In this document: positions 1 through 64,000 of the stretch, one piece after another | Layout of the letters: each line of letters begins with the position of its first letter | Position numbering within the stretch: the stretch's first letter is position 1 | Source of the DNA: Lumbricus terrestris | Lineage: Eukaryota > Annelida > Clitellata > Crassiclitellata > Lumbricidae | Assembly: GCA_949752735.1 (NCBI GenBank) | Contig: OX457050.1 | Span: forward strand, 41,564,784-41,628,783 | Direction of reading: 5' to 3' | Length of the DNA: 64,000 nt | Made by a program: the position numbers and the translations under genes | Notes under the pieces: model-generated | Databases searched by the model: none | Seen by the model: the letters and a program-made list of their open reading frames with translations, nothing else | What the model was told of the DNA's origin: nothing

Positions 1-231
1 ATGGTGTTGGATTGATGAAATATAATTCTCATTTTAAATAGAAGTTGGATTGATAGCAAAAAGTTATTGTTGAACTAGAAGCTTGATTGATTAAATGAAT
101 TCTCGCCTAAATGTCAGCAGTTAAGATTGATGTTGAATGTGCTACGCAGTGGGTTTGCAAACGTTTAATTTAAAAAATTATTATTATTATTATTATTGTT
201 GTTGTCCGATGTATTTTCCACTTGTATTCAT
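1..231. repeat. degenerate dispersed monomers and short (TTA)n tract
   Basis: AT-rich sequence with weak copies of the gaagttggattgatgaaa motif that recurs through the window, and a short TTA tract near 180-196. I see no gene. Confidence 0.4.
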
Positions 232-350
232 TCATTTCAGACATTTATATAGCACCTCTTCAGAGTACCTACTCAGAAGCGCTCCCGAACCAACCACAGT
301 AACAGTCTTAAGAGCAGAGTTGAACGTATTCTCAAAGGCTTTAGGCATTA
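232..350 (-). mobile_element. LINE 3' end fragment (left piece of a split copy)
   Basis: Read on the minus strand this is the end of a CR1/jockey-like LINE: the last codons, then the family 3' tail (gggagcgc..ctgagta followed by gctatataaatg). The same tail occurs near 13030, 18000 and 21100. The preceding part of the LINE C-terminus lies at 10323-10478 in the same orientation, so the DNA transposon between them inserted into this LINE. Confidence 0.6.
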
Positions 351-374
351 CCCAAGCAGCACGCAAACGTTTTT

Positions 375-3300
375 TCAACGTTTATTTTTAGTTGGGAACG
401 TTGAATAATGGTTTACGTTACATTACAAACGTCCTGATAACGTTTTAGAAACGTTACTAGGAAAACGGTTATGTTACAAACGTTTCCCTATCGTTCAGAC
501 AACGTTTGCGCAAAATTTTACTTGACTTCACACAGGATTTATTTGCACCCAAATTGGCCGCGTTTTGTTTTATATAAATGCAGTTACGTTTAAGCAAACA
601 CCCTACTGACATAAAATCAATTTATTTTAGCACGGTGTAGCAAACGTTTCGGTAACGTTTCAGCAACGTTTGAACAAAATATCACTCTAGCTAATTTGAC
701 AACTTCCGTTTTCGAAACGTTTTAGGAACGTTTTCATATAACGTTCGACTGCAAACGTTTTTCTAATGTTCCAGAAACGCTTCGCTATAATATTAGTCTA
801 TTTTCCATAAAGACGGATCGTTTCAGAGAATATCAACTGCGTCTTATACCAGTTGACTCCAAAATAGTTCGTTTATAGAATCCCCGTCAATATTAATGCA
901 ATTTTCAGTGTATAAAACCTTCAGACGTTTTCAAAACGTTTTGGGAACGTTTTCATACAACGTTCAGTTGCAAACGTTGTTCTAATGTTCTAGTAACGTT
1001 TCGCTATAATATTAGTCTATTCTCTATAAAGAGGAGTCGTTTCAGAGAATATCAACTGCGTACGCGTCTTATACCAGTTGGATCTAAAACAGTTCGTTTA
1101 TAGGATCCCTGTCAATATTAATGCATTTTTTAGTGTATTAAATCTTGAGACGTTTTCGAAACGTTTTGGGAACGTTTTCATACAACGTTCGGCTGCAAAC
1201 GTTATTCTAATGTTCCAGAAACGTTTCGCTATAATATTAGTCTATTCTAAATAAAGAGGAGTCGTTTCAGGGAATATCAAGTGCGTCTTACGCCAGTTGA
1301 ATCCAAAATAGTTCGTTTATAGAATCCTCGTCAATATTAATGCAATTATTAGTGTATAAAACTTTCACACGTTATCAAAACGTTTTGGGAACGTTTTCAT
1401 ACAACGATCGGCTGCAAACGTTATTCCAATGTTCCAGAAACGTTTCGCTTTAATATAAGTCTATCTTCCATAAAGTGGATCCCACTTGTTTCAGACAATT
1501 TCCCTCTCGTCTTATACCAGTTGCATCCAAACTGGTTCTTTTATAGAATTCCCGTTAATATTAATGCAATTTTTAGTGTATTAAATCTTCAGACGTTTTT
1601 GAAACGTTTTGGGAACGTTTCCGGAACGTTTTCATACAACGATCGGCTGCAAACGTTATTCTAATGTTCAAGAAGCAGAAACGTTTCGCTTTAATATAAG
1701 TCTATCTTCCATAAAGAGTAATCGTTTCAGACTATTTCAACTGCGTCTTATACCAGTTGAATCCAAACTAGTTCTTTGATAGAATTCCCGTTAATATTAA
1801 TGCAATTTTTAGTGTATTAAATCTTGAGACGTTTTTGAAACGCTTTGGGAACGTTTTCATACAACGTTCGGCTGCAAACGTTATTCTAATGTTCCAGAAA
1901 CGTTTCGCTTTAATATAGGTCTATCTTCCATAAAGTGGGATCGTTTCAGACAATTTCACTTGCGTCTTATACCAGTTGAATCCAAAATTTGATCTTTTAT
2001 AGAATCCGTTTACATTAATGCAATTTTTAGTGTATTAAATCTTCAGACGTTTTCGAAACGTTTTGGGAACGTTTTCATACAACGTCCGGCTGCAAACGTT
2101 ATTCCAATGTTCCAGAAACGTTTTGCTATTCTTTTGGTCTATTTTCCTTAAAGAGATCGTTTCAGACAATATCAACTGCGTCTTATACCAGTTGAACCCC
2201 AAATAGTTCGTTTACAGAATCCCCGTTAAGAGGCCTATTAATGCAAATGTTAGTTTATAAAATCTTCAGACGTTTTGGGAACGTTTTCATACCTCGTTCG
2301 GCTGCAAACGTTATTCCACTGTTCCAGAAACGTTTCGCTTTGATATAAGTCTATCTTCCATAAAGAGTAATCGTTTCAGACAATTTCAACTGCGTCTTAT
2401 ACCAGTTGAATCCAAACTAGTTCTTTTGTAGGATTGCCGTTAATATTAATGCAATTTTTAAGTGTATTAAATCTTCAGACGTTTTTGAAACGTTTTGGGA
2501 ACGTTTTCATACAACGTTCGGCTGCAAACATTATTCTAATGTTCCAGAAACGTTTTGCTATTCTTTTGGTCTATTTTCCTCAAAGAGATCGTTTCAGACA
2601 ATATCAACTGCGTCTTATACCAGTTGAATCCCAAATAGTTCGTTTACAGAATCCCCGTTAATAGGCCTATTAATGCAAATGTTAGTTTATAAAATCTTCA
2701 GACGTTTTGGGAACGTTTTCATACAACGTTCGGCTGCAGACGTTGTTCTAATGTTCCAGAAACGTTTCGCTTTAATATAAGTCTATCTTCCATAGAGAGG
2801 AATCGTTTCAGACAATTTCAACTGCGTCTTATACCAGTTGAATCCAAAATAGTTCTTTGGCAGGATTGCCCTTAATATTAATGCATTTTTAAGTGTATTA
2901 AATCTTGAGACGTTTTCGAAACGTTTTGGGAACGTTTTCATACAACGTTCGGATGTAAACGTTTTTCTAATGTTCCAGAAACGTTTCGCTTTAACATAGG
3001 TCTATTTTTCATAAAGAGGGATCGTTTCAGACAATATTAACTGCCTCTTATACCAGTTGAATCCAAAATAGTTCGTTTAAGACATTATCAACTGCGTCTT
3101 ATACCAGTTGAATCCAAAATAGTTCGTTTATAGAATTCCCGTTAATATTAATGCAATTTTAGTGTATAAAATCTTCAGACGTTTTCGAAACGTTTTGGGA
3201 ACGTTACGTTCGGATGTAAACGTTATTCCAATGTTCCATAAACCTTTCGCTTTAATATAAGTCTATCTTCCAATAAGAGGGATCGTTTCAGACAATTTCA

Positions 3301-3430
3301 GCTGCGTCTTATACCAGTTGAATCCAAAATAGTTCGTTTATAGAATCCCTGTCAATATTAATTAGGACAATTTTTAGTGTAAAAACCGTCAAACGGTTTC
3401 GAAACGTTTTGTGAACGTTTTCATGCAACA
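375..3430 (+). repeat. tandem array, ~210-230 bp unit, about 12 copies
   Basis: The block acgttttcataca.cgttcggctgcaaacg recurs near 732, 948, 1171, 1391, 1630, 1853, 2072, 2281, 2504, 2716, 2933 and 3190. Each unit also contains a ctgcgtcttataccagttga block and a gttaatattaatgcaa block. Units differ by substitutions and small indels. Two units (near 2230 and 2662) carry an extra GGCCTA inside the gttaatattaatg block. Confidence 0.85.
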
Positions 3431-3433
3431 TTC

Positions 3434-3808
3434 GTGTTGACCGGACCGCTGCCCACGTTAATCAACAGTTCATGGTTCCTGCAGAGGCTGTTTACCTCGC
3501 GTAGCGACTTAGATTGTACCTCAGCACACCCGTTTCCACTGACGGGAGTCTTCGGGCAGAGCCTCCTCAGGCATTCCCATGCCGAGTTTGACTCGCCTAA
3601 CGCAATGTTACCCATTAACGCGTTAAGGTTTGGGTCGGACTTTGAGGGAAGTAATCAGTGGATTTATGCTCAAATAAATTGTCGGTCGGGTACATGTTCA
3701 GTAAAAATCGTGGCAGTGCAGGGACCATGTAGAGCAAAGGCCTTTTCACAAGGGCGCTTTACACTTTTCAGGCTGCATGACTTTGAAACTTCCGACGAGA
3801 GATGATTC
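3434..3808 (+). CDS. candidate exon or ORF inside the 10 kb transposon, unknown product
   Basis: An open frame of 123 codons starts just after the left tandem array, in sequence clearly richer in GC than its neighbours. The product has no motif I recognise. The position (first unique sequence after the terminal array) and base composition suggest a promoter-proximal exon of a gene carried by the transposon, but length and composition are the only evidence. Confidence 0.2.
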
Positions 3809-5293
3809 CAACTTCTCTTATCTGGTAATCTTTCGGACTGTTCGCAGTGTTAACTCTAGAAACTAGTAAAAACTTTCTTCCTAGCCTATAATTTGTCAGA
3901 AAGCAAGATTTTAGTCTAATTTTAATTTCATTTCTCGTGTAATATGTTGTGTTATGTCAATTTAATTGTCTTGCATAAACGAAATATAGCCTTCTCGGTA
4001 AAAGAGCATTTGCCCCGACGTTTTGCTCTGGCTTGTCCTATTAAGCTTATAGCCTACACACCCTGGCTGTCTACGTTTCCAACTCACCACCCTCTTAATT
4101 CCTGATCATTTTGTTTCGATTAAGCGAATGTAACTTCGCTTTTTGTAGGCTACGTACAAATTTTGAGTTGACGATTGCGATTAGTCTATTTACTTACTTA
4201 CTTACTTAATTACTGCAAGTCCCTGGTTCAAACCACTACACAGTGACCTGGAATACCGGTGCTTTGTTCTGATTGGTTGAAACGAAAATGTATAGCACAG
4301 ACAGGTGCGCTGTGACCGTTGCGGCCTTCATGGCTGGTTTAAACCAGTTTCTTTGTCTTGCAAGGTTGTTGAACTCGGGCACGTGTTGACGATGAATTCG
4401 CCGAAGTTAGAAAATTACAGAATCTCATCAAATTCTCGTGTGCGTCAATGTATTCGGCAAATCGAGGCAAGGAAAACGAAGTGAAATTCATGCTTTAATA
4501 TGCGAGTTAACCCATTCTTGAGATATAAACTGATCATTGTGAAACTTTGCTGTTAGCGTGCCATGAATGTTCTAGTTGAAAATTCCGTGATCTATAGTTT
4601 AGACTCGCTAAATTTTTCGCTCAATGTAGCGTTGTTTTTTACCAATACCACTTCTATTTAGATAACCATTAATTATTTTCATCAGTCCAACTGAAAATTT
4701 ATGATTTTTAATCATTCCCACTTTTGCCTAAGTAATATTAGTTTAATCATTTCAAGTCTTAGCAAGAATCCTTTTCGTCAATCCAATTTGTAGTCGACTA
4801 ACGCTAAAAGCCATGTAATAGTTAGTAATTTAGAACGGTCAAAACAATGGTTTTATACTACTGAAAATCCGAAACTGTTATGAAAAATTACTAAATTTAT
4901 TCACGTTTTTTGCTGTGTTATATTAAGGCCTTAAGAGAATACAGTAAATGTAGGCCTAAATCATTTAAGTTTTGGGGTTAGAGTTTTTGAAAATTTGTAC
5001 GAGTTATTATATTTTATATTCGATGTTTCAGCTTGTTGACTTTAACACAAAATCTGGATTTTGGCACGAACCATTGATTTTTGAGACATTTGCCGTGGAA
5101 CCATAATAATTATTATGATGGTGACAATATTGAAATTCTAGTTCATAATGCTCATGCTGGTAATGCCCATGATTACAATGCGTGTAATGATTATGACAAC
5201 TTATTACGATATTGGTTTTGATGTAGGCCTAAATGATGACTGCGTTGTTGATGGTTACGATAAAATTTTGCTTTTGTACTGTGAAATTTTGTA

Positions 5294-5371
5294 GATGAGA
5301 AGAGGTCATGACCCATCTTCAGCCTCACCAGTTCTGGAGGGTCAAATACTGGGTGACAAAGACATTCAGAG
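5294..5371 (+). other. possible small internal exon inside the transposon
   Basis: A 26-codon open stretch is preceded by a pyrimidine-rich acceptor (ttttgtag) and followed by a consensus donor (GTAAGA). It encodes a polar, unrecognised segment beginning MRRGHDPSS. Both splice signals are visible, but nothing links it to a specific protein. Confidence 0.2.
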
Positions 5372-5647
5372 TAAGATTCAGGACTTTGTAGCGTAATTAG
5401 TATTATAATTTTTGTGTGTCATTAATTAGATCAATTATTTATCATTGTGTTGGTGTCTGATGCATAAGACATCATCCATAGAAGAATCCTGAAGTCTGAA
5501 TGTATATTCATGTAATCAATATGAATGCCATAAACTTCGCTCAAATAGAGTGCTGCAGCCACATCCCATATTTCAATGCTCTCAGTAAGTAAGCATTTAT
5601 ATGAATTTTAATGGCATCAAATATTAAACTATGTTAGTTAGTATACC

Positions 5648-5829
5648 ATAGCATCATCATCATCATCAAAATCCTTGGGCTAAATGCCCGTAGGTGTCCG
5701 ACGCCACTCTGTCTGAGTGTCTCGTGTCATGCTGCCCAGCTTCAACTGGTCTGGTCAGCAGGTCCATACCATTGACATCTTGGAGCAGCTAGACCACCTT
5801 GTCTGATTGAAGAGAATATTCGGAGAAAG
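5648..5829 (-). mobile_element. probable RTE-like 3' end with (CAT)n, split by a hAT
   Basis: A CATCATCATCATCATC tract, on the minus strand a (GAT)n 3' tail like that of the RTE-like LINE at 54083, is followed by GC-balanced sequence. It continues on the far side of the hAT at 6801-6900. No clear frame survives. Confidence 0.35.
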
Positions 5830-6800
5830 CAGTGCCGGCGCTAGGGTACCTGAGGCCCCCCCAAAGAAAAACTTGAGGCCCCCCATACCTTGAGCTGTCA
5901 TCTCAGCAAAATTTCTCATAATATAAGTGCTGAAAGACATGGTGTAAGACTTCAATAAAAGTCCCATCCCAATTGTTAATTTTTTTGTAATTTCCATGCT
6001 GTAATGGTAGAAATTTTAGGCTGTCATCTTTACAAAAATAGCTCTTTTTCATTGCTGTTAGTCATGGTTTAGGACTTCAGAGTGTCCCTCTCCGTTGTTT
6101 AAATTTATCCGATTTGCCAACTGTAATGGTAGCATTTATAGGCTGTCATCTGAACAAAATTGATCATTATTGATGGGCAGCTAGTGGATGATACTTATGA
6201 AATATTTCTGAAATATTGGTGATACAAGGATTCCGTCCCAACCACAAATTGTGGAGCCGTGCCCCTGTCCACACCCCCAAGTCTCCTCTTTGGTTGAAGG
6301 ATAATGCTCTATTGGTTTGAGTAATATAATTTTGTATGCTTTGCTTTAAAACATAATTCGGTGCGTGGTTTCAGGATTGAACAGTTATGAAAGGTATAAT
6401 TACCAGCTACATTTGAGGCCCTTTGCAAACTTTAGATCAGACACATACCAAGGACATATGGGACCCTACACAGGCTTTAATGTTTGGGTCTCACGCAGGT
6501 TTTATTTTGAGGCCTCATCCAATTAGCAAATAGAATAAGTTACAATTTATAAGCGTTGTGTTTGAGAAAGTGAACGAAATTGCCTGAGTTAGTTTAAATG
6601 GCTTTATACTCACGCCCAAAATCAGTATGGTATTTGCATTAGGTCTGCTATGGCAGTGCCATATGGTTAGTTGAGACATGCACCAGACCGGATCTGTACA
6701 GTCACAAATAGGCATAATGACCAGCTAAATTTGGGGGCCCCTTTCAAACTCGGGGCCCCCCCAATTGGGGGGTACGGGGGGGGTGCTAGCGCCGGCACTG
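5830..6800. mobile_element. hAT-type non-autonomous element
   Basis: Ends are CAGTGCCGGCGCTAG and its inverted copy CTAGCGCCGGCACTG, with a perfect 8-bp target duplication GGAGAAAG at 5822-5829 and 6801-6808. The CAG start and 8-bp duplication are hAT hallmarks. The 971-bp interior has CCCCCC/GGGGGG runs just inside the ends and no transposase. Confidence 0.9.
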
Positions 6801-7904
6801 GGAGAAAGGCATGAAGGACAACCTGGGTCAATGCCCGTATGTGTCCCACGCTCTCCCTCGAACCTCTCCACTGGTCTGTCCTAACCGGCCTGTGCATCTT
6901 ACATATAGCATCATAGCATGCTCTAATCATTGCAGGTTGCATTTGCGCAAGGATTATTTTTATGAATCCAATCATGTGCACAATTTAAGCAAGAATTATT
7001 TTCATCAATCCAACTGCTAGTTTAGCAAGAATTCCTTCTTGTGATCAACCAAATTTCTGTTCCAATTATAATATCCAGATGATAAAGACAGCTTGCTATA
7101 ATGTGCAAATAATGAAGAATGTTAAAATAATAAATTACAGTTTTACAACCTTTCTGGAGGCTTTCACTCACTTTTCCATTGTAATAAAAATTCCTTATTT
7201 CTTAAATTTCATCTTGAAATGCAGTTATAGAGTGCGTTTGGGATGTGGCTTGTAGGCTGCAGCACTCGTTTTGAGTGAGTTGGGCAGACCTATTGTTTAC
7301 TTATTCAGATACTTCGTTTTCGGTATTACCATCGAATGGTGCATACTAAAAAAACCTGTGTCTTGATTCAGACTTGTCATTTCAATAATACATCGTGTCA
7401 TAAGGCACAGCTTTGTTTCTTCAAGATAGTAATGCAATGTAATTAAGCCAGATAGTTTATAATCTGAAAATAAATGTGCTGAATTACCACATGTATATTT
7501 AAAATTTGATACTACATCAACTGCATTTAATACTCTAAAAATGGTATCTACAATGTATGCTTGAATTAAAACATTCTTTTCTGGAGTTGACCATTGTTGA
7601 AACAGGTCATCTCATTGTCTTTATCTTGCCATGCATAAAACTAGAACTGTTCTGCTGTGTAGCTTTTCTGTTTGCCGGAAATAGATCTTGTAACTCACTT
7701 TCTATATTTTTGTTTTGCTCAGTCGCCTACGAGTGTAATAACTTTGTTCTTAAATAGTTCTACACTGCTTAACCTCCATAGGCTGACTCTGAATCTTACT
7801 CGACTGATTTTGTGGCTGCTGGCCTGATTATTTTAAAATTAAGACTTCATAAATCTCTGCAACTTGTTGGGCTAGCGTTTTATAACTAATATGTATGTAT
7901 GTAT

Positions 7905-8111
7905 GTATGTGCACTTGTTATAGCGCCCCTTCAAGCTCTCTACTCAGAGGCGCTCCCGAATGCAGAGCGGACACTGCATCGGAGTTTCACGCCGAAGCGC
8001 TGAGCAATTGTGAGTGAAGGACTTGCCCAAGGTCCTTATGCGGCGAGGTGGATTCGAACCTCGAACCTTCCGGCTTCAAGGCAACGACGCCACCACTACA
8101 CCACCGCGCCC
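7905..8111 (-). mobile_element. tRNA-derived SINE with LINE-like tail
   Basis: On the minus strand it starts with tRNA-like GGGGCGCGGTGGTGTAGTGG (A box) and GGTTCGAATCC (B box). A body follows, then a 3' tail (gggagcgcctctgagtagag...gaaggggcgctata) matching the 3' ends of the LINEs in this window. It ends at a TATG-type microsatellite. Shared tails suggest mobilisation by that LINE. Confidence 0.85.
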
Positions 8112-8270
8112 CACATAATATGCTCGGGTGACATCTTCTATATAATTATTATGATCCTTTAATGGGTGTCCATATCAGCAACGTGCATACATATTACATA
8201 GATACATGCATGCATATTTATCCAACATATCAATAACATTAGTAACTGAATTAAGGTTGCATTCTGATTC

Positions 8271-8509
8271 CAGTGAAACACCAGAATTCGTCAGTGAGCT
8301 CTGTTCCTGCATTCATCCTGCCGGAACGAGGAACATTGCTCTCTACAGCATGTCGGGGACCTACTTCATGGTGCTGCACTCGCATCTACAACCTTGCACC
8401 AAGCACTTCGATCTGCCACAGTCGTTGGACCGTCTTCTTGGAACAGCCTTCTATGTTACACCTTCCGCTCTTCCACCTCGATTATCCCAGAGACACTTTG
8501 AAATAAATC
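8271..8509 (+). other. candidate exon, unknown product
   Basis: A GC-richer block follows an acceptor-like ctgattccag. Two overlapping frames are open, so the frame is uncertain. Neither product resembles a family I know. It could be a later exon of the gene carried by the surrounding 10 kb transposon. Confidence 0.2.
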
Positions 8510-9364
8510 TTAAGATGCACCATTCTAGATCTTTTCAGCATTGCTGCATCATCTTTATGTGGATTTTCATGTGGATTTCTGATTGTTGTGTGTTTAGCTT
8601 TTTGGGCTGTCAACCGAGAAGTTAGGGTTGAAATCTTTGCCAAGACAGACATTTGTTTAGAAAAGTTTTTGATTAACCTGCACAGTAACACTTCTAGAAC
8701 ATCAGGCAAGCCTAAGACACTGCTTTTTAAATTGAAACTATTGTGTTTGTGTTAAGACATTAGTGTAATGAGCGTTTAATAATGATTACACATTATAATG
8801 CACTTTTATCTTTAGGGTTCTGACTACCCACCAGATACTTGATCATTGTTCTTTGGCGCCTGTATCAGCTAATTATTGTTACTTTTCAGGTGTTTTTTTG
8901 GCTAAAACTCTATTCACTTAATCAAGCTTCACAGGACACTACAAAGTTTCTTATTGACCAGAACATGTTTTGCAGTTCAACTGCTTCTATGTGGCTTTGT
9001 GCCGGTGTATATTCTAATTTAAGACTAAACTAAATTTTTGCAGTACGAAAAGATTATATATATAGTTGTGTTTTGACCATAGCTATGAAACTCATTGAAT
9101 AATGCTAACTCTTCAGAGAAATACTATTGCACATTGAATGGCTGAACTTAAACACTTTGGTGATAACTAGAACCTGTTGTCATCCATAGTTTTAGTGCCA
9201 TATAATTACACAAGCCTAATAGAATTGAATGCTTCTTTTTTTCTCGGGCATTCTGATGTTAGATACATTTATATATTGCATTTGCTTTTCTTTTGATGGT
9301 TTATTAAATAAACGATTTCATTATTTGCATATTTCCGTGTAACCATTTTATAGATATTAAAATA

Positions 9365-10310
9365 ACTGCTGAATTTACGTTTTATTAACGTTTTATCCAA
9401 GCGTTAGAAGAACGTCTTTGCTAACCATTGTTAAACGTTATAACAACACTGCGAACGTTGAAGTAACGTTTAATTTTGGTTAGCATAACGCTCTTTCAAC
9501 GTTTGCATGTAAACGTTTTATAAACGGAAAATCAACTGCTAAATCTACGTTTTATCAACGTTTTATCCAAGCGTTAGATGAACGTTTCCGCTAACCATTT
9601 GCGAACGTTTCATAAAGGCTATACCAAGGTTGAAATAACGTTTAAATTTGGTTGGCATAACGCTTTTTCAACGTTTGCATACAAACGTTTTGTACACGTA
9701 ATATGAACTGCCAAATCTACGTTTTTTAACGTTTTATGCAAACGTTAGATGAACGTTTTCACTAACCATTTGCGCACGTTTCATAAAGGTTATGCCAACG
9801 TTGAAGTAACGTTTAAATTTGGTTAGCATAACGCTTTTTCAACGTTTGCATGTAAACGTTTTATGCACGTAATATCAACTGCCAAATCTACGTTTTATTA
9901 ACGTTTTATCCAAACGTTAGATAAACGTTTCTGCTAACCGTTTGTGAACGTTGGATTAAGGTTATGCCAACGTTTCGGTAACGTTTAACTTTGGTTGACA
10001 TAACGTTCCTCTAACGTTTGCATGAAAACGTTTTATCGACGTAATATCAACTGCCAAATCTACGTTTTATCAACGTTTTATGCAAACGTTAGATAAACGT
10101 TTCTGCTAACCGTTTGTGAACGTTGGATTAAGGTTATGCCAACGTTTCGGTAACGTTTAATTTTGGTTGGCATAACGTTCATCTAACGTTTGCATGTAAA
10201 CGTTTTATCGACGTAATATCAACTGCCAAATCTACGTTTTATTAACGTTTTATCCAAACGTTAGACAAACGTGTCAGCTAACCATTTGCAAACGTTTTAT
10301 TAACGTTTGT
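9365..10310 (+). repeat. tandem array, ~170 bp unit, about 5.5 copies
   Basis: The block atatcaactgccaaatctacg recurs near 9531, 9702, 9872, 10043 and 10213, about 170 bp apart. Between these are dense AACGTT/AACGTTT words. This is the right-end counterpart of the array at 375-3430, with the same vocabulary but a different unit. Confidence 0.85.
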
Positions 10311-10322
10311 GTGCTGCAGGGG

Positions 10323-10478
10323 TAGACGTAGTTCCACAGGGAGCCCATTCCATGTTACAGGACCAACGACAGAGAAGGCATGGCGCTGAGTAATAGAAGT
10401 GCGTGACCGGGGCAAGAAGTTCAGCCTGTCTAGAAGAGCGGAGAGAACCACGGTGCTGGGATAATGAATGAATTTCAT
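10323..10478 (-). pseudogene. LINE reverse transcriptase C-terminal fragment
   Basis: The minus-strand product includes SITQRHAFSVVGPVTWNGLP, the typical end of CR1/jockey-group ORF2 (the R.FSV..P..WN.LP motif). The frame stops where the 10 kb transposon ends, and the rest of the LINE appears at 232-350. Confidence 0.7.
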
Positions 10479-10638
10479 TCCATTGTATTCTATGAGAGAA
10501 ATTGTACGATGATGTTGATTAATTTTAATTTAGCAGCTGATACTGAACACAGTTTGTGCATATATTATTGTTCAAATAGCTTGTGATTGTTTGGCAAGCA
10601 TCAAATAATTTATAATTAACTGTTATGTACCATTGCAG

Positions 10639-10850
10639 ATTATGCTTGCACTTCTATTCGACTGGAACATCCAGAACCTCATTGGTGCGCAGTTTGGGGT
10701 TGATCACTCAACGGCAAGTCGTGCTATCAAGCTCCGCGTTCCTGAGGCACTTGTGCGACAGCTGTCGAAATCTTCCGAAGCAACAGGAAGCTGATGCAAT
10801 GATGGAAAAGTTCTATGCTAAGGCTGGCTTCCCAAACTTAATGACCACGA
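10639..10850 (+). pseudogene. PIF/Harbinger-like transposase exon (N-terminal HTH part)
   Basis: After a splice acceptor (cattgcag) the frame encodes a helix-turn-helix-like stretch containing GAQFGVDHSTASRAIKLRVP, matching the FGVS.STVSR..HRV region that precedes the catalytic domain of PIF/Harbinger transposases. A stop follows, and after a one-frame shift comes KFYAKAGFPNL, which normally leads into the first catalytic Asp (the GAIDGTH block). That block is missing: the segment ends at GTATGT, a donor-like site. Frame disruption and the absent DDE core make this a relic. HARBI1-type domesticated genes share the fold, but the stop argues against function. Confidence 0.65.
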
Positions 10851-11200
10851 GTATGTGAATATGAAGAATTTCCATTCCATAAATGTGCAGATAACAATGG
10901 CTTGTGTATATGAGACATAAATTGTTATTCTGTGATGTTCTTGCATCTTAGCTCTTCAATAGACACAATGTGCTTGCACTTGCATTTTTCGCTTGTTAAG
11001 AAGGCATTTTGCACAATGACATTACTTTGTTTATTTAATTAAGGGCTTTGGCATGCTCAAGTTTATGATTGCTATTTGGAATCAAATTTTCTCAGCCGCA
11101 AGTTGAGTGAGCAATTAAATGTGTTTTGTGAAGTACAATGCATCTTTTTATGTTTTTTACAGGCAATGTTGTGATGAAACTTGCATTTGTGTTTCAACAG

Positions 11201-11314
11201 GTGATTTGCGATGCAGACATGTGCATCATCAACTGCGTTGCAAAGTGGCAGGGATCATTCCAGACCAGAACAAAGCAGGCACGATTGACTCGGGGAAAGC
11301 CACAAACAGACTGA
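11201..11314 (+). pseudogene. PIF/Harbinger-like transposase fragment (second Asp region)
   Basis: After an acceptor-like tttcaacag the frame reads VICDADMCIINCVAKWQGS, matching the Q.VCDA...ILNVVA.WPGS block that carries the second catalytic Asp in PIF/Harbinger DDE domains. A stop follows after about 37 codons. It is in the same strand and order as the fragment at 10639-10850, so both probably derive from one spliced gene whose middle exon has been lost or lies outside recognition. Confidence 0.65.
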
Positions 11315-12144
11315 TTAATAACCTTTTTAAGATCAGATTTCTTAGCATGAAAACTGATTGAAACTGATGAATGACTTTGTAAACTATTTACAATCTATCT
11401 GCAGCTGAATAAAGTCTTTTATTAATTATTAAACAGGGGCACCTGAGAAATTGCTAATCTACTAATACAGTTAAATGTTTTCAAAATTAAATTTCACATT
11501 TTAAGTGACGCGGAAGTTAGAATTGCAATGTGGCCAGTTCTTTCTCATCACGGTGTCTCCTTCCCCCAGACAGTTTGGTATAAATTAACTGTTTGCTAAT
11601 TTGGAAATTGTGTTTCTTGACTGGTTGCGTATTGTGGTGAAATTATGCATAATTATCTTTATATTCAGAGCTTCTAGTATTGAATGGTATGCACACTTTT
11701 GATAGTGATGATTTAGGTTGTCTGCACAGTGTTTACTGTTTGATGGTCTCTTTTGTGTGTGGCTTTGAGTTCAATCGAGTTGATAGGAAGTTCGTACATG
11801 TGTGTAATGAGGCTCTGGCAGCTCTATTATACGTTGTTTAGTTAAAATATTTCTTGTGTTCCTTGTTATTGTGATGTGATTAATAATCTACTTCAATGTA
11901 AACAGTGAACTGCTTTGCACTAGGTGCTTATGGTGGGTCAGTAAATTGCCAATATTATTATTATTAAATAAATTTGTAACACACGCACAAGATCCCACCG
12001 AAATGTGAATCTGAGGCATGGGAATTCTTAAGTAGTCATATTATTGTTAACAATAATGTTCTCGTTGCAATTGTGCTGTTAATGGATCTTCTGATAAAAT
12101 GAAGTGTTCAGTATGTAACACACATTATTATTTAAAATGCTATG
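11315..12144. other. no recognisable feature
   Basis: AT-rich unique-looking sequence. I see no open frame of note and no terminal repeats. Confidence 0.4.
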
Positions 12145-12152
12145 GTCTAGAG

Positions 12153-12250
12153 CAGTGGTCCCAACATGCGGCCAGCAAGCCAAAGTGGTCTTTGTGTCCT
12201 CAAACTTAGAAAAAGTGGCCCTGAAATAAAAAAAAGGTTCGGAACCACTG
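12153..12250. mobile_element. 98-bp hAT MITE
   Basis: Ends CAGTGGTCCCAAC and inverted GGTTCGGAACCACTG, flanked by GTCTAGAG (12145-12152) and GTCTAAAG (12251-12258), an 8-bp duplication with one change. The interior (gcggcc.. and cttagaaaaagtggccct) matches the larger hAT MITE at 24215-24583. Confidence 0.85.
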
Positions 12251-12954
12251 GTCTAAAGCATGTGGTATGACCATTGGATCTGACATGCCATTATAAGTGT
12301 CTGAATGTGGATCAATGGAGAATACTATTTACTTAAAACTCAGTTTGCCGTTGTCTTAATTTAGATGATTGAAGTGATTAATGTACCACTTTATTGGTGG
12401 ATGAGGGTCTTCATAAGTAAGTGAGTATGTACCTTATTGAACCGCCTGCAAATGCACTGCGGGAACATCATTTAATAGCAATCTTAGCAAGTACAACCAT
12501 AACAAGGATGGAGTGAGTAGGTAACATTCTTTATGGGAGATAGTATAGAGAACCCAGAACATGTCTGGGGTTGTAATGGTGACTATGACTTCTATAACGC
12601 CATCATTGTCAAATAAGCAATCATTTACTCAATACAATGACAAATTTAAATCCATTAGAAATGATTGATTCACATTATTAAACAGATTGTTTTGTTTCAG
12701 TGGCAATCTCCACTACACCTATTTCACTACTACTGGAACAACTCTTGCTGCCAAAATCATTAAATATTATAGACTAGCTGAATGAATAATTATATAATAC
12801 GAGTATAATGTAAAGTTGTAAACAGATAACACTAATACTTTAGTTGATTGATGGTCTCTCTTTTGTGAGTCGCTTTGAGTTCAAGCAAACTGATAGAGTT
12901 CTCATGGTAAACAGGGGTATGCAAGCAAAGACTGAATAGCTACTTCAGAATATT

Positions 12955-13100
12955 GGAACAACTCTATACCTATTGGCCTTTCTGCTTCATTTCTTTCTCT
13001 TCTTAAGACTGTCTTATTCGACCGGGGTTGGACTGGGAGCGCTCCTGAGTAGTTAACCTTGAAGGAGTGCTATATCAAACTCTCAGTACATAAATAACTA
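12955..13100 (+). pseudogene. LINE 3' end fragment
   Basis: The plus strand encodes SLLKTVLFDRGWTGSAPE followed by a stop, then the family 3' tail (gaaggagtgctatat) and an A/T-rich end with ATAAATAA. This is the C-terminus of a CR1/jockey-like LINE, 5' truncated. Confidence 0.65.
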
Positions 13101-13369
13101 AATAAATAAACTCATGCACGTGTTATGGAGGGCACAAAATCATGACTATTGGATCTAACATTTATTAAATCCTGTACAAAGAAATCTAGGCTATATAAGC
13201 AGTACTTTCTTAAACCTATCGAAAGAATTAAGCACATTATTTAGGAGCTGTTATTTTTTACTGACAGGAGATTAATGATAACAGCTGTTATGTTCATAGC
13301 TTAAGCTATGTTATTTCCAGAATATGACTCCAAATTCTAAATTTCAAGAAGGGTTTTTCTCTTTCATTG

Positions 13370-13667
13370 GACCACTACCCCATCAGTCTCTGGAATCGTA
13401 ATCTCGAGACTTCTACAGCGCCAACAAAAGCGAAATCGCGGGAACTAACTTATTCACAGGCGCTTAATCAAAACAAAATCGATAGGCAGCGGGACAAGTC
13501 CGGAGAGTTAGACCTGTTCATGACGGTCGATTTCAAATCCTTCCACTTCTTTCAGATCTCGTCGCGTCTTCTTACTATTCCTTTGCTAAGAACCACCCTG
13601 GGCCAAGCCTTCAGCCCAGCGGTCAGTGCCCGTTGCAGCTTGCACTGTACCGATTCCGGTACTTATT
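13370..13667 (-). mobile_element. LINE 3' UTR copy
   Basis: Contains the same minus-strand 3' UTR (cggac..gtcccgctgcctatcgattttg.. through ..cgagattacgattcc) found below the LINE ORF at 14050-14200 and again on the plus strand at 52960-53110. The copy is 5' truncated and carries no coding part. Confidence 0.55.
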
Positions 13668-14053
13668 GGTTAATTCACCTGATTTTTTTTCAGCATTTCG
13701 GTAGACACCAAGAACTAACGTTGCAGCGTTGTTATCTTTAATAAATCCAACTTCTAGTTTGCCGAGAATCCTTTTAATCGATCCAGCTTCTGTTTAGGCA
13801 AGAATTTGTTCGATAAATCCCGCTTCTATTTCGTCAGCAAATATTTTTCATCCGTTTTTCATTGAAAATTATTGTTTATCAATCCAGCTTCATAATGACT
13901 GCACTAACCCTAAAACTAACCCTAACCGACCCTCACGACGCCTAACCTGAGCCCTAACCGACCCTCACACGATAAATCCCGCTTCAATTTCGTCAGGAAA
14001 TATTTTTCATCAAATTTATAAAAAAAAGTTTTAAAAAATCAGGTGAATTAACC
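13668..14053. mobile_element. foldback element with telomere-like core
   Basis: Inverted ends GGTTAATTCACCTGA (13668) and TCAGGTGAATTAACC (ending 14053). Inside are three to four monomers of the aatccagcttctattt family in one direction, a central block with aaccctaaaactaacccta near 13910-13970, and monomers again. A second copy with different terminal sequence lies at 59449-59839, and the same core block is in the foldback at 42874-43179. Confidence 0.7.
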
Positions 14054-14200
14054 CATAATCGTAATCGTAATCTCGAGACTTCTACAGCGCCCACAAAAGC
14101 CAAGTCGCGGGAACCAGCTTATTCACAGGCGCTCAATCAAAACAAAATCGATAGGCAGCGGGTCAAGTCCGGAGAGTCAGGTAGGCAGATAGATGGACGA
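14054..14200 (-). mobile_element. LINE 3' UTR
   Basis: Untranslated tail of the LINE whose ORF ends at 14201. It ends on the minus strand in (TTACGA)-like repeats next to the foldback element. Confidence 0.6.
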
Positions 14201-15174
14201 CTAAGGTGGGTGATGTTTAGAATTGAAGTGGCGGGGGATGTGAGGAGAAGAGGAAGAATCAGGATAGGATTTTTGAAAGAGCAATGTTTTCAGTTTTGAG
14301 TGAAAGACCTGTGGGGAGATAGCGAGAGGTGGAGTTTTGGTGAGTTCGTATGATGGGTCGGAAGTTTGCCGAAGTGCTGGCGGAAGTTTGTTCCAGAGAG
14401 GTGGAACGGCAATGGCTATGGAGCGGTTTGCGAATTTCAGTGATGAAGTGATGGGAGGGCGAAGCAGTGTAATGGAGGATGAGGAGCGTGTTGAACGAGG
14501 TGGCTGGATGGTGAACAACTGACGAAGGTAGAACGGCTGGGATGATTGAAGTGTATTGTAAGTGAGTGAGAGGACTTTGTATTCGATGCGTTCAGGTATT
14601 TTGAGCCAGTGAAGTGATTTCAGGACAGCAGTGATGTGGTGACGTTTGGGGGTTTTCGTCACTGCACGGGCGAGGGCATTCTGGATAGCTTGGAGGCGGT
14701 TAATTTGGGTTATATCAATGTTTAGGAAGAGAGAGTTGCAGTAATCAAGTTTCGCATGAACTATGGATGTGGCTATTGTGGATGCAGTTTTAAAGTCGAG
14801 CATAGGTCGGATTCTGCGGAGATCTCGTATGTGCATGAAACAAGTGCGGGAAAGTTGGGTTATGTGGTCGGAGAAGATAAGATGCTGGTCAAAGATTACA
14901 CCTAGATTTCGGACAGGAGAATTTGCGGAGAAAGTGTGGTTGGAAGAAGAGTCATTGTTGAAGGAAATAGAGGGATCAGGAATTTTCTTGAGTTGTTCTC
15001 TGAGGCCAATTAGTATAAATTCTGTCTTGGAGGGGTTAAGGCAGAGGAGATTTGAGGTCATCCAAGAGGTGATTTGGGTGACCACAGAGAGAAGATTAGC
15101 CTATCTATGGAGTCAGAGAAGCTGCTTGGAGAGAAAGAGATGAATAGTTGGGTGTCGTCAGCATATAAGTACCC
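14201..15174 (-). pseudogene. CR1/jockey-like LINE ORF2, C-terminal half
   Basis: A 294-codon frame (ending at 14201) continues, after a frameshift near 15086, into upstream sequence containing YADDTQLF, the reverse transcriptase catalytic box (about 15143-15172). The ORF carries the thumb and C-terminal region: NPSKTEF, LGVIFDQ, HAKLDYCNSL and PPLWNKLPPALRQ. It includes no endonuclease and only the end of the RT palm, so this is a 5'-truncated copy, as normal for LINE retrotransposition. A related plus-strand fragment is at 52700-53110. It has no host role. The clade (CR1, jockey or a relative) is my reading from motifs alone. Confidence 0.85.
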
Positions 15175-15221
15175 CGGTTCCTTCCTCTGACCTACGCTTT
15201 CAAGCATGCATCGAATCTCTT

Positions 15222-17105
15222 CATCAGAAAAATTTGGTGCTCGGTATTATATTAAAAAGCGTGTGGAAATGTCTAATTTGTGCTTTTGTTATTCGTTCGT
15301 CAATAACATAACTTATTTACAACGCCGACGATCGTCTACAACTATAAATAATTTGGCGCATGCGCGATCAGCCTTAATCGTCTAAGCTAGTGACACTGGG
15401 TTTTACCACGCCAAGTTTAGTTTGACCACGCCCACTCTGGTCTCGGCCTAGATAGGCCGTTGCCAAGGCCATATCCATGCAATCCATTTTTTGACGGCTT
15501 CCAGTCCAAGACTTGGTAGACTGGACCTGGCTTCTGGTCTGGACCAGAGATCCGACCCGTCCATGCAACCGGGCCCAGGTGACCAGGTGACTTTTTCGGT
15601 TCCACGACAACTGGTCTACCGACAACTCGTCTACCGACAACTCGTCTCCGGACAATTGGTCTAACGACAACTGGTCTACAGACGAATAGTGTTGATGAAA
15701 TAGAAGCTGGATTTATGAAAATGTTTTTAAAGCTTAAATGGAAGCTGGATCGATGATTTTATTCATGTATTTCGACATGCATCCAGCTTCTACTTCAGAT
15801 ATAAAAATACCTTCATCCAGCTTCTATTTCTCACCCGTTATTTTCGTCAATTCAGAAAAATTTGGTGCTCGGTATTATATTAAAAAGCGTGTGGAAATGT
15901 CTAATTTGTGCTTGTGTTATTCGTTCGTCAATAACATAACTTATTTACAACGCCGACGATCGTCTACAACTATAAATAATTTGGCGCATGCGCGATCAGC
16001 CTTAATCGTCTAAGCTAGTGACACTGGGTTTTACCACGCCAAGTTTAGTTTGACCACGCCCACTCTGGTCTCGGCCTAGATAGGCCGTTGCCAAGGCCAT
16101 ATCCATGCAATCCATTTTTTGACGGCTTCCAGTCCAAGACTTGGTAGACTGGACCTGGCTTCTGGTCTGGACCAGAGATCCGACCCGTCCATGCAACCGG
16201 GCCCAGGTGACCAGGTGACTTTTTCGGTTCCACGACAACTGGTCTACCGACAACTCGTCTACCGACAACTCGTCTCCGGACAATTGGTCTAACGACAACT
16301 GGTCTACAGACGAATAGTGTTGATGAAATAGAAGCTGGATTTATGAAAATGTTTTTAAAGCTTAAATGGAAGCTGGATCGATGATTTTATTCATGTATTT
16401 CGACATGCATCCAGCTTCTACTTCAGATATAAAAATACCTTCATCCAGCTTCTATTTCTCACCCGTTATTTTCGTCAATTCAGAAAAATTTGGTGCTCGG
16501 TATTATATTAAAAAGCGTGTGGAAATGTCTAATTTGTGCTTGTGTTATTCGTTCGTCAATAACATAACTTATTTACAACGCCGACGATCGTCTACAACTA
16601 TAAATAATTTGGCGCATGCGCGATCAGCCTTAATCGTCTAAGCTAGTGACACTGGGTTTTACCACGCCAAGTTTAGTTTGACCACGCCCACTCTGGTCTC
16701 GGCCTAGATAGGCCGTTGCCAAGGCCATATCCATGCAATCCATTTTTTGACGGCTTCCAGTCCAAGACTTGGTAGACTGGACCTGGCTTCTGGTCTGGAC
16801 CAGAGATCCGACCCGTCCATGCAACCGGGCCCAGGTGACCAGGTGACTTTTTCGGTTCCACGACAACTGGTCTACCGACAACTCGTCTACCGACAACTCG
16901 TCTCCGGACAATTGGTCTAACGACAACTGGTCTACAGACGAATAGTATTGATGAAATAGAAGCTGGATTTATGAAAATGTTTTTTAAAGCTTAAATGGAA
17001 GCTGGATCGATGATTTTATTCATGTATTTCGACATGCATCCAGCTTCTACTTCAGATATAAAAATACCTTCATCCAGCTTCTATTTCTCACCCGTTATTT
17101 TCGTC
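15222..17105. repeat. near-identical tandem triplication, 628-bp unit
   Basis: Three head-to-tail copies start near 15222, 15850 and 16478, each beginning aaaaatttggtgctcggt. Copies 1, 2 and 3 differ only by a few changes (cttttgtt/cttgtgtt; agtgttgatg/agtattgatg; one extra T). Each unit joins a unique flank to the left part of the foldback element that is complete only in the third copy. Confidence 0.9.
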
Positions 17106-17464
17106 AATCCAGCTTCTATTTCATATATAAAACAATACCATTAACCAGCTTCCATTACTTAAGCGTTTTATCATCAATCCAGCTTCTATTTCAGATCAAG
17201 AAATACTTTCATCCAGCTTTTGTTTCTCATACGTTATTTTCGTCAATCCAGCTTCTATTTCACCTGTAAAAGAGCCATCATCCAGATTTAATTTCTCTTG
17301 CGTTTTTTCATCAATCCAACCTCCATTTCACGTGTAAAAACTTTCATCCAGCTTCCATTTCTCAAGTGCTGGATCAGTTGTCTGTAGACCAGTTGTCGTA
17401 GACGAATTGTCCGGAGACCACTTGTCGTTAGACGAGTTGTCGGTAGACGAGTTGTCGTGACACC
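16854..17464. mobile_element. GGT-ended foldback element, intact, 9-bp TSD
   Basis: Starts GGTTCCACGACAACTGG, ends CGAGTTGTCGTGACACC, flanked by a perfect 9-bp duplication GACTTTTTC (16845-16853 and 17465-17473). The ends contain three to five imperfect 17-18-bp repeats (cgacaactggtctac type). The arms are monomers of the ccagcttctattt family, in opposite orientation either side of the middle. No coding sequence. The 9-bp duplication suits Mutator-like or Merlin-like transposition; superfamily unassigned. Confidence 0.85.
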
Positions 17465-17815
17465 GACTTTTTCAGTGTTTCACTCCAAAATTTTCAAGTT
17501 TTTTTCCAAATTAAATTTTTTTAGACTTTTTCACGTCTTTTATGCATTTTGAAAGAAATTCTTAAGTAAAAAGTCGGGAAAACCGCCGTGAAGAAAAAAA
17601 GCTAGATCCTGACAAAAAATACTAGAAACCTATACAAGACCAAAATAACCTAGATCTGGGTTGAAAAAGCTATGAGTGGCATCCCTGGAAGGCGCACTTA
17701 CACTGTATGTTCTGCCATCTAGTGAATTGTCTAGAATACTGCACCAAATATTAAAAGATGAGTTCGATTGCCTGGTAAATGTCGCATGAAAAATTCTTTT
17801 CTAAGCCTTTTTATC
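17465..17815. other. unique flank with a ~100-bp block repeated at 18321
   Basis: No gene seen. The segment from about 17690 (ggaaggcg..tctgccatctagtgaattg..) is repeated directly after the next foldback copy at 18321-18400, with about 10% differences and a small gap. Confidence 0.5.
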
Positions 17816-18320
17816 GGTGTCACGGCAACTGGTCTACAGACAACGGGTCAAACGACAACTGACAATTGATCCGGCGCTTGAGAAATGGAAGCTGGATGAA
17901 AGTTTTTACAGGTGAAATAGAAGCGAAATTGACGAAAATTCATTCATTCATTCATTCATTCATTCATTCATTCATTCATTCATAGCATTTATATAGCGCC
18001 CCTTCAAGAAACTACTCAGAGGCGCTACCAGCCCAACCACGAGCAAAGAAAAAAGACTTGAGACTTGTAGAACCCAGCCGTATGGGCCACAAGTAGAGAG
18101 CGAAGCATAATAGCGCATAAGAAATAGAAGCTGGATGAAGGTATTTTTAGATTTGAAATAGAAGCTGGATGCAAGTTGAAATACAGGAATGAAAATATAA
18201 ACCCATGTTACGTCTTTTTTCATAAATCCAGCTTTTATTTCATCAACACGAGTTGTCTGTAACTCTGTATAGACCAGTTGTCGGTAGACGAATTGTCTGT
18301 AGCCCAGTTGTCGTGACACC
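17816..18320. mobile_element. second GGT-ended foldback copy, interrupted
   Basis: Ends GGTGTCACGGCAACTGG and CCAGTTGTCGTGACACC. The interior has the same ccagcttctattt monomers but is interrupted by a LINE 3' fragment (about 17940-18120). No target duplication is visible. Instead both flanks show the same ~100-bp sequence, suggesting recombination between copies. Confidence 0.7.
17940..18120 (-). mobile_element. LINE 3' end with (ATTC)n tail inside the foldback
   Basis: An ATTC tract (minus-strand GAAT tail) precedes the inverse of the LINE tail (tatatagcgccccttcaag..actcagaggcgct) and a short stretch of C-terminal codons (SFFFARGWAGSASE then stop). Monomer sequence of the host foldback resumes near 18120. 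Confidence 0.65.
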
Positions 18321-18425
18321 AAGGCGGTTTCTGCCATCTAGTGAATTGTCTAGAATACTGCAACAAATAGCTTTATATTAAAAGGAGTTCGATTGTCTGG
18401 TATAAGCAAAGATAATTATAGCGTA

Positions 18426-18484
18426 CGATTTTATTATTATTACTATTATTATTATTTTTTTATTTTATTTTATTTTATTTTTTT
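18426..18484. repeat. ATT / TTTTA low-complexity tract
   Basis: Runs of attatt followed by ttttatttta; simple sequence only. Confidence 0.8.
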
Positions 18485-18641
18485 TACCCGAGGTATCAAT
18501 GATTCCTCAGGATTTATAAAAATTATTTCAGGAGTAAAAAAGTGAATCTCCGAGAAATCAGGCCTCGTCCCAGGTTTCACAACCATCCTGAAATGTGCCT
18601 CTGAATGCAATGGCATTGTGACGTGCAACACAGATGGAAAG

Positions 18642-18642
18642 A

Positions 18643-18721
<79 letters not shown>

Positions 18722-18748
18722 TTTTTTTTTTTTTTTTTTTATTTATTA

Positions 18749-18801
<53 letters not shown>

Positions 18802-18857
18802 TACTATTATTATTGTTATTATTATTATTGTTATTATTATTATTATTATTATTATAT
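18642..18857. repeat. (ATT)n microsatellite, ~215 bp
   Basis: Almost uninterrupted ATT with a T-rich middle (18720-18760). It follows gaaagacatt, like the (ATT)n tail after the SINE at 24170, so it may be an expanded SINE tail. Confidence 0.9.
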
Positions 18858-19082
18858 TATAGTCATAGACTATAACTTATAAGGTCTTTGGTATAAGGCC
18901 GTATAGGGTATAAGGCCGTATGATTAAATTATCCGCTAGGCCTTTTTATGATGCCAAAACCAACGCATTGCTATTTTAGTTCATAGTCACTAGACCTGCC
19001 AGAGAAGTCTCCGGTTTCTCAGCTACGGCGCTCCGTTCGTACGGCGCTCCGTTCGGGCCATCGGGTAAAAATAAATAAAAAA

Positions 19083-19150
19083 GTCGTTATAACGACTTTA
19101 ATCTCGTTATAACGACTTTAATCTCGTTATAACGACTTTTTCGTTTGTAC
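19083..19150. repeat. string of GTCGTTATAACGAC palindromes (left)
   Basis: AGTCGTTATAACGACT, a perfect 16-bp palindrome, alternates with TTAATCTCGTTATAACGA units at a ~23-bp step. The mirror string is at 21507-21602. Confidence 0.9.
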
Positions 19151-19244
19151 GACTTTTCGGTGCTAAAAATAGCAAATAAAATTTCCCAATTCCATCTATG
19201 AATAAACTGGCTATACGTTCTAGGTGGTTATCAATTATAATTAT

Positions 19245-19618
19245 GATTATGATTTATTTTAGCTTTTGCAGTTCACGCAGAGCCATCAACAGCAGCCTCA
19301 CCGGCCTCGTGTAGGACGGGCATTCCGCCCGGAAAGCGAGATATTATACAGTCATTTACAATGTGCGCCATAGTCTGAATGTTCCCACAGAGGATCTGTG
19401 GCTTGACCCCAACGAACCAGGTTGGCAGCGCATCGTCCCTGGCCCGTTATGAAGCGGTTCAGCGTGACCCACTGAGCCCGCGGGAGGTTATAGCCCGGTG
19501 GCCATACAGACACGAGCGAGCGGTTAACAACTTCAGCTGCTGACCACTCGATGCTCCAGGCCGCAATTATGATTAGGCCTTGTTTATATGGGTTAGTAAG
19601 TATACCCTGCTTAGACAT
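19245..19618 (-). pseudogene. LINE RT C-terminal fragment with Cys/His knuckle
   Basis: Minus-strand frame includes LPRAQWVTLNRFITGQGRC and WGQATDP. After a frameshift near 19390 it continues with CGNIQTMAHIVNDC, then ends near 19270. The RFITG.GRC...W.....C.CG...T..HI...C pattern is the conserved C-terminal zinc knuckle of several LINE clades. The segment is 5' truncated and ends at an attataattatgatta tail. Confidence 0.65.
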
Positions 19619-19999
19619 CGATCATTTGTGAAATTAAATATTTGATTGTAGAGCAGGCCTACAACCACTCCCAGTCCCAGGTACAACTTACAAAAGAGGT
19701 TTTAGTTGCTAGACGGCTGTTATTGCATAGGCCTAAATGCCGCCTAATGATCGAATTTATGCAATAATTGTTAGCATACGTTATTTAGGCCCTATAGGCC
19801 TACGGAATCCGGATGTCTCTAAACTGTGTTCCGCGCAATCGAAGGTTGGCGAGAGGATACCTGGCGGGGGATCTCAGTATAGGCCTTTAGGCCTAATATT
19901 TATTTTATTGAACAATCCTGTTGACCGGCCGCAACCGATTACAGTGTATATATAGGCGCTCCCAGCCCAACCACTGTGATGAATAACTCGTTAGGCCTA

Positions 20000-20600
20000 C
20001 AGCATAATTATTTTAAATCAATCCAACTTAATTGTAGTTTGGCCAGAATCCTTCTCATCGATCTAGCATCTGCTTATAGGCAAGAATTCATCCAATTAAT
20101 CCCGCTTCTAGACCTATTTAGGCACCGATTAGGCTATTTTCATCAAAACCAATTGTATTTAATTACAAATAATTATTGTTCGTCAATCCAGCTTCGATTT
20201 CAACGAGATCGTTTTCATAAATCCCACTTCGATTTCACTAAAAGTTATTTTCGTCAATCAGACTTCTGTAGGCTACAATATATTGTTTTATTTTTTATAG
20301 TTTTAAAATTTGATAATTTTTCCGATTTGTCATTTCATAATAGCCTATAGTGATTTAAATTATTTAATGACAACTTAATTATTTATCTATGATCGATAGG
20401 CCTATATGACTACAAAAAGCATAGGCGTAGGGCCCTAGGCTATAATTAGGCTACCCTATTCTTCAGTCGTCCGACTTCTACTTTTGTAGCCTATAAATGA
20501 ATGAATCCAGTTTCCATTTATGCAAGAATTCCTTTTAATCAATTCAGCTTCTAGTTGAAAAACAATTCCTTTTTATCAATCTGACTTCTATTTTTCTGCT
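20000..20600. repeat. degenerate array of ~33-36-bp monomers
   Basis: Repeated aatcca(a/g)cttctattt..agcaagaattcttttcatc units near 20020, 20060, 20100, 20180, 20220, 20265, 20480, 20545 and 20580. They are the same monomers that build the arms of the foldback elements. Confidence 0.65.
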
Positions 20601-20604
20601 AAAA

Positions 20605-20815
20605 ATAAAGATAACCCCTCCTACTTCTGGCTTCGCCGAACCAGGACTGCAAGAGTGATCCAAACACTTAGGCTATTAGTGTTAAGCTACCGAACCAATT
20701 GTTTTAAAGGTGACCTGCTTGTCGTGCCATAGTGGGCCGTATTTTATATACCTGTAATCATTCTGCGGTTTGTCAGGTTGAATCATTAAAAAGATTATTA
20801 TTATTATTATTTAAA
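20605..20815 (+). mobile_element. SINE 3' body with (ATT)n tail
   Basis: Matches the 3' part of the SINE at 23920-24206 (ctaaaaataaaagataacccctcc.., ..tgtaatcattctgcggtttgtcag..) and ends in gattattattattatt. The tRNA-like head is missing. Confidence 0.7.
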
Positions 20816-21054
20816 TAACAAACGGGGGCGCCTATGTTTCATCAATCCAGCTCCAATTTCAGCAAGAATCTTTTCATCGATCCAACTTCTATTTAAGTAA
20901 AAAATTATTTTCATATATCCGTCTCCATGTATTATTTAACAAGAATTATTTTCGTCAACCCGACTTAATTGCATTCGACAATGCTGTACTAACTGTATAT
21001 AGTAGGCTACTCTATCAGTTTTTGCAAGTGATCAGAATTTTGGACCGCCGTTCG

Positions 21055-21185
21055 GACGATTGCGAACATCTTAAAACACTTTTATTTGACCACGCTGAGG
21101 TTGGGAGCGCCTCTGAGTAACCCCTCTAGTAAGTGCTATCTATATAAATGCATCCATTAAATGAATGAATTAATTAATTAATGTA
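21055..21185 (+). mobile_element. LINE 3' end fragment
   Basis: Encodes LKTLLFDHAEVGSASE then stop, followed by the common tail (gggagcgcctctgagtaa..gctatctatataaatg) and an aatgaatgaattaatt end. Confidence 0.6.
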
Positions 21186-21506
21186 GTTTAGCGCCGCAAC
21201 TTATTCACCATTTAATCATTCGACCACGTCCACTTGTATTCGACAAACGCTGCAACGCATGCAATGGTGAATAATGTACGACGATAAGCTACTGTAATAG
21301 GCCTACGTTTACCACTGTTAGGCCTACTACTATTATTTATATATTATTATTAATTTTTACCATTTTGAGTCCTTGCTATTGAACGTGAAGCACAAAGATA
21401 ATAAGATTGTATGTGCACTCTTCATAAACACGAAAGAAGAAGCAAATAAACACGTGTTTATTTATAGAACAAATTGCAATTTTCCATTCTATTTTTAGCA
21501 ACAAAA

Positions 21507-21602
21507 AGTCGTATAAACGAAAAAGTCGTTATAACGACTTTAATCTCGTTATAACGAGATTAAAGTCGTTATAACGAGATTAAAGTCGTTATAACGACTT
21601 TT
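21507..21602. repeat. string of GTCGTTATAACGAC palindromes (right)
   Basis: Five or six palindromic blocks (AGTCGTTATAACGACT alternating with CTCGTTATAACGAG) in inverse order to those at 19083-19150. Confidence 0.9.
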
Positions 21603-21959
21603 TTATTTATTTTTACCCGATGGCCCGAACGGAGCGCCGTACAATCCTGTTAAAATGAGTGTAACTTACTCTTAATATTTGCACAAATACCTTTTTTTCA
21701 ACTGAATAGCTTATCTCCAGTGATATCTTTCAAATGTTAAACCTTCAAATTTAAAAAAATTTGGTTCTCTTATTTGAACACCTGAACACCTAGTTAAACA
21801 ACATATACATGACTTTCAGGTTTTGGTCCCCCAATTTATTAGGTCTTGGCTGGTTTGTGTACCATTTGTTATTTAACAGCAAAGTGTGTCCTGGTCAGCA
21901 ATTCATGACCATCTTAGGAAACCGGGATAAGCTGATCCTAGTGCTGAAAAGTCAGCTTA

Positions 21960-22790
21960 TGTAATATCTTCTTCTCTTTAGGTTCTCTGCCCTTCGGCAG
22001 GTTCCAACCTCCAATGACGCCACTCCTCTCTGTGCTGTGCCTTTTCCTTCAGTTTGCTGTATCCGTTGACCATCATCCCTCCGAGCATCATTTGTCGCGG
22101 TCTTCCTCTCCCTCTCTTTCCTTCCATTCTTCCTTCTATGATTTCTTTCAGGAGGAAGCCTCCTCTTAGTACGTGCCCAACCCAGTTCTTTTGTCTTTCT
22201 CTTATTGTTGTTATTAGCGATCGCTTTTCACCAACCATTTGTAGCACCTCCTCATTCGTTATATGCTCCGTCCAGCTCACCTTCTCCATGCTTCTCCAAA
22301 TCCACATCTCGAAAGCCTCTAATTTCATATCTTCCTTCTTGATGGTCCAGGTCTTCGACCCATACAGTGCCACGCTCCATACCAGTGTTTTGACCAGTCT
22401 TTTCTTTAAGCCTTTGTTTAATCCTCCTCTCAACAATTCTCCTCTTTTCGTGAATGCATCCTTTCCCATTGCTATTCTTCGTTTTATATCGCTTTGGCAC
22501 CTTGCATCTGTTGTTATCATGCTTCCCAAGTAACAGAAGCTCTTTACCTGTTCCACCTCCTCACCGTTGATTTTTATTTTCTCTGTTACTTCCTCCTCTT
22601 CTCGGCTTATTCTCATACTCTTTGTCTTTCTAATGTTTATCTTCATGTTGTAATTCCTTGATGTCAGATTTAATTTGTCCATCGATCATCTTCTGTAGTC
22701 CTTCCTGTGTCGTCGCCAACATTGCTTGATCGTCAGCAAATCTTAAGGCTTTTATAAGTCTTCATCCTACTTTTACACCCTCTTCTGTGT
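21960..22790 (-). pseudogene. LINE reverse transcriptase C-terminal half
   Basis: A 234-codon frame (21978-22682) has the thumb/C-terminal pattern KTKSMRIS, FCYLGSMITTDARC, VWSVALYGSKTW, AFEMWIWRSM, NWVGHVLRG and GKRGRGRPRQ. Upstream, after a frameshift near 22690, comes FADDQAML, the RT catalytic box, so the copy starts inside the RT domain. The pattern is common to RTE-like and related LINEs and differs from the 14201 element. It stops against a CT/TA microsatellite, probably not its own tail. The fragment at 49340-51125 is of the same general type. Confidence 0.8.
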
Positions 22791-22814
22791 CTTCCATTGC
22801 CTCCTGCATTAGTT

Positions 22815-22981
<167 letters not shown>

Positions 22982-23230
22982 AAAAGGAGTGGTGATAATT
23001 ATGTAATATGTAATATAATTATTGATCTACTCATGTCTGAAGTTATTCACTAAAATAACCCAGCAACCGCAGAACCGAGCTGCTGAACTCGATACATACA
23101 GATATTATTAATATCGTAATTATATATATTTCTATCAGCACTGGACAAATTGAGTATAGTTTTGATAAAATGGCATATCACAAGGGCACAAGTTGCAGTG
23201 TGGAAACTTCAAAAAACCTAATTTTAAACT

Positions 23231-24206
23231 AGCGTAGCTCAGTGGAGAGAGCGCTGGCCGTTAAACTGAGAGTCAGCCGCGCGGACCCGGGTTCAAGCGG
23301 TTCCACGACAACTGGTCTACCGACAACTCGTCTACCGACAACTCGTCTCCGGACAATTGGTCTAACGACAACTGGTCTACAGACGAATAGTATTGATGAA
23401 ATAGAAGCTGGATTTATGAAAATGATTTTTTAGCTTAAATGGAAGCTGGATCGATGATTTTATTAATGTATTTCGACATGCATCCAGCTTCTACTTCAGA
23501 TCTAAAAATACCTTCATCCAGCTTCTATTTCTCACCCATTATTTTCGTCAATCCAGCTTCTATTTCATATATAAAAAATTCCCTCATCCAGCTTCCATTA
23601 CTTAAGCGTTTTATCATCAATCCAGTTCCTATTTCAGATCAAGAAATACTTTCATCCAGCTTTTATTTCTAATACGTTATTTTCGCCAATCCAGCTTCTA
23701 TTTCACCTGTAAAAGAGCCATCATCCAGATTCCATTTCTCTTGCGAATTTTCATCAATCCAACCTCCATTTCACCTGTAAAAACTTTCATCCAGCTTCAA
23801 TTTCTCAAGCGCTGGATCAGTTGTCTGTAGACCAGTTGTCGTAGACGAATTGTCCGGAGACCACTTGTCGTTAGACGAGTTGTCGGTAGACGAGTTGTCG
23901 TGACACCGGTTCAAGCCTCACACGGGGCAAAAATTTATTTGAATTTTCTGTTAGCTGCCATTGGCGCTTTGCTGTTGTGTTGCTTGACTCGGGTTCTGCT
24001 AAAAATAAAAGATAGCCCCTCCCACTCCTGGCTTGGCCGAATCAGGAGTGATCCAGTACTTAGGCCATTAGTTAAGTTACCGAACCTGTTGTAGCCGAAC
24101 TGCGTGTCGTGCGAAGCAGGCCGTATTTCGTATAACTTGTACATGTAATCGTTCTGCGGTTTGTCAGATTGAATGTCAATAAACGAAGATTATTATTATT
24201 ATTATA
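23231..24206 (+). mobile_element. tRNA-derived SINE split by a foldback element
   Basis: Head AGCGTAGCTCAGTGGAGAG (A box) and GGACCCGGGTTCAAG..CC (B box) resemble a tRNA. The B box is cut by the 609-bp insertion 23299-23907, after which gcctcacacggggc continues. The body ends at aataaacgaagattattattattattat. Without the insert it is about 360 bp. A body fragment of the same family lies at 20605. Confidence 0.85.
23299..23907. mobile_element. GGT-ended foldback element with 9-bp TSD (in SINE)
   Basis: GGTTCCACGACAACTGG...GTTGTCGTGACACC, flanked by the exact 9-bp duplication GGTTCAAGC (23290-23298 and 23908-23916), which restores the SINE B box when one copy is removed. It is nearly the same length and sequence as 16854-17464. 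Confidence 0.9.
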
Positions 24207-24214
24207 GTCTATAT

Positions 24215-24583
24215 CAGCGGTTCCCAAGTTCCCAACCCGTGGCCCGCGGGCCAAAAGTGGCCCGCCAGGCCTCAGAAAATGGCCCGCCAGACCTCAGAAA
24301 ATGGCCCTCATCTCTCAAAGAATTATCAAAAATATATGAAAAATTAACAATTTGGACAGGAGAGAGCACATTATTATTTTCTATTACAAATTATTTTATT
24401 TTAACGACGATAAATTACATCAAACATTACATTTTGGATCAATTATAAAAAAATTATATGCTTTTAGTTAATACAATTTTAACCTTGTGGCCCCCTAATG
24501 TCTTTCAACTAAGAAAAAGTGGCCCTCGTATCCTCCAACTTAGAAAAAGTGGTCCTCGAGTCAAAAAAGGTTGGGAACCACTG
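24215..24583. mobile_element. 369-bp hAT MITE
   Basis: Ends CAGCGGTTCCCAA and GGTTGGGAACCACTG, with the perfect 8-bp duplication GTCTATAT (24207-24214, 24584-24591). It sits directly after the (ATT)n tail of the SINE. The interior has gtggcccgc repeats and cttagaaaaagtggccct, as in the 98-bp MITE at 12153. Confidence 0.92.
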
Positions 24584-24591
24584 GTCTATAT

Positions 24592-25300
24592 GTATTGAGA
24601 TCTTATGGCACTCTTATGAGCGCTTAAAAGTACAGCTATTTTGCTAAGATAACAGCTTAAAAATATACCTTTGCAATGTGAGAATTCAAAAAGCTTCTGG
24701 TGGGGAGGGGCGTATCCCCTCCCCATACCCCTCCCCTCCCACTCTCGGCGTTACGCGCCTCATGATTGTCTTCCAGACGGTCAATTATCTACCCCTCCAG
24801 AAACCTCAATCCCCCCCCAGATAAATGGACTATACATTAAACTCTGGTTTCGGCCAAACGACTAAAAAAGTTCATCAGATTTTTCAGCCAAAGATCAACG
24901 AAAAATTTTCCAACCCCAGAACAAAATGTTTTGCCCCCCCCTTCGAAAAGTTCTGGATCCACCACTGTATATGGTCAGTATATATATATATCATATATAT
25001 GTGATATATATATATATATATATATATATGTGGGGCGCGGTGGCCAGCGTGTTAACCACTACTCCACCAGGCCCCCTATATGGCAACAATGATATCGACT
25101 AAGTGCCAAGTAGCATAAGAAACCTAAAAACGACTGCATATTGCATGTCTATTATTTCACATGACAATTTATGGCATGCAATGGTAGTCAAAGTATAAGT
25201 TCTTTTTTAGACATGGGGCCCAGATTGACATCACACTTGTCATACGTGGTATGAATGATGAATTTCTCACAATTTCTACAGTGCCCCTTGTCTGATCTAT
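24592..25300. repeat. moderately repeated family, plus TA tract and SINE-head remnant
   Basis: 24595-24760 resembles 28970-29110 (tcttaggccactcttat.., ttctggtggggagg). 24950-25030 is a TATA tract. 25030-25060 (tggggcgcggtggccagcg) resembles the head of the SINE at 7905. No gene. Confidence 0.5.
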
Positions 25301-25324
25301 AAAAACAGGTGCCCGATGCCGTCC

Positions 25325-26015
25325 AAGCTCATTTCAGTGAGTGGAGCCAGCTCCCCATCCCACACCACCTGACCACACCCCAGGCCACCCACCCCACCCA
25401 ACCCAGCTCCCCAACCCACCCAGCTCCACCCCAGCCCAGACCACCTGACCCACCCAGGCCACCCACCCCACTCTATCCACCCCACCCTCACCCTACCCAC
25501 TGCCACCCCACCATTCCTCATCCACCCCAACCCACATTCCCCACCCCAACCCACCCCACCCTTTTGAGTAGTAGCATTTGTAAAGGATTGACACAGGCAG
25601 CATTCAAAACCAACCAGAATATACTGTGGTACCACTGTACACTGAGGTCAACAGTGTCGACTCAACACCTATATGGGCAAGTTGGGGTGCCCGGGAAATA
25701 TAGGATTTGCCCGCTCCCAGCCAATACCTTATTTGTCCACCCTCACTGCAAGCTCCCCAACCGCCCGCTCCCCAACCCACTCAGCTCCACCCCAGCCCAC
25801 CCCACCTGACCCCACCCCAGGCCACCCCACCCAACCCACCCAGCTCCACCCCAGCCCACCCCACCTGACCCCACCCCAGGCCACCCCACCCAACCCAACC
25901 CTACCCCTCACCACCCTCCCCACCCTTCTCAACCGGGTCACCCACCCCACCCTCACCATATCCTATCCCACCCACCGCCACCACACCATTCTCCACCCCA
26001 ACCCACCTCTTTCAC
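25325..26015. repeat. CCACC-rich minisatellite
   Basis: Units such as ccaccccagcccaccccacc and tgaccccaccccaggccacc are repeated. The block near 25785-25845 is repeated almost exactly at 25840-25900. Long proline/histidine open frames here are composition artefacts. Confidence 0.85.
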
Positions 26016-27110
26016 TCTAGCCAGTGGTACCGGTACATCACCACCTTCAGACTCAGTTTCTGCATGAGAGCATCGGCATCTAGAATGTATCAGCTGATAC
26101 CAGCACCTGCCATAGCATGAAACTCTCCCGTCTAAAAGCATTCATCCCATATTACCAAATATGGATAAACCACATTCTAAACCTTTTTCTGTTGGGATTT
26201 CACACATCCATGAATCAATCTTATTATTTTATGTTCAAACACACAAACGTTAGCTGTTTATATAATCATTATAATGTACCAAAATCAGACTACATTATGC
26301 TACACATCCATAGCTTCCCATTGTTGCCAAATGGCAACCGATATAAAACTAACCGATTTTGCAAATTTACACAAAACAGTGAATTTTAAGTAAGTCAGAG
26401 TTGAATACTGATCTATGCCTACTCTTAAAATATTTTTTACTCTTTCTTAGCATTTATCACTAAAAAGAAATGAAATCAACAAAATTGACCTTTGAAAATT
26501 GGAAATCACACTGACTTCAAGATCATAATAGTAGAACAGAATTGCCACAAAGATACTTCCTAGGGCAATAATTACCTTTAGCCATCATAGATGTAACTAA
26601 TGCTGCTTCAAATTCTGTTTAAAAACATTCCTTAAGAAAAATAATAACTTTAATTAGCTGTGTTGCCATAATTATGGAAACAAGGGACACGAAAGGGTTA
26701 AATTGATAAATTAAAAAAATTAAAAATTTCGAAAAATCGAAATAAAAATCTATCTGGCATATGCAAAAACAAACAAAAATCAGCTTTATTATACCTCATT
26801 TGAAATATAATTTAGTAGTCCGTCGGCTACAATGACCAGCAATACCGAGTATTGCTTGATATTAAAAATAATTCTATCCAAAGAGGCGTCCCCAAAACGG
26901 GGGCGCTATAGGCACTAATGGGTTAAATACATCCTTCTTGCATGCGCCTGTATATTCTGTGCATGATTGTGTTCTATAATAAAAGTTTGAGTCGGTGACA
27001 GTTGTCAAGTTTTCCAGGATGCCCGCTAATAATAATCTCCTGATGTTTAATTGTTAAATCTGTCCCATTCATTTGTACTGCATTATACTTAATTGCTCTA
27101 GATTGCACCA
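26016..27110. other. no recognisable feature
   Basis: AT-rich, no convincing frame or terminal repeats. Near 27120 a hAT-like end (CAGTGGTTCTAAACC) appears without a partner. Confidence 0.4.
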
Positions 27111-27174
27111 TGCGGTACAGTACAGTGGTTCTAAACCTTTATTCGCTCGCGACACACCCTGACATTAGTGCTGA

Positions 27175-27310
27175 AAGTAGTTTGGAAAAGCTGCCGGATC
27201 TGAGTGAAACGGCCGTTTGGGGGGGGGGGGTATGACCCGAAAATGTTTCTGATGACCTTGTTTTTAGTCATTCGCAGTGAATTTCCCAAAAATTGTATCA
27301 ATTTCCCTCT
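27175..27310. repeat. dispersed repeat, copy 1 (partner 28618-28770)
   Basis: The block gatctgagtgaaacggccg through ctctaaatgtggggattg is repeated at 28640-28760 in the same direction. Related sequence is present near 31200-31400 and 41170-41270. Unknown family. Confidence 0.7.
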
Positions 27311-27479
27311 AAATGTGGGGATTGATATACAACTATAGATTGAATGTTAAGCATGTGACCCGGCTGAGAACCGGCAACAGCAGGTCACAAAAATTGATGC
27401 CGGTTCGCCGACCCGGACAGACCGGGCTCACTTTCAGCCTGCCTAACTTAAAACCATATTTGACGAAACACCCCTTCTC

Positions 27480-27840
27480 AAACCTCACCCCCCATCCCAC
27501 CCCAACTCCCCTCCTCACCCCATCCCACTCCCCACCCTCACCACCCCACCACCCCCATCACCCCTCCCCACCCCATCCGACCCCCACTCACCCACACACA
27601 CCCACTCACCCAAATCCCCCACTACCCCACACCCCACCCACTCCTCCCTCTCCCAACCCCCACCCAGCCCCACCCAGCCCACCCTCACCCGCATCCGCCA
27701 CCCCCGACTACACCACACCACACTCCGACCTCCACAGGCACGCCAGCCGTGAAATTTGTGTATTCGGAAAAATTCTTCCCACCCTCCAGTTCACCCTCCA
27801 ACCCACCTCATCCCACCCCACCCACCACACCACACATCGA
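27480..27840. repeat. CCCCACC-rich minisatellite
   Basis: C-rich on the plus strand, with ccaccccacc and cccactcaccc units; similar in style to 25325-26015. Confidence 0.8.
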
Positions 27841-27842
27841 CC

Positions 27843-28282
27843 GGTGTAAAGGTTTCAAATTACCCCCTCCTAAACATTACCCCCGGTAACTTGAAACCGG
27901 TTTCAGATTACCCCCCGGAAACTAGATTTGCATCAATCATCGCAATTATTGCACTAAAAAATTCATAAAAATCATCCCGCCTCTTGTTTTGGTCTGAAGA
28001 ATTTCATCCGTCATCCCACTTCGTGGTATGTTATATCGGAAAAAAATAACAGCCTCGAAGCCATTTCTCCATTGTAACTTCAGCGGCGATTAGTATTTTA
28101 GTTACAGATGAAAATATTGATTACAAACCACGAAGTGGGATGACGGATGAAAATCTTCAAAAAAAAACAAGTAGCGGGATAATTTTTCTATTATTTTTAG
28201 TGCAATATATGCGATGATTGATGCAAAATACAGTTTTCAGAGGGGTAATGTTTAGGAGGGGGTAATTTGAAACCTTTACACC
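27843..28282. mobile_element. GGT-ended inverted-repeat element (hairpin)
   Basis: GGTGTAAAGGTTTCAAATTA at 27843 and its inverse ending CCTTTACACC at 28282. The inner arms (catccgtcatcccacttcgtgg / ccacgaagtgggatgacgg) are also inverted, so most of the 440 bp can fold. No target duplication. The downstream flank ggcacgccacccgtgag resembles sequence at 27737. A lone end occurs near 60148. Confidence 0.75.
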
Positions 28283-28617
28283 GGCACGCCACCCGTGAGA
28301 TTTCTGTTTTCGGAAAAATCTTCTCCCCCGATTCTCTATCAATCAATAACTCTGAATAATATGGAACATTTCCGTTGTATCAGGTAAACGAAGACTAGAG
28401 AAATAATGAATCCGATCCGCCTGTCTGCCTGCTCGGGTCGAACCTGCCTCTCCGAGACGCTCGTTGCCAATCGAACCTGTTCGTCAGGGCCGCTACATAC
28501 TCCTCCGAACCGGGCTGGAGGCCTATAATTATATTAAGAAGAATAGCGGAAGGTGAGAACAACTAACCAGTCAGTCAGTCGCAGAAAGAACTAGTCAACG
28601 AGTCAACTAGGAGATCG

Positions 28618-28770
28618 TAGTTTGGAAGCGCTTTCGGATCTGAGTGAAACGGCCGTTTGAGGGTTTGGCCCGAAAATGTTTCTGATGACCTTGTTTTTAT
28701 TCATTCGCAGTGAATTTCCCGAAAAGTTTTCCAATTTCCCTCTAAATGTGGGGATTGGTATAGAACTGCA
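28618..28770. repeat. dispersed repeat, copy 2
   Basis: See 27175-27310; about 85-90% alike by eye. Confidence 0.7.
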
Positions 28771-28779
28771 GTGTATACT

Positions 28780-29220
28780 CGATACATAAGGATATTATTA
28801 GTGTAATTACAATTATAATATTATATTGAAATCCTAAAACGCTGCTTTTATCAGCAGCCTACTGAAATAATTGAGTAATTGTGCTAAAATGGCATTAAAA
28901 GGGTACCATAACAATTCAATTCATTAACCATTACAGTGTGGAAACTTATTTTAAAATATGTAAGCTTATAGCTTATATTTTTAAGAGTCTTAGGCCACTC
29001 TTATCATTTGAAAAAGTGCATCGATTTTGCTAAGATTACATTTAAATGCTACCATTGCAATGTGGAAACTCAACAAGTTTCTGGTGGGGAGGAGCACACC
29101 ACCTCCATAATTATACGATCGATTGTCTCCCACAAAAATCTCATTCCACCAAGAGGAGGGGGACTAGATTACATTGCAATAGGACTTCTAGAGCACAAAA
29201 ATGAACACACAGTGAACAAG
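28780..29220. repeat. dispersed repeat related to 24592-24760 and 63650-63800
   Basis: Shares gcagtgtggaaact, ttctggtggggagga and neighbouring blocks with those regions. No terminal repeats found. Confidence 0.4.
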
Positions 29221-29494
29221 TGACAAAAGCATGTGAGCTAATCCATAACATTTGTAATGATCTGCCTTTAATGTAATATCAACTGAAACTCTTATCTAAT
29301 AATGACAATAATGGAAATTCTAAGCATGTCAAACAGTGATGCAGAATTTGATTTTACGGAATTCCTACAAGAATCAGTCAAATCCGCTAGTGATAATCTG
29401 TGGTGATATTAAAGCCCAAAGCTTCTGTCAGAATTGTTTTGAGAAGAGTGTATAGCCTATTCATACAGGCCCTACATTCTACATACATATTTTT

Positions 29495-29500
29495 TTTAAT
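29495..29500 (-). promoter_or_regulatory. possible BAF polyadenylation signal (ATTAAA)
   Basis: The minus strand reads ATTAAA about 145 nt after the BAF stop codon. It is a common variant signal, but the local sequence is AT-rich so chance is possible. Confidence 0.3.
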
Positions 29501-29644
29501 CAACGTGTTCTCGGTATTCGTTCTTAGGAACTGTTAAACTGGAAGCAAATTAGATGAGCAACAACAGTCAAGTGTTCGATTTGATTCCAGATTGACCACA
29601 ATGACAGCTGTAAACAAGATGCAACAAGTCCATAAACACGTTGT

Positions 29645-29794
29645 TTAGAGGTGCGCATCACACCAGTCACTCAGGCACTTACGGCACTCAATAGCGAACG
29701 CTGCGCTGTCTGGTCCACAGATTAATATCATCCAGTTTTCAAAAGCTTGCTGGTTCTTTTCTAGTACAAGGAACTGACCCAACACACGATAAGC
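29645..29794 (-). CDS. BANF1: barrier-to-autointegration factor, exon 2 (C-terminal half)
   Basis: This exon encodes the last 49 residues of a BAF protein and a TAA stop. It follows a consensus acceptor (ctattttag) in phase 0 and begins AYRVLGQFLVL, which lines up with the AYVVLGQFLVL segment of animal BAF; the end, CRKCLSDWCDAHL, lines up with the CFGCLREWCDAFL end. Exon 1 is on the same strand at 53284-53409 and ends with a phase-0 donor, so together they give 91 residues, against 89 in human BAF. BAF is a small dimer that binds DNA through helix-hairpin-helix motifs, bridges DNA to LEM-domain proteins and lamin at the nuclear envelope, and can block retroviral self-integration. The frame is intact and both splice sites are consensus, so I read this as a functional host gene, not a processed copy. 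The two exons are separated by a 23,489-bp intron filled with mobile elements. Confidence 0.9.
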   Translation of the reverse strand, partial: AYRVLGQFLVLEKNQQAFENWMILICGPDSAAFAIECRKCLSDWCDAHL

Positions 29795-30698
29795 CTAAAA
29801 TAGAAAAGTCATTAAAAATAAATTTAAAACTCCTTCAATTCGGTCAGTAAATGATTTTCCTGGTTCTTTTTAGTACACATTATAATACCGTAGGCCTACT
29901 CCTTAAATTCAGTCTGCAAATTCCTTCTGCTCACTGTGTTATTCACAAACTTGCAAACATAATAAAATTATAGTAGAGACCAGCAGTGTATCAGCTCAGT
30001 GTTTAATACCGGTGTTTCAATGAGCAGCACAACACTTAGGACTATGGTTTACATACTGGGTTATCAGCCCTGAGAAAGGAGATTAAATCCTTAAATAAAT
30101 ACTTATAAATAAATACTACACAAAAAGATCTATTAAGATTTCTGTTCCTACATCATCCAATAAACAACCGCGACACACAATCCAGGGGACGTCGTCATCC
30201 CCCGAACTGATGTGAGGCTGTCGGTGGTTGATGTCATCGATGTTCCAGGGAGTGCGTCTGACCACCGACTGCAGGGCCGAAGCAACAATGAACGTGGCCC
30301 CCTCCAAACATTATGTCCGGGGCGGCGGGCCCCTTGCCATGCAGAAACTGGTAGGCCTACACGCGGTATACGTAATTATGTGAGTGCTTATTTATTGTAA
30401 GTAATTTCGTTTCATAAATATTAGGAAGTTATAAATCTGATATTATTAGACTCTATGAACTTTTCTAGAATAATTGTCATAAAAGTGTCTTGATCCAGTG
30501 CTGCTTATTTAAAAATCCCTGGCATTTTCAGCGGCCAAATTTTGGCTCTTAGATCCCCTACACTGCAGAAATTGGAATTCGGTATTTATATTTATGCAAT
30601 AAAAAATATAAAATTATAATGGGGTTCATATTATAAACAGCCCACATAGAGTTAGTGTACATGTATTCCGTACTTACTGCTGCTGAGGTCTTTCTAGC

Positions 30699-31104
30699 GG
30701 TTTGGGTCCACTATTCCGAGGGTCCACTATTCCGAAAATCCACTATTCCGAACCCTAACCCTAAACCTAACCCTAAACCTAACTGTAACCCTAACCCTAA
30801 CTCACCCCAACCCTAACCATAACCCTTAACCTAACCTTAACCCACCCCAACCATAACCATGACCCTAAACCTAACCATAACCCACCCCAACCATAATCAT
30901 AACAATAACCCTAACCCTCCCCAACCCTAACCCAAACCATAACCCAAAACTTAATCCTACCCCACACAATACTAACCCACCCTACCCGAACCCTAACTCT
31001 AACCCACTGCAACCCTAACCATCAAGGGTAACGAACAAAAATAGCGGATATTCGGAATGGTGGACCTTCGGAATAGTGAACCCTCGGAGTAGCGGGCCGT
31101 TACC
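30699..31104. mobile_element. GGT-ended foldback with telomere-like core, 9-bp TSD
   Basis: Perfect 9-bp duplication CTTTCTAGC (30690-30698, 31105-31113). Ends start GGTTTGGGTCCACTATTCCG and, inverted, GGTAACGGCCCGCTACTCCG. Each arm holds three ~16-17-bp repeats of ggtccactattccga. The centre (about 30755-31020) is degenerate CCCTAA repeats (aaccctaaccctaa, ccccaaccataac). No coding sequence. Confidence 0.9.
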
Positions 31105-31756
31105 CTTTCTAGCAGTGCTTTCCAATACGGATTGTGAAACAGCACCAATAAATGTCACTTATCTATAGCTAGGCCTACACTTTACATTTTTGCAACTTTC
31201 GAGGGCCCATTTTTTGTGGGCAGAGCTGAAAGTATTTTGGAAAAGTTGCCGGGTGTGTCTTTCGCGAGATTTTTTACTGAGTGTCGCCGAAAATTTACAT
31301 CTTTTGCAGGCCAAAAATGTGGACGACTTTTTAGTCATCCGACCGAAATGTCGATGAAAAGTCCTTTTTTCTCTGCCAAAAAAGTTGATGACCTTTTTAT
31401 GAAAAAGTCCTTTTTCTCTGCCTAAAAAGTTGATGACTTTTTTAGTCTGATTTATGTTAAACAAGCGACCCGGAACAGATCCGGCAACAGCGGGTCTCGA
31501 AACTCGATATGTATTACACTGGGCATGTTCCTTGCACTCATTGCATGTAGGCTACAGGCTGCCCAGATTATGCTGGCCCTTTTATCATTTTTCCATTGTA
31601 CAAATGGAACTTCGTGCACGTTTCTCGCATAACTGAATTTCTCATGAATAGCTGGAAAGCACTAAAAGGACTGTACACATTTCGACTCGCATATCGGGTT
31701 GGACCAGGTGCATGCATTGTGCATCACGTTTTCTGCCCTTAGTCGTCCAGAAGTCT

Positions 31757-33320
31757 CCTTTACGGGAGGCGAATTCGTAGAACATACATGGATACGGGTC
31801 AAAGGCTTTGACGACCCAATAGGAAAGGAGTTATAAATAGCGTGACCTGATTTGTAACTTTCGTACGTGAGTAAGTAAATAAAATTATATTCTAATAATA
31901 AACCAATAATAATTGTATTTCACAAGGTAGTAGCCTATTCCCAAACAGCCTTATTAAATGCAATATTATTGGTTTAGAAAAATTATTTTCCAGTGTCTCA
32001 AATTTTAATTAAATGGACTCGAACGGAGCGCGTTTAGAATTTCAGTAATTTGTCCTAATGATTATTCAAGTAGCGTGAAATAAAAATACGCGCTGCGAAG
32101 AAGGTTCATTATAGGCCTAATCGATGGCCAGACGAAGTGCACTAGCGTGCGCGGCATAGGATCAGAGGTTGCCCCTAAGATATTCAAAAGTCGTACATTT
32201 GCCAGTGGGCGAGATTGGGCGGTGTCACGACAACTGGCTCACAGACAACTGGCTCAGCGACAACTGGTCCACCGACAGCTGATTCACGGACAGCTGGTTC
32301 ACCGAAAAATGGTTCACGACCAAATTTTGACTGCTTTTTTACGCCATGGTTATTGCCGCTAAAAGAGAAGTTGGATTGATGAAAATAACTCGTGATAAAT
32401 CGAAAGCAGGTTGCTTATGGCCTCGCTGAAAAAATAGACCGAGGAAAAGAGCGTTTCCTGAATGAAGTTGCATTGATGAAAATAATGCTTGTAAAAATTG
32501 AAGATGAACACACGAAACAATCGCGTTGCTAAATAGAAGCTGGATTGATGAAAATAACGCTTGAGAAATGGAGGCAGGACTAATGATAAAAGTAATGAGT
32601 AATTGAAGCTGGAATAAGATATTTTTATGCCTTCAATGGAATTATGGAAGCTGGATGAAGATATATTTATATCTGAAATAGAAGATGGATCGATGAAAAA
32701 TGCTTTATTGATAGACACTTGATAAAATAAAGCTGGATAAACGGCTTTCCAGCTGAAATAGAAGCTGGATGCATGTTGAAATGCATGCATGAATATCAAC
32801 AGTCCAGTTTCCATTTATCAAGCGTTATATTCGTCAATCCAGCTTCTATTTCACCTATAAAGAATCTTCATCCAGCTTCCATTTTCGAAACGTCTTTTTT
32901 ATTAATCCAGCTTCCACTTCACATATAAAATATCTTAATTCAGCTTCCACTTCTCAGTTTTATCATTACGCAGATCAAACAATACCTGAATTGATTTCAT
33001 TACTCAAGCGAATTTTCAATAATCCAGCTTCCACTTCACTTATAAAATATCTTAAACCGGCTTCCATTTTAGATATAAAAACACCTTAATCCAGCTTCCA
33101 TTTTAGATATAAAAACACCTTAATCCAGCTTCCATTTCAGATATAAAAATACCTTAATCTAGCTTCCCTATTAGATATAAAAATACCTTAATCCAGCTTC
33201 CAATTCAGAAAAAATACCCTAATCCAGTTTCTATTTTAGATATAAAAATACCTTAATCCAGCATCCATTTCAGATATAAAAATAACTTAATCCAGCTTCC
33301 ATTTTAGATATAAAAATATT
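31757..33320. mobile_element. GGCGAATTCG foldback copy (left arm and monomer arms)
   Basis: The left part (GGCGAATTCGTAGAACATAC.. through ..gcataggatcagaggttg) is the same as 53573-53908. After an inserted stretch at about 32168-32360, which includes a GGTGTCACGACAACTGG end, the monomer arms follow. Orientation flips near 32775 (ggatgcatgttgaaatgcatgcatgaat), then ccagcttccattttagatat units repeat every 33-35 bp to 33320. The right terminus is missing. Confidence 0.75.
32221..32335 (+). repeat. GGTGTCACGACAACTGG terminus with 17-18-bp subterminal repeats
   Basis: Six imperfect repeats (acgacaactggctcac.., accgacagctgattcac..) directly after the GGTGTCACG end. The opposite end is not found in this copy. 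Confidence 0.75.
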
Positions 33321-33655
33321 TTGATGTAAGGTTTGTGATGATACCCCATACCGTTCAAAAGTTATACCCGATATACCCAAGGTACCAAGAGGTGGGTGGA
33401 AACCACCCACTTAGGTTATCAACTATATTATCTTGTCCCTCATTTACATTAAAGATGAAAACATTGTACCATTTAATAGAGGGAATGTGGAGCTACATTG
33501 TCCTACTAAATAATTTGTCTTTTCATAACCGGAAGTCCTCAAAATAAATTAAAATGTCTGAAAATAGTGATTTTTTCAAAATATTTTCCTACCGAGGATT
33601 TGTAACTTGCTGAATCATTTTCACCAGTGGCGTAGCCAAAAATTACGGGATGCCA
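33321..33655. other. no recognisable feature
   Basis: AT-rich spacer without a convincing frame. Confidence 0.35.
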
Positions 33656-33900
33656 TATGTATGTAAGTATGAATGTATGTAAGTATGTATGTATGTATGT
33701 ATGCATGCATGTATGCATGCAATCATGTGCTTTTATTTGGGTCTATTTATCCGTGTATTTATCCGTGTATATAATGTGTGTACGTTTGTAATCTATGTAG
33801 GTATGATTGCATGTGTTATGTTTATGAATGTAAGCTTGTGTATGTTTGCATGTACAAATGCGTAGTATGTGTGTATGTATGTATGTTTGTATGTACTCAC
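33656..33900. repeat. imperfect (ATGT)n / (GTAT)n microsatellite
   Basis: Dense but interrupted tatgtatg units with gcatgcat variants. Confidence 0.85.
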
Positions 33901-34099
33901 ATATATACATTCATTTTCTGCTATTAGATTAATTTGACATTTCTATTGTCCCAACGATTTTAAAAATCGAATACGCCAAAATTTCGTTTAAATGCAGATG
34001 TTTCTTTGAATTTAATATTGATTAGATTATTGTTTTCACGGATATTCATGGCATGTGCCTCAATTTTTATTTTATCTCTTGCATTTCAATATCCAAAAT

Positions 34100-35475
34100 G
34101 TCCACTCCGTTACTGTCCCTTTCACACTTTCACTGCAATATAACTAAAAATTTGCGACAACAAGTGATAATTTTCCAAAAACTTAATGTTACTCATAATC
34201 AAAATTGAAAGGCCTTTCATTTAATAAGTTTGTCATTGAATGAATCAGTACTTATCATGGATAAATAAATGATTATCAGCTGTCTCCTGAAATATTGTCC
34301 ACTCCGTTACCGCGCATAAATCCGTGTGCTACCACATAATTTACACAAACTAGGCACGCTGCAAATCAGTAAAATCATTTAGTCATGTCTCTGTTTATGC
34401 ATACCAGTCTTTATATGATGACTTTTCGGAGCTAAACCGCAATAATATGTTTTAAAAGGTGTTACCTACGAATGATACGTTTAATAGGTGTCTACTCCGT
34501 TACCGAGAATTAGTCGAGATTAAAGATGCTAATGTATGCATCAATTACCAGGTTTCATCTCCTTAATGAACAAAATTGATATGTAGAAAAAGGGTGTCCT
34601 GAACATGGTCAATAACAAAATAGGTGCTGCATTATTTAGAAATTGTCCACTCCGTTACCTGTCCACTCCGTTGCATTTATGCCTATTTATACCCTCGGAA
34701 ATGGTAACGGAGTGGACTTTTAGAGGTAACGGAGTGGACATTTATTCAAATTATGGTAGAAAATATAAATATATTCACATATATGTTCTTATTCTTTTGT
34801 TGGTTAGGATGGAATTACTTTCCTTCATGTATTGGTGAATTTTCAAAACAGTGCATTGTAAAACATGACCATTGAGCTTTACGAACATGTATTGTTGAGC
34901 AAAATTGGCAGTAACGGAGTGGACCATTCTTTTGGCATATAAGAAATTTATAAAAAATGCCGCATTGCATGTTACTGAGTAGTTTGCTAAAACGATATTA
35001 GCTAAATGGAACATTGAAGCTCAGATTAACATGCAGTTATTTGATAATGATTTAGTTTACAATAAAATTTATAACAAAATTTATGGAGAATAAATTTGGT
35101 AACGGAGTGGACATTCTTGGGTGTCTTGAAATTCTTGAATGTTTTGCAAATGTCTTAACAGATATTTTTCTACTCTTTTGTGTATTGTCATGGAATTATA
35201 TTTTCATTCAAGTATATTCAAAGCAATACGTGTTTGAAACATTTCCACTAAGTTTTGTGAACTTGTATTGTTGAGTAAAATTGACGGTAACGGAGTGGAC
35301 AAATTTTGTGACATTAAAAAAATTCCGCAAAGTGTGTTACCGAGTTGATAATACAAGTTTACCGAAATTGTAGACAAGTTATACAATGGAGTTAATTGAG
35401 TTAACGCAGGTATTTGATGTTGCTTTAGTTTTTCAATAACATTTATGGATAAGAAAGTTGGGTAACGGAGTGGAC
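34100..35475. repeat. inverted array of GTCCACTCCGTTACC units, ~190-bp spacing
   Basis: GTCCACTCCGTTACC (or one-base variants) at 34100, 34298, 34490, 34645 and 34661. Its inverse GGTAACGGAGTGGAC is at 34703, 34725, 34910, 35098, 35286 and 35461. Right-arm steps are about 185, 188, 188 and 175 bp. The intervening DNA of right-arm units is related (tgtattgttgag.aaaattg just before the motif). The centre is near 34690. This looks like a long foldback of tandem units. No coding sequence. Confidence 0.85.
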
Positions 35476-35669
35476 ATTGCTACTTTGGTGGTGTCAAAAA
35501 TTTTGCGAACAAATATTAAACTAGAATATTAGTGCGCAACAGCACCCATATTTCTTAAGGACATACATTGCTGATTAAAATAAGATGAAAAAATTATCGG
35601 TTTGAAAGAGAAAAAATTCATCCAATTCCAAAAGTCAATTGAATCTAATAGCAGAAAATGACTCCACAT

Positions 35670-35999
35670 GCATACATTCATACATACATACGTACAGACA
35701 CACACGCATATACTATACTCGTATATATTCACACATTCATGCATATACACATGCATATATACATACACACATACATACATACATACACAAATACATACAA
35801 ACATACATACATACATACATACATACATACATACATACATACATACATGCATGCATACATACATACATACATACATACATACATACATACATACATACAT
35901 ACATACATGCATGCATACATACATACATACATACATACATACATACATACATACATACATACATACATACATACATACATACATACATACATACATACA

Positions 36000-36029
<30 letters not shown>
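35670..36029. repeat. (ACAT)n microsatellite, ~350 bp
   Basis: Long ACAT run with occasional GCATGC interruptions, ending exactly where an LTR-like TGTGGCGGACACG sequence begins. All long CMYV or THIH frames here are artefacts. Confidence 0.95.
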
Positions 36030-36030
<1 letters not shown>

Positions 36031-38740
36031 GTGGCGGACACGCCACAAGAGGGTTACATGTAAAATATAACTTTCCGGTAACTCGCGGGAGTAACCCTGA
36101 CTCTCGTTAGGTAGCCATTTGGCGTAGTGGAAAGAATCTGAAACCGGTTTCGTTTGGATTTCGGTTTCGTCGGTTTCTATACGGAAGACCGACCAGGGCT
36201 TCCAATCCAAAGGATAGCGTGTTGCCGGTGGAATAAAGCCTGCCATACGGTGCGCTGCTTATAACGTGGAGTAGTGCCGACTACTCCATATGTACTATGT
36301 TTCGGTTTGTCGTTCATAGTGATTTCTGATCGTGTTCGTCTGTCTCGACAGCGTTGGCATTGGCCATTCGAAGACGATTTTCGGCGATCCTGGTTCAAAG
36401 TTGAAGCTTCGCTTCTGGTTGTGATAACTTTCGGCGACGATCTGACGGGGTGTACCTTGTCATCGACCTCGTGGGGTTTAAGCTTCTGGTTGTGGGTGGA
36501 GGCTCTGGGAAGGATATAGTATTCGCGATTCGCCTAGTGGGTGATCGCAGTATCCTGTGAAGGTTTCAGTGACTGTGTTTTCCAGTCCAGGGATAACTGA
36601 AACGGTTTTGGCGATTCCGCAGTGGTTGGGTTGGGCTCCTACCTGCGACAAACGCACCGTGTTGATTTCACGATCCTGCCGTGTGGCCAATCGTTGTGAG
36701 TCCGTGAACCTAGCGCGAGGGTTATGGTGTTTCTAGGTGGAGAGTTGCGACTCCACGAGTGCGCATGAAACTGATGCTTCGGTGATATTCTCGCTAAGTA
36801 GTGAAATCAGGGGCACCAAGTTTTTGGGAGATCGAGTTAAACGGCGAATATTGTGTTGCTCTCCTCGGGTAGAGGATTATTCCTGGACTTCGGGTCTTAG
36901 CGAATTAGGAGCGTGAAATGAAAGTAAAACGTGAGAGTAAAGACCAAGTTTGGAATCAGGGCTTTTTACATTGAGGTCCGTAAATACTGAGGTTAAGGGC
37001 GAACGGCGCCTGTAGAATACACGACAGTACTAAGTCTCTTCGGAGACGGGGTTACCCGTTACCTGTTCCCCAAGACCGCCAGGTCTTTATTTTTGTTCCC
37101 AGTTACCGGGAAAGAGAACAGCATCCACCACGACGCCTTCCGAGCGCCCGAGAAGACCAAGTCTCGGGGAAAGTGACGATTGTTGCCGCTTACAGTTGGA
37201 CGGGTGAGGCGAGCACCCAAGGTGCCCACCGCGTACTCCGTACAAGGCGGTGGCGCGTGTTTCATTGAAGGACTCGAGGCTACGGTTGTTGACGACAATT
37301 GAACGGGTGAAGCGAGCACCCAGGGCGCCCGCCGCGTACTTCGTACCAGGCGGCGGCGCGTGCTACCTTGACAAGCTACGTACGTAAAGTTGGGAGTTAT
37401 AGGCCGCTGTTGATCTCGATCGCTCCCCGGGCTTCAGTTTGACTCTGCCCGGTAGAGTGTTGCAGTGTGGGTCATTTCTCCGGGAAATTCATCGGTGACA
37501 AAATGGGAACAGGGTCGTGGCGTAAACTCGGGTTAAGCCCGTTGGAATGGTTTTGGTTCAAGGCACTCTGGACGCCGGGAGTCGGAACATGCTCAGTAGT
37601 CCGTGTTGGTGGCGAGGGTTCGGTGGCTGCCAAGTGCAGCGTGGTGCATAAGAGTAAAGACAAGTCGGGCAAGAAGACGAAGACCGCAGTAGCGACGGGT
37701 GGCGCACGGCGAGGCCGCTCTGCCGGTGGGACAACGGACCCTGTGTTGGGAGTCGGCCATCCTCCATCTCAGGATGTCACCTATTCGGCGACCTCGGACG
37801 CGGCAGAGTGCGAGTCCGACGATACCGCGCGGTACACCCGGTCGCAGGCTTCAGTGTCAGGGGCTTCTTCGACCGTCAGTGAAAGTGATAACGGCGCGCA
37901 CGCCGCAGATAGCGACTTGGGAGATTCAGGCAATCCTGGTAAGATAAAGGGTCTCCCGGGTCCTGGACAGCCGAAGGCTCTTGGTGGTGCAGGGACCACC
38001 GAGAGGGAACAACATGGTCAGGCAGAGGCGCTAGCAGGTGATGACCAAGGAGAGGGGTCACAGGCGTCGTCTGTTGGTGATCAGGGTAGGATGCCACAAA
38101 GTGGTACCAGAAGTGGGGTCGTAACTTTTGAGGTACGCACTGTTGCTTTTTCGAGTATGAGTGATGATAGTTTTCCCTTGTCTGGTACGCCACAGAGTAA
38201 TACCGGAGTTGAAGTCCGCTTGGTGCGTGATGTTCCTTGTCCGCAGATGAATGTTGATTTTGCCACAAAGGGTTATTTTTCCAAAGACGTTCGTCCTGAA
38301 TTGGAATATTTTGGCGCTCGTCCAAAGACTCGTTGGCATGACTTGAACTTAGCTGGGGGTTTTGCTCAATTCGATGTAGCTGCGCCTGGAAATTTTTCGA
38401 CTTTTGACACTGTTGGACTTGGTGATTTAGAAGCTGAAGTTGTTGGTACTCGTTGTAAAACTTCTTCTTCTGTCGCTGATGTTGAGAATTGGTTGCGTTC
38501 TGTTCCTCGAGTTTCTGAAGCTGTTCGGAACAGCAGACCCATGTTTTCTGAACGTGTAATCCCATCTTGTCCTGGCAGGGACGTGTATCGGTTACCTGAG
38601 CAATGTGTTGAGGTACTCGCAGTGAAAGAGAGGTCGAGTAGAACTGCTGGTGCATCTCGCAAGCAAGTTCCTCGACTAGAGACGATTGAGAATCGAGTTG
38701 ATGTACGATTGGTGTGCGGTGAGAAGGATGATTAAGCTCG
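36030..38740 (+). mobile_element. probable LTR retrotransposon 5' part (LTR and gag-like region), truncated
   Basis: A sharp switch from ACAT repeats to balanced-GC sequence beginning TGTGGCGGACACGCCACAAG, typical in form (TG start, terminal inverted-repeat character) of an LTR. An AATAAAG box lies near 36231. An internal ~103-bp direct duplication lies at 37199-37260 and 37302-37363. A 422-codon ORF (37467-38735) follows and the block ends abruptly against Polinton polymerase sequence near 38750. No pol domain, second LTR or target duplication is visible, so the assignment is provisional. Confidence 0.45.
37467..38735 (+). CDS. 422-aa ORF, gag-like candidate, family not recognised
   Basis: This is one of the longest open frames in the window. 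The first ~75 residues include a basic stretch (KSKDKSGKKTKT). Residues ~75-230 are low-complexity and rich in Ser, Gly, Asp and Glu, as in a disordered linker. Residues ~235-420 look more ordered, with hydrophobic and aromatic positions (e.g. GYFSKDVRPELEYFGARP). No zinc knuckle, protease or RT motif is present. It starts about 1.4 kb after the LTR-like TG start and ends just before unrelated Polinton sequence. Codon choice shifts from GC-rich to T-ending about halfway. A gag polyprotein is the best guess from position and composition; I cannot exclude a different mobile-element protein. Confidence 0.4.
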   Translation: MGHFSGKFIGDKMGTGSWRKLGLSPLEWFWFKALWTPGVGTCSVVRVGGEGSVAAKCSVVHKSKDKSGKKTKTAVATGGARRGRSAGGTTDPVLGVGHPPSQDVTYSATSDAAECESDDTARYTRSQASVSGASSTVSESDNGAHAADSDLGDSGNPGKIKGLPGPGQPKALGGAGTTEREQHGQAEALAGDDQGEGSQASSVGDQGRMPQSGTRSGVVTFEVRTVAFSSMSDDSFPLSGTPQSNTGVEVRLVRDVPCPQMNVDFATKGYFSKDVRPELEYFGARPKTRWHDLNLAGGFAQFDVAAPGNFSTFDTVGLGDLEAEVVGTRCKTSSSVADVENWLRSVPRVSEAVRNSRPMFSERVIPSCPGRDVYRLPEQCVEVLAVKERSSRTAGASRKQVPRLETIENRVDVRLVCGEKDD

Positions 38741-38749
38741 CGCTAAACC

Positions 38750-39436
38750 TAATTACGACAGTATAACTATTTTCAACGAAAATCTAATCGCCGTTCACAT
38801 GAAAAAGACCAAGTTGTTCTATAACAAGCCTATATATCTATGAATGTGCATATTAGACTTGAGTAAGACTTTAATGTACGATTTCCACTATAAGTAATTG
38901 ATTACATTAAGACCAAGTACGGGGATAGGACTAAGCTATTATTCACCGATACGGATTCATTGGCGTACAAAATAAAGACCAGCGATTTTTACGCCGATAT
39001 AGCTGACGATGTTCGAAGCCGGTTCGATACGAGCGAGTACCCGAAAGATAATCCTTCTGGTATAGAAACGGGTGTAAATAAGAAAGTGATCGGTATGTTC
39101 AAGGACGAGGCAGCAAGTAAACAAATTGAAGAATTCGTGGGTTTGCGATCGAAATTGTAGGCCTACTCGTACAGGATGTCCGGTGGAGACTATAAGAAAT
39201 GTAAAGGTGTGAAGAAGAACGTCGTTAAGAAAACGATAAGCCAGGACGATTATAAAGACTGCGTGTTTACGAAAAGAAAACAGTCGAGAGCAATGAATGT
39301 TATTCGATCGTACCATCACGACCTTTACACCGAAGAAGTAAATAAAGTCGCGCTGTCCGCCGACGACGATAAACGAGTGATAATGGAAGATGGTATACAT
39401 ACATTAGCATACGGCCACTACTCGCTTCGTCAATAA
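38750..39436 (+). pseudogene. Maverick/Polinton protein-primed DNA polymerase B, C-terminal part
   Basis: Family-B DNA polymerase that copies the linear Polinton genome from a protein primer. The visible part starts upstream of the finger/palm (a segment with AVHMKKTK), then includes motif C as TDTDS (about 38955-38970) and runs to the normal C-terminus. It is broken by a stop near 38839, a frameshift near 38895, and an in-frame TAG at 39158-39160 that comes from a 6-bp TAGGCC insertion. The N-terminal exonuclease half is absent, replaced by the LTR-like block. The next gene starts 21 bp after the stop, as expected for compact Polintons. Confidence 0.85.
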
Positions 39437-39457
39437 AAGTATTAGCCGAATATTAAA

Positions 39458-39901
39458 ATGAGTTTTGAGACATACAAAGAAATAAATGTAGGGAGCGCTG
39501 TAGGCCTACTACCTAATATTCCTCCATCCAACGTACAGTTGATCGATGCTTAGAAAAAACTAAATATCAAGAACTTCAGAGGTGTGTTTCATCGAGACGA
39601 GTTGCCGAAAAGACCGGCAGCAAACGAGTGTGGTATTCTAAACCTAGATGACTCGAACGGTAGAGGAACTCATTGGACAACTTGGAATAAGAATCACCAA
39701 CAGAAATGTTACTTTGATAGCTACGGTCTCCCTCCGCCAACCAAGCTCATAAAATATTTACAGAGCCCTGTGTACCACAATAGTGAACGAATACAACCCG
39801 ACAACGAAGTCTTTTGCGGACATTTATGCTTGTAGGCCTACCTGCTGAAGTCCATAACTGACGGTTTTAAATTTCAAAATGTCATAAATAGTTTGCATTG
39901 A
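39458..39901 (+). pseudogene. Polinton adenain-like cysteine protease
   Basis: Related to the adenovirus maturation protease, which processes capsid proteins in Polintons. The ATG at 39458 lies just after the polymerase stop. Catalytic landmarks are visible: His in GRGTHWTTW (near 39668) and Cys in the FCGH box (near 39810). The frame has a TAG at 39551 and a second TAG made by a TAGGCCTA insertion at 39833. An insertion of the same octamer at 39501 keeps the frame and adds two residues. The stop at 39899-39901 marks the original end. Length (about 145 codons) is close to a full Polinton protease. Confidence 0.85.
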
Positions 39902-40438
39902 GCGATTTTTTTAAATTGTATAATAAAATGCCTGTTAACATATTTGGACAAATGGATATACGGTCTCCCTCCGCTAACCGAGCTCATAAAGTATTTACAG
40001 AGCCCTGTGTACTACAATAGTGAACAAATAGGCTACAACCCGACAACGAAGTCTTTTGCGGACATTTATGCTTGTAGGCCTACCTGCTGAAGTCCATAAC
40101 TGACGGTTTTAAATTTCAAAATGTCATAAATAGTTTGCATTGAGCGATTTTTTTAAATTGTATAATAAAATGCCTGTTAACATATTTGGACAAATGGATA
40201 TATGGTCTCCCTCCGCTAACCGAGCTCATAAAGTATTTACAGAGCCCTGTGTACTACAATAGTGAACAAATAGGCTACAACCCGACAACGAAGTCTTTTG
40301 CGGACATTTATGCTTGTACCTGCTGAAGTCCATAACTGACGGTTATAAATTTGAAAATGTCATAAATAGTTTGCATTGAGCGATTTTGTTAAATTGTATA
40401 ATAAAATGTCTGTTAACATATTTGGACAAATGGATAAC
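39724..40438 (+). repeat. three tandem copies, 237-242 bp (protease end to fibre start)
   Basis: The segment from cggtctccctccg to aaatggata starts at 39724, 39961 and 40203. Copy 2 has the 5' half of copy 3 (ccgctaaccgag, TAGGCTA present) and the 3' half of copy 1 (TAGGCCTA present, atgcctgtt). Confidence 0.9.
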
Positions 40439-40916
40439 CGAACAACGCCACGAGTAACAGCAGGAGGCGTTACATTTTCTCAAGTAAATAATACTTTTCT
40501 AAGACGAGATGGAGCGAACGCGGCGACTGCAAATATCAATTTGGGTTTTAAAAAGCTGATTAATGTAGCAGATCCTACCGATCTTCAAGATGCCGCTACT
40601 AAGAATTACGTCGATGCTAATAAACTTTCAAAGAGTGGTGATACCGTGAGTGGTGATTTTTTATTTCGTCTTCTTCCGATCCGGATGTGAATAGGAACCT
40701 GGGATATGCTGATATTCGAGAAGGACAACGTTTTCATTTACTTCTCGGCACTGTTGGAAATAGGATTACTTTAGCCAATTTCAACAAAAAATCCTGTATT
40801 GTTCCAAACGACCCATGGATTACGTATAGGCCTAGGCCTACGAGTAGATGATCAAGACGCTATCGATTTCCGTAAGACCGCCGAAGATCCCATTGCAAGA
40901 ATAAATGTGTTTAAAG
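40406..40916 (+). pseudogene. Polinton fibre-like protein, N-terminal part
   Basis: The ATG at 40406 in the third tandem copy opens a frame whose product has the repeat pattern of viral fibre shafts: an asparagine/aspartate-rich segment with GFKKLINVADPTDLQDAATK, followed by a KSGDTVSG element typical of phage and Polinton tail-fibre shafts. A frameshift near 40672 breaks it. A 12-bp double hexamer (TAGGCCTAGGCCTA at 40827-40840) is in frame. It is interrupted at 40916 by a hAT element. The downstream parts are at 42107-42198 and 46892-47355. Expected role: attachment or surface spike of the virion-like particle. Confidence 0.75.
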
Positions 40917-42106
40917 TAGGGTGACCATTTTCTGGCCATCAAAAACTTGGACACTTTTTGAAAAATATCAATTGTACGTAGGCCTAATTCCTTAACCACA
41001 GGTCCACAGGCTTACGATCGAAGGCCTAGTCTTATAGGCTCAATTAAATTTAATGCTGAACATAGATTTCAGTGTAGAAATCTACAACGTGCTCCTGTCG
41101 TCAGTGCACGTAGGGACGGATACAGAAATTTTCGAAGGGGACGGGCAAAATTTCCGGTCTTGGACAGGGGAAAAATATCGTCTTGGTCACCGAACAAAAA
41201 TATGATGACCTTTTTGAGTCATTTATCGAATTCCCAAAAAATACCATTTCCCCGCAAAAATAATTGATGACGCTTGGTTTTTTAGTCGTACTGTGTTCTT
41301 ATAAACCCCTGTACGGACCTCGTGGGGCGTGGGGAGGGCCTGCGAAACTACTCATAGCAGAAGGCACGTCAACTTTCCGAGCCAGAATAGCTGGCCAAAT
41401 GGGGTAATGGCCGGATTTGCTCTCCCTGGATCCGCCCCTGCTCATTTGTAATAGAGGACCATCTCTCAATTGGTGCCCAGTGGGTATGCCTATAATCTAG
41501 TCCAGACGAAGATTTAATGTTTCTGGAGCACACAAGAGCGTCCGGTGGACGATCGCCGATCTTGAACAGGGCCGTGCAGTGAAACGGGGTTTGGGTAGAG
41601 AATGTGTCTCTGATCATCCAAATTTTTGTGTGAATTTTCACATTACACTGACAGCAATTTAAGTTCTTGAATGAAATTGGTCTATTTCAGTGCTAGCATG
41701 AGCGGTCGAACGACCATTAGGACCCTAGCGCGACCAACCGGTCGATATAGTTCTTGAGCCGCTATTTAAATCTTAGATCTTTAGGCCTATTATAAAATCT
41801 TTCTCGTTACTCCTTGATAGTTCTTTGAATTTTTCAACTGAACTCACTAGCCTACTAAGGATGTAGGCCTAATATAATAAATACTCCATATAAATTGACA
41901 ATTTCTCTTTCGTTACGACTTTTTAAGTTTATAAACTACACTTTGTTTTGTTGTGGTTTACATAAAAATGACGTTTTCGATATTCAAATTTCCTTCTTGC
42001 CAACAACCGGGACAATTTGGCCTTTTTCCGTAAGTCTTCGGGACACCGGGACGCACCACGAAAAACCGGGACATGTCCCGGAAAACCGGGACGTATGGTC
42101 ACCCTA
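40917..42106. mobile_element. hAT element (Tip100/Zaphod-like ends) in the fibre gene
   Basis: Ends TAGGGTGACCAT and ATGGTCACCCTA with the perfect 8-bp duplication GTTTAAAG (40909-40916, 42107-42114). Repeats of ccgggaca/tcccgg lie just inside the right end, as in Tip100/Zaphod-type hATs. No transposase. Removing one duplication copy would leave the fibre frame continuous. The inside contains fragments of other repeats (41100-41440, ending ctggatccgcccctg, itself a hAT-like terminus). Confidence 0.92.
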
Positions 42107-42198
42107 GTTTAAAGACATCTATATGAATGGAGCTCGAATCACCGGTCTTGCCGAAACCACCGACGATATAGTCCATAACCTAACAATGCGATGTACTT
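42107..42198 (+). pseudogene. Polinton fibre-like protein, middle fragment
   Basis: Continues the fibre frame directly after the hAT duplication with shaft-like sequence (NGARITGLAETTDD). It is interrupted again near 42199 by the 4.7 kb insertion. Confidence 0.7.
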
Positions 42199-42873
42199 TA
42201 TGGAAATGCGGGGGAACGCATATTTGTATTTTTATATAGCTTTTCATGTTTATAACACGTATCCAGTGAGTCTGCATGAAGTTAAGGTTGGATAAATAAG
42301 AATTTTGAGAATCAAATTGTACAAAAAATCTAGCCCAAATCCAGCGCTAAAGAAATATTTTCATGAACTTTGTGTGCAACCCGACGACTTCCGGTAATAG
42401 TAAACAATAACTTATTTAACTTATAACTTTTATTATATAACGTAGACCATTATCATAATGGAATTACATTTTTGCTATATATTATTACTTTAAATAGTGA
42501 TGAAGTTCAAAGTGATTGCTCCATCTATAACCCAAAATGACACCGGTAAATTAGTAGACACATGCGCATGTTAATCGCGTATAATTCAAGACGTAAACAC
42601 CACAGTCCACTGAAAATGACGGCTGCAATGCGATAGATGCGATAAACCAAGTTCACTCTTTTCCTAATTAAACTCTAGATAATTTATCGTTTTAGCGGAA
42701 TAAATTATTCGCAATTGCATGGGATTTAGCGCTGATACCATACAAGTTGGATTGACGAAAATAATTCTTACTAAATAGAAATCGGACTGATGAAAAGAAT
42801 ATATACTTAAAAAGAAGTGGGATTTCTGAAAACATTATTGCTAAGGCTGGAACTGGATTGATGAAAAAATTTG

Positions 42874-43179
42874 GGTAAACACGCACACTAGATACCCGTA
42901 CTCCAAACAATATGGCTGCCAACGAATGCTATAAAGTTAGAGCGCAGCGACCTATCCTATCGACGCATCGCAACATGCAAAGCGCTCAACAGAATGACTG
43001 CACTAACCCTAAAACTAACCCTAACCGACCCTCACGGCGCCTAACCTGAGCCCTAACCGACCCTCACGCGATAAATAGTCGCTGCGCTGTAATTATATAA
43101 TAGTCGCTGCGCTCTAATTTATGGCATTCGTTGGCAGCCATATTGTTTGGAGTACGGGTATCTAGTGTGCGTATTTACC
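42874..43179. mobile_element. GGT-ended foldback with telomere-like core
   Basis: GGTAAACACGCACACTAGAT.. and its inverse ..CTAGTGTGCGTATTTACC; the inner arms (actccaaacaatatggctgc and its inverse) extend the stem to about 60 bp. The centre near 42993-43070 contains actaaccctaaaactaaccc, the block also found at 13907 and 59685. No exact target duplication. Confidence 0.75.
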
Positions 43180-43314
43180 GAATTCTTGCCTAATTGTAGT
43201 CCTGATGATCGGAATGATTCGTGCTAAAGTAGATGCTGCATTGATGAAAAACTAATTATGATGCGCCAGTCCTAAAGTTCAGTATAATTTATTCCGTTAA
43301 AATGAAGATTTACT

Positions 43315-43565
43315 ATTCAATCCCATTTCTATTCGGCAAGAATCTTTTTCATCAAGCGAGCATACCAGCTCCTGTTTAGTCAAGAATTTGTGTCTTCATC
43401 CCAGCTTCTATTCAAGCAACAAATAGTTGTCATCAATGCAACTTCTGTTTATTTAAAAATCATCAATCCCGCTTATATTTAAGTAGACCTAATATTCTTT
43501 AAATAAATCCAACTTCTACTTAGTAAGAATTCTTTTCATCAATCCAACTTGTATTCGACCACTGC
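43315..43565. repeat. 33-36-bp monomer array
   Basis: Six or seven degenerate units of the atccaacttctattt..aagaattcttttcatc type. Confidence 0.65.
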
Positions 43566-44209
43566 TGAAACCCATACAATGGCAAATAATTTACATGTTT
43601 GCCCTAAAATAAGATGTTGTCAATCAAAATTGCTGTGACACAACAAGTTGAAGAATGTCTGACGAATAGGTGAAAAGAAAGGTGACATTAGAAACTGAAG
43701 AGTAGGCATATAGGAAGTAAAAGTAGCCTGATAAGCATTCATGCAATAACAGAAGCTATCAGACTGGCATTGGCTAGATCATTACTGATCATTTGAGCAC
43801 TTTAGCCTACTGGCAGTGTACCCATCAGCTTTGCAAAGAAAGGAAAGGTGAAACCATTGATGGTCGTTCAAGACCATCCGATCTTCATGCCTACTTTCCC
43901 AAGATTAGGTTATACTTAAGATTTTGCAACATTTTTCATACTGTGTGTATGGCAAATCCTCATAGTTGGAGATAAAAAAATTTTCCACTCGACATAATTA
44001 TTTAAGCAAAGGTACGAGGACAAGTCAATCAAAATCCTTTTCAATTTGCCAATGGAAGTGTCTTAAGACGAACAATAAAGATATGCGCATTGAAAGGATA
44101 TGTGGAGATGTGCTCCCACTGCACCTTGTGGGTGTCTTGGTATAACTAATATAGATCAAAGTGCACCATCTTCATCATCACACCAAGAAACTGAGTACGA
44201 GTCCTATAA

Positions 44210-44338
44210 ATGATCAAAAGCACATAAATTTAAAAGGTAGACCAAACACAGACTGGCTTGATGATGTCTGGGAATGGTTCCAACAGAATGTGTAAAGGCT
44301 GAATATTTTGGCACTGATGATTGAAACGGAGGGAGAAA
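44210..44338 (+). pseudogene. LINE C-terminal scrap
   Basis: Encodes GRPNTDWLDDVWEWFQQNV, then a stop, matching the GRP...W.D.V..W end of RTE-like LINE proteins. Too short to classify. Confidence 0.4.
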
Positions 44339-44553
44339 GAAAGTAATGTAATGTAATGTAATCGCAAATTTATATAGCGGCTGTGTTATGGCTTCGACCC
44401 TGAGGATGAGATCCTTCACCACCGCTACTCCACGTTTATATTGCGACCGAGCCACCCGCAGTAAAGATCCGAGAAATTAATCTCTGACCGACCGGGAATC
44501 GAACCCGGGCCGCCGGCGCGGCGAGCGGGCTACCAACCCACTCGGCCACCGAG
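44339..44553 (-). mobile_element. tRNA-derived SINE with (ATTAC)n tail
   Basis: The minus strand starts CTCGGTGGCCGAGTGGG (A box) and has GGGTTCGATTCCC (B box), then a ~150-bp body ending gccgctatataaatttgcg and a ttacattacattac tail. A similar tail at 52105 suggests a shared LINE partner. Confidence 0.85.
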
Positions 44554-44554
44554 T

Positions 44555-45745
44555 AAGACACATGATCAACACCAATGTGACAGAGAAGCAAGAAATAATT
44601 TGACAAAGTAAAGTGCAGTGAGCTTATCTCTGCATCACAAAACTTATGATTGATTGAACTGTATCTATATTGATCTATAAATTCATATAGCACCTCTCAA
44701 AGTGCACACCAATCAGATTAAATGAATATGCAATGCAAAGTCATTTTCCTTGACTACTTTCTGGAATTAAGGTAAATCCATACTGAATCACAGTAAGAAG
44801 ACCACAATCGCATTGTTTTCACAAAGGAGTCATCACTACCTTTATCCTTACAAGTATTTCAAATTCATCGATGAAATCTTTACTTTCCTTTATGTTTTCT
44901 ATTTTGTTTGAAGCTAGCTAGCTTTGAAATTTGGTCTAGCTTCTCATATCTTGTATATTGCTGCTAATATCAGCAGCATACGATTGACTGTCTAGGAATA
45001 TTTCAAGGAGCATCCTGTTACAGTATCAATTTTGCTGGTGCGCTCTCATTGCCCTGTTATAATGACATTGATGATGACTATTATGTAGAGCCAAAGAGGC
45101 AATTCCGGTATGATTTGCCCCAAAACACCCTCGAATCCCTCGATCATCATTATGCCAATGCCACCCATATAATGACTGGGAAGGTCCCCAGATGTGTTAC
45201 AACTTTTAAATATTGGACAGTATTGTTCTATATATTTTGTCATGGGCTCTTTTGGCAGCTGCCAGATCCATGGTTACATATTATTATTTAATTCTTTGTT
45301 CATTTGTGGTAGTTGTTGCCATGGAAGTCACTAAGCATTGCTGAATTGTAGCATTTGTCTTTGACGGACGGGACTAAGGCCACATTAAAGCTAGTGTGGG
45401 CCAGGGTGCTGATTACCCTCCAAAGCCTCCCTCTCACAGCCCACCGGTCCGCCATGCACATGTTCATAACTGTGGGTCTTTTGAAACTGCAGGCTCTGGT
45501 ACTTCTGCACCATCAGCAATCACCTAATTGTGGACTTGGACTGGAGGTATTATGGGAGCAATATAACCAGCCCCAGAGTTTACGACTTCCAAACCTTGAG
45601 CAGTTTTTGAAGATCGTCCATTCCAGTCTGGAACCGTGCAAAATGAGTGATTGGAAAGTGCTCTGCAGACTATCCATTACTCCATTAGTCTTTGAGAACA
45701 TATCTTTTTAAGGTTATTATAGTTTACATGTGTGATAAAATATAC
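44555..45745. other. unassigned sequence, two weak open frames
   Basis: 45049-45291 and 45355-45711 are open on the plus strand, and the second is GC-richer, but neither product shows a motif I know and neither has splice support. They probably belong to the surrounding inserted element. Confidence 0.3.
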
Positions 45746-45749
45746 ATAT

Positions 45750-46790
45750 TTTGTGTTTTGGTGGCCATATTGGCATTCATATTGGTAGTCAGTGACTATA
45801 GTCACTCTATTTCCACTGTGAGAAATTACTTTCTTCTTGGCCTTGAGATTATTAAACTGGATTTTCATTTGCTATTTTAGCTTACTTCCAGTCTGGGACC
45901 ATGAATGAGTGATTGAAAGTGCTCTGCAGACTATCCCACTGACCTATGCATGTATGTTTGGCGGCCATAATGACCGCCATCTTGAGTTATAAAATTAACC
46001 ACACGATTGTTACAGTGAGAATGCACTACCTTGGCCAGTTGGCCTTGAGAATATTAAATTATACACTAAATTTGTTATTTTAGCTTATTAATTATTTTAT
46101 AAAGCTGATATATTCATATTTTTGGTTTTTAAGGCCATATTGGCCGCCATCTTGGATTGTGACATTACTACAATATTGCCACTATGATAAATCGATTCCG
46201 TGGCCTTTAGAATATTAAATTTGACACTAAATTTGTTATTTTACCTTACTTATGAGCTTACACATGCATATTTTTGTGCTTTTGCGGCCATATTGGCCGC
46301 CATCTTGGATTGTTGCATTACTACAATATTACCACTATGATAAATCGATTCTGTGGTCTTGAGAACATTAATTTTGACACTAAATTTGTTGTTTTATCTT
46401 ACTTGTAAGCTGGCATATGCGTAGTTTTGTGTTTTGGCAGCCATATTGGCCGCCATCTTGGATAGCAACATTACTACGCTATTGGTACTACGATAAATCG
46501 ATTCTTTGTCCTTTAAATTGCTGGATTCGACACTTTATTTGTTTCTTTAGTTTACCTATGAACTGATATATGCATACATATTTTTTTCATACTTTAGGCG
46601 GCCATATTGGCCGCCATTTTGGATTTCAGCATTACCACACTGTTGCTAATGCGAGAAATAGATTCCTTGGCCTTGAGAATATTAAATTTGGCACTTCATT
46701 TGTTATTTTAGCTTACCCATGAGCAGATATATACATATATTTAGTATTTTAGAAGCCATATTGGCCGCCATCTTGAAAGTGCGTTAACTT
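45750..46790 (+). repeat. tandem array, ~155-bp unit, each with GGCCGCCATCTTGG
   Basis: TGGCCGCCAT (or a one-base variant) occurs at 45970, 46141, 46293, 46446, 46608 and 46761, 152-171 bp apart, with a weaker copy near 45756. Each is preceded by gccatatt and followed by the shared block ..acactaaatttgttattttagctta. Six to seven units. Confidence 0.85.
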
Positions 46791-46891
46791 TTGATTCCAA
46801 CCCATAATGCTTACAGACTCGCTTGATTCTTATTTGGCTATGTCTGTACTACATGGAAAACCTTGTCTGCGTTCCCCCACTTCCAAATAGA

Positions 46892-47355
46892 TACCCTCTA
46901 TAGGTCAGATACTGGTCTAATAGTAGCGCTTTTACGAAAAAGCACTTAGATACGGTTGCATTTGGACCAGCGATTAGTGTTTACGCTAGCATTCCTCAGG
47001 CTATAAATGCTAAAGTTTTCACACAAGTATTATTTGATAGAATGAGATTCGATACCAATTGTTGCTTCGTCAGTTCGAATCGTTTCATTCCCGGGAAATC
47101 CGGATATTATACCGTTTCGATGTATGTGGAATTTAGGGATAATGAAAATTACGGTAACGTTAACCTATACAAAAATGGAACATCGTACATGCAGATTGCC
47201 GGTGGCGGAGGTACGGCTAAATCGTATAATAATGCAACAGGTAATACCATAGTTTACCTAACTAATACCGATTACCTCGAGATATTTGCTTTTTCGTTCA
47301 ATGTGGTAAACATATTTGGCAGAGACTTTTCAGCCGCATACTTACGACCTTGATT
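46892..47355 (+). pseudogene. Polinton fibre-like protein, C-terminal C1q/TNF-like head
   Basis: The frame resumes after the 4.7 kb insertion. The last ~103 codons (47042-47353) have the pattern of a trimeric jelly-roll head of C1q/TNF type: FIPGKSGYYTVSMYVEF, a GGG loop, then TDYLEIFAF and a terminal AAYLRP. Such heads cap fibre proteins, so this is probably the 3' end of the gene begun at 40406. The upstream part (46892-47040) has an in-frame TAG near 46901. Alternative: a separate C1q-like protein; the uninterrupted lead-in argues for fibre. Confidence 0.7.
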
Positions 47356-47449
47356 TTTCTAAAATTCGAAACCAAATTTAGTTTTGAATTTATACATTTT
47401 AGCAGTCTAGTAAATCTGTTACAACAGCACCATCGCGGTTTCTCTCATG

Positions 47450-47870
47450 AACTTTAATTTCGTATCTGGTTCTCCATAATCGGCCATCGAACGCTAAGAT
47501 TGTTCGCCAGCTTGTACGTGAAAATGCAAGTTTGTAGAAATTTAATTTGGGTAATGTTTAAGAGTTTGTGTTCGAAGAATAACGGATTGGTGTGTGAATT
47601 TGGGGGAGATTTAGTTATGACTCTTATAGCCTTTTTTGAAGGATCCTTATACCGTTAAGATGAGAGTCGTATGTAGAAGTCCAGGTCATATTGCAGTAAG
47701 TAAGATATGGGTATATGAAGGTATAATAGAGACCCCGTAGAATATGAAGTGGAAGAAGATAAGACACTCGTTTTATGATGCCTAAGTTCTTCTTAATTTT
47801 GTTGCTAATTTTAAAAAATGTATGTTTTCCACTTCAGGTGCTGGTCAATTACCGATTATCTTGCTGTTAT
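47450..47870 (-). pseudogene. LINE reverse transcriptase C-terminal fragment
   Basis: The minus strand encodes IKKNLGIIKRVSYLLPLHIL, then a YPYLTYC motif and IRILQKRAIRVI after small frameshifts, then WPIMENQIRN; this is the usual end of CR1/jockey-like LINE ORF2. It lies immediately downstream of the Polinton fibre end. Confidence 0.6.
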
Positions 47871-48319
47871 GCATACCTCAGCACCTTTTCTTTTTAGTTT
47901 TGGTTCTTGTTTTCTTAATTTGTTTTCATATATCCTTTTTTTACTAGGCTAGGTACTGCACCTGTGTTTCAATTTAATTTTGTTTTATAATTTTGTACTG
48001 ATTGTGTTGCTATTTTGTTGTATAATATTGGTCAGTGCTATTCATATTGGTCAGTGCTATTCATATGGTCTCAACAGAACTTTTTTGTTTACAACTGTGT
48101 GACATGTATCGTTGACTGAAATGTAAATGTAATTTAGGGGCCAGGTTGATATAAGCTTTTAGCTTTTTCCGGGCTTCCTGTTGCTCAGAGACCGTTTCTG
48201 TATCTAATACTTGTACACATGTTCTTTTTGTTTCTTTGGCAATAAATAAATAAATAATAAAATAATAATAAATAATGTAGACACCCAAAAATTTTGTTGA
48301 GGATACTTGAGGAATAACA

Positions 48320-48770
48320 ATATTTTTTAAGACAATTTGACTATTGTCATAGGGTATGGAATTTCCTGTGGAACGAAAGACAATGCAATTTGATTTTTTT
48401 GCGTTAAAAAAGTACCTCTAATGCTATAGTGTTCAAGTTTAGTTAGGTGGATATTATGGTCAACAGAGTCAAAGGCCTTGGCGAGATCAAGGAAAATTCC
48501 AATAGAATATTCATTTTTGTCCATCGCAGCAGCTATCCTGTCTTGGATATCCAGTAGGGACATTGAAGTTGAGTGTCCAGATTGGAAACCATGCCGTGAA
48601 GGGTATAGGATAGATTTATGAGTAATGTAGGAAAAAAGGCGATCATACATAACTCTTTCAAAGAATTTAGAAAAAATGGCAACACCGAAATAGGTCTATT
48701 ATAGTTAGCTATATCATTTTTAGAACCTTGTTTATGAATTGGGACGACTTTTGCAATTTTGATTTCAGTG
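48320..48770 (-). pseudogene. LINE reverse transcriptase N-terminal palm fragment
   Basis: Two minus-strand frames overlap across a frameshift near 48650. They carry KVVPIHKQGSKNDIANYNRP and FFNSLKELCM-like sequence, then GFQSGHSTSMSLLDI and FLDLAKAFDSVDHNI, the conserved RT blocks 2-4. It may belong with 47450-47870, but the sequence between them is AT-rich and unaligned. It ends where plus-strand gypsy sequence begins. Confidence 0.75.
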
Positions 48771-49310
48771 GCCGAACCACCGAACATTGGAGTGCAACCA
48801 GCAAAGTACTTGAAGAATCTAAGAGCAGACATGGAAAAGGCATTGACATTCGCTGAAAGTTGTGCTGAAGAAAAGCAAAAACAATACGCCAGTCAATATA
48901 ACAAAAGAGCAAAAGATAAAGAATTCGTACCAGGAGAAAACGTCATCGTGTTGTATCCAACATCAACCAATAAATTGATCTCACGATGGCATGGTCCATG
49001 TAGTGTCTTGCAAAGAAGATCCAACTATTCGTATCTCGTGGACAGGAACGAAAATGGTCGACGAATTGTTCATGCCAACAAGATGAGAAAGTTCATCACA
49101 AGATCATTGTCGTGTGGTCTGATCGTGGAAGAGGATGACGAATTTGAATCAGTGGTAGAATTACCGCTGAAAGAAGACCATTCAGAGGCAAAACAGAAAT
49201 CACTCCAATTGGATTATGAACAAATTGGACACCTTACGAGCGAACAACATAAACAATTGCTTGAAATACTGAATCGTTATGCAGACAGATTTTCGAGTGC
49301 TCTTACCATT
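48770..49310 (+). pseudogene. Gmr1-like Ty3/gypsy: integrase C-terminus followed by RT start
   Basis: The frame begins in the integrase tail (EKQKQYASQYNKRAKDKEF; then a GPY/F-type module with SRWHGPCSVLQRRSNYSYLV). It continues through an acidic linker into HLTSEQHKQLLEILNRYADR, the usual lead-in to a Ty3/gypsy reverse transcriptase (L...Q...LL..Y.D.FS). In most Ty3/gypsy elements RT precedes integrase; integrase first is the order of Gmr1-like elements. The frame is cut near 49310 by minus-strand LINE sequence, so RT itself is missing and no LTR is seen. Confidence 0.7.
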
Positions 49311-49339
49311 CTTTTCTTTGTTTCCATGCTCACGTAATT

Positions 49340-51125
49340 ATCCTTCCAAATAATTCCTTATAGACCGTTCATTGCCGCTTCCCCATTGTTACCCTCCGTC
49401 TTATTTCCATATCACTTCTTCCCTCCTTCTCTATCATAGATCCCAGGAATGAGAAGCTCGATACTACCTCTATCGTTTCTCCATCCACCTCAAAGTTTTC
49501 CCATGTTGCAGTTGTCATAACCTTTGTTTTCTTTACATTGAAGTATAGTCCCGCCTTTTCGCTTTCCTTCCTGACTCTTCTTATTAACTCGGCCAGGTCG
49601 TCCCTCTTCCCTGCCAATAATGTCGTATCATCGGCGTATCTCAAGTTATTCAGTATTTTCCCCGCTATCCTTACCTCCTCTGTTGCCTCCGCCTATCCCG
49701 CCCTCCTCATAATTCTCTCAGCATACAGATTGCACAGGAAAGGGGACAAAATGCACCTCTGCCTCACTCCTTTTCTTATTTTAAATTTCCCTGTGTCTCC
49801 ATATTCAGTTCTTTTTAGCGCCTCTTGATTCACATAAAGGCCTTTCAGTAGTTTAACCAGATGCTTCGGAATTCCCATCTCGATTAGCGTCCTCCACAGT
49901 AATGTATGGTCTATGCAATCAAACGCCTTGCTGTAGTGTATAAAACACATATGCACCTCTTGGCCGTACTCCCTCTGTCTCTCCATAATCTACCTTATAT
50001 TGACGATGTGATCACGCGTTCCTCGCGCCTTCCTGAATCCCGCTTGGCTGGCTGGTAATTCCATTTCAATTGTCTTCTCCATTCTTTTGTGGATTATTTT
50101 GAGGAGTATTTTGCTCGTGTGCTATATCATCGCTATCGTTCGTTAATTTCCACACTCTCTCGCGTCTCCTTTCTTGAATATTGGTATGAACACTGACCTT
50201 TTCCAGTCCTCCGGCCACTCCCCAGTTCTCCAGATTTGATTGCATAGCTTTGTAATAGTCCTCACCACTGCTTCATCTCCCGCTTTTACCAATTCTATAG
50301 GTATTCCGTCATGTTCTGGCGCTTTGTTGTCCTTTAGCTGTTTTATCACTCACTCCACCTCTGCTTCCATTATCTCTGGTTCGTTTTCAACTTCCTCTAT
50401 TTTGATGTTTTCCTTCTCGACACGTTCGTCCTCCTTGCATAGCTCTTCCGTATACTCTCTCCACCTTTCTTTCATCTCCTCCTCATCTCCTATTATCTTC
50501 CCATCCTTCGTCTTAAGTGAACCCATTCTAGGGCTTGCTGTCTTCGTTATTTCCTTTATCTTTGCAAACAGTTCTTTAGTTCTTCCTTTCTTCCCTTCAT
50601 CCTCCAGCTCCCTGCACATTACCTTGAGATGGTTTTCCTTAACCTCCCTTGCCTTCTTTTGGAAGGCCTTATTCAATGTTTTTACCCTATCCCTGTTCCC
50701 TTCCTTCTTTGCTTGTCTCCTTTCCATTGCCACCTCAATGTCCTCTTTGGATAACCATGGGGTAATTTTTGCTTGACGTTTTCTTTAGTACATGTTTCTC
50801 CGCAGCCTCCTGAATCGCAGTTTTCATCTTTGTCCATAACTTCGTATCCTCCTCTTCCGTTGTATCGTCTCTCTCTAAGATATCAAACCTATTTTTTTTA
50901 TCTTCACCCCGTATTCTGGTGTTATTCCTTTGCAATCGAAACTGGTCAGTCTTTTACCTCTCTTCATCTTCTTTAAATTTAGCTGCAATGTGGCCACTAT
51001 TATCTCGTGGTCTGTTACGCAATCTGCCCCCGGTTTTGTTCTTACATTCTTTATCGTGCTCTTCCATCTTTTGTTCACCACCACGTACTCGATCTGATTC
51101 CTGTGTTTTCCATCTGGTCTCACCT
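49340..51125 (-). pseudogene. LINE ORF2 (endonuclease end and RT), frame-broken
   Basis: Minus-strand frames read in order: 50875-51123 endonuclease end (RNQIEYVVVNKRWKSTIKN, then CVTDHEIIVATL); 50350-50935 a charged linker; 50143-50349 RT block DNKAPEHDGIPIELVKAG; 49693-49986 YSKAFDCIDHTLLWRTLIEM and GVRQRCILSPFLCNLYAE; 49369-49644 MRYADDTTLLAG, the catalytic box, and FSFLGSMIEKEG. At least four frameshifts or stops separate them. It is truncated after the RT palm and joins the gypsy fragment. Related in type to the LINE at 21960-22790. Confidence 0.85.
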
Positions 51126-51379
51126 TTGGCGACTATCGCTGTTTTACTTTTTGGATACATCATGACTTTTTCTTGGCAGAAGATAGGGGGTGGTTTGCCA
51201 TTGCCTTCCCCCCGTTTGCCATCCGTGCCCGTTCGTTCACCACTCCATACGGAGGGGCTGCTAACAGGTCGCCCCACGAGAAGGTGGGCACGGTGGACTT
51301 TGATTCGCCAGCCCAGGTCGGTTCCAAGTCTACGCTCCAATTGGAGTCGTCGGTCAGGTCTCCTCCCTGCTTTACTCAC
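50954..51379 (-). other. open frame overlapping the LINE 5' region
   Basis: A 141-codon frame begins about 250 bp upstream of the recognisable endonuclease sequence and overlaps it in another frame. Basic and low-complexity, no motif. It may be LINE upstream sequence. Confidence 0.2.
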
Positions 51380-51399
51380 GTGAATGAGTGACTGACAAA

Positions 51400-52100
51400 C
51401 ATTTGCGACCCCCGTGTAGAAAAGGCGTGTAAAAAAGAGTGTAGGTCTAGTGGAGAGAGTTTGATAAGATGGCGAAGTTGTCTTAACGTTGAGTTGTTTT
51501 GATACAGTGATTGTTGTTTCGTTTATGTTTCCTTGCGATTGATGGATTTTTGAAGTACAGAAATACGAAGAACTTGTGTTTGCGTAACAATGTTGAAGAA
51601 CTGCAGATTAACTTATAACTAGCCATTAGCTACCGAAGTAAAGTTAAGTGATTGGATAGGCTCACAAGAACATTAAGTCGGTCTTCTGTCATTGTATTCC
51701 GAATAGTAGTTATTAGTTAACGTTTGCTTTGCTTTCGAGAAAGCTCTTTCGGGTTTAGCACCACAAACTGGAATTGTTGCCAATAGAGTCAACATGGTGT
51801 GTACTGCACTGTTGGAAGAGCATCAGCAGGACATGAATTCAAAGTCTTAATTACTGAAGTATATGAAGATGTGGTGCTAAAACCTTCTTTCGTACGACAC
51901 ATTGCGTAATGTGGGGTGGGGCCAAGTTCTGTCAAAATTTCAAATCGGGGGCCATGGTCGGATTGGCTCCCCTGGATCCACCCCTGATTAATAGTTATTT
52001 GTTTGAAACTAGTTGTAAGTGCTGTTAGTGTTAATATTTTAACATTTTACTATGAATATATACACGAATAGACATACATTTTATGTCATAAATCATAGTC
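51400..52100. other. no gene; contains one hAT-like terminus
   Basis: AT-rich. Near 51955-51992 there is ccatggtcggattggctccc..ctggatccacccctg, a hAT-type right end that also occurs near 41410-41440 and 52660. No matching left end or duplication was found. Confidence 0.35.
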
Positions 52101-52104
52101 GGAT

Positions 52105-52440
52105 ACTAATGTAATGTAATGTAATTAGTAACTTCTATAGTGCCGCTCGCAACCAAGGCCATTCAGTAGCGCTCCCAGTGCGATAACCCCTAGAGAAAAA
52201 AATAGGTCTTAAGAAGAGAGAGAGATGTAGATAACGATCCTGAAAGTAGAGTCCCACGCAGAGTGGAGGGAAGAGAATTCCACAAAGAGGGCCCAATGAT
52301 GGTGAAGGATCGAGTTTGAGCAATAGGCCTAGTGGTCCTAGCTCGTGGAACAAACAAGTCAGCCCTGTCCAGAGAGCGGAGTGGTCGATGAGAAGATGCT
52401 GATAGAGGAGAACGAATGAGATCACTGAGATAGACTACAT
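52105..52440 (-). pseudogene. LINE 3' end (C-terminus and (ATTAC)n tail)
   Basis: The minus strand encodes SFTIIGPSLWNSLPSTLRG and SLLKTYFFSRG, the LINE C-terminus, then a 3' tail ending ttacattacattac. The same type of tail ends the SINE at 44339. Confidence 0.65.
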
Positions 52441-52699
52441 CGGTGCAAGACCCAGTTTGGATTTGGGTACCAAAGAAAGGACTTTATACTGTTGATAAGT
52501 TGTTTCTTTTCGTTGGATCATATTAAGACAATGTAATTGTGTAAGAGGCTTAGATTTTAATGACATTTACATGCACATATTAATTCTCCTGGCCATGACT
52601 GACCCCTGCAAAAAATCTTGTGGGCGCCCATGGATGGGGAACACGTCCCATGGAGATTTGGAAAGGGGGGCCATGGCCGGATTGGCCCCCGAATCCGCC

Positions 52700-53110
52700 C
52701 TGCACTGCTTCGCCCTTCAATGACCTCATCATTAAATTTTGCTTACCGTTATTTATCCATTGCTGTCCGCCACACTGGAACAAGCTCCACCATCACTACG
52801 ACAATCATCTGACCCATCCTACGAACTCCCCAAAACTTCACTTCTGACTATTTCTCCACAGGTCTTTCACTCTAAACTCAAAACGCTGCTTTTCACAGAT
52901 CCTATCCTGATACTTCCACTGCACCTACATTCTATGCCGTTTCAACTCTAAACATCATATACCAAAGCCGTCTCTCGAACTCCTCGCCTGACTCTCCGGA
53001 TCTTGACCCCTGACTATCGACTTTGTTTTGACTGAGCGCCTGTGAATAAGCCGGATCCTGCGACCTGGCTTTTGTTGGCGCTGAAGAAATTTCGAGTTTA
53101 CAATTTCGAT
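52700..53110 (+). pseudogene. jockey/CR1-like LINE C-terminus and 3' UTR
   Basis: The plus strand carries QSSDPSYELPKTSLLTISPQ and VFHSKLKTLLF, matching the end of the LINE at 14201-15085, followed by the same 3' UTR (ctctccggatcttgaccc..cgagtttacaatttcgattacgag) and a microsatellite. 5' truncated. Confidence 0.75.
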
Positions 53111-53121
53111 TACGAGTGAGA

Positions 53122-53143
53122 GTGACAGACAGACAGACAGACA

Positions 53144-53219
<76 letters not shown>
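53122..53219. repeat. (AGAC)n(AC)n microsatellite
   Basis: Short AGAC run then about 75 bp of AC, following the LINE 3' end, in the BAF intron about 65 bp from exon 1. Confidence 0.95.
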
Positions 53220-53223
<4 letters not shown>

Positions 53224-53283
53224 TGAGTGATGCATAGTCCAATAAATACTATTATTAGCCTGTAAGCATGAACGAAATCTTAC

Positions 53284-53409
53284 CTTGCCATAGCCTGCGT
53301 TTACCAGTTTTTCTCCAAGGATTTTTCCTATACCAGCTAGTTCTGTGACACGCTTCTCCTTTATTGGATTATTAACAAAAGTATCGTGCTTCTTCGTTGT
53401 GCCTGCCAT
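53284..53409 (-). CDS. BANF1: barrier-to-autointegration factor, exon 1 (N-terminal half)
   Basis: The ATG at 53409 opens 42 codons starting MAGTTKKHDTFVNNPIKEKR and containing VTELAGIGKILGEKL, which is the BAF helix-hairpin-helix (the SLAGIGEVLGKKL segment in human). It ends GYGK directly at a consensus donor (AAG|GTAAGA) in phase 0. The second exon, beginning with the next expected residues (AY), is 23,489 bp away at 29645-29794. The protein is 91 residues, two more than human BAF. Reading past the donor enters the intronic AC repeat. BAF binds double-stranded DNA as a dimer and links chromatin to LEM proteins of the inner nuclear membrane. The start is chosen because it gives the conserved BAF N-terminus and a TATA box lies about 100 bp upstream. 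Confidence 0.9.
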
Positions 53410-53504
53410 GATGGTAGTTTACAAATTTCAATGCTTCAGCAACCTTTCAACCTTTCAGATCAAGGTTTTCGTCGTACATTCTCTGGTGTCTCGAGAGAAT
53501 GACT

Positions 53505-53511
53505 CTTTATA
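53505..53511 (-). promoter_or_regulatory. TATA box of the BAF gene
   Basis: The minus strand reads GCGCCTATAAAGAG about 96-102 nt upstream of the BAF ATG, consistent with a TATA-driven start near 53475. A palindromic cttatcaagataag lies just upstream at about 53519-53534. Confidence 0.55.
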
Positions 53512-54082
53512 GGCGCGGCTTATCAAGATAAGCCGGTGTCACGAGATATTCTATCCCCTTTAAAGCTATCCGGGAGGCGAATTCGTAGAACATACATGGA
53601 TACGAGTACAAGGCTTTGATTACCCAATAGGGAAGCGAGTTATAAATGGCGTGACCTGATTTGTGACCTGATTTGTACGTGAGTAAGTAAATATTCTTAT
53701 TAAATTGGATTAGAAATATTATTTTTCAGTGTCTCAAATTTTGATTAAATGGATACGAAAGGAGCGCGTTTAGAAATTTTAGTAATTAGTCGTAATGATT
53801 ATTCAAGTAACGTGAAATAAAAATACGCGCTGCGAAGAAGGTTCATTGTAGGCCTAATCGATGGCCAGACGAAGTGCACTAGCGTGCGCGGCATAGGATC
53901 AGAGGTTGAAGTTGCATTGATGAAAATAACTCGTGATTAATCGAAAACAGGTTGCTGATGGCCTCGCTGCAAAAATAGACCGAGGAAAAGAGCGTTTCCT
54001 CAATGAAGTTGCATTGATGAAATTAATGCTTATAAAAATTGAAGATGGACACACGAAACAATCGCGTTGCAGAATAGAAACT

Positions 54083-56418
54083 CATCATCATCATCATCAT
54101 TCGTCGCCTACTCCACCAATGGGAGCGTAGCACAATGAGTTTACCAAATTTCTCCAGAGTGTCCGATCCTCAGCCACAGTAATGGCCATGTTCAAATCCA
54201 TACCCAGCCCAGTTAAGTCTTCGTTTATCATCCCGAGCCACGTTGTTCTGGGTCTTCCTCTAGGGCGCTTCCAGGAAGGCGGAGCCTGCGCCACCAGTGC
54301 CTGTCTAGAGTCTGAGTCAGCTGGCATTCGAGCAACGTGACCAAGCAGCCCCAGACGTCTCCGTCTAATACTACCGCATACTGTTGTTTGTCCTGTTCTG
54401 TTGTAGACCTCCGCATTGGTGATGAAGTCGGACCACTTGATGCCGCATAAGGTCCTCAAACACTTAGTCCCAAAGGCATCTAGGCGCAGCTGATCCCGTC
54501 GACCGAATGACCATGTTTCAGAGCCGTAGAGGAGAACTGGCATGATATATGAGTTGAACAGTCGTATCTTGGTACTGAGGCTGATACGAGTGGACCAGAT
54601 GTTATTTTTTAGGGCTCCAAACGCTCCGCTTGCCATTCCCAGGCGTCTTGAGATCTCCGCGGTGCTGCGGCAGGACTCATGAGTGAGCACGCCCAAATAG
54701 TTGAAGCCCTCAACACACTCGACCGCCTCCCCCTCTACCATGATGTCCGGAGGTCGCGGTAGGAAATCGCTCAGACTCTGCACCTTTGTTTTCTGCCAGT
54801 TGATGTGTAGACCCAACTCTGATGCCTCCTCCTCGAAGATTGTAAGGGTTGATGCCAGCAAGTCATAAATTTGGGCCAGTAGAGATACATCATCAGCAAA
54901 ATCAAAGTCAGTAAATGCAACTTCGCCGATATCAGCTCCAGGCATAGCCCTGGCAACTGTCCTTCCCACAACCCTATCCATGGCCACGTCAAACATGTCC
55001 GGAGCTAGGATACAGCCTTGTCGAACCCCCGACCTAATCCGAAACCAGCCACTGGTATCTCCCTCACAGCGAACACAGCTGAGGGTATCCGTATAGAGAG
55101 CACGGAAGAGAAGGACCAGCTTATCAGGGATCCCGGCGATCTTCAAAAGCTTGTAGAGTGCGTCACGGTCAATTGAGTCGAATGCAGCTTTCAGGTCAAC
55201 GTAGGCAGCGTAAAGAGGCTGTCTGAACTCTCTCCTCTTCTGGGCAAGAAGGTTGAGAGCGAGGACCCGGTCGACAGTCGAACGCCCTGGCGTGAATCCA
55301 CTCTGTTCTCTTCTTCTGCTGGCGTGGATAACCTGCTTCATCCTCTCAAGTAGGACTCGGGCGAAGACTTTCCCAGGAACCGAGAGGAGTGTGATGCCTC
55401 TGTAGTTCTTACACTCCGTTCTATCACCTTTGCCCTTGTACAGCGGGAGGATGATACCTTTGCGCCAGTCAGAAGGAATTTCACCAGATGTCCATATCTC
55501 CTCGAACAGCGAGAGCAGCTCGACTGACGTGCACGGCTCCCCGTACTTCAACATTTCTGGTGTGATACCACACACCCCGGGTGCCTTTCCCATCTTCAGT
55601 TTCTGTATTGCTGAAGACACCTCAGATAAGACCGGTATGTCACATGACACAAGACATGAGGGTGTTGACGCATCTGCCTCTTCTGCAATGCATGTCGATG
55701 GAGTCGCAGGCGGGCGGTTCAGAAGATCATCAAAGTGTTGCTTCCATCGTTCCAATTTACGAGGAATGTTGGAGATCAGCTCACCGCTAGAATCTCTGAT
55801 CGGAGCAGACACTCTGGGCCCGGAAGATTTCAGACGCCGAAAGTTCTTAAAGGCACCATGAAGCTGGTTCTTTGCTATCAGCTCCTCCCCCTCCAAAGCC
55901 ATCCTGTCCGCCCATTCCTGACGATCATGTCGAAGGGACCTCCTCCTCTCGTGGTTCAGCATCCTGTATCGTTGGAGATCGCCCATCAGTCTAGCCTCCC
56001 TGCGTTTGTCCACAATGTCCAATGTTGCTGCGGAGATCCAACCACGCCTTGCTGCACGCACATGTGGAATTGTGTTCTCAGCAGCTGTGCATGCCACATT
56101 ACAGAATCGATTCCACCTCGACTCCACAGTTCTATTTTCCTGTACGTCAGAGTTCGAGTAAAATCCCGCCTGGAGAGCGCCGACATACCCTTCAGCAACA
56201 GCAGGATCCCTGAGTGCAGCAGAATTGTATCTTTTTTGCTGCGGAAGATGCGCCGATTTGTTGCGTTTCAGACGTAATCTGAGCTCCGCAACCACCGGGC
56301 GATGATCTGTGTGGAACTCCAATCCTCTGAAAACTCTGCAGCTCATCATGGATCTCCATCTAGTTCCTACTAGTATGTGATCAATCTCCTTCCTCGTATG
56401 GCCGTCGTTAGAGAAACT
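54083..56418 (-). mobile_element. RTE-like LINE, 5' truncated, 11-bp TSD
   Basis: Exact duplication GAATAGAAACT at 54072-54082 and 56419-56429. The minus-strand 3' end is a GATGATGATGATGATGA repeat only a few bases after the ORF, typical of RTE-type LINEs. The 5' end is cut inside the endonuclease, as expected for target-primed reverse transcription. It lies inside the foldback element, so it is younger than that insertion. Confidence 0.92.
54097..56349 (-). CDS. LINE endonuclease/reverse transcriptase, 750-aa open frame
   Basis: The largest intact frame in the window. Residues 1-25 are the end of the apurinic endonuclease (HTDHRPVVAE; just upstream, IDHILVGTRWR continues it without a start). 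Residues about 230-520 are the reverse transcriptase: KAPGVCGITPEMLKYG, GIILPLYKGKGDRTECKNYR, QSGFTPGRSTVDRVLAL, AYVDLKAAFDSIDRDAL, SGVRQGCILAPDMF and the catalytic FADDVSLLA. The C-terminal region has LGVLTHESCRSTAE, VLLYGSETWS, RLGLLGHVARMP and RPRGRPRTTW. No stop or frameshift within RT, so the insertion is recent. The first ATG is internal to the original protein; without the endonuclease N-terminus this copy cannot be autonomous. Confidence 0.93.
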   Translation of the reverse strand: MMSCRVFRGLEFHTDHRPVVAELRLRLKRNKSAHLPQQKRYNSAALRDPAVAEGYVGALQAGFYSNSDVQENRTVESRWNRFCNVACTAAENTIPHVRAARRGWISAATLDIVDKRREARLMGDLQRYRMLNHERRRSLRHDRQEWADRMALEGEELIAKNQLHGAFKNFRRLKSSGPRVSAPIRDSSGELISNIPRKLERWKQHFDDLLNRPPATPSTCIAEEADASTPSCLVSCDIPVLSEVSSAIQKLKMGKAPGVCGITPEMLKYGEPCTSVELLSLFEEIWTSGEIPSDWRKGIILPLYKGKGDRTECKNYRGITLLSVPGKVFARVLLERMKQVIHASRRREQSGFTPGRSTVDRVLALNLLAQKRREFRQPLYAAYVDLKAAFDSIDRDALYKLLKIAGIPDKLVLLFRALYTDTLSCVRCEGDTSGWFRIRSGVRQGCILAPDMFDVAMDRVVGRTVARAMPGADIGEVAFTDFDFADDVSLLAQIYDLLASTLTIFEEEASELGLHINWQKTKVQSLSDFLPRPPDIMVEGEAVECVEGFNYLGVLTHESCRSTAEISRRLGMASGAFGALKNNIWSTRISLSTKIRLFNSYIMPVLLYGSETWSFGRRDQLRLDAFGTKCLRTLCGIKWSDFITNAEVYNRTGQTTVCGSIRRRRLGLLGHVARMPADSDSRQALVAQAPPSWKRPRGRPRTTWLGMINEDLTGLGMDLNMAITVAEDRTLWRNLVNSLCYAPIGGVGDE

Positions 56419-56429
56419 GAATAGAAACT

Positions 56430-57915
56430 AATAAAAAAAAATAAAAAAAATAAAAAAACTGTAATAGAAACTGGATTGATAAAAATCTTCTTGCTAAAAT
56501 TGGAGCTGGATCGCTGAAAATAACGTTGTAGTAACGGAAACTGGAATAAGTATTTTTATACCTGAAATAGAAGCTGGATTGATGAAAATATTCTTGCTTA
56601 AATTTGAGCCTGGTTGGTGAGAATGTTTCTTTGTATGCCTTATATTGGAATTGAATTGATGAAAATAACTGTTGGCTGAACAGAGGCTGGAATTATGAAA
56701 ATATCGCTTGATAAATGGAGGCTGGATTAAGATATTTTATGACTGGAATGCAAGCTGGCATGATGAAACAAACACTTGAGAAATGGAATCTGGATGAAGA
56801 TTGCTTATAGGTGAACTAGAAGCTGGATTAACGAAAGTAACGCTTAAAATTGGAAGCAGGACTAATGATAAAACGCTTGTGAAACGAAACTGGATTAGGG
56901 CATTTTTATATCTGAAATGGAAGCTGGATCAAGGTAATTTTATATCTGAAGTAGGAGCTAGATTAATGATAAACGCTTAAGTAATTGAAGCTGGAATCAG
57001 ATATTTTTACGCCTTCAATGGCAGCTGGATGAAGGTATATTTATATCTGAAATAGAAGATGGATCGATGAGAAATGCTTGATTGATAGTCGCTTGATAAA
57101 AGAAAGCTGGATAAATGGCTTTACAGCTAAAATAGATGCTGGATGCATGTTGAAATACATGAATGAAAATCAACAGTCCAGTTTCCATTTATCAAGCGTT
57201 ATATACGTCAATCCTGCTTCTATTTCACCTATAAGGAATCTTCATCCAGCTTCATTTTCCAAGCGTTTTTTTTAGTAATCCAGCTTCCACTTCACATATA
57301 AAATATCTTAAACCAGCTTCCATTTTAGATATAAAAATTCCTTAGTCCAGCTTCCATTTCAGATAAAAAATACCTTAATCCAGCTTCCATTTTAGATATA
57401 AAAATACCATAATCCAGCTTCCAATTTAGATATAAAAATTCCTCAAACCAGCTTCCACTTCAGATGTAAAAATACCTTAATCCAGCTTCCACTTCAGATA
57501 TAAAAATACTTTAATCCAGCTTCCATTGCACAAGCGTTTTTCATTAATCCAGCTTCCATTTATCAAGCGATGATTTTCAAAAATCCAGCCCCTGTTCAAC
57601 CAACAGTTATTTTCATTAATTCAGTTCCAATATACGCAGAAACATTTTCACCAATCAGGCTGCAATTTAAGCAAGAATATTTTCATTAATCCAGCACCAA
57701 TTCAAGGACGGGCATTTTCATCAATCGAGCTTCTATTTCAAGTAAAAATACAAACTTTTCCTGTTTCCATTTCTCAAGCGTTATTTTCATCAATCCATCT
57801 CCAATTTAATCAGGAAGATTTTCATCCATCCAGCTCCAAAGTTAAGCAAGAACATTTTCATCCGTCAAACTCCAAGGTAAGCAAGAACATTTTCATTCGT
57901 CCAGCTTGAATGTAC
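56430..57915. repeat. long array of 33-36-bp monomers, both orientations
   Basis: From 56450 to about 57130 units read gaagctggattgatgaaaat; from about 57175 they read ccagcttcc(a)tttcagatat. At 57300-57520 the step is 33-35 bp with very regular aatccagcttcc.tttagatataaaaataccta. This forms the arms of the surrounding foldback element. Confidence 0.85.
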
Positions 57916-58261
57916 CGATTAAACGCTCTTTTCATAGGTCTTTTTTGCAGCGGCCATCACCAACCTGTTTTCGATTTAGAATTAATTACTAAAATTCTAA
58001 ATGCGCTCCGTTCTTATCCATTTCATCAAAATTTGCGCCACTGAAATATAATAATATTACTAAACCAGGTATTTTTGTGAATACTACCTTGTGAAATATG
58101 ATTATATTTATCAGAATTATCAGAATATATTTACTTACTCGCGAACGAAAGTTACAAATCAGGCCACGCTATTTATAACTCGCTTTCCTATTGGGTCGTC
58201 GGAGCCTTGGACTCGTATCCATGTATGTTCTACGAATTCGCTATCGGGACGTTTGTGATAT

Positions 58262-58333
58262 AACGTAAACCATTATTCAACGTTCCTAACTAAAAATAAA
58301 CGTTGAAAAAACGTTTGCGTGCTGCCTGGGGAA
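58262..58333 (-). mobile_element. detached terminus of the CGTTT-array transposon family
   Basis: Inverse of 351-420: aacgttgaaaaaacgtttgc and gtgctgcctgggg, the end also seen at 351 and 10310. Only one end is present. Confidence 0.75.
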
Positions 58334-58470
58334 TGGGTGTTAATAGTTTACCATAAACAAATAGGCCTACATTTAGAGATCGCATGCCTCTCCGTCTTAA
58401 TTGCTATGGTTTTTTTTCTCATATGTCGCGGCTGCAGGCTATACTGACGTCTCGCCAGAGGGTTTGGTGC

Positions 58471-59325
58471 CAGTGATGCCACAGCTGGGTTTTTTCCACT
58501 AGATCTGGGTTTTTTGGCCTTCGTCTGGGTTTCTGGGTTTTTTTGGGCAAGATCTGGGTTTATTTTGGTGAGTTGACATTTTGTACTTAAACACATGATT
58601 ATTCTGTGAAATTCAATGTAAAATGGTTGTGATACATAATTTTTTCCATTAATTTTAATTTTAAACTCCACAATCAAGATCTCATGTAGTCAATTCACAA
58701 ATAATTTATAACCTAAAGAATAGTTCTGCACAGAAATAAACCATTTTGGCATTTCAAAATAGGTCAGGTCACTCGTCTCTTTCCTTGTAAAGCCATATTA
58801 CATCTATAACATGCATATACAGTTATACAGTATACACTATCAGGTCAATCCTCTTGTGGTATAATAGCCAGGTTGTTGCAGAGTATTAATGTTCTAGGTG
58901 GTTAAAACGTTGGATTGTTGGTGTATTAAGAAAATTTGGTTGAAAACCTCGGACAACTTTAAAACTTTGAAAACTTAAGCCACGTGTGTTATGTACCTAC
59001 GATCACAGAATAGATAAAGCGTAGCTACGATTCTGCTGGTAGACTCGACCCGCTGCGCATGCGCACACGAGTATATCGATTAAGCTTATTGTCAGTATGG
59101 ATCCCGAGTCTCTGATAACTTTGACAATTGATATTTTAAAGTCGTAATAACAGTTTATTCGAGTATTTTGACGAGCATTTTGTTAATCCTCATGCGAACA
59201 AGCGAAAAACCAACTTGATTTGAACAAAGGGGGTCTAAAATAGCTTATATTAATAGTCTGGGGTTTTCTGGGGTTTTTTCGGAAGAAAATCTGGGTTTAT
59301 TTCAAAAACCTCAGTGGTAACACTG
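58471..59325. mobile_element. hAT-type element, 855 bp
   Basis: Ends CAGTGATGCCACAG and (inverted) CAGTGTTACCACTGAG, with the perfect 8-bp duplication TTTGGTGC (58463-58470, 59326-59333). Short repeats of tctgggttttt occur inside both ends. No transposase. Confidence 0.9.
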
Positions 59326-59448
59326 TTTGGTGCGTAGCTCGACAGTAACTGTTGTCAATTTTTAACTGTCTCACTGCAGCGTAGGCAGGGCAGTGATTTT
59401 TAAGCGTCGTCATTGAATTAGCCTCAACTTTGTTGGTTTCAACTACAG

Positions 59449-59839
59449 TTCTATAATGACTCGGTAGACGTTCTAGAATGACTCGGTAGACACCAAGAAC
59501 TAACGTTGCAGTGTTGTTATCTTTAATAAATGCAACTTCTAGTTTGCCGAGAATCCTTTTAATCGATCCAGCTTCTCTTTAGGCAAGAATTTGTTCGGTA
59601 AATCCCGCTTCTATTTCGTCAGCAAATATTTTTCATCCATTTTTCATTGAAAATTATTGTTCATCAATCCAGCTTCAGAATGACTGCACTAACCCTAAAA
59701 CTAACCCTAACCGACCCTAACGACGCCTAACCTGAGCCCTAACCGACCCTCACACGATAAATCCCACTTCAATTTCGTCAGGAAATATTTTTAATCAAAT
59801 TTATTAAAAAAAGTTACTTGCTACCGAGTCATTATAGAA
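59449..59839. mobile_element. foldback element with telomere-like core, second type of ends
   Basis: TTCTATAATGACTCGGTAG at 59449 and the inverse CTACCGAGTCATTATAGAA ending 59839. A second copy of tctagaatgactcggtagac lies just inside the left end. The interior is nearly identical to 13690-14040: caccaagaactaacgttgca, monomers, the actaaccctaaaactaaccc core, monomers. Only the tips differ from the 13668 copy. Confidence 0.8.
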
Positions 59840-59879
59840 TATAACCGATCGTTTCACATAGGCCTAATATGTAGATAAC

Positions 59880-60005
59880 AATTATTTTTCGTCAATCCAG
59901 CTCCAGTTCTTTTTCATCAATCCAGCTCCAGTTAGCAAGAACATTTTCATCAATCCAGCTCCAGTTAGGCATGAATATTTTCATCAATCCAGCTTCCATG
60001 GAAGT
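59880..60005. repeat. short monomer array
   Basis: Four units of tttttcatcaatccagctcc spaced 30-35 bp. Confidence 0.75.
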
Positions 60006-60439
60006 AAGTTTTTTGCAAACATCCGTCAGTGAACGGGTTAATTTAAAAGCGGAGACGCTCAAAACACGGAGCTGAAAACACGGTGTATATATTGTAGGAT
60101 GCTACATTGAAATAATTTCGGACGCTAAAGGCAAACATTACCGTTATTTGAAACCTTTACACCGGGCATTCATGTACTAATTGAAAAATGTGAAAGATTG
60201 CAGTTGATCAACCAAAAGCAGAAAGTCTCAATTGTTGCATAAATATTTTCTTTTAAATAGATACTCTATATGCTGAAGCACTGCAAGTTATAGAATCATT
60301 TGCGTGTTCAGATGATTTTACTAGAGTACGTAAAAGCTCATTTTTATGTAGGCTATATTCGTTTTATTCAATAAACAACAGACAGAACGCTGTAGGTTTA
60401 CATTAACAGTATGGCTGCTTAAAGCTTATGGTCAAAATA

Positions 60440-60814
60440 GTTAGTACATGTTTTTGAATAACATTCTTGGGATAAAGTTTAACGAGTCTTTATTGGGGAG
60501 GATGAAATTGTGAGCCCTTTCCCTAAAGTTATATAATGGATCACGTTGTAGTGGAAAGAGGTTACGGAGGACATGAAGTTCGTTTCCCAGAACAGCTTTG
60601 AAAAGCACCTTATCAGCCTCTTGAGCTAAAGTTTCTGCTGTAAGTGTATCAGGATGTAAGTAGCCGGCTCGTCTAAGTTTGTTCATGAGGCCCTCAAGAC
60701 GGGATTTGTCCAATCCACTAGCCAGACCCCACCAAGCAGGAGAGGCATACATAACTCTTGATATGATAGTAGCTCTAGTATAAGTTTGTAACTCTTGTAT
60801 GGATGCCCCATGAG
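60440..60814 (-). pseudogene. LINE ORF2 C-terminal part (3' of a hAT insertion)
   Basis: The frame resumes after the hAT duplication: a short lead-in, then RVMYASPAWWGLASGLDKSR, RLEGLMNKLRRAGYL, a 60-residue helical segment and the FRERAHNFILP end. The stop near 60440 is close to the normal LINE C-terminus. The upstream part lies at 62603-63569. Confidence 0.85.
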
Positions 60815-61177
60815 CCTTGAGGCAGAGCTCTGCGCCGGCCGCGCCGCGCCGCCGCCGACACTTTGTGGGCGCCGCCGCCGCCGATTTTTTTGAGTCGGCG
60901 CGCCGACGCCGCCGCCGCCGAAAATTTGTCGGCGCGCCGCCGATGCCACGTGGATTCGGTTATTTCTTTTCATTGCATTTTTCATCTGTTGCATGATTTC
61001 GCGAAAAAATTGTTGCGTCAATGAAAATAGAATCTTTCTCTTATCTACTTCGATTTTTCCTGGCAACACCGTTTTTGCATCAATACTATGAAACCTATGA
61101 TGCTACCTATTCGTTTGGACTTTTCGAACAGTGCGCTTAACGTTTAAACTTTTGAGGATTTTGTGATTTGATTTGAA

Positions 61178-61211
61178 TGATGGCATCAACAAAGGTAAAA
61201 AGAACTCCAGG
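61178..61211 (+). other. possible residual first exon of a hAT transposase gene
   Basis: ATGATGGCATCAACAAAGG.. encodes MMASTKVKRTPG and ends at a donor-like GTATGT. A short basic N-terminus with an early intron would fit a hAT transposase first exon, but no later exon is present. Confidence 0.2.
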
Positions 61212-61888
61212 TATGTCTAAGTGAATACTATGCCGTGTGTGCGTTCCTGCCTGATAGTCCGCTAGGATGGAACAGAACCGTCTGCCCTCTAGTATTAGGA
61301 TAGACGTTACTATTACGTTGCAAAGAGGTGTCGCTCTGCAATTTTATGCAGGCGATTGGTCGTGTCTACAGGCTTGTGATTCTCCATTGCCGGCCAGTTA
61401 CTACCTAATTCCAATTTTTTCTCACCAGTATCGAACTCCTACGCTGTACGTGGCCTATGTGAAATTGGTTATTAATTATGCTTTGGAACATTAATAGGCT
61501 TGTCTATATGCACAGTGGAGTAATGTTAGGCAATTGGACAATAGATCCTATTTTGTCAACAATTTGGGCAACGTTTCATAAATGGGATCAGATTAGGAAA
61601 ATAAAAGCATTTTCCGCATAAAACAAATGTAACCTAGGGTGACTTGGCCTGCTTAGATCGAAATACTTGTACATGGCAATTTGATTTAAAGAAGATGCTA
61701 AGAGTTTCGCGTGGAAGTCGTTCGGATTATTGGCCGATAAAAAAGGTGGCGAATTCTGATCAAGTTTACTAGTCAGTGTGCGTTGACAAGGGAAAATTTA
61801 AAAAAAACTGCATGCACCCTCATCTGCTGATAAGATTGCATGATAACTCCCACTTTATGACAGACAAATATTTCTACGCAAACACAGT

Positions 61889-62065
61889 ACGTATGTATGC
61901 GTGTATGTATGTATGTATGTGTGTATTTATGTATGTATGTATGTATGTATGTATGTATGTATGTATGTATGTATGTATGTATGTATGTATGTATGTATGT
62001 ATGTATGTATGTATGTATGTATGCATAAAATCTATGTATGTAAGTATGCATGTATGTGTGTATGT
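61889..62065. repeat. (ATGT)n microsatellite
   Basis: About 110 bp uninterrupted TATG flanked by imperfect units; CMYV frames are artefacts. Confidence 0.95.
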
Positions 62066-62602
62066 ATGCAGGTTTGCATGCACGCAGATATACAATTTCA
62101 GCAGGTCGCGTCAAGAAAAATGGGCCTCTAGAATTTCTGACGGGTCATGAGACAGGTCAAGAGTAAAATAGGCAGGTATCACCGCCACTGCGCAAACAGT
62201 CCTTTAACTTCTATTAGTATGTTACGTAAGCTGGAGGTCCTGAATTTTAAAACGTGTTTTTTCATGTGTTTTTTTTCTTAGACAAGCCTTTGCAGAAGTT
62301 TGTAAATAAACGTTAATTCAGGGAATACTTGTTTCTAATCAATGCTGACTAAAGACAAAATAATTGCCAAAATAATGGCTGAACATGCTTATCTTGATAA
62401 TATTATAGGGTTCTTGTGTAACAACATTCAAAATAATTATGCGACGCTGGAGCAAAAATTCCACGACGCCGCGCTGCGCCGCCGACGCCGACATTTTGAG
62501 GGCGCCGCCGCCGCCGATTTTTGTTTGTCGGCGCGCCGCCGCCGCCGACCAAAAATGACCGGCGCGCCGCCGCCGACACTCTCATGTCGGCGCAGGGCTC
62601 TG

Positions 62603-63569
62603 CCTTGAGGGTTCTGATGGCATAGAGTGAGGCAGTACCAGAGCAGATAATCTTGTTGATGTGGTCTGTAACAGTTAATTTCTCTCCAATGAGAACTCCT
62701 AATGCCTTGATGGATTTTGTACGGGAAACTCCAGAGATTGATGAATGTGTTGAGAGTGAGCTCTTGTTGCGTCTGATAATAGCAATTTCACGTGTTTTGT
62801 CGGAATTGATCCGCAAGTTCTTTCCTTTAGACCAGTTGGTGATGTGTTGGAGTTCATCTGTTGCAGTAGATAAGTGATTAGAGCCAATAAAGAGATAGGA
62901 ATCGTCAGCATATTTAGAGAGACGGTTCTGGGAATGAAGAGGGTGGAGGTCAGATGTACCTACTATGAAGTCAGCTGGGCCTATAACAGATCCCTGAATA
63001 ACACTGGCGTTGATGGTAATAGAAGCAGATGTAACTCCTTTGAAGCGAGTTGAGTGTTTCCTGCCATATAAGTAGTTGACGAGCCAGTTGTAGATACAAT
63101 CTGGAATGTTCAAGGATGCTAATAAGCTTGTTATTGCAGAGTGTTTGATAGAATCAAATGCTTTTGAGTAGTCCATAGAGATTATAACAACATGATCATT
63201 ACTCTTGAGTAGATCCGAAGCGTGATGTATAATGGATATCAGAGCAGCGGTGGTCGAGCCAGTTGGTCGAAAGGCATATTGGTCATGAAGAGACATCGGT
63301 TCAGGCATGTCAACAAAACTAGGATATAGGTAGGTATGGACAACAATACGTTCCACTATCCGAGAGAGCACCGGTAGCACAGAGAGCGGGCGGTAGTCAG
63401 ATGGCAAGGTTGGATTGGTGGTCTTTGCTTTAGGATAGATAATGGCCTCTTTCCATTGCTTTGGAACAAAGGAGACTGCAAGAGATTGATTAATGAGAGA
63501 AGCCAGTATGTACGCGTAGCCTGGAGCTGTAAGCCTGAGGAACCAAGCTGGAAGACCATCACGTCCCTC
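62603..63569 (-). pseudogene. LINE reverse transcriptase (5' of a hAT insertion)
   Basis: The frame runs through the RT domain: SDYRPLSVLPVLSRIVERIV, DQYAFRPTGSTTAALISIIH, ISMDYSKAFDSIKHSAI, a VIQGSVIGP block, the catalytic YADDSYLF, NWSKGKNLRINSDKTREIA and ALGVLIGEKL, then enters the hAT element. A frameshift near 63400 separates the first RT block (VPKQWKEAIIYPKAK). 5' truncated near 63570. With 60440-60814 it forms one LINE copy, otherwise well preserved. Confidence 0.88.
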
Positions 63570-63838
63570 TCAATACATGCCTCTTGGCGTGAAATTTGTG
63601 AGCAATTTTTTTAAGATCACAGTCTACAAGTTGCCATTATAATGTTGTAAAAAATATTTAAACAATGGGACGGGACACATATTAAAGTCCTAAACCATGA
63701 CAATCAGCACTGAAATGATGAGCAACCTCGGTAAATTACAACTTAGAATACCACCAGTGCAGTGTGGAAACTAAACAAATTTCGAAAATGGGATTGGTAC
63801 TTCACCTTCCAAAACCCCTACCCAGCTAGGTGCTCGTG
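63570..63838. repeat. AT-rich flank, dispersed repeat related to 28780-29100
   Basis: The part near 63730-63780 (accaccagtgcagtgtggaaac) resembles 23180 and 28930. No gene. Confidence 0.4.
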
Positions 63839-64000
63839 GGTTCCATGACACATAATCCTGCGACAATTAATCCCGCGACATTTAATCCCGCGACCAAGTA
63901 ATCCCGCGGCAATTAATCCCGGCGACATTTTAGCCTGGCGACACTTAATCCCGCGACCAATTAATCCCGCGACACTTAATCCCGGTGCCATTTAATCCCG
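63839..64000 (+). mobile_element. start of another GGT-ended repeat element (runs off the window)
   Basis: Begins GGTTCCATGACACATAATCC and continues as eight to nine imperfect 17-bp units (cgacaattaatcccg, cgacatttaatcccg, cgaccaagtaatcccg). Same architecture as GGTTCCACGACAACTGG at 16854 and 23299 but a different unit sequence. The other end is outside the window. Confidence 0.7.

Follow-up and report, generated by a model that had tools for sequence, protein, structure and literature searches.

Short insertions at TA in the genome of Lumbricus terrestris, probable excision scars of a TA-target transposon

In the genome of Lumbricus terrestris, the octamer TAGGCCTA and the heptamers TAGGCTA and TAGCCTA are probably germline excision scars of a Tc1/mariner-like cut-and-paste transposon that would target TA and carry TIRs starting with GGC (or GG). 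Alignments of related copies place these sequences at TA dinucleotides as derived insertions, and the two ends of the inserts are coupled. A preliminary description of the 64,000-nt stretch of DNA analysed here (the window) had suggested footprints left by a transposon that duplicates TA and has GG..CC ends, and this stays the best reading. That description was right about insertion at TA, gain and the GG..CC footprints but overlooked the GGTC/GACC and CATG classes and the absence of donors.

Abundance of the octamer

The window contains exactly 27 copies of TAGGCCTA, the number that had been estimated by eye against about one expected, and 200 first-order Markov simulations of the window gave a mean of 0.66 copies and a maximum of 3. 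The sites named beforehand are real, but some had been placed off by 1–5 bases (the correct starts are 4951, 5224, 19992, 21298, 32112 and 58362). The following window sites, like all features listed below, carry no strand; the first fourteen are given as positions only.

4951..4958, TAGGCCTA
5224..5231, TAGGCCTA
19728..19735, TAGGCCTA
19795..19802, TAGGCCTA
19888..19895, TAGGCCTA
19992..19999, TAGGCCTA
20397..20404, TAGGCCTA
21298..21305, TAGGCCTA
21319..21326, TAGGCCTA
29891..29898, TAGGCCTA
30352..30359, TAGGCCTA
31170..31177, TAGGCCTA
58362..58369, TAGGCCTA
59859..59866, TAGGCCTA
32112..32119, TAGGCCTA, flanks and octamer near-identical to those at 53849
53849..53856, TAGGCCTA, flanks and octamer near-identical to those at 32112

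Because of their near-identical flanks, the last two sites share the octamer by copying.

Genome-wide counts against controls, which had been proposed as a check, bear out the excess. In the assembly (1.056 Gb, 331 contigs), TAGGCCTA occurs 354,398 times, as opposed to 8,418 occurrences of the same pattern read backwards, and the combined count of the 5-bp forms, TAGGCTA plus TAGCCTA, is 460,350, as opposed to 85,208; these reversed patterns keep the base composition but not the dinucleotides. With the controls subtracted, the 8-bp and 5-bp forms amount to ~0.7 million sites, most of which are not singly shown as insertions. A 244-kb sample contained 87 copies of TAGGCCTA against a first-order expectation of 2.2 (39-fold), and the count per 10-kb stretch ranged from 0 to 9 among 18 stretches taken at round coordinates. 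A second octamer class, TACATGTA, is represented by 139,349 copies genome-wide against 48,612 for its control, a count to which TACA microsatellites may contribute. No description of TAGGCCTA, TACATGTA or GGCCTA scars of this kind was found among the titles and abstract openings listed in a literature search.

Sequences that differ from TAGGCCTA by one base are mostly near chance, with the exception of TAGACCTA/TAGGTCTA (28 as opposed to about 6), the only strong one-base neighbour in a 265-kb sample. The latter pair was also found as private inserts (in loci L042, L029 and L045), so it is partly a product in its own right and decay is not its sole source, which suggests a GA-tipped relative.

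Empty and filled sites in the window

In alignments of paralogues the empty site reads TA and the filled site reads TA+GGCC+TA or TA+GGC/GCC+TA. For window positions 39000–40916 five related loci were listed, four of which were compared (L042, L060, L061 and L062). By its first labelling and by eye, this region is a putative Polinton whose frames would encode a polymerase and a protease. The informative sites in the window are as follows.

39158..39165, TAGGCCTA, 6 bp absent in 4/4 related loci compared; an in-frame TAG ends the polymerase-like frame (by eye)
39501..39508, TAGGCCTA, 6-bp gap in L042 and L060; L061 and L062 diverged and uninformative
39833..39840, TAGGCCTA in tandem copy 1, an in-frame TAG ends the protease-like frame (by eye); copy 3 empty at 40314
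40029..40035, TAGGCTA in tandem copy 2, 5-bp insert absent in copy 1 (near 39792) and in 4/4 related loci compared
40075..40082, TAGGCCTA in tandem copy 2, evidence as for 39833
40271..40277, TAGGCTA in tandem copy 3, 5-bp insert, evidence as for 40029
40827..40840, TAGGCCTAGGCCTA, two hexamers, frame kept; L042 and L062 lack the 12 bp and read GTATAC
2662..2669, TAGGCCTA in the ~220-bp array, one filled unit (2657), four units empty
52324..52331, TAGGCCTA, absent in a 94% identical paralogue in L017
31931..31937, TAGCCTA, 5-bp insert absent in a 77% identical paralogue near 57976

The pair of tandem copies described earlier is exact, with TTGTACCTG at 40314 standing against TTGTAGGCCTACCTG at 39830 and 40072; among the related loci, L060 is empty at site 39833, L042 lacks the 6 bp and has TC in place of TA, and L061 and L062 are diverged. 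The contrast of TAGGCTA with TA noticed at 40029 and 40271 likewise stands, and inserted TAG codons do end two frames, one at 39158 and the other at 39833. The two tandem hexamers at 40827, which lie outside the coverage of L060 and L061, had been called frame-neutral and are, reading R-P-R-P. As to the array, the difference between empty and filled units stands, but the empty site had been put at 2435 instead of 2439: its sequence, GTTAATATTAATG, is found at 1554, 1790, 2439 and 3141. The three tandem 242-bp copies (39722–40436) carry GGCC only, both inserts and GGC only, a pattern that would be most simply read as recombination of two haplotypes differing at both scar sites. Locus L042, for its part, carries inserts at TA that the window lacks: GGTC near 39193, TAGCCTA near 40739 and, beside other changes, two CATG-like ones (near 39334 and near 39566).

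Private insertions in a dispersed repeat

A dispersed repeat of ~1.08 kb occupies window positions 40911–41990, and the window copy was aligned with 32 others (n=33), drawn from at least 49 matches, mostly of this repeat, after scoring of 40 of 5,176 candidates. By a strict test, 14 of the 24 private 5–7-bp insertions in these 33 copies have the form TA-X-TA, as opposed to 3 each for the next-best dinucleotides, AC and CT. The cores X were GGCC and GGC (three each), GCC (two), and GGTC, GTC, GGCCC, CCG, CCCGG and CAGCC (one each), the CAGCC insert being compatible with four other dinucleotides too. Five more insertions can be read by eye as TA-X-TA past a neighbouring substitution (GGCC twice, GACC, GCC and CATG), and the remaining five comprise two mutated shared octamers and three ordinary insertions. 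Altogether, 15 private insertions have GG-like cores. At least two TA sites of the repeat carry different inserts in different copies. Four further sites are shared among copies.

40979..40986, TAGGCCTA, intact in 21/33 copies, substituted in 12, precisely empty in 0
41782..41789, TAGGCCTA in 16/33 copies, TAGCCTA instead in 9
41848..41854, TAGCCTA, common to 24/33 copies
41864..41871, TAGGCCTA, 13/33 filled, 2 filled but substituted, 18 without

Since no copy is precisely empty at the old site 40979, precise loss is not seen there; together with the many inserts private to one copy, this upholds, for the copies compared, the earlier view that gain, not loss, is the direction of change.

Recent activity and rate

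For one site in a repeat with a DDE_3 frame, a genome pattern with exact flanks returned five copies, four of them empty and one with GGCC between duplicated TA. The filled copy, L067, is 99.3% identical to the empty copy L063 over about 2.07 kb, gap columns counted; for the three remaining empty copies, identity to L063 is 99.1–99.6% over the aligned stretches. The insert places a TAG inside the DDE_3-type transposase frame of L067. In the 1.08-kb repeat, 502 singleton substitutions stand against the 15 private GG-class inserts (two of which are shared by near-identical pairs), a ratio of about 3 per 100 that describes one repeat family and not the genome.

A large young repeat that has both a TGTA microsatellite and a DDE_3-type frame is represented by L063 (positions 1–3327), L076 and L077 and by C5, C13, C17, C1, C6 and C82. 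A 149-bp piece of it is found in 8 places with 100% identity, and 28 more places hold a 51-bp sequence related to part of this piece.

Resident elements and the search for a donor

Donors were sought through inverted repeats beside TA and through shared ends with different flanks, which returned CA-tipped elements, satellites, nested repeats and the scars themselves. No GG-tipped TA element was recognised in the approximately 0.34 Mb examined (roughly 0.27 Mb of it not chosen by similarity), and the TA-flanked element with GGC(C)...(G)GCC ends that the preliminary description had proposed to look for did not turn up there either. Ten GG-tipped 12-bp inverted pairs were present in the same ~0.34 Mb, none convincing as a standalone element, and the 33 copies of the 1.08-kb repeat, with their 15 private GG-class scars, contain no GG-tipped element. 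Applied to 0.265 Mb, the rule of three allows, by our estimate, some 12,000 donors that carry such repeats and are no longer than 4 kb, against roughly 0.7 million sites.

CA-tipped TA elements, in contrast, are resident. They include four of the five DDE_3 loci read at element scale, namely L069 (with an open frame of 378 aa), L070 (its inverted ends about 0.58 kb long), L071 (with imperfect ends) and L073, but not L072, and a complete CA-tipped element lies at about 1538–2936 of L020; all five elements with readable ends start with CA. No clear ends were seen at the DDE_3 loci L072 and L063–L068. Because this complete element and further CA-tipped ends were found in the same sample from which GG-tipped elements are absent, the absence is a real tension for the excision model, in which donors could stay scarce if excision went on steadily at a modest rate. 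Profile matches in the genome number at least 147 for DDE_3 (150 of 2,198 candidates scored), 129 for DDE_1 and 16 for mariner. L070 and L078 represent a Tc1-like element whose ~0.58-kb inverted ends start TA-CAGTGG.

The rejected donor candidates comprise an inverted pair of another repeat (L011, 4348), a 149-bp stretch (L063, 2712) whose 3' flank stays identical in the three copies compared and which is therefore the interior of a larger young repeat, the long inserts of L043, L044, L045 and L046, in which the TA-GG..CC-TA structure was not seen, and a pogo-like locus of C11, where the two stretches read lacked inverted ends. A short perfect palindrome is present at L021, 1311.

The same sequence rules would hold under hit-and-run or abortive integration, in which a GG-tipped TA transposase that is low-copy, extrachromosomal or lost would join its ends to TA and the element would be removed at once, leaving the tips behind. 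Such a process would agree with the 33 repeat copies, which show 15 GG-class scars but no element, and with the lack of a recognised GG donor in ~0.34 Mb; we consider it quite unlikely, as few elements could likewise remain after a long period of ordinary excision, intermediates were not seen, and copies with large inserts may be missed when 40 of 5,176 candidates are scored. It is doubtful, though conceivable, that a GG-tipped TA transposase scatters tips in the germline without resident elements, perhaps from an extrachromosomal source, which would constitute a mutation process that runs, in the one family analysed, at ~3% of the number of substitutions and is invisible to transposon annotation.

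Core composition and coupling of the ends

Every TA-XX-YY-TA core was scored in 265 kb (L001–L026 minus L002, plus the window). GG was joined with CC in 100 cores (2.1 expected) and CA with TG in 36 (5.5 expected), GG/GA mixtures numbered 28 (5.8 expected), and GG/CA hybrids were at the chance level, 6 against 6.0. Hybrids are also below the reversed control genome-wide (22,110 vs 37,852, both strands), and six-nt GGNNCC cores (TAGGNNCCTA) are not enriched (10,853 vs 10,510). The lack of hybrid enrichment suggests that both ends of an insert come from one source, and this coupling disfavours the templated micro-insertion that had been offered as an alternative. Mild enrichment of a few further cores, such as ACC/GGT (45 vs 26.5 in the 265 kb), counts against the excision model. 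The duplicated unit is TA, usually with a purine before it. The same flank preference, with more G and less C at −1 and less G at −2, marks the GGCC and the GGC/GCC class, whereas the CATG class shows less C at −3 (36 sites, TACA microsatellites included).

The absence of a hybrid excess also argues against breaks at TA followed by independent addition of nucleotides to each 3' end, in the manner of a terminal transferase or telomerase, and then joining. G-rich additions to both 3' ends would give GG..CC, and GG/GA mixtures do occur, but independent ends would by our calculation predict about 109 GG/CA hybrids in the 265 kb, and the large excess of TAGGTGTA/TACACCTA that should follow is contradicted by the counts. 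The low hybrid number genome-wide, the unenriched six-nt cores and the different flank preferences of the classes point the same way, and independent addition, rejected by the hybrid test, is very improbable.

Programmed somatic removal, by which the assembly would show somatic scars while the germline retains the elements, would account for the missing donors, but the octamer at the old site 40979 is substituted in 12/33 copies, which shows that scars of this kind, at least, are inherited rather than formed anew in every animal, and we regard this explanation too as very improbable. Least credible is enrichment of TAGGCCTA by selection or as a host motif (a binding or methylation site) with no insertion process, which would suit a palindromic and very abundant octamer but is contradicted by the 6-bp and 5-bp gaps at TA between empty and filled copies, and disfavoured by one-base neighbours that, TAGACCTA/TAGGTCTA excepted, are mostly near chance and by inserts that place TAG in open frames.

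Proposed mechanism and comparison with known systems

Under the excision model, the element would insert at TA and duplicate it, the transposase would then excise the element so that its last 2–3 bases stay as 3' overhangs on both flanks, and the flanks would be fused by end joining. GGC overhangs paired in register, with a central G:G mismatch, would yield TA-G(G/C)C-TA, and a one-base slip onto the perfect GC match would yield TA-GGCC-TA; GGCGCC would be formed only if both ends were filled in, and an excess of six-nt cores was not seen. Alternatively, a 2-nt tip minus one base could give the three products but would also predict TAGCTA (58 events vs 45 expected in the 265 kb). The TACATGTA class would fit a 2-nt CA tip. 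The 3-nt form is strong in the GG class, in which the 4-nt GGCC is about equally common, and nearly absent from the CA class (TACAGTA/TACTGTA, 37 vs 33 in the 265 kb), so a different overhang length would be needed there. The inserts GGCCC, CAGCC and CCCGG speak against the model, as they are not simple products of its rule. The TA target, the derived insertions, the product spectrum, the coupled ends and the flank preference common to the 3- and 4-nt classes are observed; the transposon itself, its overhang length and the end-joining route are inferred. The GG and CA classes would agree with scarring by more than one TA-specific transposase, each enzyme having tips of its own.

The footprint of Tc1 in C. 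elegans is TACATGTA, the same octamer as the second class here, where CA-tipped elements are resident; it differs from the GG class in tip and in flank preference. The inserts of L. terrestris lie at a duplicated TA and have 2–4-nt cores (a few of 5 nt) that appear to derive from both tips and are coupled, as in Tc1/mariner footprints, but a resident donor with matching tips and a TA duplication was seen only for the CA class in the ~0.34 Mb. It had been stated that no described mechanism fits, yet 2- or 3-nt 3' overhangs are described in Tc1/mariner excision, whose repair leaves the scar C(A/T)GTA in Sleeping Beauty (PMC3878927), and a length of 2–4 bp is given for Tc1/mariner scars (PMC7913693). 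The C(A/T)GTA scars of Sleeping Beauty and Frog Prince likewise have a duplicated TA target and a short core from both tips, and the central ambiguity is alike, G(G/C)C here and C(A/T)G in Sleeping Beauty (PMC3878927). The differences from these two systems are that the tip is GG(C) and not CA, that the 4-nt GGCC and the 3-nt form are about equally frequent, and that there are hundreds of thousands of sites with no donor found in ~0.34 Mb. In the PHIS superfamily (PIF/Harbinger, ISL2EU, Pangu), the tips of Pangu are usually AG or GG, and the target duplications given are TWA, AT, ANT, CWG or TNA (PMC4482050); GG tips would thus be common to both, but the duplicated unit here is TA.

The inserts follow the sequence rules of TA-transposon scars, and it is likely that the process works like Tc1/mariner excision. 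Membership of the GG class in Tc1/mariner is not claimed, because the defining donor was sought and not found in the part of the genome read. What is new is the GG(C) tip, the scale (~0.7 million sites above control), the recent activity, the rate of ~3 per 100 in one family and the fact that no donors are visible. The sequence-tagged scars, hundreds of thousands in number, would document much more transposition than is evident from the resident elements, and the amount of unseen cut-and-paste activity would become directly testable. By putting TAG into open frames (39158, 39833 and the transposase copy of L067), the process is a source of loss-of-function mutations. A GG-tipped TA element, if it exists, would have an unusual tip for a TA target; the absence of any such element would imply a new process of insertion.

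Other insertions

In five copies of the 1.08-kb repeat (L030, L034, L038, L046 and L048), 4-bp CATG/TGCA insertions adjoin CA or TG, converting CA to CATGCA and TG to TGCATG; these perhaps represent another class of scar or of slippage. Two further inserts, of 215 bp in L043 and 204 bp in L046, have CAGGGC-like inverted ends and apparent 8–9-bp duplications and look hAT-like.
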